From Syntrophobacter sp. SbD2 (GTDB lineage Bacteria > Desulfobacterota > Binatia > UBA9968), in the NCBI GenBank assembly GCA_945889495.1, contig CAMDBU010000012.1, forward strand, positions 1-61,781: a stretch of DNA of 61,781 nt, read 5' to 3'. Under the pieces are notes generated by a model. It had not been told where the DNA came from. It saw only the letters and a program-made list of their open reading frames with translations, and ran no database searches. Position numbers and translations under genes: made by a program. Shown here in pieces: positions 1-61,781 of the stretch (positions within the stretch are counted from its first letter, which is position 1; the number at the start of each line of letters is the position of its first letter).

Positions 1-150
1 AAAATTCCTTCCTTCCCCAGCACATTCGCAAAAAACTCCCTTTCCAACTCCACTTATTGCCATTCTTCGTGCCCTCAAAGCCCGCTTAACCCCGTGCCGT
101 TACGGCGATGCAGAGACTGAGATTGGGGTTTCCGGTCAGGCACTAATTAC

Positions 151-1203
151 ATGATGAAATTATTCCAGCTCATCTGCCTGCTGTTTCTTCTCTGCACCGG
201 CGCCAGCGCCCAACCCCAAGCGCCGTTTTACGAAGGCAAAAACATTCTTCTGGTGATCGGCACCGACGCCGGCGGCTCCGGCGATCTGCGCACCCGCGCG
301 ATCCTGCCGGCCTTGAAAAAACATATCCCCGGCCATCCCAACATCGTCGTCCAATACCTGCCCGGCGCCGGCGGCCGCAAAGCCGCCAATCATGTTTACA
401 CAACGGTGAAGCCCGACGGTCTCACCATCGGCGCCATGGTCACCGGCATGATCCAGGGGCCGCTGTTCGGCGAGAGCGACGTGCTCTACAACCTGGACAA
501 GTTTATTTATCTCGGCTCCCACGCGCGCTACGCGCCCTACGGTTTCATCAGCCGCAAAGCCGCCGGCTTTACCAGCAAAGAAAAACTCAGCGCCGCCACC
601 GGCGTGCGCATCGGCGCCCCCGCCGTCGGCCACAGCCTCTACACCATGGCGCGGCTGTTCGCCTACATGTTCGACATGAAAGAGCCGCGCTTCGTCACCG
701 GCTACACGCCGCGCGAAGTGGACTTCGCCCTGGAGCGCAACGAAGTCGACGCCCGTGTCAGCGTCTTGGACAGCCTGCTGACGCGCAACGCCGAATGGTT
801 CGACAAAGACCTGATCCACTTGAACGCCACCATCGACATTCCCAAGGACTTGAACCACAGCCATCCCAGACTCGCCAAACTCCCCGAGATCGAAATCTAC
901 GCCCGGTCCAATCAAGAGCGCCGCTTGATCGCCCTGTTCCGCGGCGTGCGCGGCATCGGCCAACCGTTTCTCGTCCCGCCCGGCACACCACCCGACCGCG
1001 TAAAGATTCTAAGAGACGCCATGCGCAAAGCCTTCGCCGATCCGGAATATTTGAAAGGCTACGAAAAACTAACCTCAGAACCCGCCATGCCTCTGGCACC
1101 GGAAGATTTCGAGAAGCAACTGCGCGAGCTACCGCGCGAAGCCGAGCTGATCGATTTGTTCAAGAAGTTTTCCGGACCGGGACCGCTGCCAAAACGATCT
1201 TAA
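151..1203 (+). CDS. Bug/TctC-family periplasmic solute-binding protein
   Basis: A 350-residue protein with a signal peptide (hydrophobic residues 5-17, Ala-Ser-Ala before Gln21). Features of the tripartite tricarboxylate transporter receptors are visible: an early 'GTDAGGSGD' segment, 'QYLPGAGGRKAANHVY' near residues 70-85, and 'LVPPGTPPDRVKILRDAMRKAFADPEY' near the end. Family members bind carboxylates in the periplasm and pass them to TctA/TctB membrane subunits. No tctA or tctB lies nearby, so this copy is an orphan here and its ligand cannot be read from sequence. The start at 151 gives a clean signal peptide; the ribosome site is weak. Confidence 0.85.
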   Translation: MMKLFQLICLLFLLCTGASAQPQAPFYEGKNILLVIGTDAGGSGDLRTRAILPALKKHIPGHPNIVVQYLPGAGGRKAANHVYTTVKPDGLTIGAMVTGMIQGPLFGESDVLYNLDKFIYLGSHARYAPYGFISRKAAGFTSKEKLSAATGVRIGAPAVGHSLYTMARLFAYMFDMKEPRFVTGYTPREVDFALERNEVDARVSVLDSLLTRNAEWFDKDLIHLNATIDIPKDLNHSHPRLAKLPEIEIYARSNQERRLIALFRGVRGIGQPFLVPPGTPPDRVKILRDAMRKAFADPEYLKGYEKLTSEPAMPLAPEDFEKQLRELPREAELIDLFKKFSGPGPLPKRS

Positions 1204-1268
1204 GAAAATTGTACCGGTGAGGCGCAGAGTAGCTAGCACGGCGGAGCCGCAACCGAACTCCGGAATGT

Positions 1269-1340
1269 CTCGCGCCAAGCACGCAAAGGGCGCAAAGAAA
1301 TTGTCTAAATAGTATCCTAACTTTGCGGCCTTGGCGCGAG
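1269..1340. repeat. Inverted repeat of the 'CGCAAAG' periodic family
   Basis: CTCGCGCCAAG (1269-1279) is exactly complementary to CTTGGCGCGAG (1330-1340); the arms continue into 'GCACGCAAAGGGCGCAAAG' and 'CTTTGCGGC'. A related 'CTCTGCGTCCTCGGCGTCTC' half-element follows at about 1368-1387. It fills the spacer between two convergent genes and could act as a terminator in RNA. Confidence 0.7.
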
Positions 1341-1440
1341 GAATATCCGAATCCGAAAGGAAGTACACTCTGCGTCCTCGGCGTCTCCGCGGTGCAATCA
1401 TCCGAGCCATGCTTCACATCATAGCCTGAGGACAGAGAAT

Positions 1441-1755
1441 CTACGGGAACCGCAGCAGGAGAATCCCACCAACCACCAGCGCCACACCGCCGAGCATTCT
1501 CCCGTTGACTTGCTCAGCGAACAGAAAATAACCGGCGGCCACGGCGAGCAGCGCTTCCAGCCCGAGAACAACAACGTAACTCGATCCCAGCGTTTCCTGT
1601 TTCATCGCGAAGGCCTGCACCAGCGCGCCGGCGCTAAAAACCACCACGAGTCCCAAGGCCGGCAGCCAGCGCGTCAGGCCGGCGGAATGTTTCATGAACA
1701 CGCCGCCGGCGACGTACAATGCCGCCGCGAGAGTATAAAGAGCCAAAGCTTTCAT
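1441..1755 (-). CDS. SMR-like four-helix membrane protein lacking the coupling Glu
   Basis: A 104-residue protein with four hydrophobic segments (about 4-22, 30-49, 58-78, 84-103), the size and layout of small multidrug resistance transporters. 'FMKHSAGLTR' at the end of helix 1 resembles 'LMKFSEGFTR' of EmrE. In an unaided alignment the essential membrane Glu14 of EmrE/Gdx falls on Tyr14 here, so classical proton-coupled export is doubtful. Alternatives are a heterodimeric SMR partner or a half-size EamA-type lipid or metabolite flippase. Start at 1755; it stands alone. Confidence 0.65.
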   Translation of the reverse strand: MKALALYTLAAALYVAGGVFMKHSAGLTRWLPALGLVVVFSAGALVQAFAMKQETLGSSYVVVLGLEALLAVAAGYFLFAEQVNGRMLGGVALVVGGILLLRFP

Positions 1756-1912
1756 GTTCGATTCGTCACAGGTTCCCGCGATATAAGGCCAGCATGACTA
1801 CTTCGCTGAAATCTCCAGGAGACGATCTTCGACTGAAGCATCTTACGAACTCTGCGATCTCTGTTTTGCTATCCATGATAGTTTGCGCGGTTTGCGCAAG
1901 TATTCCGGAGGA

Positions 1913-2002
1913 CTCACCGCAGAGACGCCGAGGTCGCGGAGTAAAGAATCTCTGAATAAAATACCTTCCGGCCTCTGTGATCTCTGTGCCCTCTGTGGTG
2001 AG
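1913..2002. repeat. Inverted repeat of the 'CACAGAG' periodic family in a 323-bp spacer
   Basis: The spacer 1756-2078 has no convincing gene. It holds arms CTCACCGCAGAGACGCCGAGG (1913-1933, in reading order) and a right arm ending CCCTCTGTGGTGAG (1989-2002), with CTCTGTGAT, CTCTGTGCC, CTCTGTGGT as nine-base units. The region is between a gene ending divergently at 1755 and the end of the HEAT gene at 2079. Confidence 0.65.
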
Positions 2003-2078
2003 ACATTCTTCATGAAAATCTACCATGACCCATGGGCTGCTGCGCTACGCAAAGTAGATGCCGACCAGTACTCCTCGC

Positions 2079-3698
2079 TCACGCGCCGATCAGCTTCAAC
2101 TTGTTCTTGGCGTTCTTGCCGATCTTATTGCGCGGGAATTTTTCGCCGACGTGCTCAAGCAGATCGATGCCCAGGCCGCGCTCCTGACCGCTGCGCTCCA
2201 CCATGGCGAAACCGAGGGCGAACAAATCTTCGGCTTCGAGGCACTTTTCTTTGCGCAGGGTTTCGAACACTGGGTAAGCCGAGCCGCGGTACAGCCCGGC
2301 CAGCAACTCCACCGCCGGGTGCTGGCGGTTGGTCGCCACCGTGTGGGCGTGGAGTTTCAACTGCGCCAGCGCCAAGATGTAGCGATGTTCGGGTTTGAAG
2401 TCGGCGAAGTCTTTGAGCGGCGTCAAAAATCCCACCGACTCTTTGTACTTCTTGCCCTTCACCAGCTTGACGCCTTGTTCCGCCATCTGGTTGTAAACGA
2501 ACTCGACGTCGGCGCTCTTGAGAACATGCAGGAACGCCGTCTGAATCCGCTCCTCGGCGGCGACCGCTTGCTGCAAGCGTTTCCATAGGCCGTCGAGGGT
2601 GTCTTGGCGCCACTTGCCTTCGAAGGACGGCAGCAGCTCGGCGATGCTCCAGGCCTTGCTCGGGTCGGCGCAGGTGCTGAGCTCCTTGAGCAAAACGTTA
2701 CGCGCTTCGGGAATTTTGCGTAGCGAGCTGGCCGCCACGTCGCGCTTGCGGTAGTCGGCGTCGCCCAGCTCTTCGACCAAGGTGCGGATGGTCGCCGGCG
2801 TGGCGACATCGCCCATCTTGCGCAGGGCGAACTTTTGCAGATCGGAGTGCGGGCTCTGCATCAGCTTGGTGAGCAAGGATCGGGAATCGTCGGGCAACTC
2901 ATGGGCATCGAGGATATCGATGACCAGCCGGGTCGCTTCGGAATACTCCGCCTCTTCGAGGATCGGCAAGAGCTTGGCGTATTCGTCCTTGCGCAGCTCC
3001 TGCTCGCGCAAGCAGCGCAGCAGCGCGACTAATGCGTGACCGCGCACCGCCGGATGCTGCTCGGCGCCGATGTATTTGATCAGCCAGCGGCGCGCCTGCG
3101 GTTTGCCCAGCTGGCCCAAGAGCCGCATCGTCGATACCGTCGCCGGCCGTTGCTGTTTGACGTCCAACTTGGCGGCGAAGGCGTCGACTTCGTCGTAGAA
3201 GCCGTCGAGATCCTTGGCTTCCATCTCGCGCAGTGCCGGCGTCAGCAAATCGCAAATGGCTTTGTTGGTCTCGTCGGTGCCGGCGTTGAGCATCTGCAAC
3301 AACCCCTTCAACGCCGCCTTGCCGCGCACCGCCGCCAGCACCCGCGCTCCGTTCAGCTGCCAGACCCGCGTGGCTTCCTTGGCCGCTTGCACGATCGCCG
3401 GCACCGCCGCCTGGCCGCTCGCCGTCAGCGAACGGACGGCGCGCTCCTGGATCTCCCGGTCGCCGTCGTCGAGCATCTTGAGCAGCTGCACGGTATTGTT
3501 CTTCGGCTGCACCTCTTCGAAATAGCGCAGGGCGTAGTCTTTCAGCACCGGATGGGCGCCGTCGAGCAGGCTGCCGACCAATTTGGTCGTCGCCGCGTTG
3601 CTGATCTTCAGCGCGCCCAACACCAGCAAGCCAGCGCAGCGCTGCTCGACATTGCCCTTTTCCACCAGCGTCAAAAGATCCTGTAACGTATTGTCCAT
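2079..3698 (-). CDS. HEAT-repeat scaffold protein
   Basis: A 539-residue soluble protein made largely of paired helices of about 30-40 residues with HEAT/PBS-lyase-like spacing, e.g. 'LKDYALRYFEEV', 'EIQERAVRSLTASGQAAVPAIVQAAKEA', 'VRGHALVALLRCL', 'LQKFALRKMGDVATPATIRTLVEELGDADYRKRDVAASSLRKI'. No catalytic motif and no signal peptide were found, so a cytoplasmic protein-binding scaffold is likely. The C-terminal ~130 residues (ending 'NKIGKNAKNKLKLIGA') look TPR-like. The partner cannot be inferred because the neighbours are unrelated. Start ATG at 3698 has only a weak ribosome site. Confidence 0.75.
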   Translation of the reverse strand: MDNTLQDLLTLVEKGNVEQRCAGLLVLGALKISNAATTKLVGSLLDGAHPVLKDYALRYFEEVQPKNNTVQLLKMLDDGDREIQERAVRSLTASGQAAVPAIVQAAKEATRVWQLNGARVLAAVRGKAALKGLLQMLNAGTDETNKAICDLLTPALREMEAKDLDGFYDEVDAFAAKLDVKQQRPATVSTMRLLGQLGKPQARRWLIKYIGAEQHPAVRGHALVALLRCLREQELRKDEYAKLLPILEEAEYSEATRLVIDILDAHELPDDSRSLLTKLMQSPHSDLQKFALRKMGDVATPATIRTLVEELGDADYRKRDVAASSLRKIPEARNVLLKELSTCADPSKAWSIAELLPSFEGKWRQDTLDGLWKRLQQAVAAEERIQTAFLHVLKSADVEFVYNQMAEQGVKLVKGKKYKESVGFLTPLKDFADFKPEHRYILALAQLKLHAHTVATNRQHPAVELLAGLYRGSAYPVFETLRKEKCLEAEDLFALGFAMVERSGQERGLGIDLLEHVGEKFPRNKIGKNAKNKLKLIGA

Positions 3699-3729
3699 AC
3701 GCCTATCTCAAGCGTAAATCCGGTGTGAA

Positions 3730-3829
3730 AGTCAAGGTGCGACGGAGCGTCTCGGGTCTCGTGTCCGGCGTCCGGTGTTCAACTCTGGACCCGAGACACT
3801 GGACGCGAGACCTTCCGTCGGCTTGACTC
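3730..3829. repeat. Hairpin built from CGAGAC-type heptamers
   Basis: The right arm contains consecutive heptamers CTGGACC, CGAGACA, CTGGACG, CGAGACC (3785-3812). The left arm (about 3751-3780) carries the complementary GGGTCTC, GTGTCCG, GCGTCCG, GTGTTCA. Outside these, AGTCAAG and CGACGGA on the left match their complements on the right, giving an imperfect ~100-nt hairpin just before the peptidase gene at 3874. Confidence 0.65.
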
Positions 3830-3873
3830 GACGCTCGATAGCCGATACGAACGGCAAATCCCAAGGAGACAAA

Positions 3874-5031
3874 ATGTTCTATCCAGATTTAACTTCGTTC
3901 GGCGTCGACATGGCCCGTTTCAAACGCGAGCGCTTGGCGCGCTTGCAAGGCGAGATGAAGCGCCAGGGCTTGGGCGCGCTCTTGCTGACCGATTTTTTGA
4001 ACATCCGCTACGCCACCGACACCGTGATGATGTTGGGCCTGCGCGCCACCGGCATTCAGCGCTTCGCGCTGGTGCCAGCCGAGGGCGAGCCGATCGTCTG
4101 CCAGCGCGAGCTGGCGCGCCGCAGTAACTACCGCAACATGCGCTTCGACGCCTACATGTTCGCCATGCGCCCGCCCATCGCCACCGACGACTTCGTCGAT
4201 CAGGCGATCGCCGGCTTGAAGGAATTGGGCGTCGCCGGCGAGCGCGTCGGCATCGACTATTTGAACTTATCGGCAATCGATGGACTGAAGGCCAAGGGAA
4301 TCAACTTGGTCGACGGCTGCCAAGCGGTGCATCAAGCTCGGGTGGTGAAAACCGTCGACGAGATCCAACTCATCCGCTGGACCACCAAGGCGAAAGCTAA
4401 GGGCTACGATCTCGTGCGCACCGCGCTGCGCCAAGCCGATCCGCCGGAGGATCGCTTGAGCCGCATCATGCTCGACTATCTAATGGACTGTGGCTTCGAG
4501 GCTGGCAGCGAATTTATCTCGATCTACGATTCGTCGACCATCGACACCCGGCCGCACAACGAACCGATGGGCGCCGATCTTGTCGTCAAAGACGGCGACT
4601 TAGTGATCTGCGACGCCACCGTCGCCGGCCCGGGCGGCTACTATAGCGATTTCGCCCGCACCTTTAGCCGCGGCACGCCGACGGCGGCGACCAAGCAGCG
4701 CTATAAGGAAGCCTACGGCGCGCTCCAAGAAGCGATCCAGTTCGTCCGCCCCGGCTCCTGCGCCGAAGCGTTTAAATCCTTCGGCAAAGGCGCCAGCGCC
4801 AGACTGCCCGGCTTCGACGGCTTCCACGGCGTCGGCCTATGTATCTATGAATCTCCCTGGCTGCGCGGCGGCGACCCGGAAAAGTACATGATCTCGCTGG
4901 AAGAAAACATGATCGTCGCCTGCGAGATCAACCACTACCCGGTGAAACTCGAACACCTGCTGCGCGTGACCAAAGACGGTCCAGAAATCCTGTCCGAATA
5001 TCCGGTGGACCCAGAGCTGGTTCCGGCCTAG
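3874..5031 (+). CDS. M24-family metallopeptidase (Xaa-Pro aminopeptidase/creatinase fold)
   Basis: A 385-residue protein. I chose ATG 3874 because AAGGAG lies at 3863-3868; an upstream in-frame start at 3775 lies inside a hairpin repeat. The N-terminal half is a creatinase-type domain ('MKRQGLGALLLTDFLNIRYATD'). The C-terminal pita-bread domain has the expected ligand order: Asp in 'VICDATVAGP', Asp in 'YYSDFARTF', His in 'GFHGVGL', Glu in 'MIVACEI'. Family members hydrolyse X-Pro dipeptides, creatine or related amide bonds. Without a neighbouring pathway the substrate is open. Confidence 0.85.
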   Translation: MFYPDLTSFGVDMARFKRERLARLQGEMKRQGLGALLLTDFLNIRYATDTVMMLGLRATGIQRFALVPAEGEPIVCQRELARRSNYRNMRFDAYMFAMRPPIATDDFVDQAIAGLKELGVAGERVGIDYLNLSAIDGLKAKGINLVDGCQAVHQARVVKTVDEIQLIRWTTKAKAKGYDLVRTALRQADPPEDRLSRIMLDYLMDCGFEAGSEFISIYDSSTIDTRPHNEPMGADLVVKDGDLVICDATVAGPGGYYSDFARTFSRGTPTAATKQRYKEAYGALQEAIQFVRPGSCAEAFKSFGKGASARLPGFDGFHGVGLCIYESPWLRGGDPEKYMISLEENMIVACEINHYPVKLEHLLRVTKDGPEILSEYPVDPELVPA

Positions 5032-5040
5032 GAAGAAGAA

Positions 5041-5251
5041 TTTAACCACAAAGAGCACAAAGGTCACAAAAGCGGAAGATTCGGAATCGGAGTATTAACC
5101 GCAAAGAACGCAAGGTACGCAAAGGGGAAATCGGATTCGTAGGGGCGCAGCAAGCTGCGCCCTTTTTCTATGCGACCTTTGCGTTCTTTGCGGTTAATAA
5201 TTCCGAATCCGAATCCCAAATTTTGTGCCCTTTGTGCTCTTTGTGGTTAAA
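5041..5251. repeat. 211-bp nested palindrome of CACAAAG/CGCAAAG repeats
   Basis: The outer arms are 5041-5070 and 5221-5251: AACCACAAAG, GCACAAAGG and the complement, with one mismatch over about 30 bases. The inner arms are 5095-5124 and 5170-5197 (TTAACCGCAAAGAACGCAA and its complement). Between them, ATTCGGAATCGGA faces TCCGAATCCGAAT. The centre is a separate GC hairpin. It lies between two convergent genes, 9 bp from each stop codon, so RNA from either strand would fold into a long hairpin. Confidence 0.9.
5143..5167 (+). terminator. Rho-independent terminator at the palindrome centre
   Basis: GGGCGCAG (5143-5150), loop CAAG, CTGCGCCC (5155-5162), then TTTTT (5163-5167). It is well placed to end transcription of the M24 peptidase gene on the plus strand. 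It also belongs to the GGGGCG palindrome family seen elsewhere in the window. Confidence 0.75.
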
Positions 5252-5260
5252 TCCCCGCGC

Positions 5261-6103
5261 TCAATCGAAAAACGCTAGCGTGCGCATCTCGATGCTCTCG
5301 CGCGCCGGTGCGTTGGCGGGGCTGTTGGGGTCGTCGAAGGCGGCGTGGGCCGACCAGCGGGCGCGGCCGTCTTTCATCGAATCGTAGCACTTGAAGACAA
5401 TCGCTTCGTCGGTCCGCATGTTGGGGAAGTAGAACCAGCGATGGCCGGGGTTGTACTTCAGATGATAGATCTCGCCGACCCGGTCCGGGTAGCGCCGCTC
5501 GGTGCCGACCAGATCTTTCGGCTCGATACTGGTCGAGTCGGCGATCGCCAGCGGCGCCGACACCACCGGATTGCGCACCGGGCGCCACACTTGGATGACG
5601 CTGAAGCGCTTTTTGATCAGCGCCTCGGCTTCTTCCTTGGGCAGTAAATCGCGCACCCGCTGCGGCCCGGACCATTCAGTGTAATCATTATGCACGCTGC
5701 GCACCGGCCGGCTGGCGAACTTCTCCTCGCGCACTTCGTCGTTCTCGGCGCGTAAAGTGTGATCGAAGACCAAGACTCGTGCCGCGCCGGTGCAGCGCTT
5801 GACCAGTTGCTCGATCTCCGGATAGTAAACCCGCTTGACCTCATCGTCGTTGTAAAAGTCACGTACCTGGGTCTCTTGCCTGACCAAGAGAAACCCTTCG
5901 CGCTCCAGCGAGAACACCCCGTCATGTAAGCGGCCATTGCGGATCGTCACCGGGTGCGCTTGATATTTGCCGGTGTTTTCGGTGACACGCACTTGGCCGG
6001 GCGCATTGGATTTGGTCATCGGCTTTTCACCCGTGTCGATCGTATAGTTCAACGTTGACTGCACCGACTCGATGGCTGAATTCTGTTCGCTGGCCTGCAA
6101 CAT
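5261..6103 (-). CDS. CmcJ/NvfI (AsaB-like) family oxidoreductase
   Basis: A 280-residue cytosolic protein related to the CmcJ/AsaB group, whose members are Fe/2-oxoglutarate-type or cofactor-less oxygenases of secondary metabolism. Typical features seen are 'RSVHNDYTEWSGPQRVRDLL' near residue 145, 'FSVIQVWRPVRNPVVSAPLAIAD' near 175, and the C-terminal 'RWFYFPNMRTDEAIVFKCYDS ... ARWSAHAAFDDP'. The start ATG at 6103 has GGGAGG directly upstream; a TTG at 6115 would overlap that site. It converges on the M24 peptidase across the nested palindrome. The substrate is unknown. Confidence 0.75.
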   Translation of the reverse strand: MLQASEQNSAIESVQSTLNYTIDTGEKPMTKSNAPGQVRVTENTGKYQAHPVTIRNGRLHDGVFSLEREGFLLVRQETQVRDFYNDDEVKRVYYPEIEQLVKRCTGAARVLVFDHTLRAENDEVREEKFASRPVRSVHNDYTEWSGPQRVRDLLPKEEAEALIKKRFSVIQVWRPVRNPVVSAPLAIADSTSIEPKDLVGTERRYPDRVGEIYHLKYNPGHRWFYFPNMRTDEAIVFKCYDSMKDGRARWSAHAAFDDPNSPANAPARESIEMRTLAFFD

Positions 6104-6119
6104 AAAACCTCCCAAAGAC

Positions 6120-6300
6120 GGGCGGGTTTCAAACCCGCCCCGACAATTAGATTCTTGTTTTGCGCTTTTTGCGGTTAATTATCCGATTCCAGTTTTCACC
6201 CTTTGTGTACTTTGCGTTCTTTGCGGTCAATCATCCGAATCCGAAACTCTTAATCTATGTGAACCTTGTGCTCTTTGTGGTTAAACTTCCGAATCCGAAA
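6120..6300. repeat. Palindrome plus three periodic half-elements
   Basis: GGGCGGGTTT (6120-6129), C, AAACCCGCCC (6131-6140) is a perfect palindrome just before the CmcJ-like gene. Then come three same-orientation half-elements, each ending TTTG(T/C)GG(T/C)(T/C)AA and followed by TCCGAATCCGA or TCCGATTCC: about 6155-6190, 6198-6245 and 6268-6300. They lie between the CmcJ-like gene and the binding protein that ends at 6310. Confidence 0.75.
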
Positions 6301-6309
6301 TTCCCCCGC

Positions 6310-7368
6310 TCACGCCTTCCTGCCGATCTCGCGCAGCGTCTTCTGCCACTTGGTCGCCGCGCTGTCGTATTGATCGGTATTCATCCCCGCTTCGGGATAC
6401 CAGCGCTTGAAGCCGAAGTCCTTGGACGGACTGCCGAACTGCAAGTCTTCGAGAATTTTCTGCCCCTCGGGGCTCAAGATAAAATCCGCCAGCAACACCG
6501 CGCCATGGGGATGGGGCGCCTGATAAATAATCGACGTGCCGCCGGCATTGGTCGGCACGCCCTCCATCGCCACCCAGTCGATGGGCGCGCCTTTGAGCTT
6601 GGACTCCATCGCATGATCGCGGAAGATCGACGGCGAGAGCGGCACTTCGCCGGAGATCGCCAAGTCGGCCATCGCCCGGCCCGACACGGAATGCAGATTG
6701 ATGTCCTGCGCTTTGAGTTTATTGGCGAACCCTTCGCCTTTGAACTTGAGCATGGCGCCGATCATGCGCACGCCGGTATCGCTGGTGGTCATGCCCATCT
6801 TGCCCTTGAGCTGGGGATTGAGCAGGCCGTCGAAATTCTTCGGCACCGAGGCGCCGGCGATCAATTTGGGATTGTAACCGACGCCGATGAAGCTCTCGCG
6901 ATTGACGCCCCAATAGTAAAGCCCATTGCCGGCGCTCTCCTTGGCGTGGGCCGGATACTTCGCCAAATGCGGCGAAGTGTAAACCGCCAACAGCCCATCC
7001 TCGCGCAGGCTCTTGAGCAGCGGCAAAGTGGTCTCGATGGTATCGACCAAATACTGCCGCGCCTTGGCTTCCGAAGTAATCCGCGCCATCAAATCGTTGC
7101 TCGCCGCCCGGTAGACCTCGACCTTGACGGCATATTTTTTTTCAAATCCAAGAGCCAGCTCCTTGTACGAACTGCCGGCCAGCGAGGTGTACCAGTTGAC
7201 TTTCCCCTCCGCCCTGGCGCCGGCAACGAGAATCTTCTCCCGGTCCGCGCCAGAGTAGGCGACCAGCTCGGACAAAGTGCCGGGCTTTTTCCCCTGAGCG
7301 AAAATAATCGCCGGCGTGCCGGCCACAAATAAGAATGCGACGACCAGTTGTCGTAAACGAGAAATCAC
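6310..7368 (-). CDS. Family 1 extracellular solute-binding protein (iron-type)
   Basis: A 352-residue periplasmic binding protein with a signal peptide (hydrophobic to about residue 20, 'IIFAQ'). It has the FbpA/AfuA-like 'ADREKILVAGARAEGKVNWYTSL' start and 'FEKKYAVKVEVYRAASNDLMARI', and ends in 'PHPHGAVLLADFILSPEGQKIL'. GTG start at 7368 with GGAG upstream. It is clearly paralogous to the protein at 12175-13236. No permease or ATPase gene is nearby, so iron or another ligand is a family-level guess. Confidence 0.85.
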   Translation of the reverse strand: MISRLRQLVVAFLFVAGTPAIIFAQGKKPGTLSELVAYSGADREKILVAGARAEGKVNWYTSLAGSSYKELALGFEKKYAVKVEVYRAASNDLMARITSEAKARQYLVDTIETTLPLLKSLREDGLLAVYTSPHLAKYPAHAKESAGNGLYYWGVNRESFIGVGYNPKLIAGASVPKNFDGLLNPQLKGKMGMTTSDTGVRMIGAMLKFKGEGFANKLKAQDINLHSVSGRAMADLAISGEVPLSPSIFRDHAMESKLKGAPIDWVAMEGVPTNAGGTSIIYQAPHPHGAVLLADFILSPEGQKILEDLQFGSPSKDFGFKRWYPEAGMNTDQYDSAATKWQKTLREIGRKA

Positions 7369-7424
7369 TTAATCTCCAAATTCTTCGATCGCGTTTGATT
7401 TATCCGATTGGGCGGCCACCGCCC

Positions 7425-7630
7425 CCAGCCCCTGGGCGTATGCCATACGCCCCTACCTCGGAATTGGTCCGAGTCCGTTGTCCGAGGGCGCGATTGATCG
7501 CGCCCCTTTGAGTCCTTTGTGCTCTTTGTGGTTAATTATCCGAATCCGATTCCGAACCCTTTGAGCCCTTTGCGTTCCGATCGCCCTGAGCACCGTCGAA
7601 GGGTGCGGCCAATCATCCGAATCCGACTCT
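7425..7630. repeat. Repeat-filled spacer: two GGGCG palindromes, periodic half-elements, and a CCTGAGC motif
   Basis: GGGCGTATG, C, CATACGCCC (7434-7452) and GGGCGCGATTGATCGCGCCC (7486-7505) are perfect palindromes. They are followed by a CTTTGTGCTCTTTGTGG half-element with TCCGAATCCGATTCCGA, a second half-element, and CCCTGAGCACCGTCGAAGGG (7584-7603), a motif repeated in variant form at 11992-12010. Confidence 0.8.
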
Positions 7631-7638
7631 TCTCTTCT

Positions 7639-9870
7639 TCACCGCTTCGCCTTCAACGCCTGATAAATTCGATCCGCCTTCACCGGCAGCTCGAACAAGC
7701 GCACGCCCACCGCGTCGGCGATGGCGTTGGCGATGGCCGCCGGCGGCGCGTTGTTGGCAAACTCGCCGATCGGTTTGGCGTTATGCGGGCCGACGCCGCC
7801 GCCGGAAGGCACGAGAACGGTTTTCAACTCGAACAGATCGGCGATGGACGGCAGCTTGTAATCGCCCAGATTGGCGTTGGTCACCTTGCCTTGATCGATG
7901 ACGATCTCCTCCATCAGCCCTTGGCCGACGCCCATCACGGTGGCGCCGTCGATCTGCCCCTGATGGGTCAACGGATTGATGATCGTGCCGACGTCATGGG
8001 CGGTGACCATGCGATGGAGCTTCACCGCGCCGGTCTCGGGGTCGACTTCGACCTCAGCGATCTGCGCGCAAATGTACGACACGTCTTCGGGATAACGATA
8101 ATCTTCGTAAACGTAAGCGCGCAGCGGCTCGCTCGCCTGGGCGATCACCCGGCGCAGCGGCAGCTGCTGGCCGCGGTCCGAGCGCAGCGAAAATTTCTCG
8201 CCGTCGAAGTCAATTTCCTCCTTGCGGCACTCAAGCATGCGCGCCGCTTCGGCCAGCAACTTCTCTTCTAATTGTTCGCAGGCGGTCATCATGGCGTTGC
8301 CGGCGACGTAGGTCATGCGGCTGGCGCGCATGCCACCGTCGCGCGGCGCCGTGTCGGTGTCGCCGATCACCACCCGCACATGATCGATGCTGACCTTCAT
8401 GCGGTCGGCGACCAACTGGCGCAAGATTGTGTGCGTGCCCGAGCCTTGATCGATGCTCGGACTGACGATGACGTAGCTGCCGTCCGCTTCGGCGGTCAAG
8501 ATCACCCCGGTATCGCCGCCACTGATATGGCGCCCCGACAGCGCGATGCCGCGGCCGCGGTTGGCCTTCTTGGGTTTGTTCCAGCCGGCCGCGTCGAGCG
8601 CGCCTTGCAAGACTTCGCGGAAGTGCACGTCTTTTAATTCATGACCTACTGCGTCGATCTCGCCTTCGCCGAGGAAATTTTTCAGGCGAAACTCGGCGGC
8701 GTCCATGCCCAGCGCTTGGGCGACGATGTCGGTGTGGCAATCGACGGCGAACGCCGTCGCCACCGCGCCGGGACTGCGGTAGTAACCACCGGGCACGGTG
8801 TTGGTATAAATCTGCATGAACTCGATATCGGCGTGATCGATGCGGTACTGGCCGCCGGCGTAATGCCAGGTTGCTAGCGAGGTATTCGACTTCACCGCGC
8901 CATAGCCGCCGCTGGCGTGAGCCGCGCGCATCTTGCGCGCGACGATGCGACCGTCACGCATGACGCCGCTCTTGATCGTGATCACCGTCGGATGGGCCGG
9001 ATTGCTTGCCGACAGTTCTTCAGAATAGGTCATGATGAACTTCACCGGCCGGCCGGTTTTTTTGGCGAGGAAATAAAGAATCGGCAAATTCACGCCGTCG
9101 CCTTTGCCGCCAAACTCGCCGCCGACGTTGACCACGTTCATGAGAATCTGCTTCTCGTCGATACGCAGACACTTGGCCAGCTGGCTACGCACGGCGAAGG
9201 GGTTTTTCACCGATGACCAGACTTGAATGCGGCCATCGGCTTCGATGGCCAGACTCGCGGCATAGGGTTCGAGATAACCTTGATGGCGCGCCGGCACGTG
9301 GAATGTATGTTCGAGCACCAGATCGGCGGCGCGAAAACCCTGCTCGACATCGCCCTTCTTCCAGGACAAGCGCGTCAGCCCGTTGGGCAGATCGGCGGCG
9401 AGAATCTCCTTGGGCGCGCCTTCGTAGGCAGTCACGTCGTCGTGAATCCGCGGCGCGCTCGGCAACATCGCTTCAAGTGGATCGAACACCGCCGGCAAGA
9501 GCTCATACTCGACGTCGATCAAGCTAACCGCTTCCTCCGCCGCGTCCACCGTCTCCGCCGCCACCGCCGCCACCCGGTCGCCGACAAAGCGCACTTTGTC
9601 CCAGCACAACACCGGCAGGTCACGAATCTGCTTGCCGACATAAAGCCCGCGCACATCCGCGCCGGTGATGATCGCCTTCACGCCGGGAACTTTCTCCGCC
9701 TTGCTGGTATCGACCCGAATGATGCGCGCATGGGGATGCGGACTACGGAGAATCTTCGCCCAGAGCAGTCTAGGCAATTTCACGTCGGCGGCATAAATCG
9801 TCTGCCCGCTAACCTTCCCCCCCGCCTCCGCCCGCGGCACCGATGTCCCGACCGATTTGAATTCAGCCAT
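7639..9870 (-). CDS. Xanthine dehydrogenase-family molybdopterin-binding subunit
   Basis: A 743-residue large subunit of the molybdenum hydroxylase family. The N-terminal a/b hammerhead ('GKVSGQTIYAADVKLPRLLWAKILRSPHPHARI'), 'VNVGGEFGGKGDG', 'GGYYRSPGA' and the C-terminal 'KPIGEFANNAPPAAIANAIADAVG' with the catalytic Glu are all present. The MPT motif reads DQG-S-GTHT where many members have GQG. No FAD (CoxM-type) or 2Fe-2S (CoxS-type) subunit gene is adjacent, so partners must come from elsewhere. ATG 9870 has AAGGA upstream. A second member lies at 49735. Confidence 0.88.
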   Translation of the reverse strand: MAEFKSVGTSVPRAEAGGKVSGQTIYAADVKLPRLLWAKILRSPHPHARIIRVDTSKAEKVPGVKAIITGADVRGLYVGKQIRDLPVLCWDKVRFVGDRVAAVAAETVDAAEEAVSLIDVEYELLPAVFDPLEAMLPSAPRIHDDVTAYEGAPKEILAADLPNGLTRLSWKKGDVEQGFRAADLVLEHTFHVPARHQGYLEPYAASLAIEADGRIQVWSSVKNPFAVRSQLAKCLRIDEKQILMNVVNVGGEFGGKGDGVNLPILYFLAKKTGRPVKFIMTYSEELSASNPAHPTVITIKSGVMRDGRIVARKMRAAHASGGYGAVKSNTSLATWHYAGGQYRIDHADIEFMQIYTNTVPGGYYRSPGAVATAFAVDCHTDIVAQALGMDAAEFRLKNFLGEGEIDAVGHELKDVHFREVLQGALDAAGWNKPKKANRGRGIALSGRHISGGDTGVILTAEADGSYVIVSPSIDQGSGTHTILRQLVADRMKVSIDHVRVVIGDTDTAPRDGGMRASRMTYVAGNAMMTACEQLEEKLLAEAARMLECRKEEIDFDGEKFSLRSDRGQQLPLRRVIAQASEPLRAYVYEDYRYPEDVSYICAQIAEVEVDPETGAVKLHRMVTAHDVGTIINPLTHQGQIDGATVMGVGQGLMEEIVIDQGKVTNANLGDYKLPSIADLFELKTVLVPSGGGVGPHNAKPIGEFANNAPPAAIANAIADAVGVRLFELPVKADRIYQALKAKR

Positions 9871-9899
9871 GATGTACTTGTCCTTAGTATCCGACGCTT

Positions 9900-10015
9900 T
9901 TTGCGGCTTCTGCGCCTTTTGCGGTTAATTAATCCGAGTCCGCTGAGCGAGGGCGCGATTCATCGCGCCCCTTTGCGACCTTTGTGCTCTTTGTGGTTAA
10001 TTTCCCCAATCCGAC
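9900..10015. repeat. Periodic half-elements flanking a GGGCGCGAT palindrome
   Basis: A TTTTGCGGTTAATTAATCCGA half-element (about 9916-9937) precedes GGGCGCGATTCATCGCGCCC (9951-9970). A CTTTGTGCTCTTTGTGG half-element with CCAATCCGA follows. The palindrome differs from 7486-7505 by one central base. Confidence 0.75.
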
Positions 10016-10020
10016 TCTTC

Positions 10021-11121
10021 TCACAGTCCATACAGCGCCTTAGCGTTGTCACTCAAGATTTTCTGTTTCACTTCCGGCGACAGATCCTCGCGCTCTTTGA
10101 ATATTTTAATCGCGTCGACATCGCTCGATGTATCCATATGGCCGTAGTCCGTGCCAATGACCAGGCAATCTTCACCGCCGTTGGCGACGATGTACGGCAG
10201 GTCGTCGGAATTTTCGCAGGTGACGAACATGCCGTACTCGCGCGCGATATTATCCGACCAGGGCCGGTCGAGCGTCTTGAAGCGGTTCTTGGCTTCGTGC
10301 AGCACCCACGGCAGCCACTGCGCGCTGGCTTCGATGAAGCCCCAGCGCAGCTTGGGAAACTCTTGATGCACGTCGCTGAGAATAACATCGCTAAACGACG
10401 CCACCGTCGGCACGCGGAAACGGTGCAGTCCCGCCGCCTGCGACACCGGATGACGGTACAAATCAGTTAGCCACGCGTTGCCGTTGGCGATATGCACGGC
10501 GATGGGAATGTCGAGAGTCTGGGCGAGATCGTAGATCGGATAGAAATAAGGATCGGCGAGCAAGCGGTTGCCTTCGATGGGGCGCATCAAGACGGCGCAG
10601 GCGCCATGTTCCTTGGACCAGCGGATCTGATCCAAGGCATCCGGGATGCTCAAAACCGGCGCCATGCAGGACCACAGCAAACGCCCCTTGCCATGGGCCC
10701 AGATATCGGCGACCCAGCGGTTCCAACTCTTGCACAGCGCCACCTCCACGCCGGCGCGCTCGGTCACCGACTCGATGAACATGGTGTTGTGCAGTACTTC
10801 GACATCGACGCCGGTCTCGTCCATATGTTCCAGCCGCATGTCGACGTTGCCCATCTCGCGCGACGCATCCATGTCGGCGAATCTACGCCCCGCCTGCTTG
10901 GCGCGCTGCTCCAACGCTTCCGGCGTGAACGCCGGAAAGCGCAAACCGCGCACCTTGCCGTCCACCAGCCAGAACTGCTGCTTAACCCCGCCCTTCTCCG
11001 CGGTCTGTAGCGGCGTCGGCCGATACTGCCGCTCGGACGGGTCCATGAACTCCCAAGTCCGCTCACACTCGACCACATGGGCATCCGCGTCGATCACTAG
11101 GCCGTTTCCGTTCGTTGTCAT
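10021..11121 (-). CDS. Amidohydrolase, ACMSD-like metal-dependent TIM barrel
   Basis: A 366-residue amidohydrolase-2 family protein. The N-terminal 'DADAHVVE' fits the D-x-H metal site; 'IPIAVHIANGN' near residue 215 gives the strand-5 His; 'LRWGFIEASAQWLPWVL' and 'DCLVIGTDYGHMDTSSD' near 325 carry the terminal Asp. Related enzymes decarboxylate or hydrolyse aromatic or keto-acid substrates. It is read in the same direction as the molybdenum hydroxylase (7639-9870) and could act in the same catabolic route, though a repeat-bearing 150-bp spacer separates them. Confidence 0.82.
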   Translation of the reverse strand: MTTNGNGLVIDADAHVVECERTWEFMDPSERQYRPTPLQTAEKGGVKQQFWLVDGKVRGLRFPAFTPEALEQRAKQAGRRFADMDASREMGNVDMRLEHMDETGVDVEVLHNTMFIESVTERAGVEVALCKSWNRWVADIWAHGKGRLLWSCMAPVLSIPDALDQIRWSKEHGACAVLMRPIEGNRLLADPYFYPIYDLAQTLDIPIAVHIANGNAWLTDLYRHPVSQAAGLHRFRVPTVASFSDVILSDVHQEFPKLRWGFIEASAQWLPWVLHEAKNRFKTLDRPWSDNIAREYGMFVTCENSDDLPYIVANGGEDCLVIGTDYGHMDTSSDVDAIKIFKEREDLSPEVKQKILSDNAKALYGL

Positions 11122-11218
11122 GGTTAAGTCACCTCTTGAGCGGAGAGTATTTGAAGCTAGTGCGTCCTGTCAACATTGCGGAACAAGTTCAGAGGATGAG
11201 TTAAGAAGAAGAAATATC

Positions 11219-11345
11219 AACCACGAAAAACACGAAAGGCACGAAAATAAGAATTATGGATTTATCCGATTTTCGTGTTTTTCGTGGTTAAAATTCTTCC
11301 TCCGAACTTTGCGCCTTGGCGCCTTTGCGGGAGAAACATCCGACT
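11219..11345. repeat. CACGAAA inverted repeat and a CGCCTTTGCGGG half-element
   Basis: AACCACGAAAAACACGAAA (11219-11237) pairs perfectly with its complement at 11271-11289, a 19-bp stem. A GCGCCTTGGCGCCTTTGCGG half-element follows. The region separates two divergent genes, so promoters for both must overlap or flank these repeats; I could not pick them out. Confidence 0.8.
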
Positions 11346-11388
11346 CCTCAAACTCGACCCCGCATTTCGCATCTGCTACTCTCGCGCC

Positions 11389-11796
11389 ATGAACTGGCAA
11401 GACAACCTCATCACCACCACTGAGCAAATCCGCGAGCTAATCAACGCCACCAAACGGATCGCCGTCCTCGGCATCAAGACCGACGCCCAAGCCGACCAGC
11501 CGTCGGTGTACGTACCGCAGTACATGCAGCGCGCCGGCTTCGCCATTGTCCCCGTGCCGGTCTACTACCCGGAGGCGAGAGAAATTTTAGGTGAGAAAGT
11601 CTACCGCAAGCTAACCGACATCCCCGACGACATCGACATGGTCGACGTCTTCCGCCGCCCGAGCGACATCCCCGGCCATATCGACGACATCTTAGCGAAG
11701 CAGCCCAAGTCGGTCTGGTTCCAATCCGGCATCCGCAACGACCAAGCCGCCGAGATCCTCGCCAAGGCCGGAATAAAAGTAGTCCAAGACCGCTGA
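11389..11796 (+). CDS. CoA-binding domain protein (YccU-like)
   Basis: A 135-residue Rossmann protein of the CoA_binding_2 family: 'TKRIAVLGIKTDAQADQPSVYVPQYMQRAGFAIVPVPVYYPEA' (nucleotide-binding strand and loop), 'LTDIPDDIDMVDVFRRPSDIPGHIDDIL', 'KSVWFQSGIRNDQAAEILAKAGIKVVQDR'. Some relatives bind CoA; most have no assigned reaction. ATG 11389 is preferred because it begins the domain; the open frame back to 11275 only crosses repeat sequence. Confidence 0.8.
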   Translation: MNWQDNLITTTEQIRELINATKRIAVLGIKTDAQADQPSVYVPQYMQRAGFAIVPVPVYYPEAREILGEKVYRKLTDIPDDIDMVDVFRRPSDIPGHIDDILAKQPKSVWFQSGIRNDQAAEILAKAGIKVVQDR

Positions 11797-12174
11797 CTGA
11801 TGGTCGACCACCGGCGGTTCGCCGGGTGAAAATAGTTGCCAGTGATCAGTTGTCAGTTGCTAGTTGCCGGAGCCCGGCGATGCATTCGCGCAGCGTGACT
11901 TCATTCTGTATGCGGCAATAAAAGAATCCGTCATACCGGCGCAGGCCGGTATCCAGGCGGGGCGAATCGATGGATTCCGGCCGGAGTTTATCCTGAGCAA
12001 GGTCGAAGGGGCGGAATGAAGGACGGAGACCTTAGGAATTCAGACATCTTCCCAAACTCGTGCCTTTCGTGTTTTTCGTGGTTAAATTCCTTTTCCCAAT
12101 GCCATTCTCTGTAATCTCCGTGCCCTCCGTGCTGGCCGATCCGAAAACCCGAAACCCGAAACCCGTAACACCCC
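11797..12174. repeat. 378-bp spacer with AGTTGCC heptamers and other intergenic repeats
   Basis: Five heptamers in a row, AGTTGCC, AGTGATC, AGTTGTC, AGTTGCT, AGTTGCC, span 11834-11868. ATACCGGC, GCAG, GCCGGTAT (11933-11952) is a perfect hairpin. CCTGAGCAAGGTCGAAGGGG (11992-12011) repeats the 7584 motif. Half-elements of the CACGAAA and CTCCGTGCC types fill 12045-12135. I see no gene. Confidence 0.75.
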
Positions 12175-13236
12175 TCATCCACCCTTGCGCACCACGATGC
12201 TGTGCATGAGCTTCTCCCACTTGCCGACTTCGCGCTCGTACTGTTCCACTGTCAAACCGTTTTCGGTGTACCAGCGTTTGAAGCCGTAGTCCTTGGTCGC
12301 GCTGCCGTACTTGAAGCGTTCGAACACCGCTTGGCCGTCCGGGCCGAGGAGAAAGTCGGCGAACAGCAGCGCGCCGTAGGGATGCGGCGCCTTGGCCAGC
12401 ACCACCGCGGCGCCCGAGTGGGTCGGCACGATGTCCAACGGCTCCCAGCCCAGCGGCGCGCCTTTTTCCGCCGCCTCTAGCGCATGGGTTTGAAATACTG
12501 ACGGCGCGGCATCGATCTCGCCCGACGATACTAAATCGCGAATCGCCGGCGCGGCCAGGGAAAACAAACGAATCTCCTGCGCCTTCAACTTACGCACCCA
12601 GGCTTCGCCTTTGACCTTCAACATGGCCCCGACGATTTCCGCGCCGCTGCCGCCGGTGCCGAGCGCCAGCCGGCCTTTCAATTCAGGATTGAGCAACCCG
12701 TCGAAATTTTTCGCCACCGCGCCGGCGGGAATTTTGCTTTTGTTGTAGCCGAAGCCGACGTAGGACTCCCGCGCCGTGATCCAATAGAATAAATCCTTGC
12801 CCGCCCGCTCCCACGCGTCTTCGGGATAGCGGCGCACGTAGAGCGAGGCGAAGGGCATGAGCATGCGCAAATCGCGCAGCGCCATCAGCGTCTCACCGGT
12901 GGACTCCACGGCGTCGACGATGGCGCGCCGCGCCTTGGTCTCTTCCATGATCCGGGTTACCAGCTCCGAACCGCCGGCGCGGTAGACTTCAACCTTGACG
13001 CCCGGATACTTGGTCTCGAAGGCCTGAATCATCGCCTTGTACGAGCCGCCGCCCAAGGACGTGTACCAAGTCACCTTGCCTTCGCTCTTGGCGCCGGCGA
13101 GCAGCAGCTGCTCGCGATCCGCGCCGGTGTACGCCGCCATCTCCGCAACCGACGCCGGCTTCTTGGCCTGCGCCGAAGCGGCGATCGGAAAAACGAGAAG
13201 CGCCGCAACTGCGACGGCAAGATTAGCAAGCATCAT
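12175..13236 (-). CDS. Family 1 extracellular solute-binding protein (iron-type), paralogue
   Basis: A 353-residue binding protein with a signal peptide ('LAVAVAALLVFPIAASAQ'). It shares 'AAYTGADREQLLLAGAKSEG', 'KVTWYTSLGGGSYKAMIQ', 'YRAGGSELVTRIMEETKARR', 'KNFDGLLNPELKGRLALG' and 'PHPYGALLFADFLLGPDGQAVFERF' with the protein at 6310-7368, so the two are duplicates about 5 kb apart. As there, no transporter membrane or ATPase component is nearby. The start can be either of two consecutive ATG codons at 13236/13233. Confidence 0.85.
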   Translation of the reverse strand: MMLANLAVAVAALLVFPIAASAQAKKPASVAEMAAYTGADREQLLLAGAKSEGKVTWYTSLGGGSYKAMIQAFETKYPGVKVEVYRAGGSELVTRIMEETKARRAIVDAVESTGETLMALRDLRMLMPFASLYVRRYPEDAWERAGKDLFYWITARESYVGFGYNKSKIPAGAVAKNFDGLLNPELKGRLALGTGGSGAEIVGAMLKVKGEAWVRKLKAQEIRLFSLAAPAIRDLVSSGEIDAAPSVFQTHALEAAEKGAPLGWEPLDIVPTHSGAAVVLAKAPHPYGALLFADFLLGPDGQAVFERFKYGSATKDYGFKRWYTENGLTVEQYEREVGKWEKLMHSIVVRKGG

Positions 13237-13243
13237 AATCAGT

Positions 13244-13278
13244 CCGTAACCCGAGACCCGAGACTCTAGACTTCAAAC
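13244..13278. repeat. Tandem CCGAGAC heptamers
   Basis: Five seven-base units in a row: CCGTAAC, CCGAGAC, CCGAGAC, TCTAGAC, TTCAAAC. This is the unit family of the hairpin at 3730-3829. The array fills the gap between two same-strand genes. Confidence 0.7.
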
Positions 13279-13279
13279 C

Positions 13280-14140
13280 CTACACAGCGCGCCGCGCGCC
13301 CAGCTGCTTGGCAATAAAATTCTTCACCATCTCATGGGCCCGATCGGTCATCGGCCCGGGATCGTCGATCCACAGATGCTCGCAGCCGGTGAACAATTCA
13401 TACTGGCACTCGCCGCCGGCCGTGCGGTAGGAGTTGGCGAAGCGCTCTTGCACCGCCGGCCGCACGTTGTCGTCAAGCTCGCCTTGCATGATCAGCAGCG
13501 GCGGCAGCACAACTTTCTCACCGCGGTCGAGGATCTCCTGCGGATTGGCCTCGTGGATCGATTCCCACGGGTTAAAATAGTTCTTGGTATTCTGCATCAT
13601 TTCCGCCCGCCCCAGCCGCTCGGCGTTCAAGTAGCGCTCGTAGGGGTTGCTCACCGGCGAACGCGTCGCGACGTAGTTGATCGTCGCGTCCAGCTGCGGC
13701 GCGTCATTGAGTTTCAGCGCGTTGTAGCGCGGGTCATTTGGACGCATCGCCAGCAGCTCCACTTCATGGCCGCCGCTGGAGCTGCCGAGCACGCCGATGG
13801 TCGCCCCGTCGCCGTTCCACTCCTGAGATTTGCATTTCAACCAGCGCACGCCATAGTTGGCATCCTGCACTGACGCCGGATAGGGCGCCTCCGGCGCCCG
13901 CGTCAGATCGATAGCGACCACCAGCATGCCGCTGCGCGCGACGACCTCGTCCATATACCCGTTGGCGGTGCGATCTTTGTTATTCCAAGCCCCGCCATGC
14001 AAATCGAGCAACACCGGAAACCGCCCCGCCCCCTGCGGCTGATAAACCCGCGCCATCAACATACGCGTCGGCGTCTGACGAAATTCGACTTCCCAAGTCT
14101 TGATCTCGAACTGGTTCGACGGATTGTATGCGGTCGCCAT
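13280..14140 (-). CDS. Alpha/beta hydrolase (carboxylesterase/HSL-like)
   Basis: A 286-residue alpha/beta hydrolase. The oxyanion motif HGGAW is at 48-52, the nucleophile elbow G-S-S-S-G at 119-123 points to Ser121, the acid is probably in 'GELDDNV', and the His in 'GCEHLWID' near 262. The HGG motif fits the hormone-sensitive lipase or acyl-esterase group acting on small esters. ATG 14140 has AGGAGGG upstream. It lies downstream of an exported methyltransferase gene on the same strand, but a repeat-bearing spacer separates them. Confidence 0.82.
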   Translation of the reverse strand: MATAYNPSNQFEIKTWEVEFRQTPTRMLMARVYQPQGAGRFPVLLDLHGGAWNNKDRTANGYMDEVVARSGMLVVAIDLTRAPEAPYPASVQDANYGVRWLKCKSQEWNGDGATIGVLGSSSGGHEVELLAMRPNDPRYNALKLNDAPQLDATINYVATRSPVSNPYERYLNAERLGRAEMMQNTKNYFNPWESIHEANPQEILDRGEKVVLPPLLIMQGELDDNVRPAVQERFANSYRTAGGECQYELFTGCEHLWIDDPGPMTDRAHEMVKNFIAKQLGARRAV

Positions 14141-14161
14141 CTTCGCGCCCTCCTAAGAAGA

Positions 14162-14283
14162 GGGTGGGTTTGAAACCCACCCCTACGTTTGGGAATTCTT
14201 TTTTTGAATCCTATGCGTTCTTTGCGGCCCACCATCCGATTCTTATTTTTGTGACCTTTGTGCTCTTTGTGGTTAATTCTTCC
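14162..14283. repeat. GGGTGGGTTT palindrome plus periodic half-elements
   Basis: GGGTGGGTTT (14162-14171), G, AAACCCACCC (14173-14182) is the same kind of palindrome as at 6120-6140, in the same position just before a minus-strand gene start. Half-elements GTTCTTTGCGGCCCACC and CTTTGTGCTCTTTGTGG follow. Confidence 0.75.
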
Positions 14284-14856
14284 TCACGGCATCGCCAACG
14301 CATCGCCAACTTTCCAAATATACAGCGTCCGCGAGTCGGCATAATCCGACGACCCGTCACTCGGCGGGCCCAAATATTCGACGCGGGTCGGTTTCCAGTC
14401 GTCGATATCGAAGTCATGGGCAACCACGCGGGAGCCGGGTTTCAATTTTTGCAGTTTCGGCCGCAGCGCGTTGTTGAACCATTTGAACATATACAACGTC
14501 ACCACGGTCGCTTCGGAAAGATCGACGGTGAGTCCGTCCTGAGCGCGGAACTCGACCAGGTCGCTGACGCCTTCTTCCAAAGCATTCGCCTTAGCCTTGG
14601 CCACCAGCTCGGGATTGAGATCGATACCGACGCCGCGGATGCCAAACTTCTTCGCCGCTTCGATGACGATGCGGCCGTCGCCGCTGCCCATGTCGTAGAG
14701 GATATCGCCTTTTTTGATTTCGGCGACTTCGATCATCTTGTGCACGACGTACATCGGCGACGGCACGTAGGGTATCGAATCCTGCGCCAAACTGTTTTGG
14801 CGCGTCAGCAGCACCAAGCCAACAACGACTAATAGTCGACAAATATTTCTATTCAT
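14284..14856 (-). CDS. Class I SAM-dependent methyltransferase with an N-terminal signal sequence
   Basis: 190 residues from ATG 14856, which has GAGGAG upstream; an ATG at 14877 is less likely. After a short basic start and a hydrophobic stretch ('ICRLLVVVGLVLLT') comes a compact methyltransferase domain: motif I 'LYDMGSGDGRIVIEAAKKFG', motif II 'GVGIDLNPELVAKAK', and 'VVTLYMFKWFNNALRPKLQKLKPGSRVV'. The 'D-GSGDGRIVI' motif resembles the FAM173/ATPSc-KMT lysine methyltransferases. The leader could be a membrane anchor facing the cytoplasm or a true export signal; SAM supply argues for the anchor. Confidence 0.78.
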   Translation of the reverse strand: MNRNICRLLVVVGLVLLTRQNSLAQDSIPYVPSPMYVVHKMIEVAEIKKGDILYDMGSGDGRIVIEAAKKFGIRGVGIDLNPELVAKAKANALEEGVSDLVEFRAQDGLTVDLSEATVVTLYMFKWFNNALRPKLQKLKPGSRVVAHDFDIDDWKPTRVEYLGPPSDGSSDYADSRTLYIWKVGDALAMP

Positions 14857-14965
14857 GGAACTCCTCAGCAACATCATTGAGCGTCGGCATCATATGCCGA
14901 GCACGGCGACCCTTGTCAATCGTAATTTGGACCGGCTGTGCGCGATCCGTTAAGAACGGGGAGTG

Positions 14966-15041
14966 CTCCCGCAAAGGCGCAAAGACGCAAAGCTCGGAAT
15001 TTCAATTTTCTTACCTTCGCGCCTTGGCACCTTTGCGGGAG
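14966..15041. repeat. CGCAAAG inverted repeat
   Basis: CTCCCGCAAAGGCGC (14966-14980) and its near-complement GCGCCTTGGCACCTTTGCGG plus GAG (15019-15041) form a stem of about 20 bp with one 3-base bulge. It sits between divergent genes. Confidence 0.75.
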
Positions 15042-15139
15042 ACATTCCGGTCTTCGATTCCGCGCTATGTCAGCGCTGGGCAAAATCTTTCCGCTGTGCT
15101 ACTAGCGAGAACGGAACGGACAAACCTGGAGCTCAAACC

Positions 15140-16153
15140 ATGATGGCTCGATGGCTATTGATTGCGGCGCTCGTCGGCATGGCGCTCTATGGCACGATGG
15201 CGGATGCCGCGGTGCCGACGCCGATCCTCGCCGCCTACGGCGGCCACAACGAAACCATGGTGCCGATCTGGGTCGGCGCCGACAAAGGACTATTTAGAAA
15301 ATACGGCATCGATCTGCGGCCGTTGCAGACCCGCAGCGGGCCGATTCAGATGGCGACCCTCGCTTCCGGCGGCACGCCGCTGGTTTGGTCGGCGCCGAGC
15401 AGCGCGCTCAGCACCTACGCCAGCGGCCTCAAGGTCGGCTGCTTCGCCGTCGGCAACAATCGCGTGCCGCGCGAAGTCATTGTCAGAAAAGGCATCGAGT
15501 CCATTGAAGACTTACGCGGCAAAAGCTTCGGCGTGCAGAGCATCGGCGGCGGCTTTTGGATCTCCACCATGGTGGTGCTCGACGCCATGGGCATCGACCC
15601 AGACAAATACAAACTCAACATGCGCATCATCGGCGACACCGCCACGGTCACCCAAGCGCTGATCACCGGCAACGTCGACGCCATGGTGGTGCCCTATAGC
15701 TACGCCGATGTCGCCAAGCGCGCCGGCGCCAAGGCGCTGGCCGACGCCGGCAAGTTGAACGTCACCTACCAAGCCACCGTCATGTGCGCCCAGAAAGATT
15801 CCACGCAGGTCTCCAACGACATGATGATCGCCCTCACCAAAGGCATCGTCGATGCGCTGGCCTATATATTGGAACCGGCCAACAAGCGCGAAGTCAGCGA
15901 GGTGCTAAAGAAAAACCTGCGCCTGAGCAAGGACGAAGACGTCGAAGCCTCCTACCGGGTCTCCCGCCTGCAAATGCCCAACCTCGACATCGCGCCCAAT
16001 CTCGAAGCCTGGCGCACGGTCAAACGGCTGGTCGCCAAAGTGAATCCCAAAGTCGCCGATGTCGACCTGGAACAAGTGATCGTCAACGGCCCGGCGCAAT
16101 ATTTAGAAACCAGCGGCTTCATGGCCGAGATGCGAAAGCGACTGCCGAAGTAA
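15140..16153 (+). CDS. NMT1/THI5-like (NitT/TauT-type) substrate-binding protein
   Basis: 337 residues from ATG 15140 (TGGAG upstream); the longer frame from 14963 runs through a repeat. Signal peptide: 'LLIAALVGMALYGTMADA'. The mature protein shows 'VPIWVGADKGLFRKYGIDLRPL', 'EDLRGKSFGVQSIGGGFWI', 'VIVRKGI' and a run of C-terminal helices typical of the NitT/TauT binding group. These proteins bind sulfonates, pyrimidine precursors, nitrate-like or aromatic ligands. No partner permease is present. Confidence 0.83.
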   Translation: MMARWLLIAALVGMALYGTMADAAVPTPILAAYGGHNETMVPIWVGADKGLFRKYGIDLRPLQTRSGPIQMATLASGGTPLVWSAPSSALSTYASGLKVGCFAVGNNRVPREVIVRKGIESIEDLRGKSFGVQSIGGGFWISTMVVLDAMGIDPDKYKLNMRIIGDTATVTQALITGNVDAMVVPYSYADVAKRAGAKALADAGKLNVTYQATVMCAQKDSTQVSNDMMIALTKGIVDALAYILEPANKREVSEVLKKNLRLSKDEDVEASYRVSRLQMPNLDIAPNLEAWRTVKRLVAKVNPKVADVDLEQVIVNGPAQYLETSGFMAEMRKRLPK

Positions 16154-16169
16154 TTTGGAAGGGATTATT

Positions 16170-16250
16170 CACCACGAATACACGAAGAGCACGAAGGTAA
16201 GACTAAGAGATTCCTTTTCCGAACTTCGTGTCCTTCGTGCCTTCGTGGTG
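16170..16250. repeat. CACGAAG inverted repeat
   Basis: CACCACGAATACACGAAG at the left (from 16170) faces CTTCGTGTCC, TTCGTGC, CTTCGTGGTG at the right (ending 16250), with nine-base periodicity. It lies between the binding-protein gene and the ThDP enzyme gene. It is the last element of this family before about 47.47 kb. Confidence 0.75.
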
Positions 16251-16320
16251 TAAACAACAACCACGCACAACGACGACAAGACATTTTTACCGCGAATCTG
16301 ACAAACTAAGGAGACCCACC

Positions 16321-18033
16321 ATGCACGGCGGACAAGTGATGTTGAAGGCGATCGAACGGAGCGGCATCGATTTTATTTTATCCTCACCGGGCTCGGAGTG
16401 GCCGCCGGTGTGGGAGGCGCTGGCCGAAGCCGCCGCGCGCGGCGCGCAGAAACCCAAGTACATCAACTGCCGCCACGAAGCGGTGGCCGTCGCCATGGCC
16501 GCGGGTTATACGAAAGTCACCAACCGGCCGCAAGTCGTCATGCTCCACGCCACCGCCGGACCATTGAACGCCGCTATGACGCTGCGCGCGGCGCTGCACG
16601 AGCGCACGCCCATGGTGATCATCAGCGGCGAGATCGCCGCCTACGGCGAGAACACTAAAGTCGCCGATCCCGGCGGCCAGTGGTTGCACGATCTCACCGA
16701 TCTCGGTGGCTCGCCCGATCTCTTGCGCGGCTGCGTCAAGTGGGCCGACCGGATTTCGTCGGTGGAGTTGCTCGGCCCGACCATCGAGCGCGCCGTGCGC
16801 ATCGCCATGGAGCCGCCCATGGGGCCGGTGCTGATCGGCATCCCCTTCGAGTGCATGATGGAGCAAGTCGACGACATCGATCATGGCAAGGCCAACGAAG
16901 TGGCGCGCGCCCACGCCGTCGACGACGCCAGCATCGACAAAGCGTTAAATCTCATCGCCGCGGCGAAAAATCCCCTGGCATTGACTGAACATGTTGGCGG
17001 CGATCCGCGCGCCGTGGAGCGCCTGGTCGAGCTCTGCGAGCTCTTCGGCATTCCGGTGATGGAAACTTACCGCCCGGCGTTCATGAATTTCCCGCGCACC
17101 CATCCGCTCTATTTGCATCACGATCCCAAGGCGGTGGACGCGGCCGATTTGATCCTCATGGTCGATGCCGTGACGCCATGGTATCCGGCCAGCAAACCAC
17201 CCAAGAACGCCAGAGTGATTTCCATCAGCGACGAGTTCCCCAACTCGCGCCTGCCCTATTGGGGCTACAACGTCGATCTCGCCCTGGTCGCTCCGCCGGC
17301 GTCGACCCTCGGCCAGTTGGTGCATAAGGCCAAAGCTTCCGAAGCGGTTGCCGCCAACCGAATAAGCTATCAGGCGCGCGCGGCGCGTACCGGCGAGCAG
17401 CACAACAGTTACTTTGGCAAGCTCAAGGAAGACGCCCAGAAGCATTCTACTGATGAACCCATCGACCCGCGCTGGGCGGTGCATGCGCTCGGCCAGGCTC
17501 TGCCGGCCAACTCGGTGATCTCGGAAGAGACCACCGTCTATCGCGGCCTGATCCAAGAAGCGATCCCGCGCAGTCAGACCCAATCCTACTTCGCCCGCAT
17601 CACCGGCGGCTTGGGCGTCGGCTTGAGCTACGCGCTCGGCGTGAAGTTAGCCATGCCCGACCGACCGGTGTTCGCGCTCATCGGCGACGGCGCCTTTCAT
17701 TACAACGCCGTGCCGTCATGCCTGGGCGTCGCCGAAGAATACGGCCTGCCGATCCACGCGGTGATTTTCAACAACGGCCGCTACCTGTCCATGGAAACCA
17801 GCTTGATCAAATACTTCCCCGACGGCGCGGCCAAATCCACCGGCGTCCACTTCGGCGCCGAGATCGGCCCGCGCCCCGACTACCAACACTATGCCAAAGC
17901 CCATGGCGGCGAAGGCTTCCGGGTCACCAAACCGGAAGAGATCAAGCTTGCCATCGAGCAAGCGTTGAAATGCGAGAAGGAAAAAAAGCTAACGGTCACC
18001 GACTTGGTGCTAAGCGACTTTAATCCGCGCTAA
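16321..18033 (+). CDS. Thiamine-diphosphate-dependent enzyme (acetolactate synthase/benzoylformate decarboxylase superfamily)
   Basis: 570 residues from ATG 16321 with AAGGAGA upstream. It has the three-domain layout: an N-terminal pyrimidine-binding domain with cofactor-activating Glu53 ('NCRHEAVAVAMAAGY'), a central Rossmann domain, and a C-terminal PP domain with 'GDGAFHYNAVPSC...FNNGRYLS', the GDG-to-NN metal/ThDP motif. The family includes acetolactate synthase, oxalyl-CoA, sulfopyruvate and benzoylformate decarboxylases; no feature I can see settles the substrate. No small regulatory subunit gene follows. Confidence 0.82.
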   Translation: MHGGQVMLKAIERSGIDFILSSPGSEWPPVWEALAEAAARGAQKPKYINCRHEAVAVAMAAGYTKVTNRPQVVMLHATAGPLNAAMTLRAALHERTPMVIISGEIAAYGENTKVADPGGQWLHDLTDLGGSPDLLRGCVKWADRISSVELLGPTIERAVRIAMEPPMGPVLIGIPFECMMEQVDDIDHGKANEVARAHAVDDASIDKALNLIAAAKNPLALTEHVGGDPRAVERLVELCELFGIPVMETYRPAFMNFPRTHPLYLHHDPKAVDAADLILMVDAVTPWYPASKPPKNARVISISDEFPNSRLPYWGYNVDLALVAPPASTLGQLVHKAKASEAVAANRISYQARAARTGEQHNSYFGKLKEDAQKHSTDEPIDPRWAVHALGQALPANSVISEETTVYRGLIQEAIPRSQTQSYFARITGGLGVGLSYALGVKLAMPDRPVFALIGDGAFHYNAVPSCLGVAEEYGLPIHAVIFNNGRYLSMETSLIKYFPDGAAKSTGVHFGAEIGPRPDYQHYAKAHGGEGFRVTKPEEIKLAIEQALKCEKEKKLTVTDLVLSDFNPR

Positions 18034-18066
18034 CATTAATGAAATGGCTAGACAAACTTATACCAC

Positions 18067-18924
18067 CTAGGCCGCCGTCCCGTTGACGACCGTCAGTTCG
18101 ATCTCCGCGCGCAGCTCAGAGGTCACCGCGTTGCCGCGAAAGCTGCCGCTCACGGGTGCCGCCAATAGAGAATCCCCGGCGGCCGCGATCGCCACATGGC
18201 GATCGGTTACCGCCAGACCCTGACTCGGATCGTAGCCGCGCCACCCAACGCCCGGCAGATAGACTTCGCCCCAGGAGTGCAGCGAGAGCCGATCCCGTGC
18301 GTTGCCGTCGTCGTAATAGCCGTTGACGAAACGGCTCGCGATCCCAACATAGCGGCAAGCGACGATGAATAGAACCGCCAGATCGCGGTTCGACCCAGTC
18401 CGGCTCAAATAGGTCTCCTCAGCGCTTTTTGACGCCCCGACTCCCCGTTCGATGGGTTGGAAGCCTTCGGAAATTTCGCGCGTCAGCATGGTCAGGAAAC
18501 GCAAGGTTTTCCATTCCGTCTTATTGGCGACGTAACGGGCGAACTGTTCGACCAAATGGCTTTCCTGGTGCCGCGCCGTGTAAGGGGCGAGATAGGCTTG
18601 GAGCGGATCTTGGTAGCTCACCGGCAGTCGGTCGGCTCGTTCGGCGAGCACATAATTAAACGGGTTACGGTAGCGGGTGATAACCTTGGCGCGGCTTTCG
18701 ACCGTCAGTTTTTCCGTCAAACCGTCGAACCAAACGCTCTCGACGATGTTGCCGTCGGTATCGAGCCCGTCGGTGGATCCGCTTGGCCGGGGCTCCACCG
18801 TGGAGTCGAAACTGGTCACATGTTGCACGGCGTCGCAGCGCGGATGAATGCGCAGACGATGCAATTCGAGAAACACCGGCCGGCTATAGGTGTAAGTGGT
18901 GGTGTGCTTGATTTCGAAGAGCAT
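18067..18924 (-). CDS. Transglutaminase-like protein with the catalytic Cys replaced by Asn
   Basis: 285 residues from ATG 18924. The N-terminal Bact_transglu_N domain ('MLFEIKHTTTYTYSRPVFLELHRLRIHPR') precedes a transglutaminase core. Where relatives have G-x-C-R-D, this protein has 'GSNRDLAVLFI', with Asn179 at the nucleophile position (codon AAC, minus strand 18388-18390). His216 ('LHSWGEVYLPG') and Asp232 ('YDPSQGL') are kept. It is the last gene of a three-gene minus-strand operon after the ATP-grasp and alpha-E genes (gaps 47 and 43 bp). The fold appears intact, so a binding role is more likely than decay. Confidence 0.85.
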   Translation of the reverse strand: MLFEIKHTTTYTYSRPVFLELHRLRIHPRCDAVQHVTSFDSTVEPRPSGSTDGLDTDGNIVESVWFDGLTEKLTVESRAKVITRYRNPFNYVLAERADRLPVSYQDPLQAYLAPYTARHQESHLVEQFARYVANKTEWKTLRFLTMLTREISEGFQPIERGVGASKSAEETYLSRTGSNRDLAVLFIVACRYVGIASRFVNGYYDDGNARDRLSLHSWGEVYLPGVGWRGYDPSQGLAVTDRHVAIAAAGDSLLAAPVSGSFRGNAVTSELRAEIELTVVNGTAA

Positions 18925-18967
18925 GATGGTATTTCCGCCTAACCTTTGCCGCCGGGGAATGTGCCGC

Positions 18968-19948
18968 TCACTGGCCGACTCGATCCGGCGCGGCGGAACC
19001 CACCGGGCGCAGCGCAAAAAAGGTATCGAAGATGCCCTGATCCACTAAATTCAACTTGGTCTGAAAGGCGTCGAGAAATTCATGCAGGCCGCGCGCGACG
19101 ATCTCATCCGTGTCGGTGTAGGCCAACTCCGCGCGCAGTTGGCCCAAGCGTTGCTCAGCGGCATTGCGGAAAATACCCGCGGGCGTGCCGGAAATCGCGT
19201 GCAGCGAATCGTTGGCGGCCGTCAAGCAATAGTGAATCGAGCGCGGAAACTCATGATCCAAAACCAGAAAGTCGATGATCCGCTCCGGCGCGATATGGCC
19301 ATGGCGCTTGCGGTACATTTCCAGAGCGCTCGCCGAACGCAACACCGCGGCCCACTGAATGTCGTCCAAGGGCGTGCCGACGTCGGCCACCGACGGCAGC
19401 AGCATGAAATACTTTACGTCGAGGAGACGGGAAGTCTTATCGGCGCGTTCGAGCAGCCGTCCCATTCGATAGAAATGCCACTCTTCGCCGTGCAGCAGGG
19501 TCGCGTCGGTAATGCCGTGAAACAGCTGGCTGGCTTTTTTCACTTCGCTAAAAAAGCTCGACGGCGACCGCAGCAATTCGCTGGAGGGCACCGCGGCGTT
19601 AACCATCAAATAGCAGCTATTGACCTGCTCCCACATCTCGGGGGAAATCGACTCGCGAATGGTTCGGGCATTCTCCCGCGCCGCGCGCAGGCAAGACACG
19701 ATGGAGTTGGCGTTTTCCCTAGCGAAGGCGAGAAATTTGATGACGTTGTCGCGGCTTGCCACGGAATAGTTCGCCGAGAATGCCCCATCGTCGCCGGAGA
19801 TGTTGACCAGCGGCTGCCACTGCTCCTGGGACTGGCTGGGCAGATCGAGCATCATTTGCAGATTGACGTCGATGAAACGGGCGACGTTATCCGCCCGTTC
19901 CATATAGCGGCTCAACCAGTAAATCGAATTGGCGACTCGGCTTAGCAT
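18968..19948 (-). CDS. Alpha-E domain protein (DUF403)
   Basis: 326 residues, all-helical. The start 'MLSRVANSIYWLSRYMERADNVARFIDVNLQMML' is the signature of alpha-E proteins, and 'WHFYRMGRLLERADKTSRLLDVKYF' near 172 is a second conserved helix. These proteins have no known enzymatic activity. They occur next to, or fused with, circularly permuted ATP-grasp enzymes and transglutaminases, exactly as here. The same domain is fused to an ATP-grasp enzyme at 36176-38686. Confidence 0.88.
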   Translation of the reverse strand: MLSRVANSIYWLSRYMERADNVARFIDVNLQMMLDLPSQSQEQWQPLVNISGDDGAFSANYSVASRDNVIKFLAFARENANSIVSCLRAARENARTIRESISPEMWEQVNSCYLMVNAAVPSSELLRSPSSFFSEVKKASQLFHGITDATLLHGEEWHFYRMGRLLERADKTSRLLDVKYFMLLPSVADVGTPLDDIQWAAVLRSASALEMYRKRHGHIAPERIIDFLVLDHEFPRSIHYCLTAANDSLHAISGTPAGIFRNAAEQRLGQLRAELAYTDTDEIVARGLHEFLDAFQTKLNLVDQGIFDTFFALRPVGSAAPDRVGQ

Positions 19949-19995
19949 TGTTCTAGTGGACCCGCGCGCCTGGCACAGCGCTCACCGGGATCGCT

Positions 19996-21429
19996 TCACG
20001 CCTGTAACACCCAAGTGTCCTTGCTGCCGCCGCCCTGGGAAGAATTGACCACCAAGGAGCCGGCTTTGAGCGCCACCCGAGTCAATCCGCCGGGCAATAC
20101 GTAAATGTCACTGCCGTAAAGCACGTAGGGGCGCAGATCGACATGACGTCCAACGACGCGGCCATCCGAGATCACTGGCACACGCGACAACCCCAAGGTC
20201 GGCTGGGCGATATAGTTGCGCGGGTTTTCCTGGATGCGCCGAGCGAATTCGCTGCGTTCCTCGGCCGTCGAATGCGGCCCTACGAGCATGCCGTAACCGC
20301 CCGATTCGTTGACCGCTTTCACCACCAGCTTATCGAGATTGGCGACCACGTAGGAAAGTTCTTCGGGTTCGGCGCAGATGTGGGTGGGCACGTTGGGAAT
20401 GATGATTTTCTCGCCCAGGTAATATTCAATAATTTTGGGCACGTAGGCGTAGATCGATTTATCGTCGGCGATGCCGGTGCCCGGCGCGTTGGCCAACGCC
20501 ACGCGGCCCTTTTTATAAATTTCCATGAGCCCCGGCACGCCGAGCAGTGAATCGGACCGAAACACCTGGGGGTCGAGAAAATCGTCGTCGATGCGCCGAT
20601 AGAGCACGTCCACCGGCTCGAAACCTTTGGTCGTGCGCATCATGATGCGGTCGTTGACCGCCACCAGATCGCGCCCCTCGACCAATTCAACGCCCATCTG
20701 TTGGGCGAGAAAGGAATGCTCGTAGTAGGCCGAATTGTAAATCCCCGGCGTCAGTACCGCGACTTTCGGCGAGTCCATCGCCGCCGGGAAAAGCGACTGC
20801 AAAGTCGACAGCAGGCGGCTCGGGTATTCGTCCACCGGCCGGACATGGGAGGCCTCGAAGACCTGCGGAAAGGTCCGCTTCATGATCCGGCGATTTTCCA
20901 GGACGTAGGACACACCCGAGGGGCAGCGCAAGTTATCTTCAAGCACATAAATCTGCCCGTCACGGTCGCGCACCAAGTCGGTGCCGGTGATGTGGCACCA
21001 GACCTGTTGCGGTGGGTTGAGACCGATGCATTCCTTGCGAAAAGAGCGCGCCGATTGAATCAGATATTCCGGTACGACTTTGTCCTTGACGATTTTTTGT
21101 TGATGATAAATATCGTCGATGAACAAGTTCAGCGCGTAGACCCGCTGCTTCAGTCCCTTTTCAATCCAATCCCATTCGGCGGCTTCGACAATCCGCGGAA
21201 TCACATCGAAGGGGAAAATTTTCTCGGTGGCGGCGCTGTCATTATAGACGTTGAAAGTAATGCCGTTTTGCAGCAGCAGGCTTTCAGCCGCCGCTTGACG
21301 GGCGAAGAGCTCGCGGTCCGGCAACGATTCGATACGCTCTTTTAGCAAGCGCGCGCCAGGGCGCGGTGTGCTATCGGAGACGAACATTTCGTCATAGAAA
21401 TCTGCCGTTTCGTAGTTTGCGAATTTCAT
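19996..21429 (-). CDS. Circularly permuted type 2 ATP-grasp enzyme
   Basis: 477 residues from ATG 21429 (or 486 from a GTG at 21456). 'FARQAAAESLLLQNGITFNVYND', 'VWCHITGTDLVRDRDGQIYVLEDN', 'PSGVSYVLENRR', 'VVKAVNESGGYGMLVGP' and the terminal 'QGGGSKDTWVL' match the DUF404/DUF407 ATP-grasp family. Members are predicted to ligate an amino or carboxyl group with ATP, giving amide bonds. It is the first gene of the operon with alpha-E and transglutaminase-like genes and is divergent from the glycogen phosphorylase gene. Confidence 0.88.
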   Translation of the reverse strand: MKFANYETADFYDEMFVSDSTPRPGARLLKERIESLPDRELFARQAAAESLLLQNGITFNVYNDSAATEKIFPFDVIPRIVEAAEWDWIEKGLKQRVYALNLFIDDIYHQQKIVKDKVVPEYLIQSARSFRKECIGLNPPQQVWCHITGTDLVRDRDGQIYVLEDNLRCPSGVSYVLENRRIMKRTFPQVFEASHVRPVDEYPSRLLSTLQSLFPAAMDSPKVAVLTPGIYNSAYYEHSFLAQQMGVELVEGRDLVAVNDRIMMRTTKGFEPVDVLYRRIDDDFLDPQVFRSDSLLGVPGLMEIYKKGRVALANAPGTGIADDKSIYAYVPKIIEYYLGEKIIIPNVPTHICAEPEELSYVVANLDKLVVKAVNESGGYGMLVGPHSTAEERSEFARRIQENPRNYIAQPTLGLSRVPVISDGRVVGRHVDLRPYVLYGSDIYVLPGGLTRVALKAGSLVVNSSQGGGSKDTWVLQA

Positions 21430-21804
21430 AGCCGACCCATTACACCGCGTCACCACAGCAATACCACTGAGCTCGATGCAATCAACCCGATTGAACCAAG
21501 GCGAGCAACGACCATGCCAAGGAGTTGCCTAGCAATTTGGCCAGTCGACCGCCTCCATCGCAGGCAAGCGACTGAATTTTCAGCAGCCCGCTGCCCTTAC
21601 TTTGATCACGCTCGGCGCCAATCGACCGCCTGATAACCTTGCCAACCCGTACACGCAGGTTTTCCAACCTGGTATGCATTCTGCTTAATCCGCATCTCAG
21701 AAATCCTGTCGCAAAGCGGACCAAGCGGAAGTTCGCGCGCCAGCAGTCGCGCACGACGCGCTCAATAGCTCCTCGAATCAATACTTCAATGGGGCCATCG
21801 GACC
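21430..21804. other. Divergent intergenic region, 375 bp
   Basis: It lies between the ATP-grasp operon and the phosphorylase gene, so both promoters should be here. A 110-codon open frame on the minus strand (21482-21814) overlaps the phosphorylase start and resembles nothing I know. I see no clear hairpin or member of the periodic repeat families. Confidence 0.5.
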
Positions 21805-23508
21805 ATGATCTCAAAAGAATTCCTACCGCACCACGTCGCCTATTTTTCCATGGAAGTGGGCCTGGACTCTTCGATGCCGACTTATAGTGGCGGCCTCGGC
21901 ATTCTCGCCGGCGACACTTTACGCGCTGCCGCCGATCTCGGCTTGCCCATGGTTGGCGTCACCCTGTTGCACCGCAAAGGCTATTTCCGCCAATCCCTAG
22001 ACGCCCGCGGCAATCAGACCGAAAGCCCGGCCGGGTGGAACTACGAAGAAGCCTTGGAACCGATGGTGCCGCGCGTTTTCGTGCCGATCGCCGGGCGAGC
22101 GGTCATGGTTCGCGCCTGGCGTTACATCGTGCGTGGGGTTTTCGGCCACATCGTGCCGGTCTATTTTCTCGACACCGATTTAAAGGAGAATAATTCTTGG
22201 GAGATGAGCTTGACCGAGGCACTCTACGACGGCGACGCGCGCCACCGTTTGTGCCAGGAAGTGGTCTTGGGCATGGGTGGCGTGGCGATGCTCCAGGCGC
22301 TCGGCTACAAGAACATCGGCACCCATCATATGAACGAGGGCCACGCCGCCTTTCTGACCTTGGCGCTTTTGGAGCAGGACGTGGTGCACGGCGATTTGGC
22401 CGCGGCTGCGCAAAGCGATTGCGAAGCGGTGCGCCAGCACTGTGTTTTCACCACCCACACCCCAGTTCCCGCCGGTCACGATCAGTTCCCCGTCGACCTG
22501 GTCCGCGATGTTCTCGGCGACCAGCGGCTGGCTGCGCTCGAAGCGGTGCGCTGCATCAATAACCGCATGCTCAATATGACCTATCTGGCGCTGCATCTAT
22601 CGCGTTACATAAACGGCGTCGCCATGCGCCATGGAGAAATTTCCCGCGATCTATTCCCCGATCACGCCATCGATTCGATTACCAATGGGGTTCATGCGGC
22701 GACCTGGACGGCGCCGCCGTTGCGCAATTTGTACGACCGCTTCATTCCCGAGTGGCGCCGCGACAACTTCTACCTGCGCTACGCGATCAAGATCCCGCTT
22801 GCCGAAGTGCAACGCGCCCATCGACTGGTGAAACAAGAAATGGTGGCGCAAATCGCCCAGCGCACCGGCGCGCATCTGGCGGAAAAGGTTCTGACCATTT
22901 GCTTTGCCCGGCGCTCCGCCGGCTATAAACGAGCCGATTTGTTGTTTACCGACCTTGAACGGCTCGAAGCCATCGCCGAACGCACCGGTCCCTTCCAGGT
23001 TATCTACAGCGGCAAAGCGCACCCCCACGACCAGGTGGGCAAGGCCATGATCCGGCGGATTTTTGAATTTTCGGAAAAGCTCAAAAACTCGCTGCGCGTC
23101 GTCTACTTGGAAAACTACGATATGGATCTCGCCCGCACGCTCTGCGCCGGTGTCGATCTGTGGTTAAATACCCCGGAACGACCGCTGGAGGCTTCCGGCA
23201 CCAGCGGCATGAAAGCAGCGCTCAACGGCGTGCCCAGTCTCAGTGTATTGGATGGCTGGTGGGTCGAGGGCCACGTCGAAGGCGTAACCGGCTGGGCAAT
23301 CGGCGACGATCGCGAACTGGATATCGCCGGCGAAGCCAAGTCGCTCTACGATAAATTGGAACATGCGATCTTGCCGCTCTACTACGGCAAGCCGGATGGC
23401 TATGCGGAAATTGGCCGATCGGCAATCTCGCTCAATGGTTCCTATTTTCATACCCAGCGCATGGTGCTGCAATATGTCCGCAACGCCTACCTCGGCGTCG
23501 AGCCCTAA
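21805..23508 (+). CDS. glgP: Alpha-glucan (glycogen) phosphorylase, short form
   Basis: A 567-residue member of the alpha-glucan phosphorylase family, which releases glucose-1-phosphate from glycogen. It begins 'HHVAYFSMEVGLDSSMPTYSGGLGILAGDTLRAAADLG' and carries 'EASGTSGMKAALNGVPSLSVLDGWW', with the PLP lysine at Lys470. It is far shorter than the E. coli enzyme (about 800 residues) and resembles the short bacterial/archaeal type. It is followed 46 bp later by the glutaminase gene on the same strand, suggesting co-transcription of glycogen breakdown and glutamine hydrolysis. Confidence 0.88.
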   Translation: MISKEFLPHHVAYFSMEVGLDSSMPTYSGGLGILAGDTLRAAADLGLPMVGVTLLHRKGYFRQSLDARGNQTESPAGWNYEEALEPMVPRVFVPIAGRAVMVRAWRYIVRGVFGHIVPVYFLDTDLKENNSWEMSLTEALYDGDARHRLCQEVVLGMGGVAMLQALGYKNIGTHHMNEGHAAFLTLALLEQDVVHGDLAAAAQSDCEAVRQHCVFTTHTPVPAGHDQFPVDLVRDVLGDQRLAALEAVRCINNRMLNMTYLALHLSRYINGVAMRHGEISRDLFPDHAIDSITNGVHAATWTAPPLRNLYDRFIPEWRRDNFYLRYAIKIPLAEVQRAHRLVKQEMVAQIAQRTGAHLAEKVLTICFARRSAGYKRADLLFTDLERLEAIAERTGPFQVIYSGKAHPHDQVGKAMIRRIFEFSEKLKNSLRVVYLENYDMDLARTLCAGVDLWLNTPERPLEASGTSGMKAALNGVPSLSVLDGWWVEGHVEGVTGWAIGDDRELDIAGEAKSLYDKLEHAILPLYYGKPDGYAEIGRSAISLNGSYFHTQRMVLQYVRNAYLGVEP

Positions 23509-23554
23509 ACCAGAGCAGCGCTGGCGGTGCATTTAGCGATAACAGCCGAGATTT

Positions 23555-25429
23555 ATGACGCGCCAAGAGCAATCTATAACTAATAGACCAGCCGAATCAG
23601 CATTTTCGCCGATTCACAGCGCCCTTGCGCAAATCTATCGCCAATACCGCGATAATTTGTCCGGCCAAGTGGCGAGCTATATCCCCGAACTCGCCAAGGC
23701 CAATCCGGCTCTGTTCGGCATCGCCCTGGCGACACCCGATGGCGAGATTTACCAAGTCGGCGACGCGGGACATCTGTTTACCATCCAATCGATCTCCAAA
23801 CCCTTCGTTTACGCCCTCGCCTTGGAGGACCATGGCATCGACCTGGTGTTGAGCAAAATCGGCGTCGAGCCCAGCGGTGAAGCGTTTAACTCGATCATCT
23901 TCGACGAGCGTACCAACCGGCCGTTCAATCCGATGGTCAATGCCGGCGCCATCGCCACCACGGCATTGATCAAAGGCGCCAACCATGAGCAGCGCCGAGC
24001 GCGCTTGCTGGAAAAATTTTCCAATCTCTGCGGCCGCCCAATTAAGATCGATCGCGCGGTTTACGAATCGGAGCGCAGCACGGGCCATCGCAACCGCGCC
24101 ATCGGCTTCCTCGAACTCAGTGCCGGCATGATCGCTGAACCGATCGACGAACATCTCGACCTTTACTTCGAGCAGTGTTCGATCCTAGTCAGCGCCCGCG
24201 ACTTGGCGGTGATCGCCGCCACCCTAGCCAACAACGGTATCAATCCCTTGACCGGCGTACGGGCGCTCGAAGCCCGCTACATCAAAAATGTTTTCTCGGT
24301 GATGCAGAGTTGCGGCATGTATGACTACTCGGGCGAATGGAGCTATCGCATCGGCATGCCGGCCAAGAGCGGCGTGAGCGGCGGTATTATCGCGGCCTTG
24401 CCGGGCCAACTCGGCATCGGCAGCTTCTCGCCGCTGCTCGATGGCCAAGGCAACAGCTGCCGGAGTATTCAGGTTTGCCAAGAGATTTCCCAACGGTTCA
24501 AACTCCATATGTTCGACATCCGCCCGCCGACCGCGGTGACCGTGCGGCGCGCCTTCCGGGGCGACAAGATCGGTTCGAAGCTTCTCCGCAGCAAAGCCGA
24601 ACAAACCATCCTGACCCGCCAAGGCCGGGCGATTTGCATCTATCCGCTCCAAGGCCATCTCAGTTTCGCCCCCATGGAGCGAGTGCTGCGGCAAATGTCC
24701 AGCGATCTCGATGCCGTCTCGTACCTGATCCTCGATTTCCGCCGCGTCCTCGAAATCGACGACTGCGCCCTGACACTGCTTGGGCAATTGCGCGGCGCCC
24801 TAGCGGCACAGGGCAAAAAACTTATCTTGGCCCATCTGCCGCCATCCGATTCAGCTTATTTGCAACACCGCTCGCCAGCGCCGTGGGACGAGGACAGCAT
24901 CTTTGCCGATAGCGATGCGGCTCTGGAATGGTGCGAAACCGAGCTCATCGCCGCCACCAATACTGCACTCCCTCGAAGCAGCGAGCCGTTACCGTTGGCG
25001 GCGATAGAGATCGTCGCTGGGCTCGACGCCGAGGAATTGGTTTTACTCGAATCGATCGTCGTGAAACGCCATTACGGCGCCCGGGAAAAAATCATCCGCG
25101 AGGGCGACTCAGCGGAGTCGCTCTTCTTGCTCGCCGCTGGCTCGGTCAGCGTTTATCTGAATTTGCCCAACGGCGCGCATGGCAAACGGCTGAGCTCGCT
25201 CAGTCCCGGCCTGGCATTCGGTGAACTGTCGCTGCTCGACGGCCGGCGCAGATCGGCCGATGTGGTCGCCGATCGGGCGGTGGTCTGTTATGTCCTGTCC
25301 ATCGACAGGCTCGACCGACTGGCGGTCGACCACCCCGAGATCAAGCACAAATTGATTCTCAATATCGCCCGCGAACTGGCGACCCGCTTACGCCACGCCG
25401 ACGCCGAGATCCGCACCTTGGCCGACTGA
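23555..25429 (+). CDS. glsA: Glutaminase fused to STAS and cyclic-nucleotide-binding domains
   Basis: 624 residues. Residues 20-325 are a serine-dependent glutaminase (glutamine to glutamate plus ammonia) with Ser79-x-x-Lys82 in 'TIQSISKPFVY' and 'NPMVNAGAI'. Residues ~345-445 form a STAS domain ('VSYLILDFRRVLEIDDCALTLLGQL'), with Asp-Cys where classical anti-anti-sigma factors have the phosphorylated Ser. Residues ~490-615 form a cNMP-binding domain with phosphate-cassette-like 'FGELSLLDGRRRSADV'. Second-messenger control of glutaminase is inferred. It is downstream of glgP and convergent with the PII gene. Confidence 0.88.
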   Translation: MTRQEQSITNRPAESAFSPIHSALAQIYRQYRDNLSGQVASYIPELAKANPALFGIALATPDGEIYQVGDAGHLFTIQSISKPFVYALALEDHGIDLVLSKIGVEPSGEAFNSIIFDERTNRPFNPMVNAGAIATTALIKGANHEQRRARLLEKFSNLCGRPIKIDRAVYESERSTGHRNRAIGFLELSAGMIAEPIDEHLDLYFEQCSILVSARDLAVIAATLANNGINPLTGVRALEARYIKNVFSVMQSCGMYDYSGEWSYRIGMPAKSGVSGGIIAALPGQLGIGSFSPLLDGQGNSCRSIQVCQEISQRFKLHMFDIRPPTAVTVRRAFRGDKIGSKLLRSKAEQTILTRQGRAICIYPLQGHLSFAPMERVLRQMSSDLDAVSYLILDFRRVLEIDDCALTLLGQLRGALAAQGKKLILAHLPPSDSAYLQHRSPAPWDEDSIFADSDAALEWCETELIAATNTALPRSSEPLPLAAIEIVAGLDAEELVLLESIVVKRHYGAREKIIREGDSAESLFLLAAGSVSVYLNLPNGAHGKRLSSLSPGLAFGELSLLDGRRRSADVVADRAVVCYVLSIDRLDRLAVDHPEIKHKLILNIARELATRLRHADAEIRTLAD

Positions 25430-25544
25430 CCGCCGGACTTGAAATTACTCTGAAGCAATCTTCGGTTAAAAGTAATAAAAACTGCCGGGGCCCGTAGCTG
25501 TGAGTCAGCGACAAATGCTCCTTTTGACTTCTATTCAGGAGAAA

Positions 25545-26351
<807 letters not shown>

Positions 26352-28535
26352 GTGAGTGGAAGCACAGCTCGTCTTCAGGCCATTGAGGCCGTGACCAATT
26401 ATCATCCGGTAACCGCGCCGCTATCGTTTTCGAAGGTTTCGGCCACCGAGTTCTTCGGCGCCAACGTCTTCAACAAAACCGTCATGAAGGCGCGCCTGCC
26501 CAAACCGGTTTACCGTTCGTTGCTCAAAACCATCGACACCGGCTCGGTCCTCGACCCATCGATCGCCGACGCCGTGGCCGCGGCTATGAAGGACTGGGCC
26601 ATCGAGAAAGGCGCCACCCACTATGCCCATGTATTTTATCCGTTGACGGGCTTCACGGCGGAGAAGCATGACAGCTTTTTATCGCCCGACGGCGACGGTG
26701 GGGCGCTGGCGGAGTTCGCCGGCAAGACCTTGACCCAAGGCGAGCCCGATGCCTCGAGCTTTCCCAACGGCGGCATCCGCAATACCTTCGAGGCGCGCGG
26801 CTACACCATGTGGGACGTCACCAGTCCGGCCTATATTCTCGAGAACCCCAACGGCATGACGCTATGTATCCCCACCGCCTTCGTTTCCTGGACCGGCGAA
26901 GCGCTCGACAAGAAGACGCCGCTACTGCGCTCGATGCAATCGCTGAACAAGCATGCCCAACGGATACTAAAGCTCTTCGGTCATGAGAAAATCGACACGG
27001 TGGTTTCCTATGCCGGTCCGGAGCAAGAGTATTTCCTGGTGGACCGCCACTTTTTCTTTTCCCGGCCGGATTTGCTCGGCACCGGCCGGACGCTGTTCGG
27101 CGCCCTGCCGCCCAAAGGCCAGGAATTCGAGGATCACTACTTCGGCGCCATTCCCGAGCGCGTGCTCGCCTTTATGCTCGATGCCGAGCGCGAGCTGTTT
27201 AAGCTCGGCGTCCCGGCGAAAACCCGCCACAACGAGGTGGCGCCGGGGCAGTTCGAGATGGCGCCCGTGTTTGAAAACGCCAACCTGGCCACCGACCACC
27301 AGCAACTGACGATGGTCACGCTGCGCCGCGTGGCGGAGAAATATGGCATGGAGTGTCTGCTCCACGAGAAGCCCTTCGCGGGAGTCAATGGCTCGGGCAA
27401 GCATGTGAACTATTCGCTCGGCAACGCGACCCAGGGCAACCTGCTCGATCCCGGCGACACGCCCCACGCCAACGCCCAGTTTCTAGTTTTTTGCGCGGCG
27501 GTGATTCGTGCCGTGCACCGATGGAGCGGTCTATTGCGCGCCGTCGTCGCCACCGCCTCCAATGACCACCGTCTCGGCGCCAACGAAGCGCCGCCGGCGA
27601 TTATCTCGGTGTTCCTGGGCGAGCAGCTCGCCGACATCTTCGAGCAAGTAACCAATGGCGGTGCCACCAGCTCAAAATCAAAGGGCACGCTGACCGTCGG
27701 CGTCGACACCCTGCCGAATTTGCCCAAGGATGCCGGCGACCGCAATCGTACCAGCCCCTTTGCCTTCACTGGCAACCGTTTCGAGTTCCGCGCCGTGGGC
27801 TCGAGCCAGTCCATCGCCGGGCCGCTGGTGGCGCTGAACACGATTCTCGCCGAGTCGCTCGATTTCATCGCCAGCCGCCTCGAACCGGCGGTGGCCGGCG
27901 ATGCGACTAAACTCAACGGCGCGGTGCAAAAAGTTTTGGCCGAGATCATCGCCGAGCATGGCAGCGTGATCTTCAACGGCGATGGCTACTCGCAGGCCTG
28001 GCACAAGGAAGCGGCCCAGCGCGGACTACCGAACTTGCGCTCCTGCGTCGACGCGCTGCCCTTGCTGGGCAGCCCAGAGGCGACGGCGCTGTTCGCCAAG
28101 TACGGCGTGCTCACCGAGCGTGAGCTCCATAGCCGTATGGATATTTACCTCGAGCAATACTGCCTGACGGTGGCGCTCGAAGCGCGCACCACTATCGAAA
28201 TGGCCAGGACCATCGTGTTCCCGGCGGCGATCCGCTATCAGGGCGAACTGGCGGCGACCGGCGCCAACTTGAAGGCGGTGGGCTGCGTCTTCGACACCGC
28301 AACACTCGACAAAGTCACCGCACTGGTGAAAGAACTTCAGGACGGTATCGACACCCTCGAAAGCGCTCTTGGGCACCACGGCGGCAGCTCCAAGCTCGAT
28401 CACGCCCAACACTTACACGACGAAGTGCTCCCCGCCATGGCGGCGGTGCGGCTGGCCGCCGATACCCTCGAAGGTATCGTCGCCGACGACTTGTGGCCGC
28501 TCGCCACCTATCAGGAGATGCTCTTCATCCTGTAG
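26352..28535 (+). CDS. glnN: Type III glutamine synthetase
   Basis: A 727-residue GSIII-type enzyme that makes glutamine from glutamate, ammonia and ATP. Family features seen: '[23 protein letters not shown]' near the N-terminus, '[12 protein letters not shown]', '[10 protein letters not shown]', '[30 protein letters not shown]', '[19 protein letters not shown]' and a long helical C-terminal region. The GTG start at 26352 has GGGAGG upstream. Divergent from glnB, with glutaminase just beyond, so synthesis, hydrolysis and sensing of glutamine are grouped together. Confidence 0.92.
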
Positions 28536-28669
28536 TTACGCACCGACGATCGCTCTGGCGCACCGGGAGATTGGCGAGGGCGATGAAATACTGCGGTGAT
28601 ATCCTGTAAGCACGGCCGGCCGGTCTGCCTCAAGCCGCTCTTGGCCGGTGCCCTGCACGGAGAGAATCT

Positions 28670-29689
28670 ATGCGTAACGGCAAGATCCAAGTCGGACTCA
28701 TGGGGTTGGGCCAAATCGGTCGGAAGCTCTATCAGCTGGCGGCGCACAGCGACGATCTGGAAATCGTCGCGGTGGCGGATATCGGCAAACCGGAGATTCT
28801 CCACTATCTGCTCAAGAGCGATGCGGCCGACGCAGCCTCCTACGAACTGCGCGACAATTATCTGGTCAATAAAAAATTCTCCACCAGGATGCTGCAAATC
28901 GCCAAGCCTGGCGATGTGCCATGGGATATTTTCGCCGTCGATTGCGTGGTCGACGCCACCGGCCGCTATCGCCGCCGTGAATATCTCGAAACCCACCTGC
29001 AAGCCGGCGCCGGACGGGTGATACTGGCGTCCTTGCCGGCGGAGTCGATCGACCGTGTGCTGGTTCCCGGCATCAATGAAGCGAGCGCCCTGAGTAGCGA
29101 TCGGCTGATCTCCGCCGGTTCGGCAACCACCAACGCCCTGGCGCTGATTTTATATTTTCTCGACGCTGCCCTGGGTGTCGACTACGCAACCATGACCACG
29201 GTGCATGCCTACAGCAGCGATCAATCCTTGCAGGACTACGCCCATGAGGATTTTCGCCGCAGTCGCTCGGCGGCGCAGAACATTATCCCCAACCATAATG
29301 ACTCGCCGCTCTGGGTCGAACGGATCCTGCCGCAATTTGCCGGCAAATTGAGCGGCTACGCCCTCAACGTGCCGGTGCAACAGGGATCGATGCTCGATCT
29401 GACCTGTGTGATGCGTGATCGCGGCGTGACCGCCGGACAAGTAAACCAGGCCATACGAGCCGCCGCCGACAGCCATCCGCAGTTGATCGGCAGCACCGAC
29501 GATCCCATCGTTTCTTCCGATGTCATCGGCTGCCGGCAGTCCTTGCTGTTCGATACCCAAGCGACCCTCAAAGCCGGCGAAAACCTGGTTAAAGTCTTGG
29601 CCTGGTATGAAAGTTTGGGCCATGCCTGCCGGGTGCTCGACGTCGTGCGGCATTACAGCAAACTCGACGGCGCAGGAGGTGTCCGATGA
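28670..29689 (+). CDS. GAPDH-like protein lacking the catalytic cysteine (pseudoenzyme)
   Basis: 339 residues with a type I GAPDH fold: Rossmann motif 'LMGLGQIGRKLYQL' and late motifs 'TTVHAYSSDQSLQDYAHEDFRRSRSAAQNIIP', 'VPVQQGSMLDL', 'LAWYESLGHACRVLDVV'. In place of S-N-A-S-C-T-T-N-C it has 'SAGSATTNALAL', so Ala152 (codon GCA, 29123-29125) replaces the thiol and Ala replaces the second Cys. His179 is kept. It cannot form the thioacyl intermediate. The frame is intact and overlaps the true GAPDH gene by 4 bp (ATGA), so translation is coupled. A regulatory subunit or NAD(P)/metabolite sensor is inferred. Confidence 0.88.
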   Translation: MRNGKIQVGLMGLGQIGRKLYQLAAHSDDLEIVAVADIGKPEILHYLLKSDAADAASYELRDNYLVNKKFSTRMLQIAKPGDVPWDIFAVDCVVDATGRYRRREYLETHLQAGAGRVILASLPAESIDRVLVPGINEASALSSDRLISAGSATTNALALILYFLDAALGVDYATMTTVHAYSSDQSLQDYAHEDFRRSRSAAQNIIPNHNDSPLWVERILPQFAGKLSGYALNVPVQQGSMLDLTCVMRDRGVTAGQVNQAIRAAADSHPQLIGSTDDPIVSSDVIGCRQSLLFDTQATLKAGENLVKVLAWYESLGHACRVLDVVRHYSKLDGAGGVR

Positions 29690-30687
29690 GAGTCGCGATC
29701 AATGGATTTGGCCGCATCGGCCGCACGGTCTTCCGCATCCTCGACAAGCGTGCCGGTGTTGACGTGGTCGCGATTAACGATCTGTTCGACAATCAAGCGC
29801 TGCGTTACCTGCTCCACTACGATACCGTCATGGGCTGCTTCGAAGGCGCGCTCCGGCTCGACGGCGACGATCTGGTTACCGCCCACGGTCGAACCCGCAT
29901 GGTCTGCGAACGCGACCCGCTCAAACTGCCGTGGAACGATCTCGGCATCGATGTGGTCGTCGAGTCCACCGGCATCTTCACCGCCAAGGAGCAATTGACC
30001 CAGCACCTGCGCGCGGGCGCGCGGCGGGTTGTGCTTACGGTACCGGCCAAGGACGCCATCGACTACACGGTGGTGCTCGGCGTCAACGATGACGGACTGA
30101 CGCCCGAACACCGGATTATTTCCAACGCCAGCTGCACAACTAACTGCCTAGCGCCGTTAGCCAAGGTGTTGCACGACTCCTTCGGCATCGTCGAGGGCGT
30201 CATCAACACCGTGCATGCCTATACCAACGACCAGCGTCTGGCCGACGTGCCGCACTCGGACTGGCGGCGTAGCCGTGCCGCGGCGGAAAATATCATTCCG
30301 ACTTCCACCGGCGCCGCCAAAGCGGTCGGCATGGTGTTGCCGCAATTGAAAGGCCGGTTGGATGGCATCGCCGCGCGCGTGCCGGTGCCCGATGGTTCGG
30401 TGGTCGACTTGTTCGTCAAACTGGAGAAAAGCGTCAGCGCCGACAACGTCCATGCCGAGATCAACGCGGCCGCCGAGTCCCAGCGCATGAAAGGCATTTT
30501 GCAATTCGTCGAAGCGCCAGTGGTGTCCTCGGATATTATCGGCAACCCCCATTCATCGATTTTCGACGCCGGATTTACCACGGTTACCGGCGGCAAGTAT
30601 CTCAAGTGTCTCAGTTGGTACGACAACGAATGGGGCTATTCCAACCGCGTCTGCGATTTGCTCGGCTTGATGGCAGCCTGGCAATGA
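29686..30687 (+). CDS. gap: Glyceraldehyde-3-phosphate dehydrogenase, type I
   Basis: A 333-residue enzyme with 'INGFGRIGR' at residues 5-13, 'SNASCTTNCLAP' giving catalytic Cys150, and 'NTVHAYTNDQ' giving His177. It interconverts glyceraldehyde-3-phosphate and 1,3-bisphosphoglycerate. The segment after the first strand reads 'AINDLFDNQALRYLLHYDTVMGCF', as in usual NAD-type enzymes, but coenzyme choice is not certain. AGGAGGTG precedes the ATG, which overlaps the stop of the Cys-less paralogue. DUF2934 follows 67 bp later. Confidence 0.93.
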   Translation: MRVAINGFGRIGRTVFRILDKRAGVDVVAINDLFDNQALRYLLHYDTVMGCFEGALRLDGDDLVTAHGRTRMVCERDPLKLPWNDLGIDVVVESTGIFTAKEQLTQHLRAGARRVVLTVPAKDAIDYTVVLGVNDDGLTPEHRIISNASCTTNCLAPLAKVLHDSFGIVEGVINTVHAYTNDQRLADVPHSDWRRSRAAAENIIPTSTGAAKAVGMVLPQLKGRLDGIAARVPVPDGSVVDLFVKLEKSVSADNVHAEINAAAESQRMKGILQFVEAPVVSSDIIGNPHSSIFDAGFTTVTGGKYLKCLSWYDNEWGYSNRVCDLLGLMAAWQ

Positions 30688-30754
30688 CGCGTCAATGGAA
30701 CGACGCAGGGCGCGCGGCAGCTGATGATATGGGTGAACGAAAGGAGCCTGGGTC

Positions 30755-30967
30755 ATGCAAGCGACAAAGATCGACGTAGACCAAGAGATCCGCCAACTTG
30801 CCTATAGAATTTGGCAGGAGGAGGGCTGTCCAATCGGATCGGACGAACGGCACTGGCTGAAAGCCCAGGATATCTGGCAGCAAACCCATCCGGCGAAAAA
30901 ATCTAGGTCCCAACCTGCGGCAACCAAAAAACCAAGCAAAGCGCGAACGGTTAAAAAGGCGCGCTGA
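30755..30967 (+). CDS. DUF2934 small protein
   Basis: 70 residues. Residues 8-40 ('IRQLAYRIWQEEGCPIGSDERHWLKAQDIW') match the DUF2934 helix pair. A Lys/Ala/Arg-rich basic tail follows ('KKSRSQPAATKKPSKARTVKKAR') that could bind nucleic acid. AAAGGAG precedes the ATG. Such proteins often sit near glycogen or trehalose genes, but no function is established. It converges on the phosphofructokinase gene. Confidence 0.8.
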   Translation: MQATKIDVDQEIRQLAYRIWQEEGCPIGSDERHWLKAQDIWQQTHPAKKSRSQPAATKKPSKARTVKKAR

Positions 30968-31012
30968 GCCACGGCTCGGGCGATTCCATCCGCGTCAAGC
31001 CGAAGCGGGAAT

Positions 31013-32335
31013 TCAGAACCCACCGAGCAGCTGGCTGACAACGGGTTCGAACTGTTTTTTGAATGCTTCCGGCGCAAGCCGCGATTCTTCGCTGGACGCG
31101 GCGCGCGCCAATTTTTCCAGTTTTTGCGGATCTTCGAAATCTTCCCGTTCCAAGCGGATCATGTACTCGCGCGCGATTTTATACGATGGCTTGGCTATGT
31201 CGACGGTACGCACCGTGGTCTTATTGGTCTTGGCATCGAGCAGATCTTCGAATCGGAGATACCCCAATTCGCCGTCAATAAGACAAACCAGAGCGCCGTC
31301 ATAAGTTGCCGTCAGCGGATTTGGCTTGAGGAGAAATTCCACCGCGCCGTAGCCCAAAGTTTTGACGTAATCGCAATCGAAAGCCACCGGCGGCGCGCAG
31401 CGCAGTTCATAACCGACGGTTTTATGCACCACTGTCAGACTCTGGCCGCGCGCCGCGAAGCGCCGCTCGACAATAGTTTTCAAAATATAGGCGAGATCGA
31501 GCTCGGCCAACCGCAAATGGCCGTAGCTGTCGCGTTGGATCTGCACGCCCTCAATGGCGGTCAACTCTTGTTCCGCCATCCGTTCGAGCAATCCTTCGGC
31601 GATCAACGCGACACCGTCGTTACGCGCCCAGAGCGCTTGGCGTTTGAGAATCGCGCCCTCCAAGATAGCGCCCACCGTCTCCAAGTGCACCGGGCCAGGA
31701 AATTCCTCGGGAATCACAGCCAGCGTGGCGCCCGCGGCCTTAGCGACGCCGAGCGTCAAATGACCCGCGGTGCGGCCCATGACGACGATGAAATACCAGC
31801 GACCCGTGGTGCGCGAGTCTTCCATCAAGTTATGGACGATTTCGAATCCCAATTGGCGCGCCGTTTCAAAGCCAAAGGTCGGCGTTTCACCGGGCAGCGG
31901 CAGATCGTTATCGATGGTCTTGGGCACATGGCAGACGCGGATCTGCCCCGCCGAGGCTTGCGCCACCCGGCTCGCCGCGTACATGGTGTCGTCGCCACCG
32001 ATGGTGACCAGGTAACCGATGCCGAGCGCTTTCAATGAATCGACGACCCGGCTTAAATCGGCGCTATTCTTGGTCGGGTTGGCGCGCGAGGTAGCGAGAA
32101 TCGAGCCGCCTTCGAAATGGATGCGCGAGACATCTTCGTGAGCGAGTATTTTGACCCGGTCGGTGCGACCGGCCATCAGATGGGAAAAGCCATCATAAAT
32201 GCCGATCACCGCGTGGCCGCGATTACTCGCCTCGATGGTTACCGCGCCGATGGCGCCGTTGATCCCCGGCGCCGGGCCGCCACCGACCACGATGCCGACA
32301 TGTTTTGCGCCCGTTGAGATCGATGCAACTGCCAT
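31013..32335 (-). CDS. pfp: Phosphofructokinase with PPi-dependent signature
   Basis: 440 residues from ATG 32335 (GAGGAACG upstream); the frame extends further but without domain homology. The N-terminus 'VGIVVGGGPAPGINGAIGA' is the PFK phosphate-donor loop. The two residues that separate donors read Asp116 ('TIGGDDTMYA', Gly104 in E. coli ATP-PFK) and Lys139 ('VPKTIDNDL', Gly124). Asp plus Lys is the pattern of pyrophosphate-dependent enzymes, which are reversible. It would let glycogen-derived hexose phosphate enter glycolysis without ATP. Convergent with DUF2934. Confidence 0.85.
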   Translation of the reverse strand: MAVASISTGAKHVGIVVGGGPAPGINGAIGAVTIEASNRGHAVIGIYDGFSHLMAGRTDRVKILAHEDVSRIHFEGGSILATSRANPTKNSADLSRVVDSLKALGIGYLVTIGGDDTMYAASRVAQASAGQIRVCHVPKTIDNDLPLPGETPTFGFETARQLGFEIVHNLMEDSRTTGRWYFIVVMGRTAGHLTLGVAKAAGATLAVIPEEFPGPVHLETVGAILEGAILKRQALWARNDGVALIAEGLLERMAEQELTAIEGVQIQRDSYGHLRLAELDLAYILKTIVERRFAARGQSLTVVHKTVGYELRCAPPVAFDCDYVKTLGYGAVEFLLKPNPLTATYDGALVCLIDGELGYLRFEDLLDAKTNKTTVRTVDIAKPSYKIAREYMIRLEREDFEDPQKLEKLARAASSEESRLAPEAFKKQFEPVVSQLLGGF

Positions 32336-32758
32336 GGTTTTTCGTTCCTCGCCTGGAAAGCACGCTCCTTGACGATCGACTGCGCGATTGACGCGGTTGG
32401 CCGCAATGATTGTGCCAATGCGCAAGTGAGTGACGCTCGTGCTTCGGCGCAAGACCACTGCTGAATTTTGCTGGCGGTCGACTTATCGAATAGCGCTATG
32501 CTACAAAAACATGCGCCGGCTGATGGTTTAATTGGCAGCGCCAAAATCGCCCTGGCGATTTTGGCGCTGCATCGGGTTATTGCCCGCGCTCTTAGGGCGG
32601 AACAAAACTTGCTCAACTCCAACCGTGGAGTTGCGCTGGCTGGCTGGGAGAAACTACCGTGGCAATTGAGCCAAACCAACGATCCTGCCAACTCCCGTCC
32701 CCTTGATCCCGGCTGGCGCATCTTCTAAGTTGACGTCCGTCAGATAGATTAGAAACCC
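32336..32758. promoter_or_regulatory. Divergent intergenic region with two perfect hairpins, 423 bp
   Basis: GCAGCGCCAAAATCGCC (32535-32551), CT, then its exact complement (32554-32570) is a 17-bp perfect palindrome. CAACTCCA, ACCG, TGGAGTTG (32614-32633) is a second hairpin 43 bp further on. It separates the phosphofructokinase gene from the second transglutaminase module. A structured leader, an operator or a small RNA are all possible; neither hairpin has a T-tract. Confidence 0.6.
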
Positions 32759-35700
32759 ATGTCCATCCATGTTGCGCTGCATCACGTTACCCACTACCGC
32801 TACGATCGCCGGATCAATCTTGGACCGCAAGTGGTACGCCTACGTCCGGCGCCGCACTGCCGCACGCGGATTTTAAGTTACTCGCTGCGCGTAGCGCCCG
32901 ACAAACATTTTATCAACTGGCAGCAGGATCCACAGGCAAACTATCAGGCGCGCCTGGTTTTCCCCGAGCCGACAAGCGAATTTCGTATCGCAGTCGATCT
33001 GGTCGCCGAGATGGCGGTGCTCAATCCCTTCGATTTTTTCCTTGAGCCCTACGCTGAGCGGTTCCCGTTCGCCTACGAGTCCTGGCAACAGAACGAACTG
33101 GCGCCCTACCTCAAACGTGAACCGGTCACGCCGTTATTCCAACGTTATCTAGGGACGATTCCGCGCGCGCCCAAGCGCTGCGTCGATTTTCTGGTCGAGC
33201 TCAATGCCCAACTGGCGCGCCATGTTAAATACCTGATTCGCCTCGAACCGGGCGTGCAAACAGCCGAGGAAACGCTCGCCAAGGGGTCGGGCTCCTGCCG
33301 CGATTCCGCTTGGCTCTTGGTGCAGCTGCTGCGCCATTTAGGACTAGCGGCGCGCTTTGCGTCAGGTTATCTAATTCAGCTCACCGCCGATGTGAAATCC
33401 CTCGACGGCCCTTCCGGTCCGGAAAAAGATTTCACCGATCTGCATGCTTGGGCCGAAGTGTACTTGCCCGGCGCCGGTTGGATCGGCCTCGACCCGACCT
33501 CGGGCTTGTTCGCCGGCGAAGGTCATTTGCCGCTCGCCTGCACACCCGATCCGGGATCGGCCTCGCCGGTGACCGGCGTAATTGACGAATGCCAAGTAGA
33601 GTTTTCCCATGAGATGTCGGTCGCCAGGATCTGGGAAGCGCCGCGGGTTACCAAGCCCTACAGCGAGGAACAGTGGCAAGCCATCGACCGCCTCGGTCAT
33701 GCGGTCGACGCGGATCTAACCGCCAATGACGTCAGACTGACGATGGGCGGCGAACCGACTTTTATCTCGATGGACGATCCCGAAGGTGCAGAGTGGAATA
33801 CCGCGGCGCTCGGCGCCAACAAGCGCCGACTCGCGGCGGAGGTTTACCATCGCCTGCGAAAACGTTACGGCGCCCAGGCTCTGGTCCACTTCGGCCAAGG
33901 CAAGTGGTATCCCGGCGAGCAATTGCCGCGCTGGTCGCTCAGCTGCTTCTGGCGCACGGACGGCGAGCCGATCTGGGTAAATGAAGCACTCATCGCCGAT
34001 GAGACCCAGCCCGGCCAAGCGAGCGCCGCCACGGCGGAGAATTTTCTTGGTGGGGTGGCCCAGCGACTCGGTTTGGACCGACAATTTATTTTTCCCGCCT
34101 ACGAAGATGCACTTTATTATTTATGGCGCGAGCGCCGTTTGCCCGCCAATGTCGATCTGCACGATAGCCGGCTCGAAGACCCCCTCGAACGCGAACGGCT
34201 GGCGCGGCTCTTCAGCCAAGGCTTAGCGCAAGTTATCGGCCATGCCCTGCCGGTGGCGCGCGATTTTACCACTGGACGATGGCGTAGCGGCGCCTGGTTT
34301 TTGCGCTCCGATCGTTGTTATTTGCTGCCCGGCGATTCGCCCATGGGCTACCGCTTGCCGCTCGATTCGTTGCCCTGGACCAGCGCCAACGACTACCCGT
34401 ACATTTTCCCAGTGGATCCGACCCAGCCGGTGACGCCGCTCGGGTCCCATGGACAATTCCTGCTTCAGGCCAGCACAGCGATATCGAACAAAAATGCCCC
34501 GGCGCCAAACCCAGCGCGCGCGCCGGCTAAACATGAAAGCGCCGCGTGGATTTCCCGCACCGCGCTGTGCGCCCAGGCGCGTGACGGCGTGCTGTACATT
34601 TTCATGCCGCCGGTGAGTAGCCTGGAAGACTATCTCGAACTGGTATCGGCCATCGAAGCGACGGCCGAAGCAATGGGCCAGCCCGTGCTCTTGGAAGGCT
34701 ACGAGCCGCCGCGCGATGCGCGTTTGCAAAATTTCCGCATCACCCCCGACCCAGGCGTCATCGAGGTCAACATCCATCCGTCGTCGACCTGGGCGGAGTT
34801 GAGAGAACGCACCACGTTTATTTATGATGAGGCGCGCCAGGCGCGCCTTTCGACCGAGAAATTCATGATCGACGGCCGCCACACCGGCACCGGCGGCGGC
34901 AACCATTTCGCCCTCGGCGGCGCCACGCCGGCGGATTCGCCATGGCTCAGGCGGCCGGACTTATTGCGGAGTTTTTTAAGCTATTGGCACAATCATCCAT
35001 CGCTATCGTATCTCTTTAGCGGCCTGTTCATCGGCCCGACCTCGCAAGCGCCGCGCATCGACGAAGCGCGCAACGATTCGCTGCGCGAACTCGAAATCGC
35101 GTTCCGCGAGATGGAGCGGCGTCAAAATGCACAAAATGCGATGGATGCAAAAGTTTGCCCGCCCTGGCTGGTTGATCGACTACTGCGCAATTTACTCATC
35201 GACGTCACCGGCAACACCCACCGGGCGGAATTCTGCATCGATAAACTCTACTCGCCGGATAGCGCCACCGGACGGCTGGGTTTGCTGGAAATGCGCGCCT
35301 TCGAGATGCCGCCCCACGCGCGCATGAGCTTGACCCAGCAATTGTTGATTCGCGCGCTGGTCGCGCGCTTTTGGAAAACTCCCTACGCGCCGCCGCGTTT
35401 CCTGCGTTGGGGCACGGAACTGCACGACCGCTTTCTGCTGCCGCATTTCATCTGGCGCGACTTCCAAGACGTAATCACGGAGTTAAACCTGGCTGGTTAT
35501 GGCTTCGACGCCGGCTGGTTCGCGCCCCATTTTGAATTTCGCTTTCCCAAGTACGGCGATTTTGCCGTCAATGGAATTGACCTGGAATTGCGCGCCGCCC
35601 TCGAACCCTGGCATGTGCTGGGCGAAGAAGGCGCCCCCGGCGGCACGGTGCGCTACGTCGACTCGTCTTTGGAACGAATCCAAATCAAAGCGACCGGGCT

Positions 35701-36082
35701 GCAGCCTGAGCGCTATGCCATCACCTGTAACCAAGTGCCGCTACCGCTGCATGCCACCGGCACCGTGGGTGAATTCATCGCCGCGGTGCGCTACCGCGCC
35801 TGGCAGCCGCCGACCGCCTTGCACCCGACCATCGGCGTGCACACGCCGCTGACCTTTGATATTATCGACCGCTGGATGAAACGCAGCCTGGGCGGCTGCC
35901 AATACCATGTCATGCATCCGGGCGGCCGCAATTATGAAACCTTTCCCGTCAACGCCTTCGAAGCCGAGAGCCGCCGCCTGGAACGGTTTTCCCGCATTGG
36001 CCACACGCCCGGGATCATGGAAGTTGGCCAGCCTGATATCGACCCGGAGTTTCCCTTCACCCTGGATTTGCGTAAAATCTAA
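32759..36082 (+). CDS. Large transglutaminase-like protein with DUF2126
   Basis: A 1107-residue protein. Residues 1-90 are Bact_transglu_N. Residues ~150-255 form the transglutaminase core with an intact triad: Cys180 ('GSGSCRDSAWLL'), His229 ('TDLHAWAEVYLPG') and Asp245 ('LDPTSGL'). The remaining ~800 residues are the DUF2126 region ('LTMGGEPTFISMDDPEG', 'WYPGEQLPRWSLSCFWR', 'DGRHTGTGGGNHFALGG'). The family is tied to ATP-grasp/alpha-E genes in many bacteria; predicted activity is peptide cleavage or crosslinking. It opens a plus-strand operon with the fusion protein and a third transglutaminase. Confidence 0.9.
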   Translation: MSIHVALHHVTHYRYDRRINLGPQVVRLRPAPHCRTRILSYSLRVAPDKHFINWQQDPQANYQARLVFPEPTSEFRIAVDLVAEMAVLNPFDFFLEPYAERFPFAYESWQQNELAPYLKREPVTPLFQRYLGTIPRAPKRCVDFLVELNAQLARHVKYLIRLEPGVQTAEETLAKGSGSCRDSAWLLVQLLRHLGLAARFASGYLIQLTADVKSLDGPSGPEKDFTDLHAWAEVYLPGAGWIGLDPTSGLFAGEGHLPLACTPDPGSASPVTGVIDECQVEFSHEMSVARIWEAPRVTKPYSEEQWQAIDRLGHAVDADLTANDVRLTMGGEPTFISMDDPEGAEWNTAALGANKRRLAAEVYHRLRKRYGAQALVHFGQGKWYPGEQLPRWSLSCFWRTDGEPIWVNEALIADETQPGQASAATAENFLGGVAQRLGLDRQFIFPAYEDALYYLWRERRLPANVDLHDSRLEDPLERERLARLFSQGLAQVIGHALPVARDFTTGRWRSGAWFLRSDRCYLLPGDSPMGYRLPLDSLPWTSANDYPYIFPVDPTQPVTPLGSHGQFLLQASTAISNKNAPAPNPARAPAKHESAAWISRTALCAQARDGVLYIFMPPVSSLEDYLELVSAIEATAEAMGQPVLLEGYEPPRDARLQNFRITPDPGVIEVNIHPSSTWAELRERTTFIYDEARQARLSTEKFMIDGRHTGTGGGNHFALGGATPADSPWLRRPDLLRSFLSYWHNHPSLSYLFSGLFIGPTSQAPRIDEARNDSLRELEIAFREMERRQNAQNAMDAKVCPPWLVDRLLRNLLIDVTGNTHRAEFCIDKLYSPDSATGRLGLLEMRAFEMPPHARMSLTQQLLIRALVARFWKTPYAPPRFLRWGTELHDRFLLPHFIWRDFQDVITELNLAGYGFDAGWFAPHFEFRFPKYGDFAVNGIDLELRAALEPWHVLGEEGAPGGTVRYVDSSLERIQIKATGLQPERYAITCNQVPLPLHATGTVGEFIAAVRYRAWQPPTALHPTIGVHTPLTFDIIDRWMKRSLGGCQYHVMHPGGRNYETFPVNAFEAESRRLERFSRIGHTPGIMEVGQPDIDPEFPFTLDLRKI

Positions 36083-36089
36083 TAATGCA

Positions 36090-36161
36090 GCGGTTGGCGT
36101 CGCCGGAGATTCTCCACTGACAGAGAAAAACTTCGGTTAGCCGACAGCCGATGCCAACCGC
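36090..36161 (+). repeat. Long-range inverted repeat in the 93-bp intercistronic gap
   Basis: GCGGTTGGC (36090-36098) pairs with GCCAACCGC (36153-36161); the loop contains AACTTCGGTT, a small UUCG-type tetraloop hairpin. It lies 14 bp before the start of the fusion gene and could tune its translation relative to the gene upstream. Confidence 0.45.
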
Positions 36162-36175
36162 GGCGATTTTTAGCC

Positions 36176-38686
36176 ATGGCCGATGCCAAGACCTTTATGA
36201 ATTACCAGCTCAACCCGGACCGCTACGATGAAGTTTTTGAAGCCGAAGGCCGACCGCGCCGCCATTGGACGAGACTCGCCCAAGCCGCGCGGCGCACCGG
36301 GCGCACCGCGCTTTCGCGCCGCGCCCGGACGATTCGCCGGGCCGTCGAACAAGACGGCGTCACCTATAACATCTATGGCGATCCCAAAGGCACCGATCGC
36401 CCCTGGGAAGTCGACTTGCTGCCCTTCGTCATCTCGAGCGAAGAATGGCAGTTTCTTTCCCGGGCGGTTGCCCAGCGCGCGCGGCTGCTGAACCTGCTGC
36501 TCGCCGACCTTTACGGCGCCAACCGCCTACTCGCCGACGGACTGATCCCGCCGGCGATTATTCATGGCCACCATAACTATTTGTGGCCTTGCCGCGGCAT
36601 CGAGCCGCCTGCCGGCAGATTCCTCCATCTCTATGCCTGCGATCTAGCGCGCTCGCCGGACGGCCGCTGGTGGGTGATCGGCGATCGCACCCAGGGTCCG
36701 TCAGGCGCCGGCTACGCGGTGCAAAACCGGCTCATCGTGACGCCCCAGTACGAGGACATTTTCCGCGCCCTCGGCGTCCAACGGCTGGCCAATTTTTTTC
36801 GCACCTTGCAGCAACAGCTGGCGGCTCTGGCGCCCAGCAATGGCGAAGCACCGCTAGTCGCGCTGCTGACGCCGGGGCCGTACAACGAAACCTATTTTGA
36901 GCAAGTATTTTTAGCCCGCTATCTGGGCTTTCCGCTGGTCGAAGGATCGGATCTGACGGTGCGCGACAACCGGGTTTATTTGAAAACTTTGCAAGGCTTG
37001 AAACGGGTGCACGCGCTCCTACGCCGCCTCGATGACGAGTATTGCGATCCGGCCGCCCTGCGCACCGACTCGACCCTCGGCGTCGCCGGCCTGATCTCGG
37101 CCGCCAGGGCGGGCAATGTGTTGATCGCCAATGCGCTCGGTTCCGGAGTGCTCGAATCGCCGGCGCTGCTCGGTTTCTTACCGGCCATTTGCCAGAAGCT
37201 ACTCGGCGAACCCTTGGCCTTGCCATCGGTAGCGACCTGGTGGTGTGGCGAAACCCCGGCGCTCAAGCATGTCATCGACCATCTTCCCGAGTTGGTCATC
37301 AAACCGGCCTTCGCTTCGATGAAACTCGAGCCGACATTCGGCCACAGCCTCGACAGCGCAGGGCGCACCGCCCTGGCCGCGCGCCTACGCGCCACGCCGC
37401 ACGCCTTCGTCGCCCAGGAGCGCGTGCGCTTGTCCCAAGCGCCAGCTTGGTCCGAGGAGAATCAACAGTTCGAACCCCGGGTCGTCGGATTGCGGGTCTA
37501 TGCCACCGCCAATGGCGATAGCTACGATGTTATGCCCGGTGGGCTCGCCCGGGTCGCCCCCGAATCCGCTGTCGAAGTCATCACCATGCAACGCGGCGGT
37601 TCGAGCAAAGATGTTTGGGTGCTAGGCGATGGCTCGACGCCATGGCAATCCCTGCTGGTACCGCGGCTCGGTGCCCACAACATCGTGCGCGGCGGTTTTT
37701 ATTCGCCGTCGCGCGCGGTCGAAAATCTCTTCTGGATGGGGCGCTACGCCGAGCGCATCGAAAACATTGGCCGCTTGCTGCGCTCGGTCGGTCAGCGGCT
37801 GACGGAAAGCGATCCGGCGCATTTAGCGACCCTCAAGGTACTCACCATCCTGTCCGATAAAGCGCGCTTGCGCGAGCCCATTGCCAATACCGCGGTATCG
37901 GCAACCAGGAAAAAATCTCCGCCCGACCTTGGACCCAATTGGTTGATCACCGCGGTGGCGGACCCGAAGGCGGCGAATGGCATTCCCGCCACCACCGCCA
38001 GGCTACAGTCTTGCGCCACCCAATTGCGCGCCCGTATGTCGCTCGATCATTGGCGCACGGTGCAGCGCCTCGCCCATGTCCACGAACAATCTTCGCCAAC
38101 CCTGGAAGCATCGCTGGCGATCCTCGACCGCGTGATTCCGGTCTCCACCGCGCTTGCCGGCTACACCTTCGACGATATGACGCGGGATGCCGCATGGCGT
38201 TTCCTGGTCATCGGGCGTCTGCTCGAGCGCATGGCGTTTTTGAGTTCGGCGATCATTCAGGTGGTCGGCTTGGCGCACGAAGACTGTGACGCCGTGCTCG
38301 GCGCGTTGCTGGAAATCGGCAACGTCAGCATGACCTATCGGGTGCGCTACCAACGCCATCCAGAATTGCTGCCGGTCCTCGATCTCATGGTGCTCGACGA
38401 GTCCAATCCGCATTCGGTTTGTTTTCAGCTCGCCGCCCTCGGCAACCATCTGCAGCAATTGAATTCGCAGCTGGATTTCTGGCCAGTCAACGATCCGGCT
38501 TCGATCCTGCAGGCGCTCAGGGGATTCGACCTAGCGGCGTTTGAAGATATCCAAGTGCCGCAGGGCGAACCGCTCGCCGCCCTTTTGGCCGCTTGCGAGC
38601 GCTACGCCTATGGCCTTTCCGATGAGCTCACCCAGCGATTTTTCGTACATGCCGGCGAGCGCTCCCAGACCAGCGTGGCCGCATGA
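36176..38686 (+). CDS. ATP-grasp (circularly permuted type 2) fused to alpha-E domain
   Basis: 836 residues. The N-terminal ~470 are an ATP-grasp enzyme ('AVEQDGVTYNIYGDPKGTDRPWEVDLLPFV', 'DGRWWVIGDRTQGPSGAGYAVQNR', 'VIKPAFASM', 'MQRGGSSKDVWVLGDG'). Residues ~505-815 are an alpha-E domain ('SPSRAVENLFWMGRYAERIENIGRLLRSV', 'WRFLVIGRLLERMAFLSS'). The fusion joins what are two genes in the 18-21 kb operon, supporting a physical enzyme/alpha-E complex. The next gene overlaps by 4 bp (ATGA). Confidence 0.9.
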   Translation: MADAKTFMNYQLNPDRYDEVFEAEGRPRRHWTRLAQAARRTGRTALSRRARTIRRAVEQDGVTYNIYGDPKGTDRPWEVDLLPFVISSEEWQFLSRAVAQRARLLNLLLADLYGANRLLADGLIPPAIIHGHHNYLWPCRGIEPPAGRFLHLYACDLARSPDGRWWVIGDRTQGPSGAGYAVQNRLIVTPQYEDIFRALGVQRLANFFRTLQQQLAALAPSNGEAPLVALLTPGPYNETYFEQVFLARYLGFPLVEGSDLTVRDNRVYLKTLQGLKRVHALLRRLDDEYCDPAALRTDSTLGVAGLISAARAGNVLIANALGSGVLESPALLGFLPAICQKLLGEPLALPSVATWWCGETPALKHVIDHLPELVIKPAFASMKLEPTFGHSLDSAGRTALAARLRATPHAFVAQERVRLSQAPAWSEENQQFEPRVVGLRVYATANGDSYDVMPGGLARVAPESAVEVITMQRGGSSKDVWVLGDGSTPWQSLLVPRLGAHNIVRGGFYSPSRAVENLFWMGRYAERIENIGRLLRSVGQRLTESDPAHLATLKVLTILSDKARLREPIANTAVSATRKKSPPDLGPNWLITAVADPKAANGIPATTARLQSCATQLRARMSLDHWRTVQRLAHVHEQSSPTLEASLAILDRVIPVSTALAGYTFDDMTRDAAWRFLVIGRLLERMAFLSSAIIQVVGLAHEDCDAVLGALLEIGNVSMTYRVRYQRHPELLPVLDLMVLDESNPHSVCFQLAALGNHLQQLNSQLDFWPVNDPASILQALRGFDLAAFEDIQVPQGEPLAALLAACERYAYGLSDELTQRFFVHAGERSQTSVAA

Positions 38687-39585
38687 GTCCAAACAACGCG
38701 CGCCGTTACAAGGTCGATCACTACACCGCCTACCGCTACTCGGAGCCGGTGATGCTGTCGCACCAGCAGCTCCATTTGGCGCCCCGACAGTTGGACTACC
38801 AGGCGATTCACGCCCATGAAGTCGTCGTCAAGCCGGCGCCGACGCAGCGGCGCCAATTGACCGACCCATTCGGCAACCCGGTCACCGAGATCGCCATCGA
38901 AGCGGCGCACCGGAGCTTGGATATCATCGCTCGATCCACGGTCAGCGTAACCGAGCGGCCGACCATCGAGGCCGCGCAAACCCCGGCGTGGGAGACGGTG
39001 CGCGATGCGCTCGCCTACCGCGCCGCTTGGCAACCGCCAGCGGCGCTTCTCGAAGCCACACAGTTTCTCTTCGAATCGCCCTACGCCAGGGTGAAACGTA
39101 TCCTCAGGGCCTATGCGGAAAATTGTTTTGCGCCCGGCCAGCCGGTGCTGAGCGCGGCCGTGGCGCTGATGGCGAAAATTCACGGCGAGTTCAAGTTCGA
39201 TGCCGGCGCGACCAACGTGACCACGCCGGTGATGAAATTTTTCGAACAGAAGCGCGGCGTCTGCCAAGATTTCACCCATCTAATGATTTCCTGTTTACGT
39301 TCCACCGGGCTGGCGGCGCGTTACGTCAGCGGCTATCTGCTGACCCACCCAGCGCCGGGCAAACCGCGGCGCGTCGGCGCCGACGCTTCTCACGCCTGGG
39401 TCGCGCTATTTATTCCCGGCGAAGGTTGGGTGGATCTCGATCCGACAAACAATCTCAGACCAGCGCTCGAGCATGTCACGGTCAGTTGGGGCCGGGATTT
39501 CTCGGATGTAACGCCACTACGCGGGGTCATCAACGGTGGCGGCGAGCAAACCCTCGAAGTCAAAGTAACGGTCGAGCCGATCTAG
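38683..39585 (+). CDS. Transglutaminase-like cysteine protease family protein
   Basis: 300 residues: Bact_transglu_N ('YKVDHYTAYRYSEPVMLSHQQLHLAPRQ'), then a core with Cys194 ('KRGVCQDFTHLMISCLRSTGLAARYVSGY'), His237 ('DASHAWVALFIPG') and Asp253 ('DLDPTNNL'), all intact. Overlapping start with the ATP-grasp/alpha-E gene. Its TAG stop shares the sequence CTAG with the TAG of the opposing ligase gene, so there is no intergenic space. It probably acts with the other two operon products on a common peptide or protein substrate. Confidence 0.9.
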   Translation: MSPNNARRYKVDHYTAYRYSEPVMLSHQQLHLAPRQLDYQAIHAHEVVVKPAPTQRRQLTDPFGNPVTEIAIEAAHRSLDIIARSTVSVTERPTIEAAQTPAWETVRDALAYRAAWQPPAALLEATQFLFESPYARVKRILRAYAENCFAPGQPVLSAAVALMAKIHGEFKFDAGATNVTTPVMKFFEQKRGVCQDFTHLMISCLRSTGLAARYVSGYLLTHPAPGKPRRVGADASHAWVALFIPGEGWVDLDPTNNLRPALEHVTVSWGRDFSDVTPLRGVINGGGEQTLEVKVTVEPI

Positions 39586-41159
39586 CGCGGCAATTGGTTG
39601 CGCAGCTTGAAGCGCTGAATTTTCCCGGTGGCGGTTTTCGGTAACTCGGCGACGAATTCAATCCAGCGGGGATATTTATAGGGCGCCAGCTGGCCTTTGA
39701 CATGCTGTTGCAACGCCGCGGCAAGCTCGGCGCTGTGCGGCGTGTCGGCGCGCAGAACCACATAGGCTTTGGGTTTGATCAGGCCGTTTTCGTCGGCCTG
39801 TCCGACCACGGCGGCTTCGAGCACGGCGGCGTGGGCAGCCAGAGCCGATTCGACTTCGAAGGGCGATACCCAGATGCCGCTCACCTTGAGCATGTCGTCG
39901 TCGCGTCCCGAGTAGGTGAAATAGCCGTCCGCGCTTTCTGTGTACTTGTCGCCGCTGCGCGTCCATGGGCCGAGGAAAGTGTTGCGGCTCTTGTCGCGGT
40001 TATTCCAATAGTAGGCCGCGCTGGTGGGACCGCGCACTTGCAGTTCGCCGATTTCATCGGTGGCCACGGGCAAGCCACTTTCGCCCAGGAGCCGGATATC
40101 GTAACCCGGCACCGCTTTGCCGGAGGTGCCGTAACGCAAATCGCCGGGGCGATTCGATAAGAAAATATGCAGCATCTCGGTTGACCCTAAACCATCGAGA
40201 ATATCGACGCCGGTAAGTTCGCTCCAGCGACGCCCGACGTCGGCGGGTAACGCTTCGCCGGCCGATGCGCAACGGCGTAGGTTAATTTCTTCCCGCTTGG
40301 GTATTTCAGTGTGCGCCAACAGTCCACTGTAGAGCGTCGGCACGCCGTAGAAAATTGTCGGCTGGTATTGGCGCAATAGGCGCCAAACCGCCGCCGGCGT
40401 CGGCCGCTCGGCGAGCAGCAAGGTGGTGGCGCCCACCGACAGCGGAAAACTCAAGCCGTTACCCAGGCCGTAGGCGAAAAACAGCTTGGCCGCCGAGAAC
40501 ACTACATCGCTTTCCTGAATACCGAGAATCGGCTGGGCGTAGAGCTCGGCGGTTTTGATCATGCTGGTGTGGACGTGAACGACGCCCTTGGGCGCGCCGG
40601 TGGAGCCCGAGGAGTAGAGCCAGAAGCATGGGTCGTCGGCGCGTGTCGGTGCCGTGGTAAATTCGGCCGCCGCTCGGGCCGTCAAATCGGCGAGCCGGGG
40701 ATATTGGCTCGCCGCTCCGCCTGAAACAATCACATGCTTAAGAAACGGTTGCGCCGCCAAGATCGGTTGAAAGCTCGGCAACAGCGCTTCGGACACGATC
40801 AGCGCCAGGGCGCGGCTGTCGCGCAACATGAAATCGAAATCGCTGCTGGTCAGCAAAGTATTGACCGCCACCGGCACCAGCCCGGCTTTGATGGCGCCGA
40901 GAAACACTGATGGGAAATCGATGGTATCGAGCAGGCAAACCATGATCCGCGATTCCATCGCTAAGCCGAGACCCGTGAGCATGTTGGCGCAGCGATTCAC
41001 CCGTTCGCCAAGGTCGGCGAAGGTATAGCTGCCATGCTCGTCGATATAAGCGATCTTGTCCGGGCGCGCGGCCAGGTTGCGTTCGATCAAATCCTCGGCG
41101 GCGTTGTAGTGCCGCAGCAGGGCCGGACTCGAGGCGATTTGGTTATCGATAGCGGTCAT
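39582..41159 (-). CDS. Benzoate-CoA ligase family acyl-CoA synthetase
   Basis: 525 residues of the ANL superfamily: P-loop 'WLYSSGSTGAPKGVVHVH', 'YGVPTLYSGLL', 'GLGSTEMLHIFLSNRPGDLRYGTSGKAVPGYDIRLL', 'YFTYSGRDDDMLKVSGIWVSPFEVES' and the adenylation lysine in 'TATGKIQRFKL'. This combination matches benzoate- or hydroxybenzoate-CoA ligases, which activate aromatic acids with ATP and CoA. It is the only aromatic catabolic gene in the storage block. 34 bp before it lies the glgB stop on the same strand. Confidence 0.85.
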   Translation of the reverse strand: MTAIDNQIASSPALLRHYNAAEDLIERNLAARPDKIAYIDEHGSYTFADLGERVNRCANMLTGLGLAMESRIMVCLLDTIDFPSVFLGAIKAGLVPVAVNTLLTSSDFDFMLRDSRALALIVSEALLPSFQPILAAQPFLKHVIVSGGAASQYPRLADLTARAAAEFTTAPTRADDPCFWLYSSGSTGAPKGVVHVHTSMIKTAELYAQPILGIQESDVVFSAAKLFFAYGLGNGLSFPLSVGATTLLLAERPTPAAVWRLLRQYQPTIFYGVPTLYSGLLAHTEIPKREEINLRRCASAGEALPADVGRRWSELTGVDILDGLGSTEMLHIFLSNRPGDLRYGTSGKAVPGYDIRLLGESGLPVATDEIGELQVRGPTSAAYYWNNRDKSRNTFLGPWTRSGDKYTESADGYFTYSGRDDDMLKVSGIWVSPFEVESALAAHAAVLEAAVVGQADENGLIKPKAYVVLRADTPHSAELAAALQQHVKGQLAPYKYPRWIEFVAELPKTATGKIQRFKLRNQLPR

Positions 41160-41193
41160 GAGCGTTCCTCAAGGTTTTTCCAAGTAAGTAAAC

Positions 41194-43194
41194 TCAAACG
41201 GCTGCGACAAGATTTACTTCGGTGTTTGCGTCGATTCGTGGAGTGGATTTTTTGAACACCAGCATGGCCAGCGGCGGCAGGGTTAGCTCGAGCGAAAAAG
41301 CCAATCCATGGGTCGGAATTGGCGCGCTGGCCACGGCGCCGTAATTGCCCCAATTTTGTCCGCCATAGCAACTGGCGTCGCTGTTGAGCACCTCGGCGTA
41401 CCCCCCCGCTTCGGGCACGCCGATGCGATATCCGGTCCTGGGCACTGGTGTAAAGTTGCAAACGACAACCAGAACATCGCCGGCGTTTTTGCCCCGGCGC
41501 AGAAAACAGACGATGCTTTTATCGGCGTCGTGGCAGTCGATCCAGGCAAAGCCAGAAGGATGAAAATCGAGTTCGTACAACGCCGGTTCGGATTGACTGA
41601 GCGCGTTCAGCTCCTTGACATAGCGGTGAATCCCGCGATGCGCCGCGAGGCCAAGTAAATCCCAGTCAAGCGCGCCATCGTGGTCCCACTCCCGGCGCTG
41701 GCCGAACTCGCTGCCCATGAAAAGAAACTTCTTGCCCGGCTGGGCGTACATGTAACCGAGCAGGAGTCTGAGACCGGCGAACTTTTCCCAATCGCTGCCC
41801 GGCATTTTCTCGAGCAGCGATCCCTTGCCATGCACCACTTCGTCATGGGACAGGGGTAAGACAAACCTTTCGCTGTACGCATAGGTATTACGAAACGTCA
41901 GCTTATCGTGATCGTACTTGCGGTAGATCGGATCCTCGCCCAGGTATTTGAGCGTGTCGTGCATCCATCCCATATCCCATTTCATGGCGAACCCCAGGCC
42001 CCCGGTGCTCGTCGCACCCGTGACCATCGGCCAGGAAGTCGATTCTTCGGCGATGGTCAATACGCCGGGATGACGCTCGGCGATCGCATCATTGAGCTGG
42101 CGCAGAAAGACCAGCGACTCCAGATTCTCCCGGCCACCATAGCGATTGGCCACCCACTCGCCTTCCGAGCGCGAGTAGTCGAGGTAGAGCATCGACGCGA
42201 CGGCATCCACGCGCAGACCGTCGACATGGTAGCGCTCCAGCCAAAACAGCGCGCTGTTGATCAGAAACCCGCAGACTTCTCTTCTGCCGAGATTAAAAAT
42301 CACCGTGTCCCAATCCGGGTGGATGCCCTGGCGCGGATCGCGGTGCTCGTAGAGATGGGTGCCGTCGAAAAAAGCCAAGCCATGCTCATCGTTGGGGAAA
42401 TGCGCCGGCACCCAGTCGAGAATCACGCCAATGCCGTGCCGGTGCAGGCAATCGACCAGAAACATGAAATCTTGCGGCGTGCCGTAGCGGCTGGTGGGAG
42501 CAAAGTAGCCGGTGGTCTGGTAGCCCCAGGAACCGTAAAACGGGTGCTCGGTCACCGGCATGAATTCAACATGGGTGAAGCCGAGATCGCGCAGATACTC
42601 GGGCAACGCGGCGGCCAGTTCGCAGTAGGTTAATTGACGATTGTCTTCTTCGGGCACGCTTTTCCAGGAGCCGAGATGGAGTTCGTAAATGCGCAGCGGA
42701 GATTCCGCGGCATTGAGCGCCGGGCGCTGCCCGATCCATTCTTGATCGTTCCATGAATAGTCCAATTGACAGACCAGCGAATCCGTTTGTGGGGCTAACT
42801 CGCCGCGAAACGCGAAGGGATCCGATTTGTCGGCGGCGTACTCTCCGTAGGACGATTGAACGTGATATTTATAGCGCGCTCCATCGCTTGCGCCAGCGAC
42901 GAAACCGGCCCAAATGCCGGCACTTCCCAGCGGCGCTAAGAGATCGCTTTGTTTGTTCCAACCATTGAAGTCGCCAGTTACCGAAACCCTCGACGCGTTG
43001 GGCGCCCAGACCGCGAAGTAACATCCTTCGATGCCGCCGCGCGTCTCGACATGCGCGCCCATTATGTCGAACAACCGATAGTGAGTGCCCTCACTGAACA
43101 GGTGGAGGTCCTCGGTCGTAATGCGCTCCGAGGCGATGGCGGTGGCGACGGCCCCAGCGTGCGCGGTACTCAGAGGCTCATGTTTCATCGCCAT
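41194..43194 (-). CDS. glgB: 1,4-alpha-glucan branching enzyme
   Basis: A 666-residue GH13 enzyme that introduces alpha-1,6 branches in glycogen. CBM48 ('YFAVWAPNASRVSVTGDFNGWN') is at residues 59-80. Catalytic motifs: 'VILDWVPAHFP', nucleophile Asp330 in 'DGLRVDAVASMLYLDY', acid/base Glu in 'TIAEEST' (383/384) and 'FVLPLSHDEVVHG'. The length is at the short end, missing the extra N-terminal module of E. coli GlgB. Start ATG at 43194 or 43188; neither has a strong ribosome site. Confidence 0.93.
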   Translation of the reverse strand: MAMKHEPLSTAHAGAVATAIASERITTEDLHLFSEGTHYRLFDIMGAHVETRGGIEGCYFAVWAPNASRVSVTGDFNGWNKQSDLLAPLGSAGIWAGFVAGASDGARYKYHVQSSYGEYAADKSDPFAFRGELAPQTDSLVCQLDYSWNDQEWIGQRPALNAAESPLRIYELHLGSWKSVPEEDNRQLTYCELAAALPEYLRDLGFTHVEFMPVTEHPFYGSWGYQTTGYFAPTSRYGTPQDFMFLVDCLHRHGIGVILDWVPAHFPNDEHGLAFFDGTHLYEHRDPRQGIHPDWDTVIFNLGRREVCGFLINSALFWLERYHVDGLRVDAVASMLYLDYSRSEGEWVANRYGGRENLESLVFLRQLNDAIAERHPGVLTIAEESTSWPMVTGATSTGGLGFAMKWDMGWMHDTLKYLGEDPIYRKYDHDKLTFRNTYAYSERFVLPLSHDEVVHGKGSLLEKMPGSDWEKFAGLRLLLGYMYAQPGKKFLFMGSEFGQRREWDHDGALDWDLLGLAAHRGIHRYVKELNALSQSEPALYELDFHPSGFAWIDCHDADKSIVCFLRRGKNAGDVLVVVCNFTPVPRTGYRIGVPEAGGYAEVLNSDASCYGGQNWGNYGAVASAPIPTHGLAFSLELTLPPLAMLVFKKSTPRIDANTEVNLVAAV

Positions 43195-43670
43195 AGTTGG
43201 TAAATCAAAAATTTATTTGGTTAGAACGCGTTCGCAACATGACCAGACTATGCTTACTAAGCAATGTTGATTCCCCAGCGCTCGCGGCGCGGCAATCGAC
43301 TATTTTTCATGGATTCGGGTTTATTCCGTAAATTTTAAACTAGCTCTGCTCAAGAACCATGCACACCGGCCCAATTGTTGAGCACGCTTGGTCAAACAAC
43401 CCCCGATCGATTGGCAATTCGCGACAAGCGGTCCATGGCATATTGCTTGCTGCCTTCACTATGCGGAAGCAGCGAGGCGCAGCCAACAATCCTTACGATC
43501 ACCGTGGAGGGTATCATCAAAAGTTGCGCCAACAAGCAGCGCTTTAACAAAATTCACGCTGGCGTAACCTTGATTGCTGGCTTACCGCGCATGAGAGCGA
43601 ACCGGTAGGAAGAGCACGAAAGAAGAGCGGCAGCGATTGTACTAGCGATGTAAGTATCAGGAGGTGAATA
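43195..43670. other. Divergent intergenic region, 476 bp
   Basis: More AT-rich than its surroundings near 43200-43340. It should hold the glgB promoter and that of the gene at 43671. Open frames at 43359-43608 look accidental (atypical composition, no homology). I see no member of the periodic repeat families. Confidence 0.45.
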
Positions 43671-44429
43671 ATGTCAGTGCCTGCCTTTTACATGAAACGG
43701 GAATGGCTCGACCAAGACCCAGGTATCGAAAAAGTTGCCATGCATTATACCTGGACACCGCCCGACCATGAGCCGGATTGGTCGCGCCATCGCGAAACCC
43801 GGGTGATGGAAAAAAATGCCATGCTCAAGGAGGGCATGGGTGGAACCATCCTGGTGGAATTGGCCCAAACCGAGGTTAAAGAACGGCCCGCCAAGGCTCC
43901 CGACAACGCGCGCGTCCGGGTTATCAAAATGCCCACGGGCATATGGAATCCGATTTCCAATGCGTGGAATGAACAATATCTGTTCCATCATTATTATGAG
44001 GTGCACCAGAACGGCAAGGTGTGGAACACCGAACTTTTTACCGAGGAAATCGTTAGCCGCGAAGTGGAATACGTCGACTGGGACGGCAACGTAGTGGGCA
44101 CCTGCGCGCATTGGAGCGTCTTCGACTTCGACGCCACGCAGTACTGTCCTTCGGAGGTTCCCGAGTTCATCGAACGCTTTGGCGACGATCATGAACTACG
44201 TTCCTACAAGTTCTACAATCATCCCGACCGCAGTTCCTTTCTGCGCCACAAGGCGATCATGGTTTACGATCTGCCGCTGCCGCACCGCTGGCGCTCCAAG
44301 GTTTGGGGCCCGCGCGGCGCGAAGATCGTGCAGGGATGGCATGTCGGCTATTTGGATCATATCCCCGCCGAGGGAGAACATGTCCAGATGCGCGAGGAGT
44401 GGACCGGCTATACCGAGATCGAGCTATAA
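43671..44429 (+). CDS. Unrecognised soluble protein next to glycogen genes
   Basis: 252 residues that I cannot assign. No signal peptide or membrane segment; it is rich in aromatic residues and short beta-like stretches ('NEQYLFHHYYEVHQNGKVWNTELFTEEIV', 'AIMVYDLPLPHRWRSKVWGP', 'EEWTGYTEIEL'), suggesting a beta-rich fold. AGGAGGTGA before the ATG is one of the strongest ribosome sites in the window. The next gene starts 1 bp after its stop, so it is made together with the CBM48-esterase. A carbohydrate-related role is inferred from neighbours only. Confidence 0.8.
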   Translation: MSVPAFYMKREWLDQDPGIEKVAMHYTWTPPDHEPDWSRHRETRVMEKNAMLKEGMGGTILVELAQTEVKERPAKAPDNARVRVIKMPTGIWNPISNAWNEQYLFHHYYEVHQNGKVWNTELFTEEIVSREVEYVDWDGNVVGTCAHWSVFDFDATQYCPSEVPEFIERFGDDHELRSYKFYNHPDRSSFLRHKAIMVYDLPLPHRWRSKVWGPRGAKIVQGWHVGYLDHIPAEGEHVQMREEWTGYTEIEL

Positions 44430-44430
44430 A

Positions 44431-45687
44431 ATGCCAGCTACAAACGCTCTTACCGATGCGGCGTCCAAGCCAGCTGACTCCGCCAACCCGGAAGCGGTGC
44501 CGACGTTTGCCACCTATCGGCAACGGATCGAGCAAAAGGATCTGGCACTGCACCAGGAAATCGACCACTTCCTCGGTCTGCTGCGGGTTCTCGGCACTCC
44601 GATGATCGACGATGCCCAGGCGCACTTCATTTACCACAATCCCTTCGCGCGCGAGGTAAAGCTCGCGGGCGAATTTCCTTCATCGGGTTGGGGTGGCGTG
44701 GCCATGACGCGGCTGGGTGAAACCGGCATCTTCCATTTGTCGCTAGCGCTCCAAGCGCCAGCGCGCATCGAGTATAAATTTCAAGTCGATGGCCAATGGC
44801 TGGCGGATCCCTTTTGCGCCAATCGCGTGGACAACGGCGTGGGTGGCGAGAACTCCTGCTTAGTGCTCGGCCGGTTTGACGAGCCTGCCGAGTTAGAATG
44901 GCACGCGGCGTTACCGCACGGCAACATCGAGGAGTTTGTCCTGTCCAGCCGCTATCTCAAAAACCAGCGGAAAGTTTACGTTTATCTGCCCGCGCAGTAT
45001 GGCGAAATGAAGGGGCAAGAGCTCCCCGCTCTTTACGTTCACGATGGCGGCGAATATCTCACGCGCGCGCGCCTGGCCATCGCCCTCGACAATCTCATCC
45101 ATGCCGGAGAAATCCCGCCGCTCATCGTCGTCATGGTTAATCCGGTGCAGCGCGAAAGCGAGTACATCGGCAATGAAGACTATGCCGCGCTGGTCGAGCA
45201 CGAGCTGATTCCGCGCATCGAAAGTTCCTACCGCGCCCGCGGCCATCGCGATAGCCGCGCCGTCATGGGCGCTTCCATGGGCGGTCTGATTGCCACTTAC
45301 CTGGCGCTTACGCGTCCGCACCTGTTTGCAAAAGTCGCCGGGCAGTCGAGCGCCTTTTTCTTGAACGAGGAAAAGATCGTCGCCCTGGCCGGCGCGCTGG
45401 CTACGCCGGTGATTTTTTATTTTGATGTCGCCGAGACCGAGGCGCAATTCATTCCAGCACATAAACGGCTGATGCCGATCTTGGAGTCGAAACAATGCCG
45501 CTGTTTCTACCAAGAGGTACCGGGCGGTCATAATTGGACCACCTGGCGCGCCCATCTCAAAGAAATTCTGGTTTTTCATTGGGGCGAGGATAAATTCAAA
45601 CGGGCAAGGGAAAATAGAGAATCATCGGTTGCAACAGCCGCGCCACTAAAGCAGAGCGCTAAACCGCAACCGCCCCCGGGCCGCTGA
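44431..45687 (+). CDS. CBM48-esterase (Fes/EstA-like alpha/beta hydrolase)
   Basis: 418 residues from ATG 44431, directly after the upstream stop; the open frame from 44179 overlaps the previous gene and is rejected. Residues ~60-150 form an early-set/CBM48 domain ('HFIYHNPFAREVKLAGEFPSSGW', 'ARIEYKFQVDGQWLADPF'). Residues ~165-390 form an enterochelin-esterase-like hydrolase with 'GASMGG' (Ser282) and a terminal His in 'PGGHNWTTWR'. The mix suggests an esterase on a polysaccharide or sugar ester. The C-terminal ~30 residues look disordered. Confidence 0.82.
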   Translation: MPATNALTDAASKPADSANPEAVPTFATYRQRIEQKDLALHQEIDHFLGLLRVLGTPMIDDAQAHFIYHNPFAREVKLAGEFPSSGWGGVAMTRLGETGIFHLSLALQAPARIEYKFQVDGQWLADPFCANRVDNGVGGENSCLVLGRFDEPAELEWHAALPHGNIEEFVLSSRYLKNQRKVYVYLPAQYGEMKGQELPALYVHDGGEYLTRARLAIALDNLIHAGEIPPLIVVMVNPVQRESEYIGNEDYAALVEHELIPRIESSYRARGHRDSRAVMGASMGGLIATYLALTRPHLFAKVAGQSSAFFLNEEKIVALAGALATPVIFYFDVAETEAQFIPAHKRLMPILESKQCRCFYQEVPGGHNWTTWRAHLKEILVFHWGEDKFKRARENRESSVATAAPLKQSAKPQPPPGR

Positions 45688-45742
45688 GCCTAGCGAATCC
45701 AGCGCGGCGACGGCAACCCAACCTGGGAAGTCAAAACCATAT

Positions 45743-46471
45743 TTATTCAGTCAGCTTCAGCAGCACGTCGGCGTACCAGGCACAGTTCAAATCCAAGCTC
45801 TCGTCCTGAACCACATCGCGGTCGCTCACATCCATGCGCGCGCCGTGGACGCCTAAGAGCATCCAGGCAAGCTCGCCGCGGCCGGAGCGCTCGGCGGTCA
45901 AACGCGCCACCACCGGTGCGCCGCTGGTGCCGCGGTGCATCCTGGCGTCGGTGAGAAAATAACCTTGTCCCTGAAAACGAATGCCGAAAACCGAGGCGAT
46001 CACCGCCTGGCGCGCCACCGGCAAGTGATGCAAGTTGTCATGAAAACCCAACGGGAATCCGACGATCAGCACCGGATCGCCAACCTCGATCCGATCCAAT
46101 TCAGCAGCGAGGTGTGCGGGCGTAAATGCCGCGAACAAGATCGACTCGGACAATGCCGGTCGATGGATCTCAACGGCGACGATATCGACCGGACCGCCGG
46201 AATCGACGCACTGGCGCCAAAGCGGTTGGACGCCTTGATAAAGCGGCATCGACAGATAGTTTACCGCGGCGCTGTTTTGTGGATCGACATGCAACTCAAT
46301 TTCTAAGCGATCTGGGCGGTGATTGCTGGCTTCATCCAATACGACGTGGCGGCTGGTAACCAAAAACAAACGATCGGCGCGCTCAAAGAAAAAACCGGTC
46401 GCGCCGGTCAGCGGCTGGTTGCCCGCAAACGTCGAAACCCGGGTGACTGCCAATAAAAGCGATTCGATCAC
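45743..46471 (-). CDS. Trypsin-like serine protease
   Basis: 242 residues with a chymotrypsin-fold triad: His42 ('VTSRHVVLD'), Asp96 ('PVDIVAVEI') and Ser183 ('MHRGTSGAPVV'). No PDZ domain and no clear signal peptide follow the GTG start, so it is a minimal HtrA-like protease, possibly cytoplasmic. It begins 8 bp after the stop of an NMT1-type binding protein gene on the same strand, so the two are probably co-transcribed. Confidence 0.75.
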   Translation of the reverse strand: MIESLLLAVTRVSTFAGNQPLTGATGFFFERADRLFLVTSRHVVLDEASNHRPDRLEIELHVDPQNSAAVNYLSMPLYQGVQPLWRQCVDSGGPVDIVAVEIHRPALSESILFAAFTPAHLAAELDRIEVGDPVLIVGFPLGFHDNLHHLPVARQAVIASVFGIRFQGQGYFLTDARMHRGTSGAPVVARLTAERSGRGELAWMLLGVHGARMDVSDRDVVQDESLDLNCAWYADVLLKLTE

Positions 46472-46479
46472 GATCGATG

Positions 46480-47457
46480 CTACTCTTTGTAAACCGAGTC
46501 GATGAAGCCGCTCTTTTCCAACTCATCGACCAGCGACATGTCCACCAAGCGTTCCGCTTTGACGTCGACTTTGCCGACGGTGCCGCTATCGATCACTTGC
46601 TGGATGCCCTTCACCGTCGGCCGCGGCACGCGCAAGAGATGGCCGGCGTACTCCTGCCAGTTGGCTTCGAGCAGCACCGGGTCGTCGATCTGGGCGAACT
46701 TGCCGTAGACTTTTTTGGCGAAATCTTTATCGGTCTTGAAACGGTGCATGCCGCGGATGAAACCACGCAGATAGCGCAGCGCGGTGGGACGGTTTTTCAA
46801 TATGTAGGAACGCGTCGTAATCATCGCGCCGATATTTTCTTCGAGACCCAACTGGGAAAAATCGACCAGCTCGCGCATGCCCATCTGCTGCGCCTTCAAG
46901 TGGAACGGAAAACCCATGCGCTGGGCGTAAATTTTGCCCGCCGCCATCGCCAGCAAGCCCTCCGGCTGGCCGCCGGTCTGGATGATCGAGACATCTTTGT
47001 TGGCATCGAGGCCATGCTTTTGCAGCGCGAAGCGCAGGACATAATCGGAGGTCGAGCCGAATGTCGTGATGCCGACGGTCTTGCCCTTGAGATCCTTAAC
47101 CTCGCGAATCTCCGGCCGCGCCATCAAGCGGTGCTGCACCGCCCGAGTAATCGCCGCGATGACCACGGTGTCGGCGCCGCGCTGGACGGCGGGAATAATT
47201 GCCGGCTCGCCAGCGTGAATGATCTGCGCGCTGCCGCCGAGCAACGCCGCGACGATCCGCGTGCTGCCGCCAACGCGAACATAGTCGAGCGCCAAACCCT
47301 CGCGCTCGAAATACTTCGCCTCCTTGGCGATCACCGGAATCATCCAACTGCCGGCCGGACTGGGATAGAGCACGGTGAGCCGCTCCTGCGCCGACAAAGT
47401 TGGCGCACAGACAGTGAACAGCGAAAATAACGCGACAAGTAACTGATTGAATTTCAT
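46480..47457 (-). CDS. NMT1/THI5-like substrate-binding protein
   Basis: 325 residues with a signal peptide (to about 'LSAQE'). 'LTVLYPSPAGSWMIPVIAKEAKYFEREGLALDYVRVGG', 'VKDLKGKTVGITTFGSTSDYVLRFALQKHGL' and helical 'LRYLRGFIRGMHRFKTDKDFAKKVYGKF' are typical of the ABC NitT/TauT binding family. It is the middle gene of a probable minus-strand run: GST, two binding proteins, protease. No permease or ATPase is nearby. Confidence 0.85.
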   Translation of the reverse strand: MKFNQLLVALFSLFTVCAPTLSAQERLTVLYPSPAGSWMIPVIAKEAKYFEREGLALDYVRVGGSTRIVAALLGGSAQIIHAGEPAIIPAVQRGADTVVIAAITRAVQHRLMARPEIREVKDLKGKTVGITTFGSTSDYVLRFALQKHGLDANKDVSIIQTGGQPEGLLAMAAGKIYAQRMGFPFHLKAQQMGMRELVDFSQLGLEENIGAMITTRSYILKNRPTALRYLRGFIRGMHRFKTDKDFAKKVYGKFAQIDDPVLLEANWQEYAGHLLRVPRPTVKGIQQVIDSGTVGKVDVKAERLVDMSLVDELEKSGFIDSVYKE

Positions 47458-47521
47458 CGAACGTCCTAATTATTGTTTTCCGAAACTTTGCGCCTTTGCG
47501 GGAGACATTCCGAATCCGCCG

Positions 47522-48523
47522 TCACTGCAACCGCGCGAAGAAACCGCTGTCGTCGAATTTCTTGCACAGGCTCAGATCGCCGATGTCTTCCGGCTTCAAC
47601 TCGGCGGCTTTCGGATTGATGCCATGTTGCGCCATTAGTTTTAGTACCGAGGCGATGCCCGCCATGCTCGGGCAGGGTCTGCGCGGAATCGTATCCGCGA
47701 TGGCGCGATAGGCGATCTCCAAACGATCGGGCCGGTCGAGCCGCAGGTTGCGCGCGATGCTGTCGACGACGGCTTTCTTATTCGCCGGATTCTGCACGAA
47801 GGCCGCGCCCTCGATCACCGCCTTGGCGAGATTTTCCACGATCAGCGGATTGCTACGCATATACTTGCGCGAGGTCACCAAACCCGACGCCTGGTACGGC
47901 ACGTTGGCCTTGCCGAGATCGAAGAGCATAGGGAAACCCTGCTGCAACACAACCTGCTCGACCTCGGGATTGAAAAACGCCGCGTCGATACCGCCGGCAA
48001 ACAGCGAACTCATGCGCTCCGGCGTGCTGCCGGTATTGAGCAGCGTGATCTTGTCGCGCCGCGGCACCAATCCCAGTTGATCCAGACCGACGTAGGTCGC
48101 CATCGCCAGCGAACCCGACGGCGTGCCGATGCCAACCTTCTTACCCTTTAAATCCTCCGCGCTCTTGATGCCCGGACGAACGTTTAAAAAATAATTGAGC
48201 TTATCTTCCATGCCGAGCAGCATGGTCATATCGGCTCCGGCGGTGACCGCGTTGGTGACATGCGACGCGCCGAGCAAGCCGAACTGAATATCGCCGGCGA
48301 TCATCGACTGCATCGCCCGCCCGGCGATAATGAAGATCAACTGCGGATCGAGATTATACTTGCGAAAAATCCCCTGCTCCTTGGCGATCCACAACGGCAT
48401 GGCATTGCCACCAATGGCGCCGTAAGCGAAGAGAAACTTAGTGGGCGGCTCGGCAGCCCGGGCAACGGTAGAAAGCATGAAGCAAACAGAAGCGAGCAAC
48501 AGCCATCGTAACTTCATACGCAT
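47522..48523 (-). CDS. NMT1/THI5-like substrate-binding protein
   Basis: 333 residues with a signal peptide ('LLLASVCFMLSTVARA'). 'FAYGAIGGNAMPLWIAKEQGIFRKYNLDPQLIFI', 'SAEDLKGKKVGIGTPSGSLAMATYVGLDQLGL' and 'SNPLIVENLAKAVIEGAAFV' place it in the same family as its downstream neighbour, but the two are diverged. GGGAGG precedes the ATG. A CGCAAAG half-element occupies the 64-bp gap to the next gene. Confidence 0.85.
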   Translation of the reverse strand: MRMKLRWLLLASVCFMLSTVARAAEPPTKFLFAYGAIGGNAMPLWIAKEQGIFRKYNLDPQLIFIIAGRAMQSMIAGDIQFGLLGASHVTNAVTAGADMTMLLGMEDKLNYFLNVRPGIKSAEDLKGKKVGIGTPSGSLAMATYVGLDQLGLVPRRDKITLLNTGSTPERMSSLFAGGIDAAFFNPEVEQVVLQQGFPMLFDLGKANVPYQASGLVTSRKYMRSNPLIVENLAKAVIEGAAFVQNPANKKAVVDSIARNLRLDRPDRLEIAYRAIADTIPRRPCPSMAGIASVLKLMAQHGINPKAAELKPEDIGDLSLCKKFDDSGFFARLQ

Positions 48524-48544
48524 TGCCTCCCACTCCGAAAGGGT

Positions 48545-48580
48545 TGGAACCGCTGGAACGATTGGAACGTCTGGAACGAG
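48545..48580. repeat. Tandem TGGAACnnn nonamers
   Basis: Four nine-base units in a row: TGGAACCGC, TGGAACGAT, TGGAACGTC, TGGAACGAG. They lie between the binding-protein start and the GST stop. A single-armed array; no inverted partner was seen nearby. Confidence 0.75.
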
Positions 48581-48582
48581 TT

Positions 48583-49278
48583 CTACTTCCGGCGCCTTCC
48601 CTGGCCAAACAAAACCTTCTTACCTTCCTCGGTCATGCCCGCCGAACCGACGTTGATGGTCTTGGCGATCGCGTAGGCGCGCACCACGGCGGGACGCTTT
48701 TGAATCGCCTCGAACCAGCGCTTCAAGTTAGGAAAGTCGTTCAAGTCCTGCCCTTGCCGCTCGTGTAAGACGATCCACGGATAACAAGCGATGTCGGCGA
48801 TGGAGTAAGCACCGGCGACGAACTCGCGGTCTTCCAAGCGCTCGTCGAGGACGCCGTAGAGCCGTTCGGTCTCCTTGGTGTAGCGTTCGATGGCGTAGGT
48901 AATCTTCTCCGCCGCGTAGCCGCGGAAATGATGATTTTGTCCAAGCATCGGCCCCAACCCGCCCATCTGCCAAAACACCCACTGCATGACATCCGCCCGC
49001 CCGCGCACATCGCGCGGCAACAGCTGGCCGCACTTGTCAGCCAAGTATTCCAGCATCGCCCCCGACTCGAAAATACTCAACGGCCCGCCGCCACCCAGCG
49101 GATCATGATCGACCAGCGCCGGTATCCGATTGTTCGGCGAGATCTGCAAAAACTCCGGCGCGAACTGCTCGCCCTTGCCAATATTGATCGGCTTGATCGA
49201 GTAAGGCAGGCCGGTCTCTTCGAGAAAGATCGTGAGTTTATGACCGTTAGGCGTGGTCCAATAGTAGAGATCGATCAT
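48583..49278 (-). CDS. Glutathione S-transferase, Nu-class-like (YfcG/YghU type)
   Basis: 231 residues. The thioredoxin-like N-terminal domain starts 'YYWTTPNGHKLTIFLEETGLPYSI' and has 'NNRIPALVDHDP' and 'SIFESGAMLEYLADKCG'. The helical domain has 'WQMGGLGPMLGQNHHF' and 'YSIADIACYPWIVLHE'. The Thr-Thr-Pro-Asn start fits Nu-class enzymes with disulfide reductase activity. It is upstream of two binding-protein genes on the same strand; no functional link is clear. Confidence 0.85.
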   Translation of the reverse strand: MIDLYYWTTPNGHKLTIFLEETGLPYSIKPINIGKGEQFAPEFLQISPNNRIPALVDHDPLGGGGPLSIFESGAMLEYLADKCGQLLPRDVRGRADVMQWVFWQMGGLGPMLGQNHHFRGYAAEKITYAIERYTKETERLYGVLDERLEDREFVAGAYSIADIACYPWIVLHERQGQDLNDFPNLKRWFEAIQKRPAVVRAYAIAKTINVGSAGMTEEGKKVLFGQGRRRK

Positions 49279-49290
49279 GTGAACTCCTTG

Positions 49291-49740
49291 AGCGTGAGGC
49301 TTGAGGCGCGAGGCATGAGTAAGACCGTCATGACAGCTTGGCCACTAGGGTGGCGAGCATTCGGCTAATCTCCGCGATTTCTTTCAAGACAGAATAGGTA
49401 TCTTCCGACTTCAAGTACTTGAGCCGCACGCTCAACAGAATTTGAGTTTCCAACTCCAGCAGTGAACCTCGACCGATGGAAAGATGGTGGCGATATTCCC
49501 CGGTCGCCTGCCGGCCGTAACCTTCGGCGATATTCGACGGCACGGAAACCGCTGCGCGCCGCATCTGCGCAACCAGCCCCCACTGTTCACTCGACGGCAG
49601 AGTAGCGGTAAACCGATAAACCTTCTCAACCAAATCCATGCTCCGCTGCCACACCAAAAGCTCCTGGTAGCCCGCAATCTTACTACCGTGAGTTCTCACC
49701 TCCGGCCTCTTGCTCACGCCTCAAGCCTCATGCCTCACGC
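49291..49740. repeat. Inverted TGAGGC heptamer arms enclosing the four-helix-bundle gene
   Basis: The left arm (about 49293-49322) has units GTGAGGC, TTGAGGC, GCGAGGC, ATGAGTAAG. The right arm (about 49709-49738), read as its complement, has GTGAGGC, ATGAGGC, TTGAGGC, GTGAGCAAG. The arms match at 25 of 30 positions. The gene 49328-49717 starts inside the right arm and ends 5 bp from the left arm. The stop codon of the molybdenum hydroxylase gene (49735-49737) also lies in the right arm. The whole unit is about 450 bp. Confidence 0.75.
49328..49717 (-). CDS. Four-helix-bundle protein (S23/IVP/Avd-like)
   Basis: Up to 129 residues from a GTG at 49717 (a GTG at 49699 is an alternative). 'YQELLVWQRSMDLVEKVYRFTATLP', 'WGLVAQMRRAAVSVPSNIAEGYGRQ', 'YRHHLSIGRGSLLELETQILLSVRL' are the family's conserved helices. 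Relatives are encoded in 23S rRNA intervening sequences and, as Avd, in diversity-generating retroelements; they bind nucleic acid or reverse transcriptase. No retroelement or rRNA is near. The gene fits exactly between two inverted heptamer arms. Confidence 0.85.
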   Translation of the reverse strand: MSKRPEVRTHGSKIAGYQELLVWQRSMDLVEKVYRFTATLPSSEQWGLVAQMRRAAVSVPSNIAEGYGRQATGEYRHHLSIGRGSLLELETQILLSVRLKYLKSEDTYSVLKEIAEISRMLATLVAKLS

Positions 49741-51978
49741 CTTTAGCGCGCGCAGCGCGCCCAACACCCGCTCCGCCGTTACCGGCACGTCGAACAAGCG
49801 GACGCCGCAGGCGTCGGCGACGGCGTTACAGATCGCCGCCGGCGGCGTGACGTTGGCGTGTTCGCCGATGCCTTTGGCTTCGTAGGGGCCGGGGCCGTTT
49901 TTGCCTTTGACCAAAATGGTTTTGAGTTTGGGAATGTCTTGAATGTTGGGGATCTTGTATTCGCCCAGGTTGGTGGTGGTCACCTTGCCTTGATCGTGGG
50001 TCAGCTCTTCCATCAGGCCGCTGCCGATCGCCATGATCGCTTCGCCGTCGATCTGGCCTTGATGGCCGAGCGGATTGATGATCGTGCCGACATCATGGGC
50101 GGTGACGAATTTGGTCAGCTTCACCTGGCCGGTCTCGCGGTCGACCTCGACCTCGGCGACTTGGGCGATGAACGAAGTCGACGAGCCCTTGCGCGGCACT
50201 TCGGTCTCGACACTCACCGCCACCGGCGCGCCAGCGGCTTTGACGACATCGATCAAGGTCAGCGCCTTGGCCTTCACGCCGGTGGCGGAAAATTTCCCCG
50301 ACTTGTAAACCACTTGATCTTCGGCGCAGCCAAACTTCGCTGCCGCGTGCGCGCTCAGTTTTTTGCGCAGCTCGGCGGAGGCTTGATAGGCCGCCGCGCT
50401 GTTGATGTTGGTCGAACGGCTGCCGCCGAAGCCGACATCGACACTGTAAGAAACGTCCGCCGTGTTGCCGATCTTGCAACGGACATTTTCGTAGGGCACC
50501 TGCATTTCGTTGGAGACGGTCTGGCAGAGGACCGTCTGTAAACCCGTGCCCTGATCGCCGGCGACGGTGAAGACCGTGAACGTGCCGTCGGCTTCGGCAG
50601 TGAGATTCACCCAGACTTTGCCGGCGCCGGTGCCACGCTCGTACATCGCTACGCCGCGACCGACATTAGGTCGCTTGGGCGATTTCCAACCGGCGGCGTC
50701 GAGAGCCGCTTTCAAAGTTTCCTTCGCCTTGACGCCGATCCAGGATTTGCCCAATGAATTTTCTTCGCCTTCGCCGACCAGATTGATCATGCGAAATTTC
50801 GCCGGGTCCATTTTCAACTCTTTTGCGATCATATCCATGTGCGACTCGGTGGCGAACACCGCTTGGATCGCTCCCGGCGCGCGCCAAAAACCGCAGGGCA
50901 CGGTGTTGGTGTAAACCTGCAACGCTTCCATGTAGCTGTTGGCGATCTTATAGGGCGTCGCGCCGCCGGCGCCGCCGATGCTGGCGCGCCCCGGCTTCAT
51001 GCCGGCGTAGGCTCCGGTGCCGTGGATCGCTTGCAAATAGCGCGCGGTCATCCGGCCGTCGCATTTCACGCCCGTCTTCACCTTGAGCACCGTGTAGTGA
51101 TCGGGATTCATCGCCGTCAGTTCTTCGCTGTGGGTGAGGACGATCTTCACCGGCCGCTTGGCCTGCTTGGCGAGAAAATAACAGATCGGCAACTCGCCGG
51201 CGCCACTCTTGCCGCCGAAGTCGGCGCCGACATGGACCGCTTGCAGGCGAATCTGGCTGCCGGGAATGCCGACGGACTTGGCGAACTGCCCGCGCGTGCC
51301 GAAGGGCCCCTTGGTCGAGGCCCAGCAATTGACGATGCCGTCGGCTTCGATCTTGACCAGAAACGACTGCGGTTCGAGATAGCCCTGGTGATGGATCGGC
51401 ATGCGAAAGGTATGTTCCAAAACCAGATCGGCCTCGGCGAAACCTTTTTCGATGTCGCCCTTACCGAAGGTGAGTTTGTTGACAATATTGCCGCCGGCCG
51501 GCGCCATGATCTCTTTGGGTGCGCCGTCATAACCCGGCGCATTGTCGTGGATCACCGGCGCATCGGCTTTGATCGCATCGAGCACGTCGAATACCGCCGG
51601 CAGCTCTTCGTACTCGACATCGATCAAGCTGCAGGCTTCCTCAGCGGCGTCCTTATCTTCCGCCGCCACCGCGGCGACCCGGTCGCCGACAAAGCGCACC
51701 TTGTCCCAGCACAGCACGGGAATGTCGCGAATGCTTTTGCCCTGATACCGTTCCGGCTCGTCCTTGCCGGTGACGATCGCTTTCACCCCCGGCACTTTCC
51801 AGGCTTTTGAAACGTCGATGCTCTTGATCCGCGCATGAGGATAAGGGCTGCGCAAGATCTTCCCCCACAGCGCGTCGGCGAAATGCACGTCCGCGCCATA
51901 AACCGCGCTACCGTTGACTTTCTCCACGCCCTCAACCCGCCCGACGCCCGCGCCGATGATGGAACTGTTCTTTGCCAT
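49735..51978 (-). CDS. Xanthine dehydrogenase-family molybdopterin-binding subunit, paralogue
   Basis: 747 residues with the same layout as the protein at 7639-9870: hammerhead 'GSAVYGADVHFADALWGKILRSPYPHARI', 'VHVGADFGGKSGAGELPICYFLAKQA', 'TVPCGFWRAPGAIQA', 'AGDQGTGLQTVLCQT' and catalytic 'KGIGEHANVTPPAAICNAVADACG'. Again no iron-sulfur or FAD subunit gene accompanies it. AAGGAG precedes ATG 51978. The last codons run into the arm of the four-helix-bundle element, so the C-terminus may have been altered by that insertion. Confidence 0.88.
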   Translation of the reverse strand: MAKNSSIIGAGVGRVEGVEKVNGSAVYGADVHFADALWGKILRSPYPHARIKSIDVSKAWKVPGVKAIVTGKDEPERYQGKSIRDIPVLCWDKVRFVGDRVAAVAAEDKDAAEEACSLIDVEYEELPAVFDVLDAIKADAPVIHDNAPGYDGAPKEIMAPAGGNIVNKLTFGKGDIEKGFAEADLVLEHTFRMPIHHQGYLEPQSFLVKIEADGIVNCWASTKGPFGTRGQFAKSVGIPGSQIRLQAVHVGADFGGKSGAGELPICYFLAKQAKRPVKIVLTHSEELTAMNPDHYTVLKVKTGVKCDGRMTARYLQAIHGTGAYAGMKPGRASIGGAGGATPYKIANSYMEALQVYTNTVPCGFWRAPGAIQAVFATESHMDMIAKELKMDPAKFRMINLVGEGEENSLGKSWIGVKAKETLKAALDAAGWKSPKRPNVGRGVAMYERGTGAGKVWVNLTAEADGTFTVFTVAGDQGTGLQTVLCQTVSNEMQVPYENVRCKIGNTADVSYSVDVGFGGSRSTNINSAAAYQASAELRKKLSAHAAAKFGCAEDQVVYKSGKFSATGVKAKALTLIDVVKAAGAPVAVSVETEVPRKGSSTSFIAQVAEVEVDRETGQVKLTKFVTAHDVGTIINPLGHQGQIDGEAIMAIGSGLMEELTHDQGKVTTTNLGEYKIPNIQDIPKLKTILVKGKNGPGPYEAKGIGEHANVTPPAAICNAVADACGVRLFDVPVTAERVLGALRALKA

Positions 51979-52034
51979 GAATGCTTCTCCTTCAGTTGCC
52001 TGATAATCTTGTAAAGGTTAGCCTATCGCGAATC

Positions 52035-52631
52035 GTGAATTTACAACACCCACCGCACTGCCGCGCCTGTAAAGCGCGCGTGCTTGAATTGCTGACCGCC
52101 AACTTCGCCGCATGCCACGTCAACCATCAATTTCCTTGGTCCGCCCGGCCGGAAGACTACGCCAACTCGCCAATCGGGGTAACTCTCGAACAAATCCGCG
52201 TCGCCCTCGGCGAACTGCGCGGTCATCGTGACTTCATCAAGAGCGCGCTGATGCCGCCCTGCGATTACTTCGTCGCCGATCCGCCTTTTATCGTAGAATT
52301 CGACGAGAACCAACACTTTCCCCGCGCCAGATTGGTGACGCTGGCGAATTATCCGGCGCAGATTGCCGTCGGCTTCGAAATTTTACGTTGGCAAGAACTC
52401 TGCCGCGCGATCGACGCCGTCGACGACACGCCCATCGACCGCGACGAACGGCGCGCTTGGTACGACACCCTGCGCGATTTGCTGCCAACCGTTCACGGTT
52501 TCAAACCGACAGTTCGCCTCTACGCCGCAGAGTTCATATGGTGCAGCCTCGACGCCGGCTCGACCGATGACGCATCGATCTTTAGCAGCCTGCTCGAAAC
52601 CCGCCTACCGGTCTCACCATCCGAGTCTTGA
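52035..52631 (+). CDS. Unrecognised protein with a nuclease-like D-ExD-QH signature
   Basis: About 198 residues from GTG 52035; an ATG at 51981 would overlap the ribosome site of the divergent gene. I cannot place it in a named family. 'CDYFVADPPFIVEFDENQHF' resembles the D...E-x-D-x-x-Q-H pattern of VSR/DUF559-type PD-(D/E)XK nucleases, and a Cys pair ('CRACK') lies near the N-terminus. That assignment is tentative. It ends in the CACGAGC repeat before dnaJ. Confidence 0.6.
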   Translation: MNLQHPPHCRACKARVLELLTANFAACHVNHQFPWSARPEDYANSPIGVTLEQIRVALGELRGHRDFIKSALMPPCDYFVADPPFIVEFDENQHFPRARLVTLANYPAQIAVGFEILRWQELCRAIDAVDDTPIDRDERRAWYDTLRDLLPTVHGFKPTVRLYAAEFIWCSLDAGSTDDASIFSSLLETRLPVSPSES

Positions 52632-52706
52632 CGAGCACGAGCCACGACCACGATCACGCCCCGCCCCATTGCAACGCGCGGCTTTCTGGTTAAGTTGTAA
52701 TCAACC

Positions 52707-53828
52707 ATGGCGGATCAAGATTATTACAAAATCCTCGGCGTCGAACGCGGCGCCAAGAAAGATGACGTCCGCAAGGCCTACCGCAAACTTGCCCGCAAGT
52801 ACCATCCCGATCTTAATCCCGGCAATAAAGAGGCGGAAAGCAAATTTAAAACCCTTTCGGTTGCCTACGACGTCCTGAGCGACGAGAAAAAACGTAAGCT
52901 GTACGACGAATTCGGCGAGGCCGGGTTGGCCACCGGGTTCGATGCCGACAAAGCGCGGACCTACGAGCAATGGCGCCAGCAGTCCGCCCGCGCCGGCGGC
53001 ACCCAGGCATTCGACACCGACGACTTGGGCGATCTATTCGGCGGTCTTGGCGGCATGTTCCGGAGCCGTCCGCAGGCGCGCACCGACCCGCAACGCGGCG
53101 GGGATATTGAGTCGACCATGGATATCGACTTTCTCGACGCCGTGCGCGGCTTTCAAACCGCCATCACACTCGATCGGCCGGTATCCTGCGACAGCTGTCA
53201 CGGCTCGGGCATAAAAGCTGGAACCATGCCAAGCAATTGTCCACAATGCGGCGGCAGCGGCAACCTCGCCGTCGCCCAAGGGCCATTGCAGTTTCGCCAG
53301 GCATGTCCGCACTGTGGGGGCAGCGGCAAATTGCCCGGCGCCTCATGCACGGCTTGCGCTGGCAGCGGTCGCATCACCCGCGCGGAAACCATTCGGGTCA
53401 ACATTCCACCAGGGGCCGATCCCGGCAAACGTATCCGTCTGCGCGGCAAAGGCTCAGCGGGACTTCGCGGCGGACCGGCTGGCGATCTCTTCATCACGCC
53501 GCGTATCCAGCCGCATCCGCTGCTCACTCGCACCGGTGGCGATTTGTCCATGGACTTACCGATCACGGTCGGCGAAGCGGTGCGCGGCGCTAGCATCGAA
53601 GTGCCAACCACCAGTGGACCGATCAACGTGAAAATACCCGCGGGTAGCCAGAGCGGCCAACAGTTGCGCATCAAGGGCAGAGGCGTCGCCGCCCACGGAC
53701 ACACTGGCGCGGGAGATTTATATTTGCGCTTGATGGTGCGCGTGCCGAAGGAAGAAGTCGACCAGGATGCCATCGATAAGATCGACCGAGCCTACGGCAA
53801 AAATGTGCGTCAAAGCATAAGGCTGTAA
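52707..53828 (+). CDS. dnaJ: DnaJ-type co-chaperone (J domain, zinc centre, CTD)
   Basis: 373 residues: a J domain with His33-Pro34-Asp35 ('KYHPDLNPG'), a poorly glycine-rich linker, four C-x-x-C-x-G-x-G repeats ('CDSCHGSG', 'CPQCGGSG', 'CPHCGGSG', 'CTACAGSG') and a C-terminal substrate-binding region. It stimulates DnaK ATPase and holds unfolded clients. It is followed 15 bp later by a CbpM-like gene. CbpM usually pairs with CbpA, a J protein without zinc centre, so this pairing is unusual. dnaK is not in the window. Confidence 0.87.
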
Positions 53829-53843
53829 CCGAGGAACGAGAAA

Positions 53844-54137
53844 ATGCCGCGAAAATATTTGCGCATTACCGAAGTGACAAGAATCTGCGGGGTCGATGTC
53901 AAGTTCGTCCAACGCTTGGAACAGCAACAGGTCATCTATCCTATCGTCCGCCGGAGCGAAAAATTCTATCCACTCGATCAAGTCGACCGCGTCCGCGTCG
54001 CCCGCTTGCTGATCGAAGAGATGGGCGTGAACTTCGAAGGCGCCGAGGTGGCGCTCAACATGCGCGAGCAAATGATCGCCATGCAGCGCCAATTCAATGA
54101 AGTTCTGCGGGTGCTCGGCCGCGAGTTGCGAAAGTAG
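53844..54137 (+). CDS. cbpM: CbpM-like chaperone modulator (MerR-type helix-turn-helix)
   Basis: 97 residues. 'YLRITEVTRICGVDVKFVQRLEQQQVIYP' is a MerR-like winged helix and the second half is a coiled helix ('MREQMIAMQRQFNEVLRVLGREL'). This matches CbpM, which binds the J domain of CbpA and inhibits it; an HspR-type repressor is the alternative. Its position right after the DnaJ gene favours CbpM. GAGGAACGAG precedes the ATG. Confidence 0.8.
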   Translation: MPRKYLRITEVTRICGVDVKFVQRLEQQQVIYPIVRRSEKFYPLDQVDRVRVARLLIEEMGVNFEGAEVALNMREQMIAMQRQFNEVLRVLGRELRK

Positions 54138-54159
54138 CCATACAGTGGGAGGTCGCTAA

Positions 54160-55455
54160 GTGAAAAGAGTCCTAGCCATCATTCTCGGCGGCGGCGCCGG
54201 TACGCGGCTTTACCCGCTGACGAAACTGCGCGCCAAGCCGGCGGTACCGCTGGGCGCCAAGTACCGCTTGATCGATATCCCGATCAGCAACTGCATCAAC
54301 TCGGAAATCCAGCGCATCTATGTTTTGACGCAGTTTAACTCGGCCTCGCTCAACCGCCATATCGGCCGCACCTACGCCATGGCCGGCGCCGGTTTCTCCC
54401 ATGGATTTGTTGAAGTCCTGGCGGCTCAGCAAACTCCCGAAAGTCCGAATTGGTTTGAAGGAACGGCCGACGCCGTGCGCAAGCATCTCCGGCTCTTCGC
54501 CGAATGGGATGTCGATCAGTATCTGATTTTGTCCGGCGATCATTTGTACCGGATGGATTACCGCGATTTCATACTGCGGCATCGCGAGACCAAGGCCGAT
54601 ATCACGCTGTCGGTCGTTCCGGTGGATGAGAGCCGGGCCTCCGAGTTCGGCTTGATGAAGATCGCCCAAGACGGACGGGTGCTGTCATTCAGCGAGAAGC
54701 CCACCGGCGACGCGCTCAAAGCGATGGCAGTCGACACCGCCGTGCTCGGCCTGTCGAAAGAGAAAGCGAAAGAGCAACCCTATATCGCCTCCATGGGCAT
54801 CTATGTTTTCGACAAACAAGTTATGCTCGATCTGCTCAACGATGCGCCGAACCGCACGGACTTCGGCAGAGAAATTATTCCCGCGGCGGCGAAAGATCAT
54901 AACGTCCAAGCCTATCTGTTCAACGACTACTGGGAAGATATCGGCACCATCGAATCTTTCTACCAGGCCAATCTGGCGCTCACCGAACAGCCGGATCCTT
55001 CCTTCAGCTTCTACGACGAAAAGGCACCCATCTACACACACGCACGCCACCTGCCGCCGACCAAGTTACTTGACTCCCATGTTATCGAATCCATGGTCGG
55101 TGAAGGCTGCATACTTAAAGAATGCACCGTAAAACGCTCGCTCATCGGCATCCGCTCGCGGATCGAGACCGGCTGCGTCATCGACAATGCATTGTTGATG
55201 GGAGCGGACTATTACGAATCGCCAGCGGAACGCCAGCAAGCTCTCGACAGTGGCAAGCTCCCGCTAGGCGTCGGCGCCAACACGACGATCCAGCGCGCCA
55301 TCGTCGACAAAAACGCCCGCATCGGCCGCAATGTGCGCATCGTCAACCAAGATAATATTCAAGAGTCGACCAGGGAAGAGCTAGGATTTGTCATTCGTAG
55401 CGGTATCGTCGTTATCATCAAGAACGCGACGATTCCCGATGGCATGGTGATCTAA
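54160..55455 (+). CDS. glgC: Glucose-1-phosphate adenylyltransferase
   Basis: A 431-residue ADP-glucose pyrophosphorylase, the committed step of glycogen synthesis. The N-terminal nucleotide loop is '[36 protein letters not shown]'. '[15 protein letters not shown]' and 'ASEFGLMKI' follow, and a C-terminal left-handed beta-helix carries the allosteric site ('[23 protein letters not shown]'). GTG start at 54160 with GGGAGG. It is separate from glgB and glgP by over 10 kb and follows the chaperone pair on the same strand. Confidence 0.93.
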
Positions 55456-55467
55456 CCGGACAGATGC

Positions 55468-56646
55468 TTAACTAACCGGCGGTTCGCTTGAACCTTGCGC
55501 GTCTTTCGGCTTGCGCATGCCGCCTTCGATCATCTTGTACTCAAACAGCCGGCAGTCAAGCGCGCCGTTGAACAGCGGCGTCCGTTTCGACGTCGCCAAC
55601 CGGATCAGCTTGGGCAGCTGCATGTCGGCGCTGAGAAAGTAAGCGCGCCAGCCGGTAAACTGCTTCTTCAGCACATCGCCAATCTTGGGATAGAGCTCGG
55701 CCAATGCTTGTTGCTCGCCCAAGCGCACGCCGTAGGGCGGATTGCTGACGATGATGCCCTCCTGGGCCGGCGCGGTAATGTCCAAAACGCTCGCCCGCTT
55801 CAAACTGACGACCGGTTCCAAACCCGCTCCAGTCAAATTGGCCTGCGCCGCTTTCAACACCGCGCCGTCGATGTCACTGCCGTAGATCGGCAACGCCAAC
55901 CGCGCTTTGCGCCGCGCCGTGCGCCGCTCGATCAGCTCGCGCCAACCGAGCGCGTTGAAGTTGGCGAATTTTTCGAAAGCGAAGTGACGACCCAGCCCTG
56001 GGAGAATATCCAGAGCCATGCACGCGGCTTCCAGCAAAATAGTCCCGCTGCCGCACATCGGATCGAGCAACGGAATCCCCGGAGTCCAGCCGGCCAAACG
56101 CAAAATCCCAGCGGCGAGGTTTTCTCTGAGCGGCGCTTCGCCGGTGGCGATGCGCTGGCCGCGTTTGAACAATGGCTCGCCGGAGGTGTCGAGATAGAGC
56201 GTGAACTCGCGGTCGGTGAGATGACCTTGGATCGGAATATCTGGATCGCGGGTATCGACGTTGGGGCGCTGCTCTGACAGCTGGCGAATCTTATCGCACA
56301 CCGCGTCTTTGATCTTGAGGGTGACGAAGTTGAGGCTGGTGAGCGGGCTCTTGGTCGCCGAGACATCGACGCGAATGGTCCGCCCGGCGTCGAACCAGTC
56401 GGTCCACGGCACCGCGTAGGCGATCCGATAAATATCGTTCTCGCCGCGGTAGCCGGCCTTGGCCACCTGCCACAGCACCCGGCTGGCGATGCGGCTTTCG
56501 AGATTGACCCGGTAGCAAGTCATGACATCGCCGGCGAACTGCACGCCGCCGCCGACGGCGTGAATCTTGTCGGCGCCCAGTTGGCGCAATTCATCGACCA
56601 GGATCATCTCCAGGCCGCGCGGACAGGTGGCAAAAAAAATTTCCAT
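55468..56646 (-). CDS. rlmL: THUMP-domain 23S rRNA methyltransferase (RlmL/YcbY N-terminal type)
   Basis: 392 residues: a THUMP domain at ~60-165, then a methyltransferase domain with 'LLDPMCGSGTILLEAACMALDILPGLGRHFAFEKF' and catalytic 'IIVSNPPYGVRLGE'. This is the layout of the RlmL half of E. coli RlmKL (m2G2445 of 23S rRNA); the RlmK half is absent, as in many bacteria. It converges on glgC with 12 bp between stops. It follows the RRM gene on the same strand but past a terminator. Confidence 0.85.
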   Translation of the reverse strand: MEIFFATCPRGLEMILVDELRQLGADKIHAVGGGVQFAGDVMTCYRVNLESRIASRVLWQVAKAGYRGENDIYRIAYAVPWTDWFDAGRTIRVDVSATKSPLTSLNFVTLKIKDAVCDKIRQLSEQRPNVDTRDPDIPIQGHLTDREFTLYLDTSGEPLFKRGQRIATGEAPLRENLAAGILRLAGWTPGIPLLDPMCGSGTILLEAACMALDILPGLGRHFAFEKFANFNALGWRELIERRTARRKARLALPIYGSDIDGAVLKAAQANLTGAGLEPVVSLKRASVLDITAPAQEGIIVSNPPYGVRLGEQQALAELYPKIGDVLKKQFTGWRAYFLSADMQLPKLIRLATSKRTPLFNGALDCRLFEYKMIEGGMRKPKDAQGSSEPPVS

Positions 56647-56674
56647 TGAGAATTATCGACCGAGCCCTTCAGGC

Positions 56675-56708
56675 AAAAAAAAGGGCAACCGAGACGGTTG
56701 CCCTTTTT
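56675..56708. terminator. Bidirectional rho-independent terminator
   Basis: Eight A (56675-56682), GGGCAACCG (56683-56691), AGA, CGGTTGCCC (56695-56703), TTTTT. On the minus strand the stem is followed by eight T, placing it 23 bp after the RRM gene stop. It is the clearest terminator in the window. Confidence 0.9.
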
Positions 56709-56730
56709 GCAGTTATTTCCCTTGCGAAAT

Positions 56731-57102
56731 CTACCAGCGATTACCGCGACCGCCGCCGTCTCCACCCCGGCCGCCGCGACCACCGCCGCCGCCACCGCCA
56801 CGGTTACCGCCACCGCCACCACCGCCGCCGCCACCACCAAAGCCTTCGCGTTTGGCCATCGGTTTGGCTTCGTTGACGGTCAAGGTGCGGCCGTCGAGCT
56901 GGGTGCCGTTCAGGCTATCGATCGCCTTCTGGGCCTCGCCGCTCGAGCTCATTTCGACAAAGCCGAAACCGCGCGATTGACCGGTGAATTTATCGGAAAT
57001 CACATTGGCCGAGGTGACCTCGCCATGCGCCGAAAAGATTTCCTGCAACCGATCGCCGGTCACGGAATAGGGCAAACCGCCCACATATAATTTACTACCC
57101 AT
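56731..57102 (-). CDS. Glycine-rich RRM RNA-binding protein
   Basis: 123 residues. One RRM at 1-82 with RNP2 'LYVGGLP' and RNP1 'RGFGFVEM'. A tail at 88-123 is nearly all Gly with Arg and Asn (RGG-like). Such proteins resemble cyanobacterial Rbp cold-induced proteins and act as RNA chaperones. AGGAGGGG before the ATG is a very strong ribosome site, and the gene ends in a strong terminator, which together suggest high expression. Confidence 0.9.
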   Translation of the reverse strand: MGSKLYVGGLPYSVTGDRLQEIFSAHGEVTSANVISDKFTGQSRGFGFVEMSSSGEAQKAIDSLNGTQLDGRTLTVNEAKPMAKREGFGGGGGGGGGGGNRGGGGGGGRGGRGGDGGGRGNRW

Positions 57103-57581
57103 GTTTGTTCCCCTCCTAAAAGAGAATGTTAACGTCTTTTACCCTGAGAAATGATCTGCTAATGGGAACCGAACATGGGAGCCAACTGCAAAGCTCTGAT
57201 CGGAATGTCCTTTAGATATACTGTTCGCAAGGAGAGACTGACAGGGGCCTTCAACCTTTGTAATGTCCTCTACCAGAAGGCCGTTGACTGAAGAAGATGG
57301 TAGGAGAATACGTTTTCCCCCCAGTATTGTCAATGGCGAAGTTTTCGCCAACCCAAACGGAAAATTCCCGGCCGGTTGGCGCCGCGCTAAGCTTGAAACC
57401 GCTGCGCCGTTTACACCATAATGCGCTCAATCGCTGGATCGCCCGCGAAATCAACTGGGCATTTCGCGATCGGGGTATGAACCCCGCTCGCGACCAAAGG
57501 GGATGTTCAACCCCCTTTGGATTCCCCAGGAATAGTGTGCCCGCAGCAAGCCGCGGGGAATATTAGATTCTAAGGAGCAAA
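57103..57581. repeat. 479-bp spacer with three consecutive palindromes
   Basis: CGCGA, T, CGGGGT, ATGA, ACCCCG, C, TCGCG (57465-57492); CCAAAGGGG, a 9-base loop, CCCCTTTGG (57494-57520); and ATTCCCC...GGGGAAT (57521-57561) with CCGCAGCAAGCCGCGG inside. They end 20 bp before the ATG of the broken binding-protein gene. The rest (57103-57460) should contain the RRM promoter. I see no gene. Confidence 0.7.
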
Positions 57582-58526
57582 ATGAAAAAGCTGACATTCT
57601 TCATGCTGCTAAGTTTAGTCTGCGCCAATGCCACGGCATCGGCGCAGGAGCGCGTGCGCATCGGCGTGCCGCTGTTCCCGACGGTGTCCTATCCGGTCTT
57701 GATCGCCCATGAAAAAGGCCTGTTCGAAAAGAACGGCTTGAAGGCGGAAATCATCCGCATCAACAGCGAGCCGACCACCTATCAAGCGTTGATCTCCGGC
57801 GACATCGATGCCACCTCTGGCGCGCCCACCGGACTGATCCAGTCCAATCTCCAAGGCGTCCATGTGGTGTCGCTCGGCAGCTGGGACAATCTAGTTTCCT
57901 ACACGGTCATGACCAAGGACAAGATCGACGACCTGTCGCAGTTGCGCGGTAAGAAGGTCGGCATCAACCGCTTGGGCGGCAAGTCGTCGTTGATCCTGCG
58001 CGTCATGCTCGAAGACGCCGGCTTGAATACTTCGAAAGACGTCACGCTATTGCAGCTGGGCGGCTCCCAGGAACGTTTGGCGGCGCTGGTGCGTGGCGGC
58101 ATCGACGCCGCGCCGGTGGACTTCGCCTTCGAACCGAAGATGAAACAGCTGGGCTTTCACCTGGTGCCGAGCAAGAAGACTCCCTTCATGAACGGCCCGC
58201 TGACGGTCACCGCCGCGTCGTTGAAAGCCAACCGCGGCAAATGGACGCGCTTCGTCAAGGCCAACTTGGAAGCCACCCAATACATGATCAGCAACCGCGA
58301 AGGCTCGATCGACGTGCTACGCAAGATCATCGGCACCAACGACAAGGAAACCATCGACCACGCCTACGAGCAGATGCGCCAGCGCGTCGCGGTCGATTTA
58401 ATCGCGCCGTAAGCGGCACTGGAAAATCTGATCCGCATGACCGCTTACGTCGACAAACGGGCAACCACCGTCGACCGCTTTAAGCTCACCGACTACTCGA
58501 TCCTCAGAGAGCTGGCAAAAAGATAG
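57582..58526 (+). pseudogene. NMT1-like substrate-binding protein gene with an in-frame stop
   Basis: The reading frame from ATG 57582 (AAGGAG upstream) encodes a signal peptide and a typical NitT/TauT-type binding protein ('VSYPVLIAHEKGLFEKNGLKAEII', 'SQLRGKKVGINRLGGKSSLILRVML'). It stops at TAA 58410-58412 after 276 codons. The same frame then continues to TAG 58524-58526 with 'AALENLIRMTAYVDKRATTV' and 'LTDYSILRELAKR', the expected C-terminus of the family. So one codon appears changed to TAA. The short product may still fold; a sequencing error or recoding is also possible. Confidence 0.8.
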
Positions 58527-58530
58527 AAAG

Positions 58531-58603
58531 AATGGAGTGATGGAGTATTGGAGTGTTGGGTCCGGAAGCCCATTACTCCACCACTCCGATACTCCATCAC
58601 TCC
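58531..58603. repeat. Inverted TGGAGTAT octamer arms
   Basis: Left arm units TGGAGTGA, TGGAGTAT, TGGAGTGT from 58533. The right arm (58572-58603) carries the complementary ACTCCACC, ACTCCGAT, ACTCCATC, ACTCC. The arms pair over about 24 bases with an 11-base loop. It starts 4 bp after the second stop of the broken binding-protein gene and may terminate its transcript. Confidence 0.75.
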
Positions 58604-58666
58604 CGGTCGCGCGTAGAAGTATACCCAACATCAACATTCCCGCATGACTCAAGGTAACCACCTGCC

Positions 58667-60151
58667 ATGACCGACATCTCCTTCGTCGACACCACCCTGC
58701 GCGACGGCCAGCAAAGCCTGTGGGCGCTCAATATGAAGACCGACGCCATGCTCGGCGCCGCTGAACGAATGGACCAGGCCGGCTTCGAGTCCTTGGAGTT
58801 CTTCAGCTCCAACATGATCAAGAAATATGTCCGCGAGCATAAAGAAAATCCCTGGGACTGGATTCGGGAGGGGACGAAGAAATTTAAACATACCAAGCTG
58901 CGCCTCCATGGCGGCATCCATGGTTCCGGGGCGTTTGAAAAGCTGCCGAGCGCGATCATGAAGCTGCTGGTGGAGCGCATCGTCTCCTACGGCATCACGC
59001 TGACGCGCACGTCGACTTGCTGGAACGATTTCCGCGGCTTCAAGGAAGAGCTCCACGAGCTGCGCCAGTTGGGCATGGAGACCATCGTCAACTTGATCTA
59101 CTCGGTTTCGCCGCGCCACACAGACGAATACTACGCGCGCAAGGCCAAAGAGGCCGGCGAGATCCGCCCCTACCGGGTCTGCTTCAAGGATGTCGGCGGT
59201 TTGTTAACCCCCGAGCGCGCCCGCACGCTAATTCCGTTGATCATGAAAAATGCCGGCGACACGCCGGTGGAATTTCACGCCCATTGCAACAACGGTCTGG
59301 CGCCGCTGTGCTACATTGAAGCCGCCAAATTGGGCATTAAAACTATTCACACGTCGATTCCGCCGCTGGCCAACGGCTCGTCGCAGCCGTCGATATTCAA
59401 CATGGCGAAAAATCTCCGCGCCGTGGGCTTCAACCCGCTGATCAATGAAGAGCCATTGCAGCCGGTGGTAGAGCATTTCACCGCCATCGCCGAGCGCGAC
59501 GGCCTGGCCATCGGCCAGCCGCTCGCCTACGATCACTCGCAATATCTCCATCAAGTGCCCGGCGGCATGATTTCCAACCTGCGCCACCAGCTGCGCCTGG
59601 TCGGTATGGAAGACAAACTGCCGGCGACTTTGGAGGAAGCCGCCCGAGTGCGCGCCGAGTTCGGTTTTCCGATCATGGTCACGCCGCTGTCGCAATTCGT
59701 CGGCACCCAGGCGGCGATCAATGTGATCGTCGGCGAGCGTTACAAAGAAGTCACCGATCAAGTGATCCAGTACGCGCTCGGCGTCTGGGGCGCCGAAGCG
59801 ACCGAGATCATGGAGCCCAACGTCAAGGATCGCATCTTGAACCGCGGCCGGGCCAAGGAATGGACCCATTGGCAACCGCCGCAGCCGTCGTTGACGGAAA
59901 TCAGAAACAAGTTCGGCGGCCCGTCCTTGTCCGACGAAGAATTGTTACTGCGCGTCTACGCCGGCAGCGACAATGTCAACGCCATGATGAGCGCCGGCGC
60001 CCCCAAACCGAAGCTCGACGGCCGACGGCCGCTGCTGCAATTGATCGAGGAACTGACCAAAAAGAAAGACAGTAGCCACATCCACATAAACCGCAACGGC
60101 ATGTCGCTGACGCTGGGGAAATCGTCAAGTCCAGACAATCCGGCAGAATAA
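58667..60151 (+). CDS. Biotin-dependent carboxyltransferase subunit (PycB/OadA-type, HMGL-like)
   Basis: 494 residues: a DRE-TIM barrel with 'FVDTTLRDGQQSLWAL' at the N-terminus, the carboxylysine Lys174 in 'VCFKDVGGLLTPE', metal His204/His206 in 'VEFHAHCNNGLAPL', and the PYC_OADA helical region ('VTPLSQFVGTQAAINVIVGERY'). This is the carboxyltransferase half of pyruvate carboxylase or oxaloacetate decarboxylase. No biotinyl domain is attached and no biotin carboxylase gene is adjacent. The UbiD gene follows, so an acyl substrate other than pyruvate is possible. Confidence 0.85.
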   Translation: MTDISFVDTTLRDGQQSLWALNMKTDAMLGAAERMDQAGFESLEFFSSNMIKKYVREHKENPWDWIREGTKKFKHTKLRLHGGIHGSGAFEKLPSAIMKLLVERIVSYGITLTRTSTCWNDFRGFKEELHELRQLGMETIVNLIYSVSPRHTDEYYARKAKEAGEIRPYRVCFKDVGGLLTPERARTLIPLIMKNAGDTPVEFHAHCNNGLAPLCYIEAAKLGIKTIHTSIPPLANGSSQPSIFNMAKNLRAVGFNPLINEEPLQPVVEHFTAIAERDGLAIGQPLAYDHSQYLHQVPGGMISNLRHQLRLVGMEDKLPATLEEAARVRAEFGFPIMVTPLSQFVGTQAAINVIVGERYKEVTDQVIQYALGVWGAEATEIMEPNVKDRILNRGRAKEWTHWQPPQPSLTEIRNKFGGPSLSDEELLLRVYAGSDNVNAMMSAGAPKPKLDGRRPLLQLIEELTKKKDSSHIHINRNGMSLTLGKSSSPDNPAE

Positions 60152-60159
60152 TCATCTTA

Positions 60160-60300
60160 GGGGCAACCACAGGGGTTGCCCCCAAAGTCTAATTCCTTTT
60201 TGCGTTCTTTGCGCCCTTTGCGGTCAATCATCCGATTCCGATTTGTCTTAATATGTGATCCTTGTGCTCTTTGTGGTTAATTATCTTGGTAAGGAGCAAC
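60160..60300. repeat. GGGGCAACC hairpin and two periodic half-elements
   Basis: GGGGCAACC (60160-60168), ACAGG, GGTTGCCCC (60174-60182) lies 8 bp after the carboxyltransferase stop. It is followed by GCGTTCTTTGCGCCCTTTGC and CTTGTGCTCTTTGTGG half-elements with TCCGATTCCGA between them. The hairpin may act in termination, though the T-run is displaced. Confidence 0.75.
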
Positions 60301-60301
60301 C

Positions 60302-61781
60302 ATGAAATACACCGGCCTGCGTGACTGGCTGACTACCGTCGACGCCCTTGGCGAACTGACCACCCTCGACAACATCGACTGGAACTTGGAGATGGGCGCC
60401 ATCGTCGACGTGCTTTACCGCGAGCATCCGCCCTACGCGCCGGCGCTGATCTTCGACAACATCAAGGATCACCGGCCCGGCTTCCGCACGCTATTCGGTC
60501 ACTTCGCTTCGCCCAAGCGCATCGCGCTTACTCTCGGCGTCACGGTTGAGTTCGACCATGTGCTGGAATTCACCCGCATGTACCATCAGCGCATGAAGGA
60601 CACCGCGCCGCTGCGCATGGAGGAAGTAAAGACTGGCCCGGTTCTAGAAAATATCCAAGAGGGCAACAACGTCGACCTGTCGATCTTCCCATCGCCGTTG
60701 ATCCATGAAAAAGACGGTGGCCGCTACATCGGCACCGGACACCTGGTGATCACCAAGGATCCCGATTCCGATTGGATCAACGTCGGGACCTATCGCATCA
60801 TGTCCCAGGATAAAGACACCCTGAGCATCTACATCGGTCCGGGAAAGCACGCCTTCATCCACAAGCAAAAATATTTCGAGCGCAACCAAGCGATGCCGGT
60901 GAATATCGTCCTCGGCAGCGACCCCCTCGACTGGTTCGCCGCCGCCTGCCCGGTACCGGCGGGCGTCAGCGAGTTCGACTACGCCGGGGGTTTAAGGGGA
61001 AGGCCGACTAAAGTGATCCGCAGCGACATCACCGGCCTACCCTACCCGGCCGACGCCGAAATTGTTTTGGAAGGTGAAATCCGCCCCGGCGAATTCAAAG
61101 ACGAAGGCCCCTTCGGCGAATGGCCCGGCTACTACGCCAGCCCGCGCAGCCCCGAGCCTTTCATTCGCGTCAAAAGAATTCTCTATCGCAACGATCCAAT
61201 CATCTCCTGCGCCAACCCGGCGCGCCCGCCGCACACGTTGACGCTCCTGCGCGCGATCACGCGCTCGGCCCATGTCTGGGAAGAGATGGAGAAGGCTGGT
61301 ATCCCCGACGTCAAAGGCGTCTGGTCCCACGAACCGGGGCCGAGACAGTTCACCGTGGTCGCCATCAAGCAGCGCTATCCCGGCCATGTGAAGCAAGCCG
61401 GCATGATCGCCTCGCAGTGTTTTTCCGGCGGCTATCAAAACCGTTTCACCATCGTCGTCGACGACGACATCGATCCGACTAGAATAGATGACGTCGTCTG
61501 GGCACTGTCGACCCGCTGCGATCCCGGCGAAGACATCGACATCCAACGGCGCAGCTGGTCGAGCGCGCTCGACCCGATGATCCATCCTGACTCGAAAGTA
61601 TTTTTAAATTCCCGCGCCGTCATCGACGCCTGCCGCCCCTTGTATAATGAAATTGAAGTGTCTGTATGCACATTGTTTAACACGAAACAGGATGGGACAG
61701 GCCGTTCGCCCCTCGGTCCTTGGAGACCGTTTTGTAGCATGGACCGTCCCATCGTGGCTCCCAAAAAGCTCGAACAGTTGC
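60302..61781 (+). CDS. UbiD-family decarboxylase, 3' end replaced/incomplete
   Basis: From ATG 60302 (AAGGAG upstream) about 445 codons read as a UbiD-type prenyl-FMN-dependent decarboxylase: 'MKYTGLRDWLTTVDALGELTTL', 'HLVITKDPDSDWINVGTYRI', 'VPAGVSEFDYAGGLRG', 'DEGPFGEWPGYY' (the Glu-bearing motif), 'RFTIVVDDDIDPTRIDDVVWAL' and 'NSRAVIDACRP'. After about 61638 similarity stops, although the frame stays open to the window end by chance. The last 40-50 residues of a normal UbiD are missing. No ubiX-type gene is nearby. Members decarboxylate aromatic or unsaturated acids. Confidence 0.85.
   Translation, partial: MKYTGLRDWLTTVDALGELTTLDNIDWNLEMGAIVDVLYREHPPYAPALIFDNIKDHRPGFRTLFGHFASPKRIALTLGVTVEFDHVLEFTRMYHQRMKDTAPLRMEEVKTGPVLENIQEGNNVDLSIFPSPLIHEKDGGRYIGTGHLVITKDPDSDWINVGTYRIMSQDKDTLSIYIGPGKHAFIHKQKYFERNQAMPVNIVLGSDPLDWFAAACPVPAGVSEFDYAGGLRGRPTKVIRSDITGLPYPADAEIVLEGEIRPGEFKDEGPFGEWPGYYASPRSPEPFIRVKRILYRNDPIISCANPARPPHTLTLLRAITRSAHVWEEMEKAGIPDVKGVWSHEPGPRQFTVVAIKQRYPGHVKQAGMIASQCFSGGYQNRFTIVVDDDIDPTRIDDVVWALSTRCDPGEDIDIQRRSWSSALDPMIHPDSKVFLNSRAVIDACRPLYNEIEVSVCTLFNTKQDGTGRSPLGPWRPFCSMDRPIVAPKKLEQL
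61639..61781. other. Foreign-looking sequence inside the UbiD gene (possible mobile-element end)
   Basis: Starting near TATAAT (61643-61648), the sequence becomes AT-richer and loses UbiD similarity. It contains GATGGGAC (about 61691) and its complement GTCCCATC (about 61746), enclosing CGGTC, CTTGGA, GACCG. An open frame beginning 'MDRPIVAPKKLEQL' near 61739 runs off the window. I do not recognise it. An insertion element, a recombination junction or a chimeric assembly end would all fit. Confidence 0.4.

Follow-up and report, generated by a model that had tools for sequence, protein, structure and literature searches.

The S23/IVP gene studied here, found in a 61,781-nt stretch of Syntrophobacter sp. 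SbD2 DNA (the whole of which is referred to below as the window), lies between two inverted arrays of a short repeated word, an arrangement that comparison of genomic, plasmid and viral loci established as common to this gene family across many phyla. Our interpretation, to which we assign a probability of roughly 0.7, is that such units are small selfish mobile elements, each combining a non-enzymatic ring protein with its cognate repeat, accompanied by gene-less satellites and encoding a protein akin to that of the rRNA intervening sequences (IVS).

The gene (49328-49717, minus strand; 390 bp including the stop codon, 129 amino acids, with a GTG start) encodes a four-helix-bundle protein of the 23S_rRNA_IVP/S23 family, matched by both PF05635 (E 6.7e-37, 126.4 bits against a cut-off of 33.8) and TIGR02436 (122.4 bits, cut-off 24). 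No other Pfam family matched the protein apart from bAvd, which remained below its cut-off, and its relatives in the PDB, 2gsc (E 1.8e-29) and 2rld (E 0.0004), contain five chains each. In the sense of the gene, the 5' arm is an array of GGCGTGAGGCATGAGGCTTGAGGCGTGAGCAAGA, G-rich in the gene strand, at 49708-49740 (minus strand), and the 3' arm, located by repeat finding at 49292-49324, is the inverted copy of the array, reading GCGTGAGGCTTGAGGCGCGAGGCATGAGTAAGA on the plus strand. The arms comprise 33 nt each, are separated by 383 nt and consist of TGAGGCN heptamers, a period of 7 having been called in both by a tandem-repeat finder. The original prediction of a 390-bp S23/Avd-like gene between inverted TGAGGC heptamer arms was confirmed by the two family models and by repeat finding; the arms of about 30 bp that it described, with 25 of 30 positions matching, are real, but in their full extent they are complementary at 28 of 33 positions (85%).

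The unit is located between two protein genes and not inside an rRNA gene. Upstream lies a molybdenum hydroxylase gene (49735-51978, minus strand; the name was taken over from the original prediction, without a family search) and downstream a glutathione S-transferase (GST)-like gene (48583-49278, minus strand; named by eye). The stop codon of the hydroxylase gene, TGA at 49735-49737, is indeed supplied by the 5' arm, as had been proposed. The proposed position of the IVP start codon within the same arm was only partly upheld: a GTG is found there, at 49717, which makes such a start plausible but unproven, and in the corresponding unit of genome G004 an ATG that lies within the arm does not share the reading frame of the gene. 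In the RNA fold predicted for the whole unit (49286-49746, minus strand), the arms pair with each other to form the outermost helix (MFE -190.6 kcal/mol, z -3.5), with none of 100 shuffles matching the native MFE; this agrees with the earlier suggestion of a hairpin-forming unit, and the complementary stem-forming ends expected of an rRNA IVS are thus present in the sequence and in the predicted fold. No Rfam family was detected above its gathering score in 48400-50300.

The generality of this build was examined in 58 genomes, including that of the window, 29 of which contain PF05635 (108 matches). These matches were only partly fetched, contig starts and fragments having been skipped, and from 106 domain hits in 94 loci we retained 88 units after excluding 16 short domain matches and two loci at contig ends (L026 and L081). 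For each unit, the 300 nt upstream were aligned with the reverse complement of the 300 nt downstream; control genes and intervals were drawn only from loci of at least 5 kb, with control flanks trimmed at gene edges and IVP flanks at domain edges. A score of at least 32, reached by 1.05% of 4000 cross-paired flanks and exceeded by the window unit itself (41), was found for 59 of the 88 homologues, compared with 10 of 452 other genes (Fisher p 6e-46) and 4 of 1229 random intervals; 67 of the 88 homologues reached at least 28. Inverted flanks had a median score of 37.5, compared with 18.5 for the direct orientation and 17 when the two flanks came from different units, and direct-orientation repeats attained 32 or more in 11 of the 88 units. 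Seven of the ten control genes with arms of at least 32 were scanned and turned out to be ordinary metabolic, nuclease-like or other genes, with no IVP gene among the seven. Short-period arrays are common in these genomes, and the arms might accordingly be taken for products of chance or of base composition in repeat-rich intergenic DNA; the same-locus, direct-orientation and cross-pair controls contradict this explanation, to which we give virtually no weight.

Two outcomes would have counted against the original prediction. Arms that were no commoner near these genes than elsewhere can be ruled out from the above counts, and homologues devoid of arms do occur in part, since no pair scoring at least 28 was found in 21 of the 88 units or in 18 of the best 80 of 582 relatives considered below. 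The genome of the window contains five PF05635 genes, four of which have inverted short-period arms scoring at least 28, each made of a different word; no arm pair at this score was found for the fifth (L003).

By our own reading, made without a control, the end of a contig is no more than 500 bases away from about 16 of the 108 IVP matches, as if the arms were breaking short-read assembly, and the unit counts are perhaps lower bounds.

In a scan of genome contigs restricted to one genome per species, the best 80 of 582 relatives belonged to Planctomycetota, Proteobacteria, Clostridia, Bacteroidota, Acidobacteriota and other groups, and included one cyanobacterium, candidate phyla and two Methanophagales archaea. 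Arms scoring at least 28 were present in 62 of these 80, compared with 3.4% of cross pairs, and in one of the two archaeal loci (score 29). Loci on viral contigs had arms in 26 of 35 cases against 7.9% of cross pairs, a proportion inflated by the inclusion of near-identical contigs. On cyanobacterial plasmids, all seven records inspected, out of 25 matching plasmid records, were armed (about four distinct units). The INPHARED phages yielded no IVP match.

The anatomy of the arms was determined in both samples of genomic loci. The best period was 7 or 14 in 45 of the 67 armed units of related genomes (16 of 67 with shuffled arms) and in 50 of the 62 armed units from the best 80 of 582 relatives (7 of 62 when shuffled), and it was 8 or 9 in 14 of 67 and 9 of 62, respectively. 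Median arm lengths were 30 nt and 32 nt in the two samples, corresponding to four to five words. In the 5' arm, read on the gene strand, G exceeded C in 56 units and the reverse held in 10 among the related genomes, the corresponding numbers for the units from the best 80 relatives being 56 and 4. The build established by these comparisons, as far as alignment can define it, is that of an S23/IVP gene with an array of about four to five words on either side, the two arrays being inverted relative to each other and the words usually of 7 nt and sometimes of 8 or 9 nt.

The word itself differs among units. Among the 67 armed units, the same arm word was shared by 35 of 44 pairs with a protein similarity of at least 0.7, by 12 of 25 pairs at similarities of 0.6 to 0.7 and by 0.3% of the 1577 pairs with similarities lower than 0.3. 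Over all pairs, the rank correlation between word and protein was small (0.13), yet none of 2000 permutations reached this value. Of 54 close unit pairs, 19 had homologous flanks, as expected from vertical inheritance or from neighbours held in common, 25 had non-homologous flanks and 10 could not be judged; the non-homologous surroundings include those of pairs within a single genome (for example L042/L043 and L006/L036). The homologous flanks in 19 of 54 pairs indicate that movement is not frequent. As demonstrated by these pairwise comparisons, arm words vary between units and are nevertheless linked in descent to the protein. The earlier idea that the protein acts on its own arms receives from this relatedness, and from the tracking of unit arms by arrays in seven genomes described below, only indirect support, and there are no binding data.

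Arrays of the same words were also found without a gene. The counts given here are pattern matches and not arrays, a long array giving several, and matches inside units are included. The genome of the window has 87 TGAGGC triplet matches at 35 places, compared with 30 matches for the backwards control. Outside the unit there are 34 such places; the 33 that were read comprise 12 complete short-loop hairpins, 19 single arrays and two places with neither by the pattern applied, which documents at the nucleotide level that the word of the window unit recurs gene-less, as hairpins and as single arrays, in its own genome. By eye, GAGGC is constant in these arrays and the two spacer bases vary, the inner end often reads GAGTMAGA and the outer end AAGGC. 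In the 12 gene-less TGAGGC hairpins, the arms matched each other with a mean score of 35.5, compared with 38.3 for matches to the arms of other hairpins; own arms thus match no better than foreign ones, so that spacer pairing is not under selection in these hairpins. The possibility that the hairpin is maintained by exact pairing of its arms was rejected, since the two-base spacers are unmatched between arms, and it is therefore the repeated word and not the whole stem that looks conserved.

A second word allowed comparison between genomes. GTTCMA triplets were detected in 24 of the 25 genomes of the family, with up to 322 matches, and in none of the 33 genomes outside it, and the backwards control gave zero in all genomes. 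The comparison was limited to those seven genomes in which a unit with GTTCMA arms is known, the 18 other family genomes being excluded. GTTCCA accounted for 44 of 68 matches in G000, the genome of the window, and for 54 of 174 in G004, where the units have GTTCCA arms, and for 0 to 18.5% of matches in the five genomes whose units have GTTCAA arms (3/186 in G003, 43/322 in G017, 0/120 in G008, 0/33 in G006 and 17/92 in G020). Likewise, a spacing of 8 nt was seen in 12 to 55% of matches where units are 8-nt or mixed (51/92 in G020, 35/120 in G008 and 4/33 in G006) and in 3 to 10% where they are 9-nt (3/68 in G000, 6/186 in G003, 17/174 in G004 and 16/322 in G017), the test of spacing being thin between G006 (12%) and G004 (10%). 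In these seven genomes, both the variable letter and the spacing of GTTCMA arrays, the only array family compared in this way, therefore follow the genome's own unit. A comparable case is Xanthomonas vasicola, among the best 80 of 582 relatives, whose unit has GGGAATC-type arms and whose genome has 228 GGGANTN triplet matches, whereas none of 14 other genomes with an IVP gene exceeds 7. In 4 of these 15 genomes the backwards control was itself matched (20, 97, 1 and 47 times), AGGG words being frequent repeats there.

The abundance of gene-less places invites another interpretation, in which the hairpins of hosts and phages are independent and the IVP gene is a passenger inserting into their loops, with word-specific clades and with gene-less hairpins as empty targets. 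Gene-less places do far outnumber units, with an identical end consensus, and arrays exist in genomes without a detected IVP gene: the drafts G018, G021 and G024 have 22, 24 and 58 GTTCMA matches and no PF05635 hit. In other drafts, TGAGGC matches occur in G006, G007 and G009, yet no unit with TGAGGC arms was read there, and 8-nt GTTCMA arrays are numerous in G014 and G023, where an 8-nt GTTCMA unit is lacking. That arrays track both the word and the spacing of the unit in the seven genomes compared speaks against a passenger, and so do insertion sites in phages.

Two clean insertion events were identified, each at a stop-start junction and both on metagenome-assembled viral contigs. At the first, phage contig L299 has a 463-bp unit where L287 has 20 bp, between flanks about 93% identical on both sides, and L289 is as empty as L287; the arm of the unit takes the place of the initial codons of the gene that follows and provides its ATG. 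At the second, a 493-bp unit in L473 corresponds to 7 bp in L474, at an overlapping stop-start, with flanks 78% and 74% identical. No target duplication was seen at these two sites, where flank divergence and loss of target limit detection. Four relatives of L299 (L293, L294, L296 and L297) have 41-44 bp at the same junction, containing by eye a short array of another word, which would suit a passenger finding its target; the empty L287 and L289, however, have no array at this site, nor does L474, and arms and gene must therefore have arrived together. A further phage site (A) received different arms from different units in L255 and L273 and is empty in L258, an additional argument against pre-existing targets. 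We consequently regard the passenger explanation as unlikely, although it deserves some consideration, and retain that of a mobile element carrying its own arms. From these alignments it can be concluded that, in phages, arms and gene constitute one insertion at gene junctions and that an inserted arm can give a neighbouring gene its start or stop codon. Of nine site-A inserts lacking IVP, none is an array by eye. A junction filled in L478 has, by eye, a gene-less GATTTTG hairpin in L480. In-frame stops were found in 11 of the 108 PF05635 matches, and the phage IVP copy of L255 is also interrupted by one. The empty sites, reused sites and broken copies are signs of gain, decay and reuse.

On the phage contigs L255, L258, L273, L266, L276, L254, L261 and L275, the neighbours on either side of the IVP gene are both transcribed in the opposite sense to it; the preceding gene is in sense with IVP in L262 and L267, and the neighbours differ in L260. 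A different insert of about 370 bp occupies a phage gene junction (site B) in L288, L290 and L291.

The junction of the window could be followed in genomes of the same genus. In G004, an IVP gene 67% identical to that of the window lies immediately upstream of the corresponding GST-like gene, with one extra gene separating it from the hydroxylase; its arms contain AGGCANT words where those of the window contain AGGCNTG, the change being identical on both sides. At the corresponding junction of G001 and G002 there is no IVP gene, and only a heptamer array spans the hydroxylase stop. A search for empty sites at the hydroxylase gene had been proposed as a check, and the junction does lack the IVP gene in these two genomes; together with the two clean phage sites, this presence and absence bears out the earlier suggestion of a mobile unit. 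In G002, the GST-like gene beside the IVP-less site (L126) has an in-frame stop near its start.

The location of the arms, around the start codon and just past the stop, could also point to regulation, the protein acting as a post-transcriptional regulator that binds repeats both in the mRNA encoding it and in the untranslated regions of a regulon of other genes, with dispersal as a secondary matter. The G-rich polarity of the arms is tied to the sense of transcription, and at 7 of the 14 TGAGGC places printed an open reading frame ends within about 20 nt of the outer end of the array. A regulon is difficult to reconcile with words that vary between paralogues of one genome and between species, with phage units that are often antisense to the surrounding genes, with the stops in IVP matches mentioned above and with the absence of units from corresponding junctions, and we consider it quite improbable as the primary role, still favoring a selfish mobile element.

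We attach similarly little credence to the possibility that the repeats belong to another enzyme, namely a reverse transcriptase, a diversity-generating retroelement or a Y1/HUH transposase, to which IVP would be an accessory. The IVP protein has a weak match to the Avd model, and among the 25 family genomes 24 have Y1 genes and 10 have reverse transcriptases. However, RVT_1 was unmatched in all five genomes of the genus, that of the window included (all drafts), and help from a reverse transcriptase or retroelement was rejected on these grounds. As for Y1, an end pair scoring at least 28 was found at 9 of 20 loci, mostly of the GGGTCAG type, with a GAGGC array at none of the 20 and a GTTCMA pair at one, and 8 of 9 f3 genomes have Y1 and no GTTCMA array; a Y1 transposase as owner of the arrays was rejected, Y1 loci having other ends or none found. 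No transposase is encoded in the window unit. The Y1 genes at L459, L462-L464, L466 and L469-L472 have inverted ends of their own, mostly of the GGGTCAG type.

The element was compared with known systems sharing parts of its build. RAYT (TnpA-REP) transposases are Y1/HUH nucleases, and in REP/RAYT systems a small gene lies between inverted copies of a repeat that is also scattered gene-less, protein and repeat co-evolving. The window gene resembles these in being enclosed by inverted copies of a repeat that is also found gene-less at many other places of the genome, and differs in that the unit has no Y1/HUH tyrosine nuclease and in that its word is a tandem period of 7-9 nt, whereas REP is one palindrome. 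Avd of diversity-generating retroelements is a related four-helix-bundle pentamer; the window protein scored 26.5 against the 80-bit cut-off of the Avd equivalog, and no RVT_1 match was found in the 95.6% complete draft of its genome, so that neither the Avd nor the reverse transcriptase expected of such a retroelement was recognized. Homology between PF05635 and Avd has been suggested, according to the accessible portion of PMC10053308. With the S23/IVP-encoding rRNA IVS of Coxiella and Leptospira, the unit shares the protein family and an ORF within a hairpin; it differs in lying between protein genes, in having inverted short-period arrays as arms, in the gene-less places sharing its word and in a build that recurs across many phyla. 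In the Coxiella 23S rRNA IVS, tandem GACAGAT heptamers are found just upstream of the ORF and the IVS was termed a selfish element, and the Xanthomonas S23-family protein is a toroidal homopentamer (PMC4990558, available in part).

Intergenic heptamer arrays like those described here are known from Xanthomonas and Nostoc (PMC4692102) and, as TAACTGA repeats, from Beggiatoaceae (PMC4679880), to judge from the parts of these articles that could be consulted. For Xanthomonas, 186 GGGAATC arrays and 70 convergent pairs were counted in one strain, mostly of four words (PMC4692102, in part), and both the four words and the convergent pairing are as in armed units; the GGGANTN repeat of X. vasicola is the one described in the available part of that paper. 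Both papers consider the repeats on their own, and S23, four-helix and 23S rRNA do not occur in either text. Genes for 23S_rRNA_IVP have been listed in CRISPR-cas loci and read as CRISPR-associated (PMC3936711; PMC10910872, both available in part). On the Anabaena sp. 90 plasmid pANA02 (L450), an armed IVP unit separates cas6 from cas4 in a type I-D operon, and insertion of an armed unit into an operon may be an alternative explanation for IVP genes in cas loci. No earlier report linking S23 genes with inverted short-period arrays was found in the open literature, as far as its texts were accessible, subscription papers and preprints being outside the scope of the survey. The protein family is known, and we judge the element class to be new, failing the tests of rRNA IVS by location, of REP/RAYT by nuclease and of diversity-generating retroelements by Avd score and reverse transcriptase; it is possible, however, that the rRNA IVS will turn out to be the members of this class that were discovered first.

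In the mechanism we propose, which is inferred and not supported by binding data, the S23 ring would recognize the repeated word, perhaps with one word per subunit, in single-stranded RNA or DNA or in an extruded hairpin, and this recognition would select the sequences to be copied. TRAP, a ring that binds spaced triplets, offers an analogy to the S23 ring. The conserved IVP domain is not basic, with a median pI of 6.9 (n=86), and the whole window protein has a pI of 9.6. Counting against the proposal are this near-neutral domain, the unmatched spacers of gene-less hairpins, the homologues in which no arm pair was found, the direct-orientation repeats and, in some drafts, arrays to which no IVP gene of the genome corresponds. 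Gene-less arrays would be satellites copied in trans or leftovers of gene loss. Cutting and joining would probably be left to enzymes of the host, the protein having no match to any nuclease or polymerase family; given the missing reverse transcriptase match and Y1 genes with other ends or none, a general host enzyme would be the likeliest copier. The S23-encoding rRNA IVS would then be copies of the element that 23S rRNA genes can tolerate, since RNase III removes them by trimming the transcript.

A wider form of this proposal, on which we find the odds evenly balanced, holds that S23/IVP genes are the coding copies of tree-wide enzyme-less mobile elements, whose pentameric ring would read a private word of 7-9 nt in about five repeats, word and ring changing together and the pair with its satellites spreading between genes through copying enzymes of the host. 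If so, these elements would be the common origin of the S23-encoding rRNA IVS and of the unexplained heptamer arrays seen in cyanobacteria, in xanthomonads and in a wide range of other prokaryotes, joining the two separate puzzles of S23 intervening sequences and heptamer repeats, and the elements would represent a mobile class whose protein recognizes and does not recombine. The proposal gives a testable role to a protein family whose annotation does not go beyond hypothetical or four helix bundle protein, names a candidate source for the short-period arrays, whose matches number from tens to hundreds in these genomes, and, if true, would provide a natural set of diversified ring-word pairs for studying how the nucleic-acid word read by a protein changes.

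Some additional repeats were observed alongside these units. In G022 (L151-L163, L166 and L167), a composite repeat that includes a GTTCAA hairpin whose arms have the opposite polarity is near-identical at more than 12 places, resembling a recent burst of some larger element; no clean element ends were found in the 20 stretches of this burst. Within the window, inverted CACGAAA arrays 813 nt apart surround a 173-amino acid ORF, not an IVP gene, at 11208-12092. Hairpins or paired arrays of CACAAAGN- or CGCAAAGN-like words, with a period of 8-9 nt, are found at 5039-5252, 16173-16247 and 60199-60275, and this word is absent from the arms of all five IVP units of the genome. A gene-less hairpin of the 8-nt word TGGAGTNN at 58533-58603 resembles the arms of a unit (L085) in the same-genus genome G001. 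Just past the end of the GST-like gene, a gene-less GTTCCANNN array with a 9-nt period (48545-48577, minus strand) has a word identical to that in the arms of another IVP unit (L002) of the same genome.
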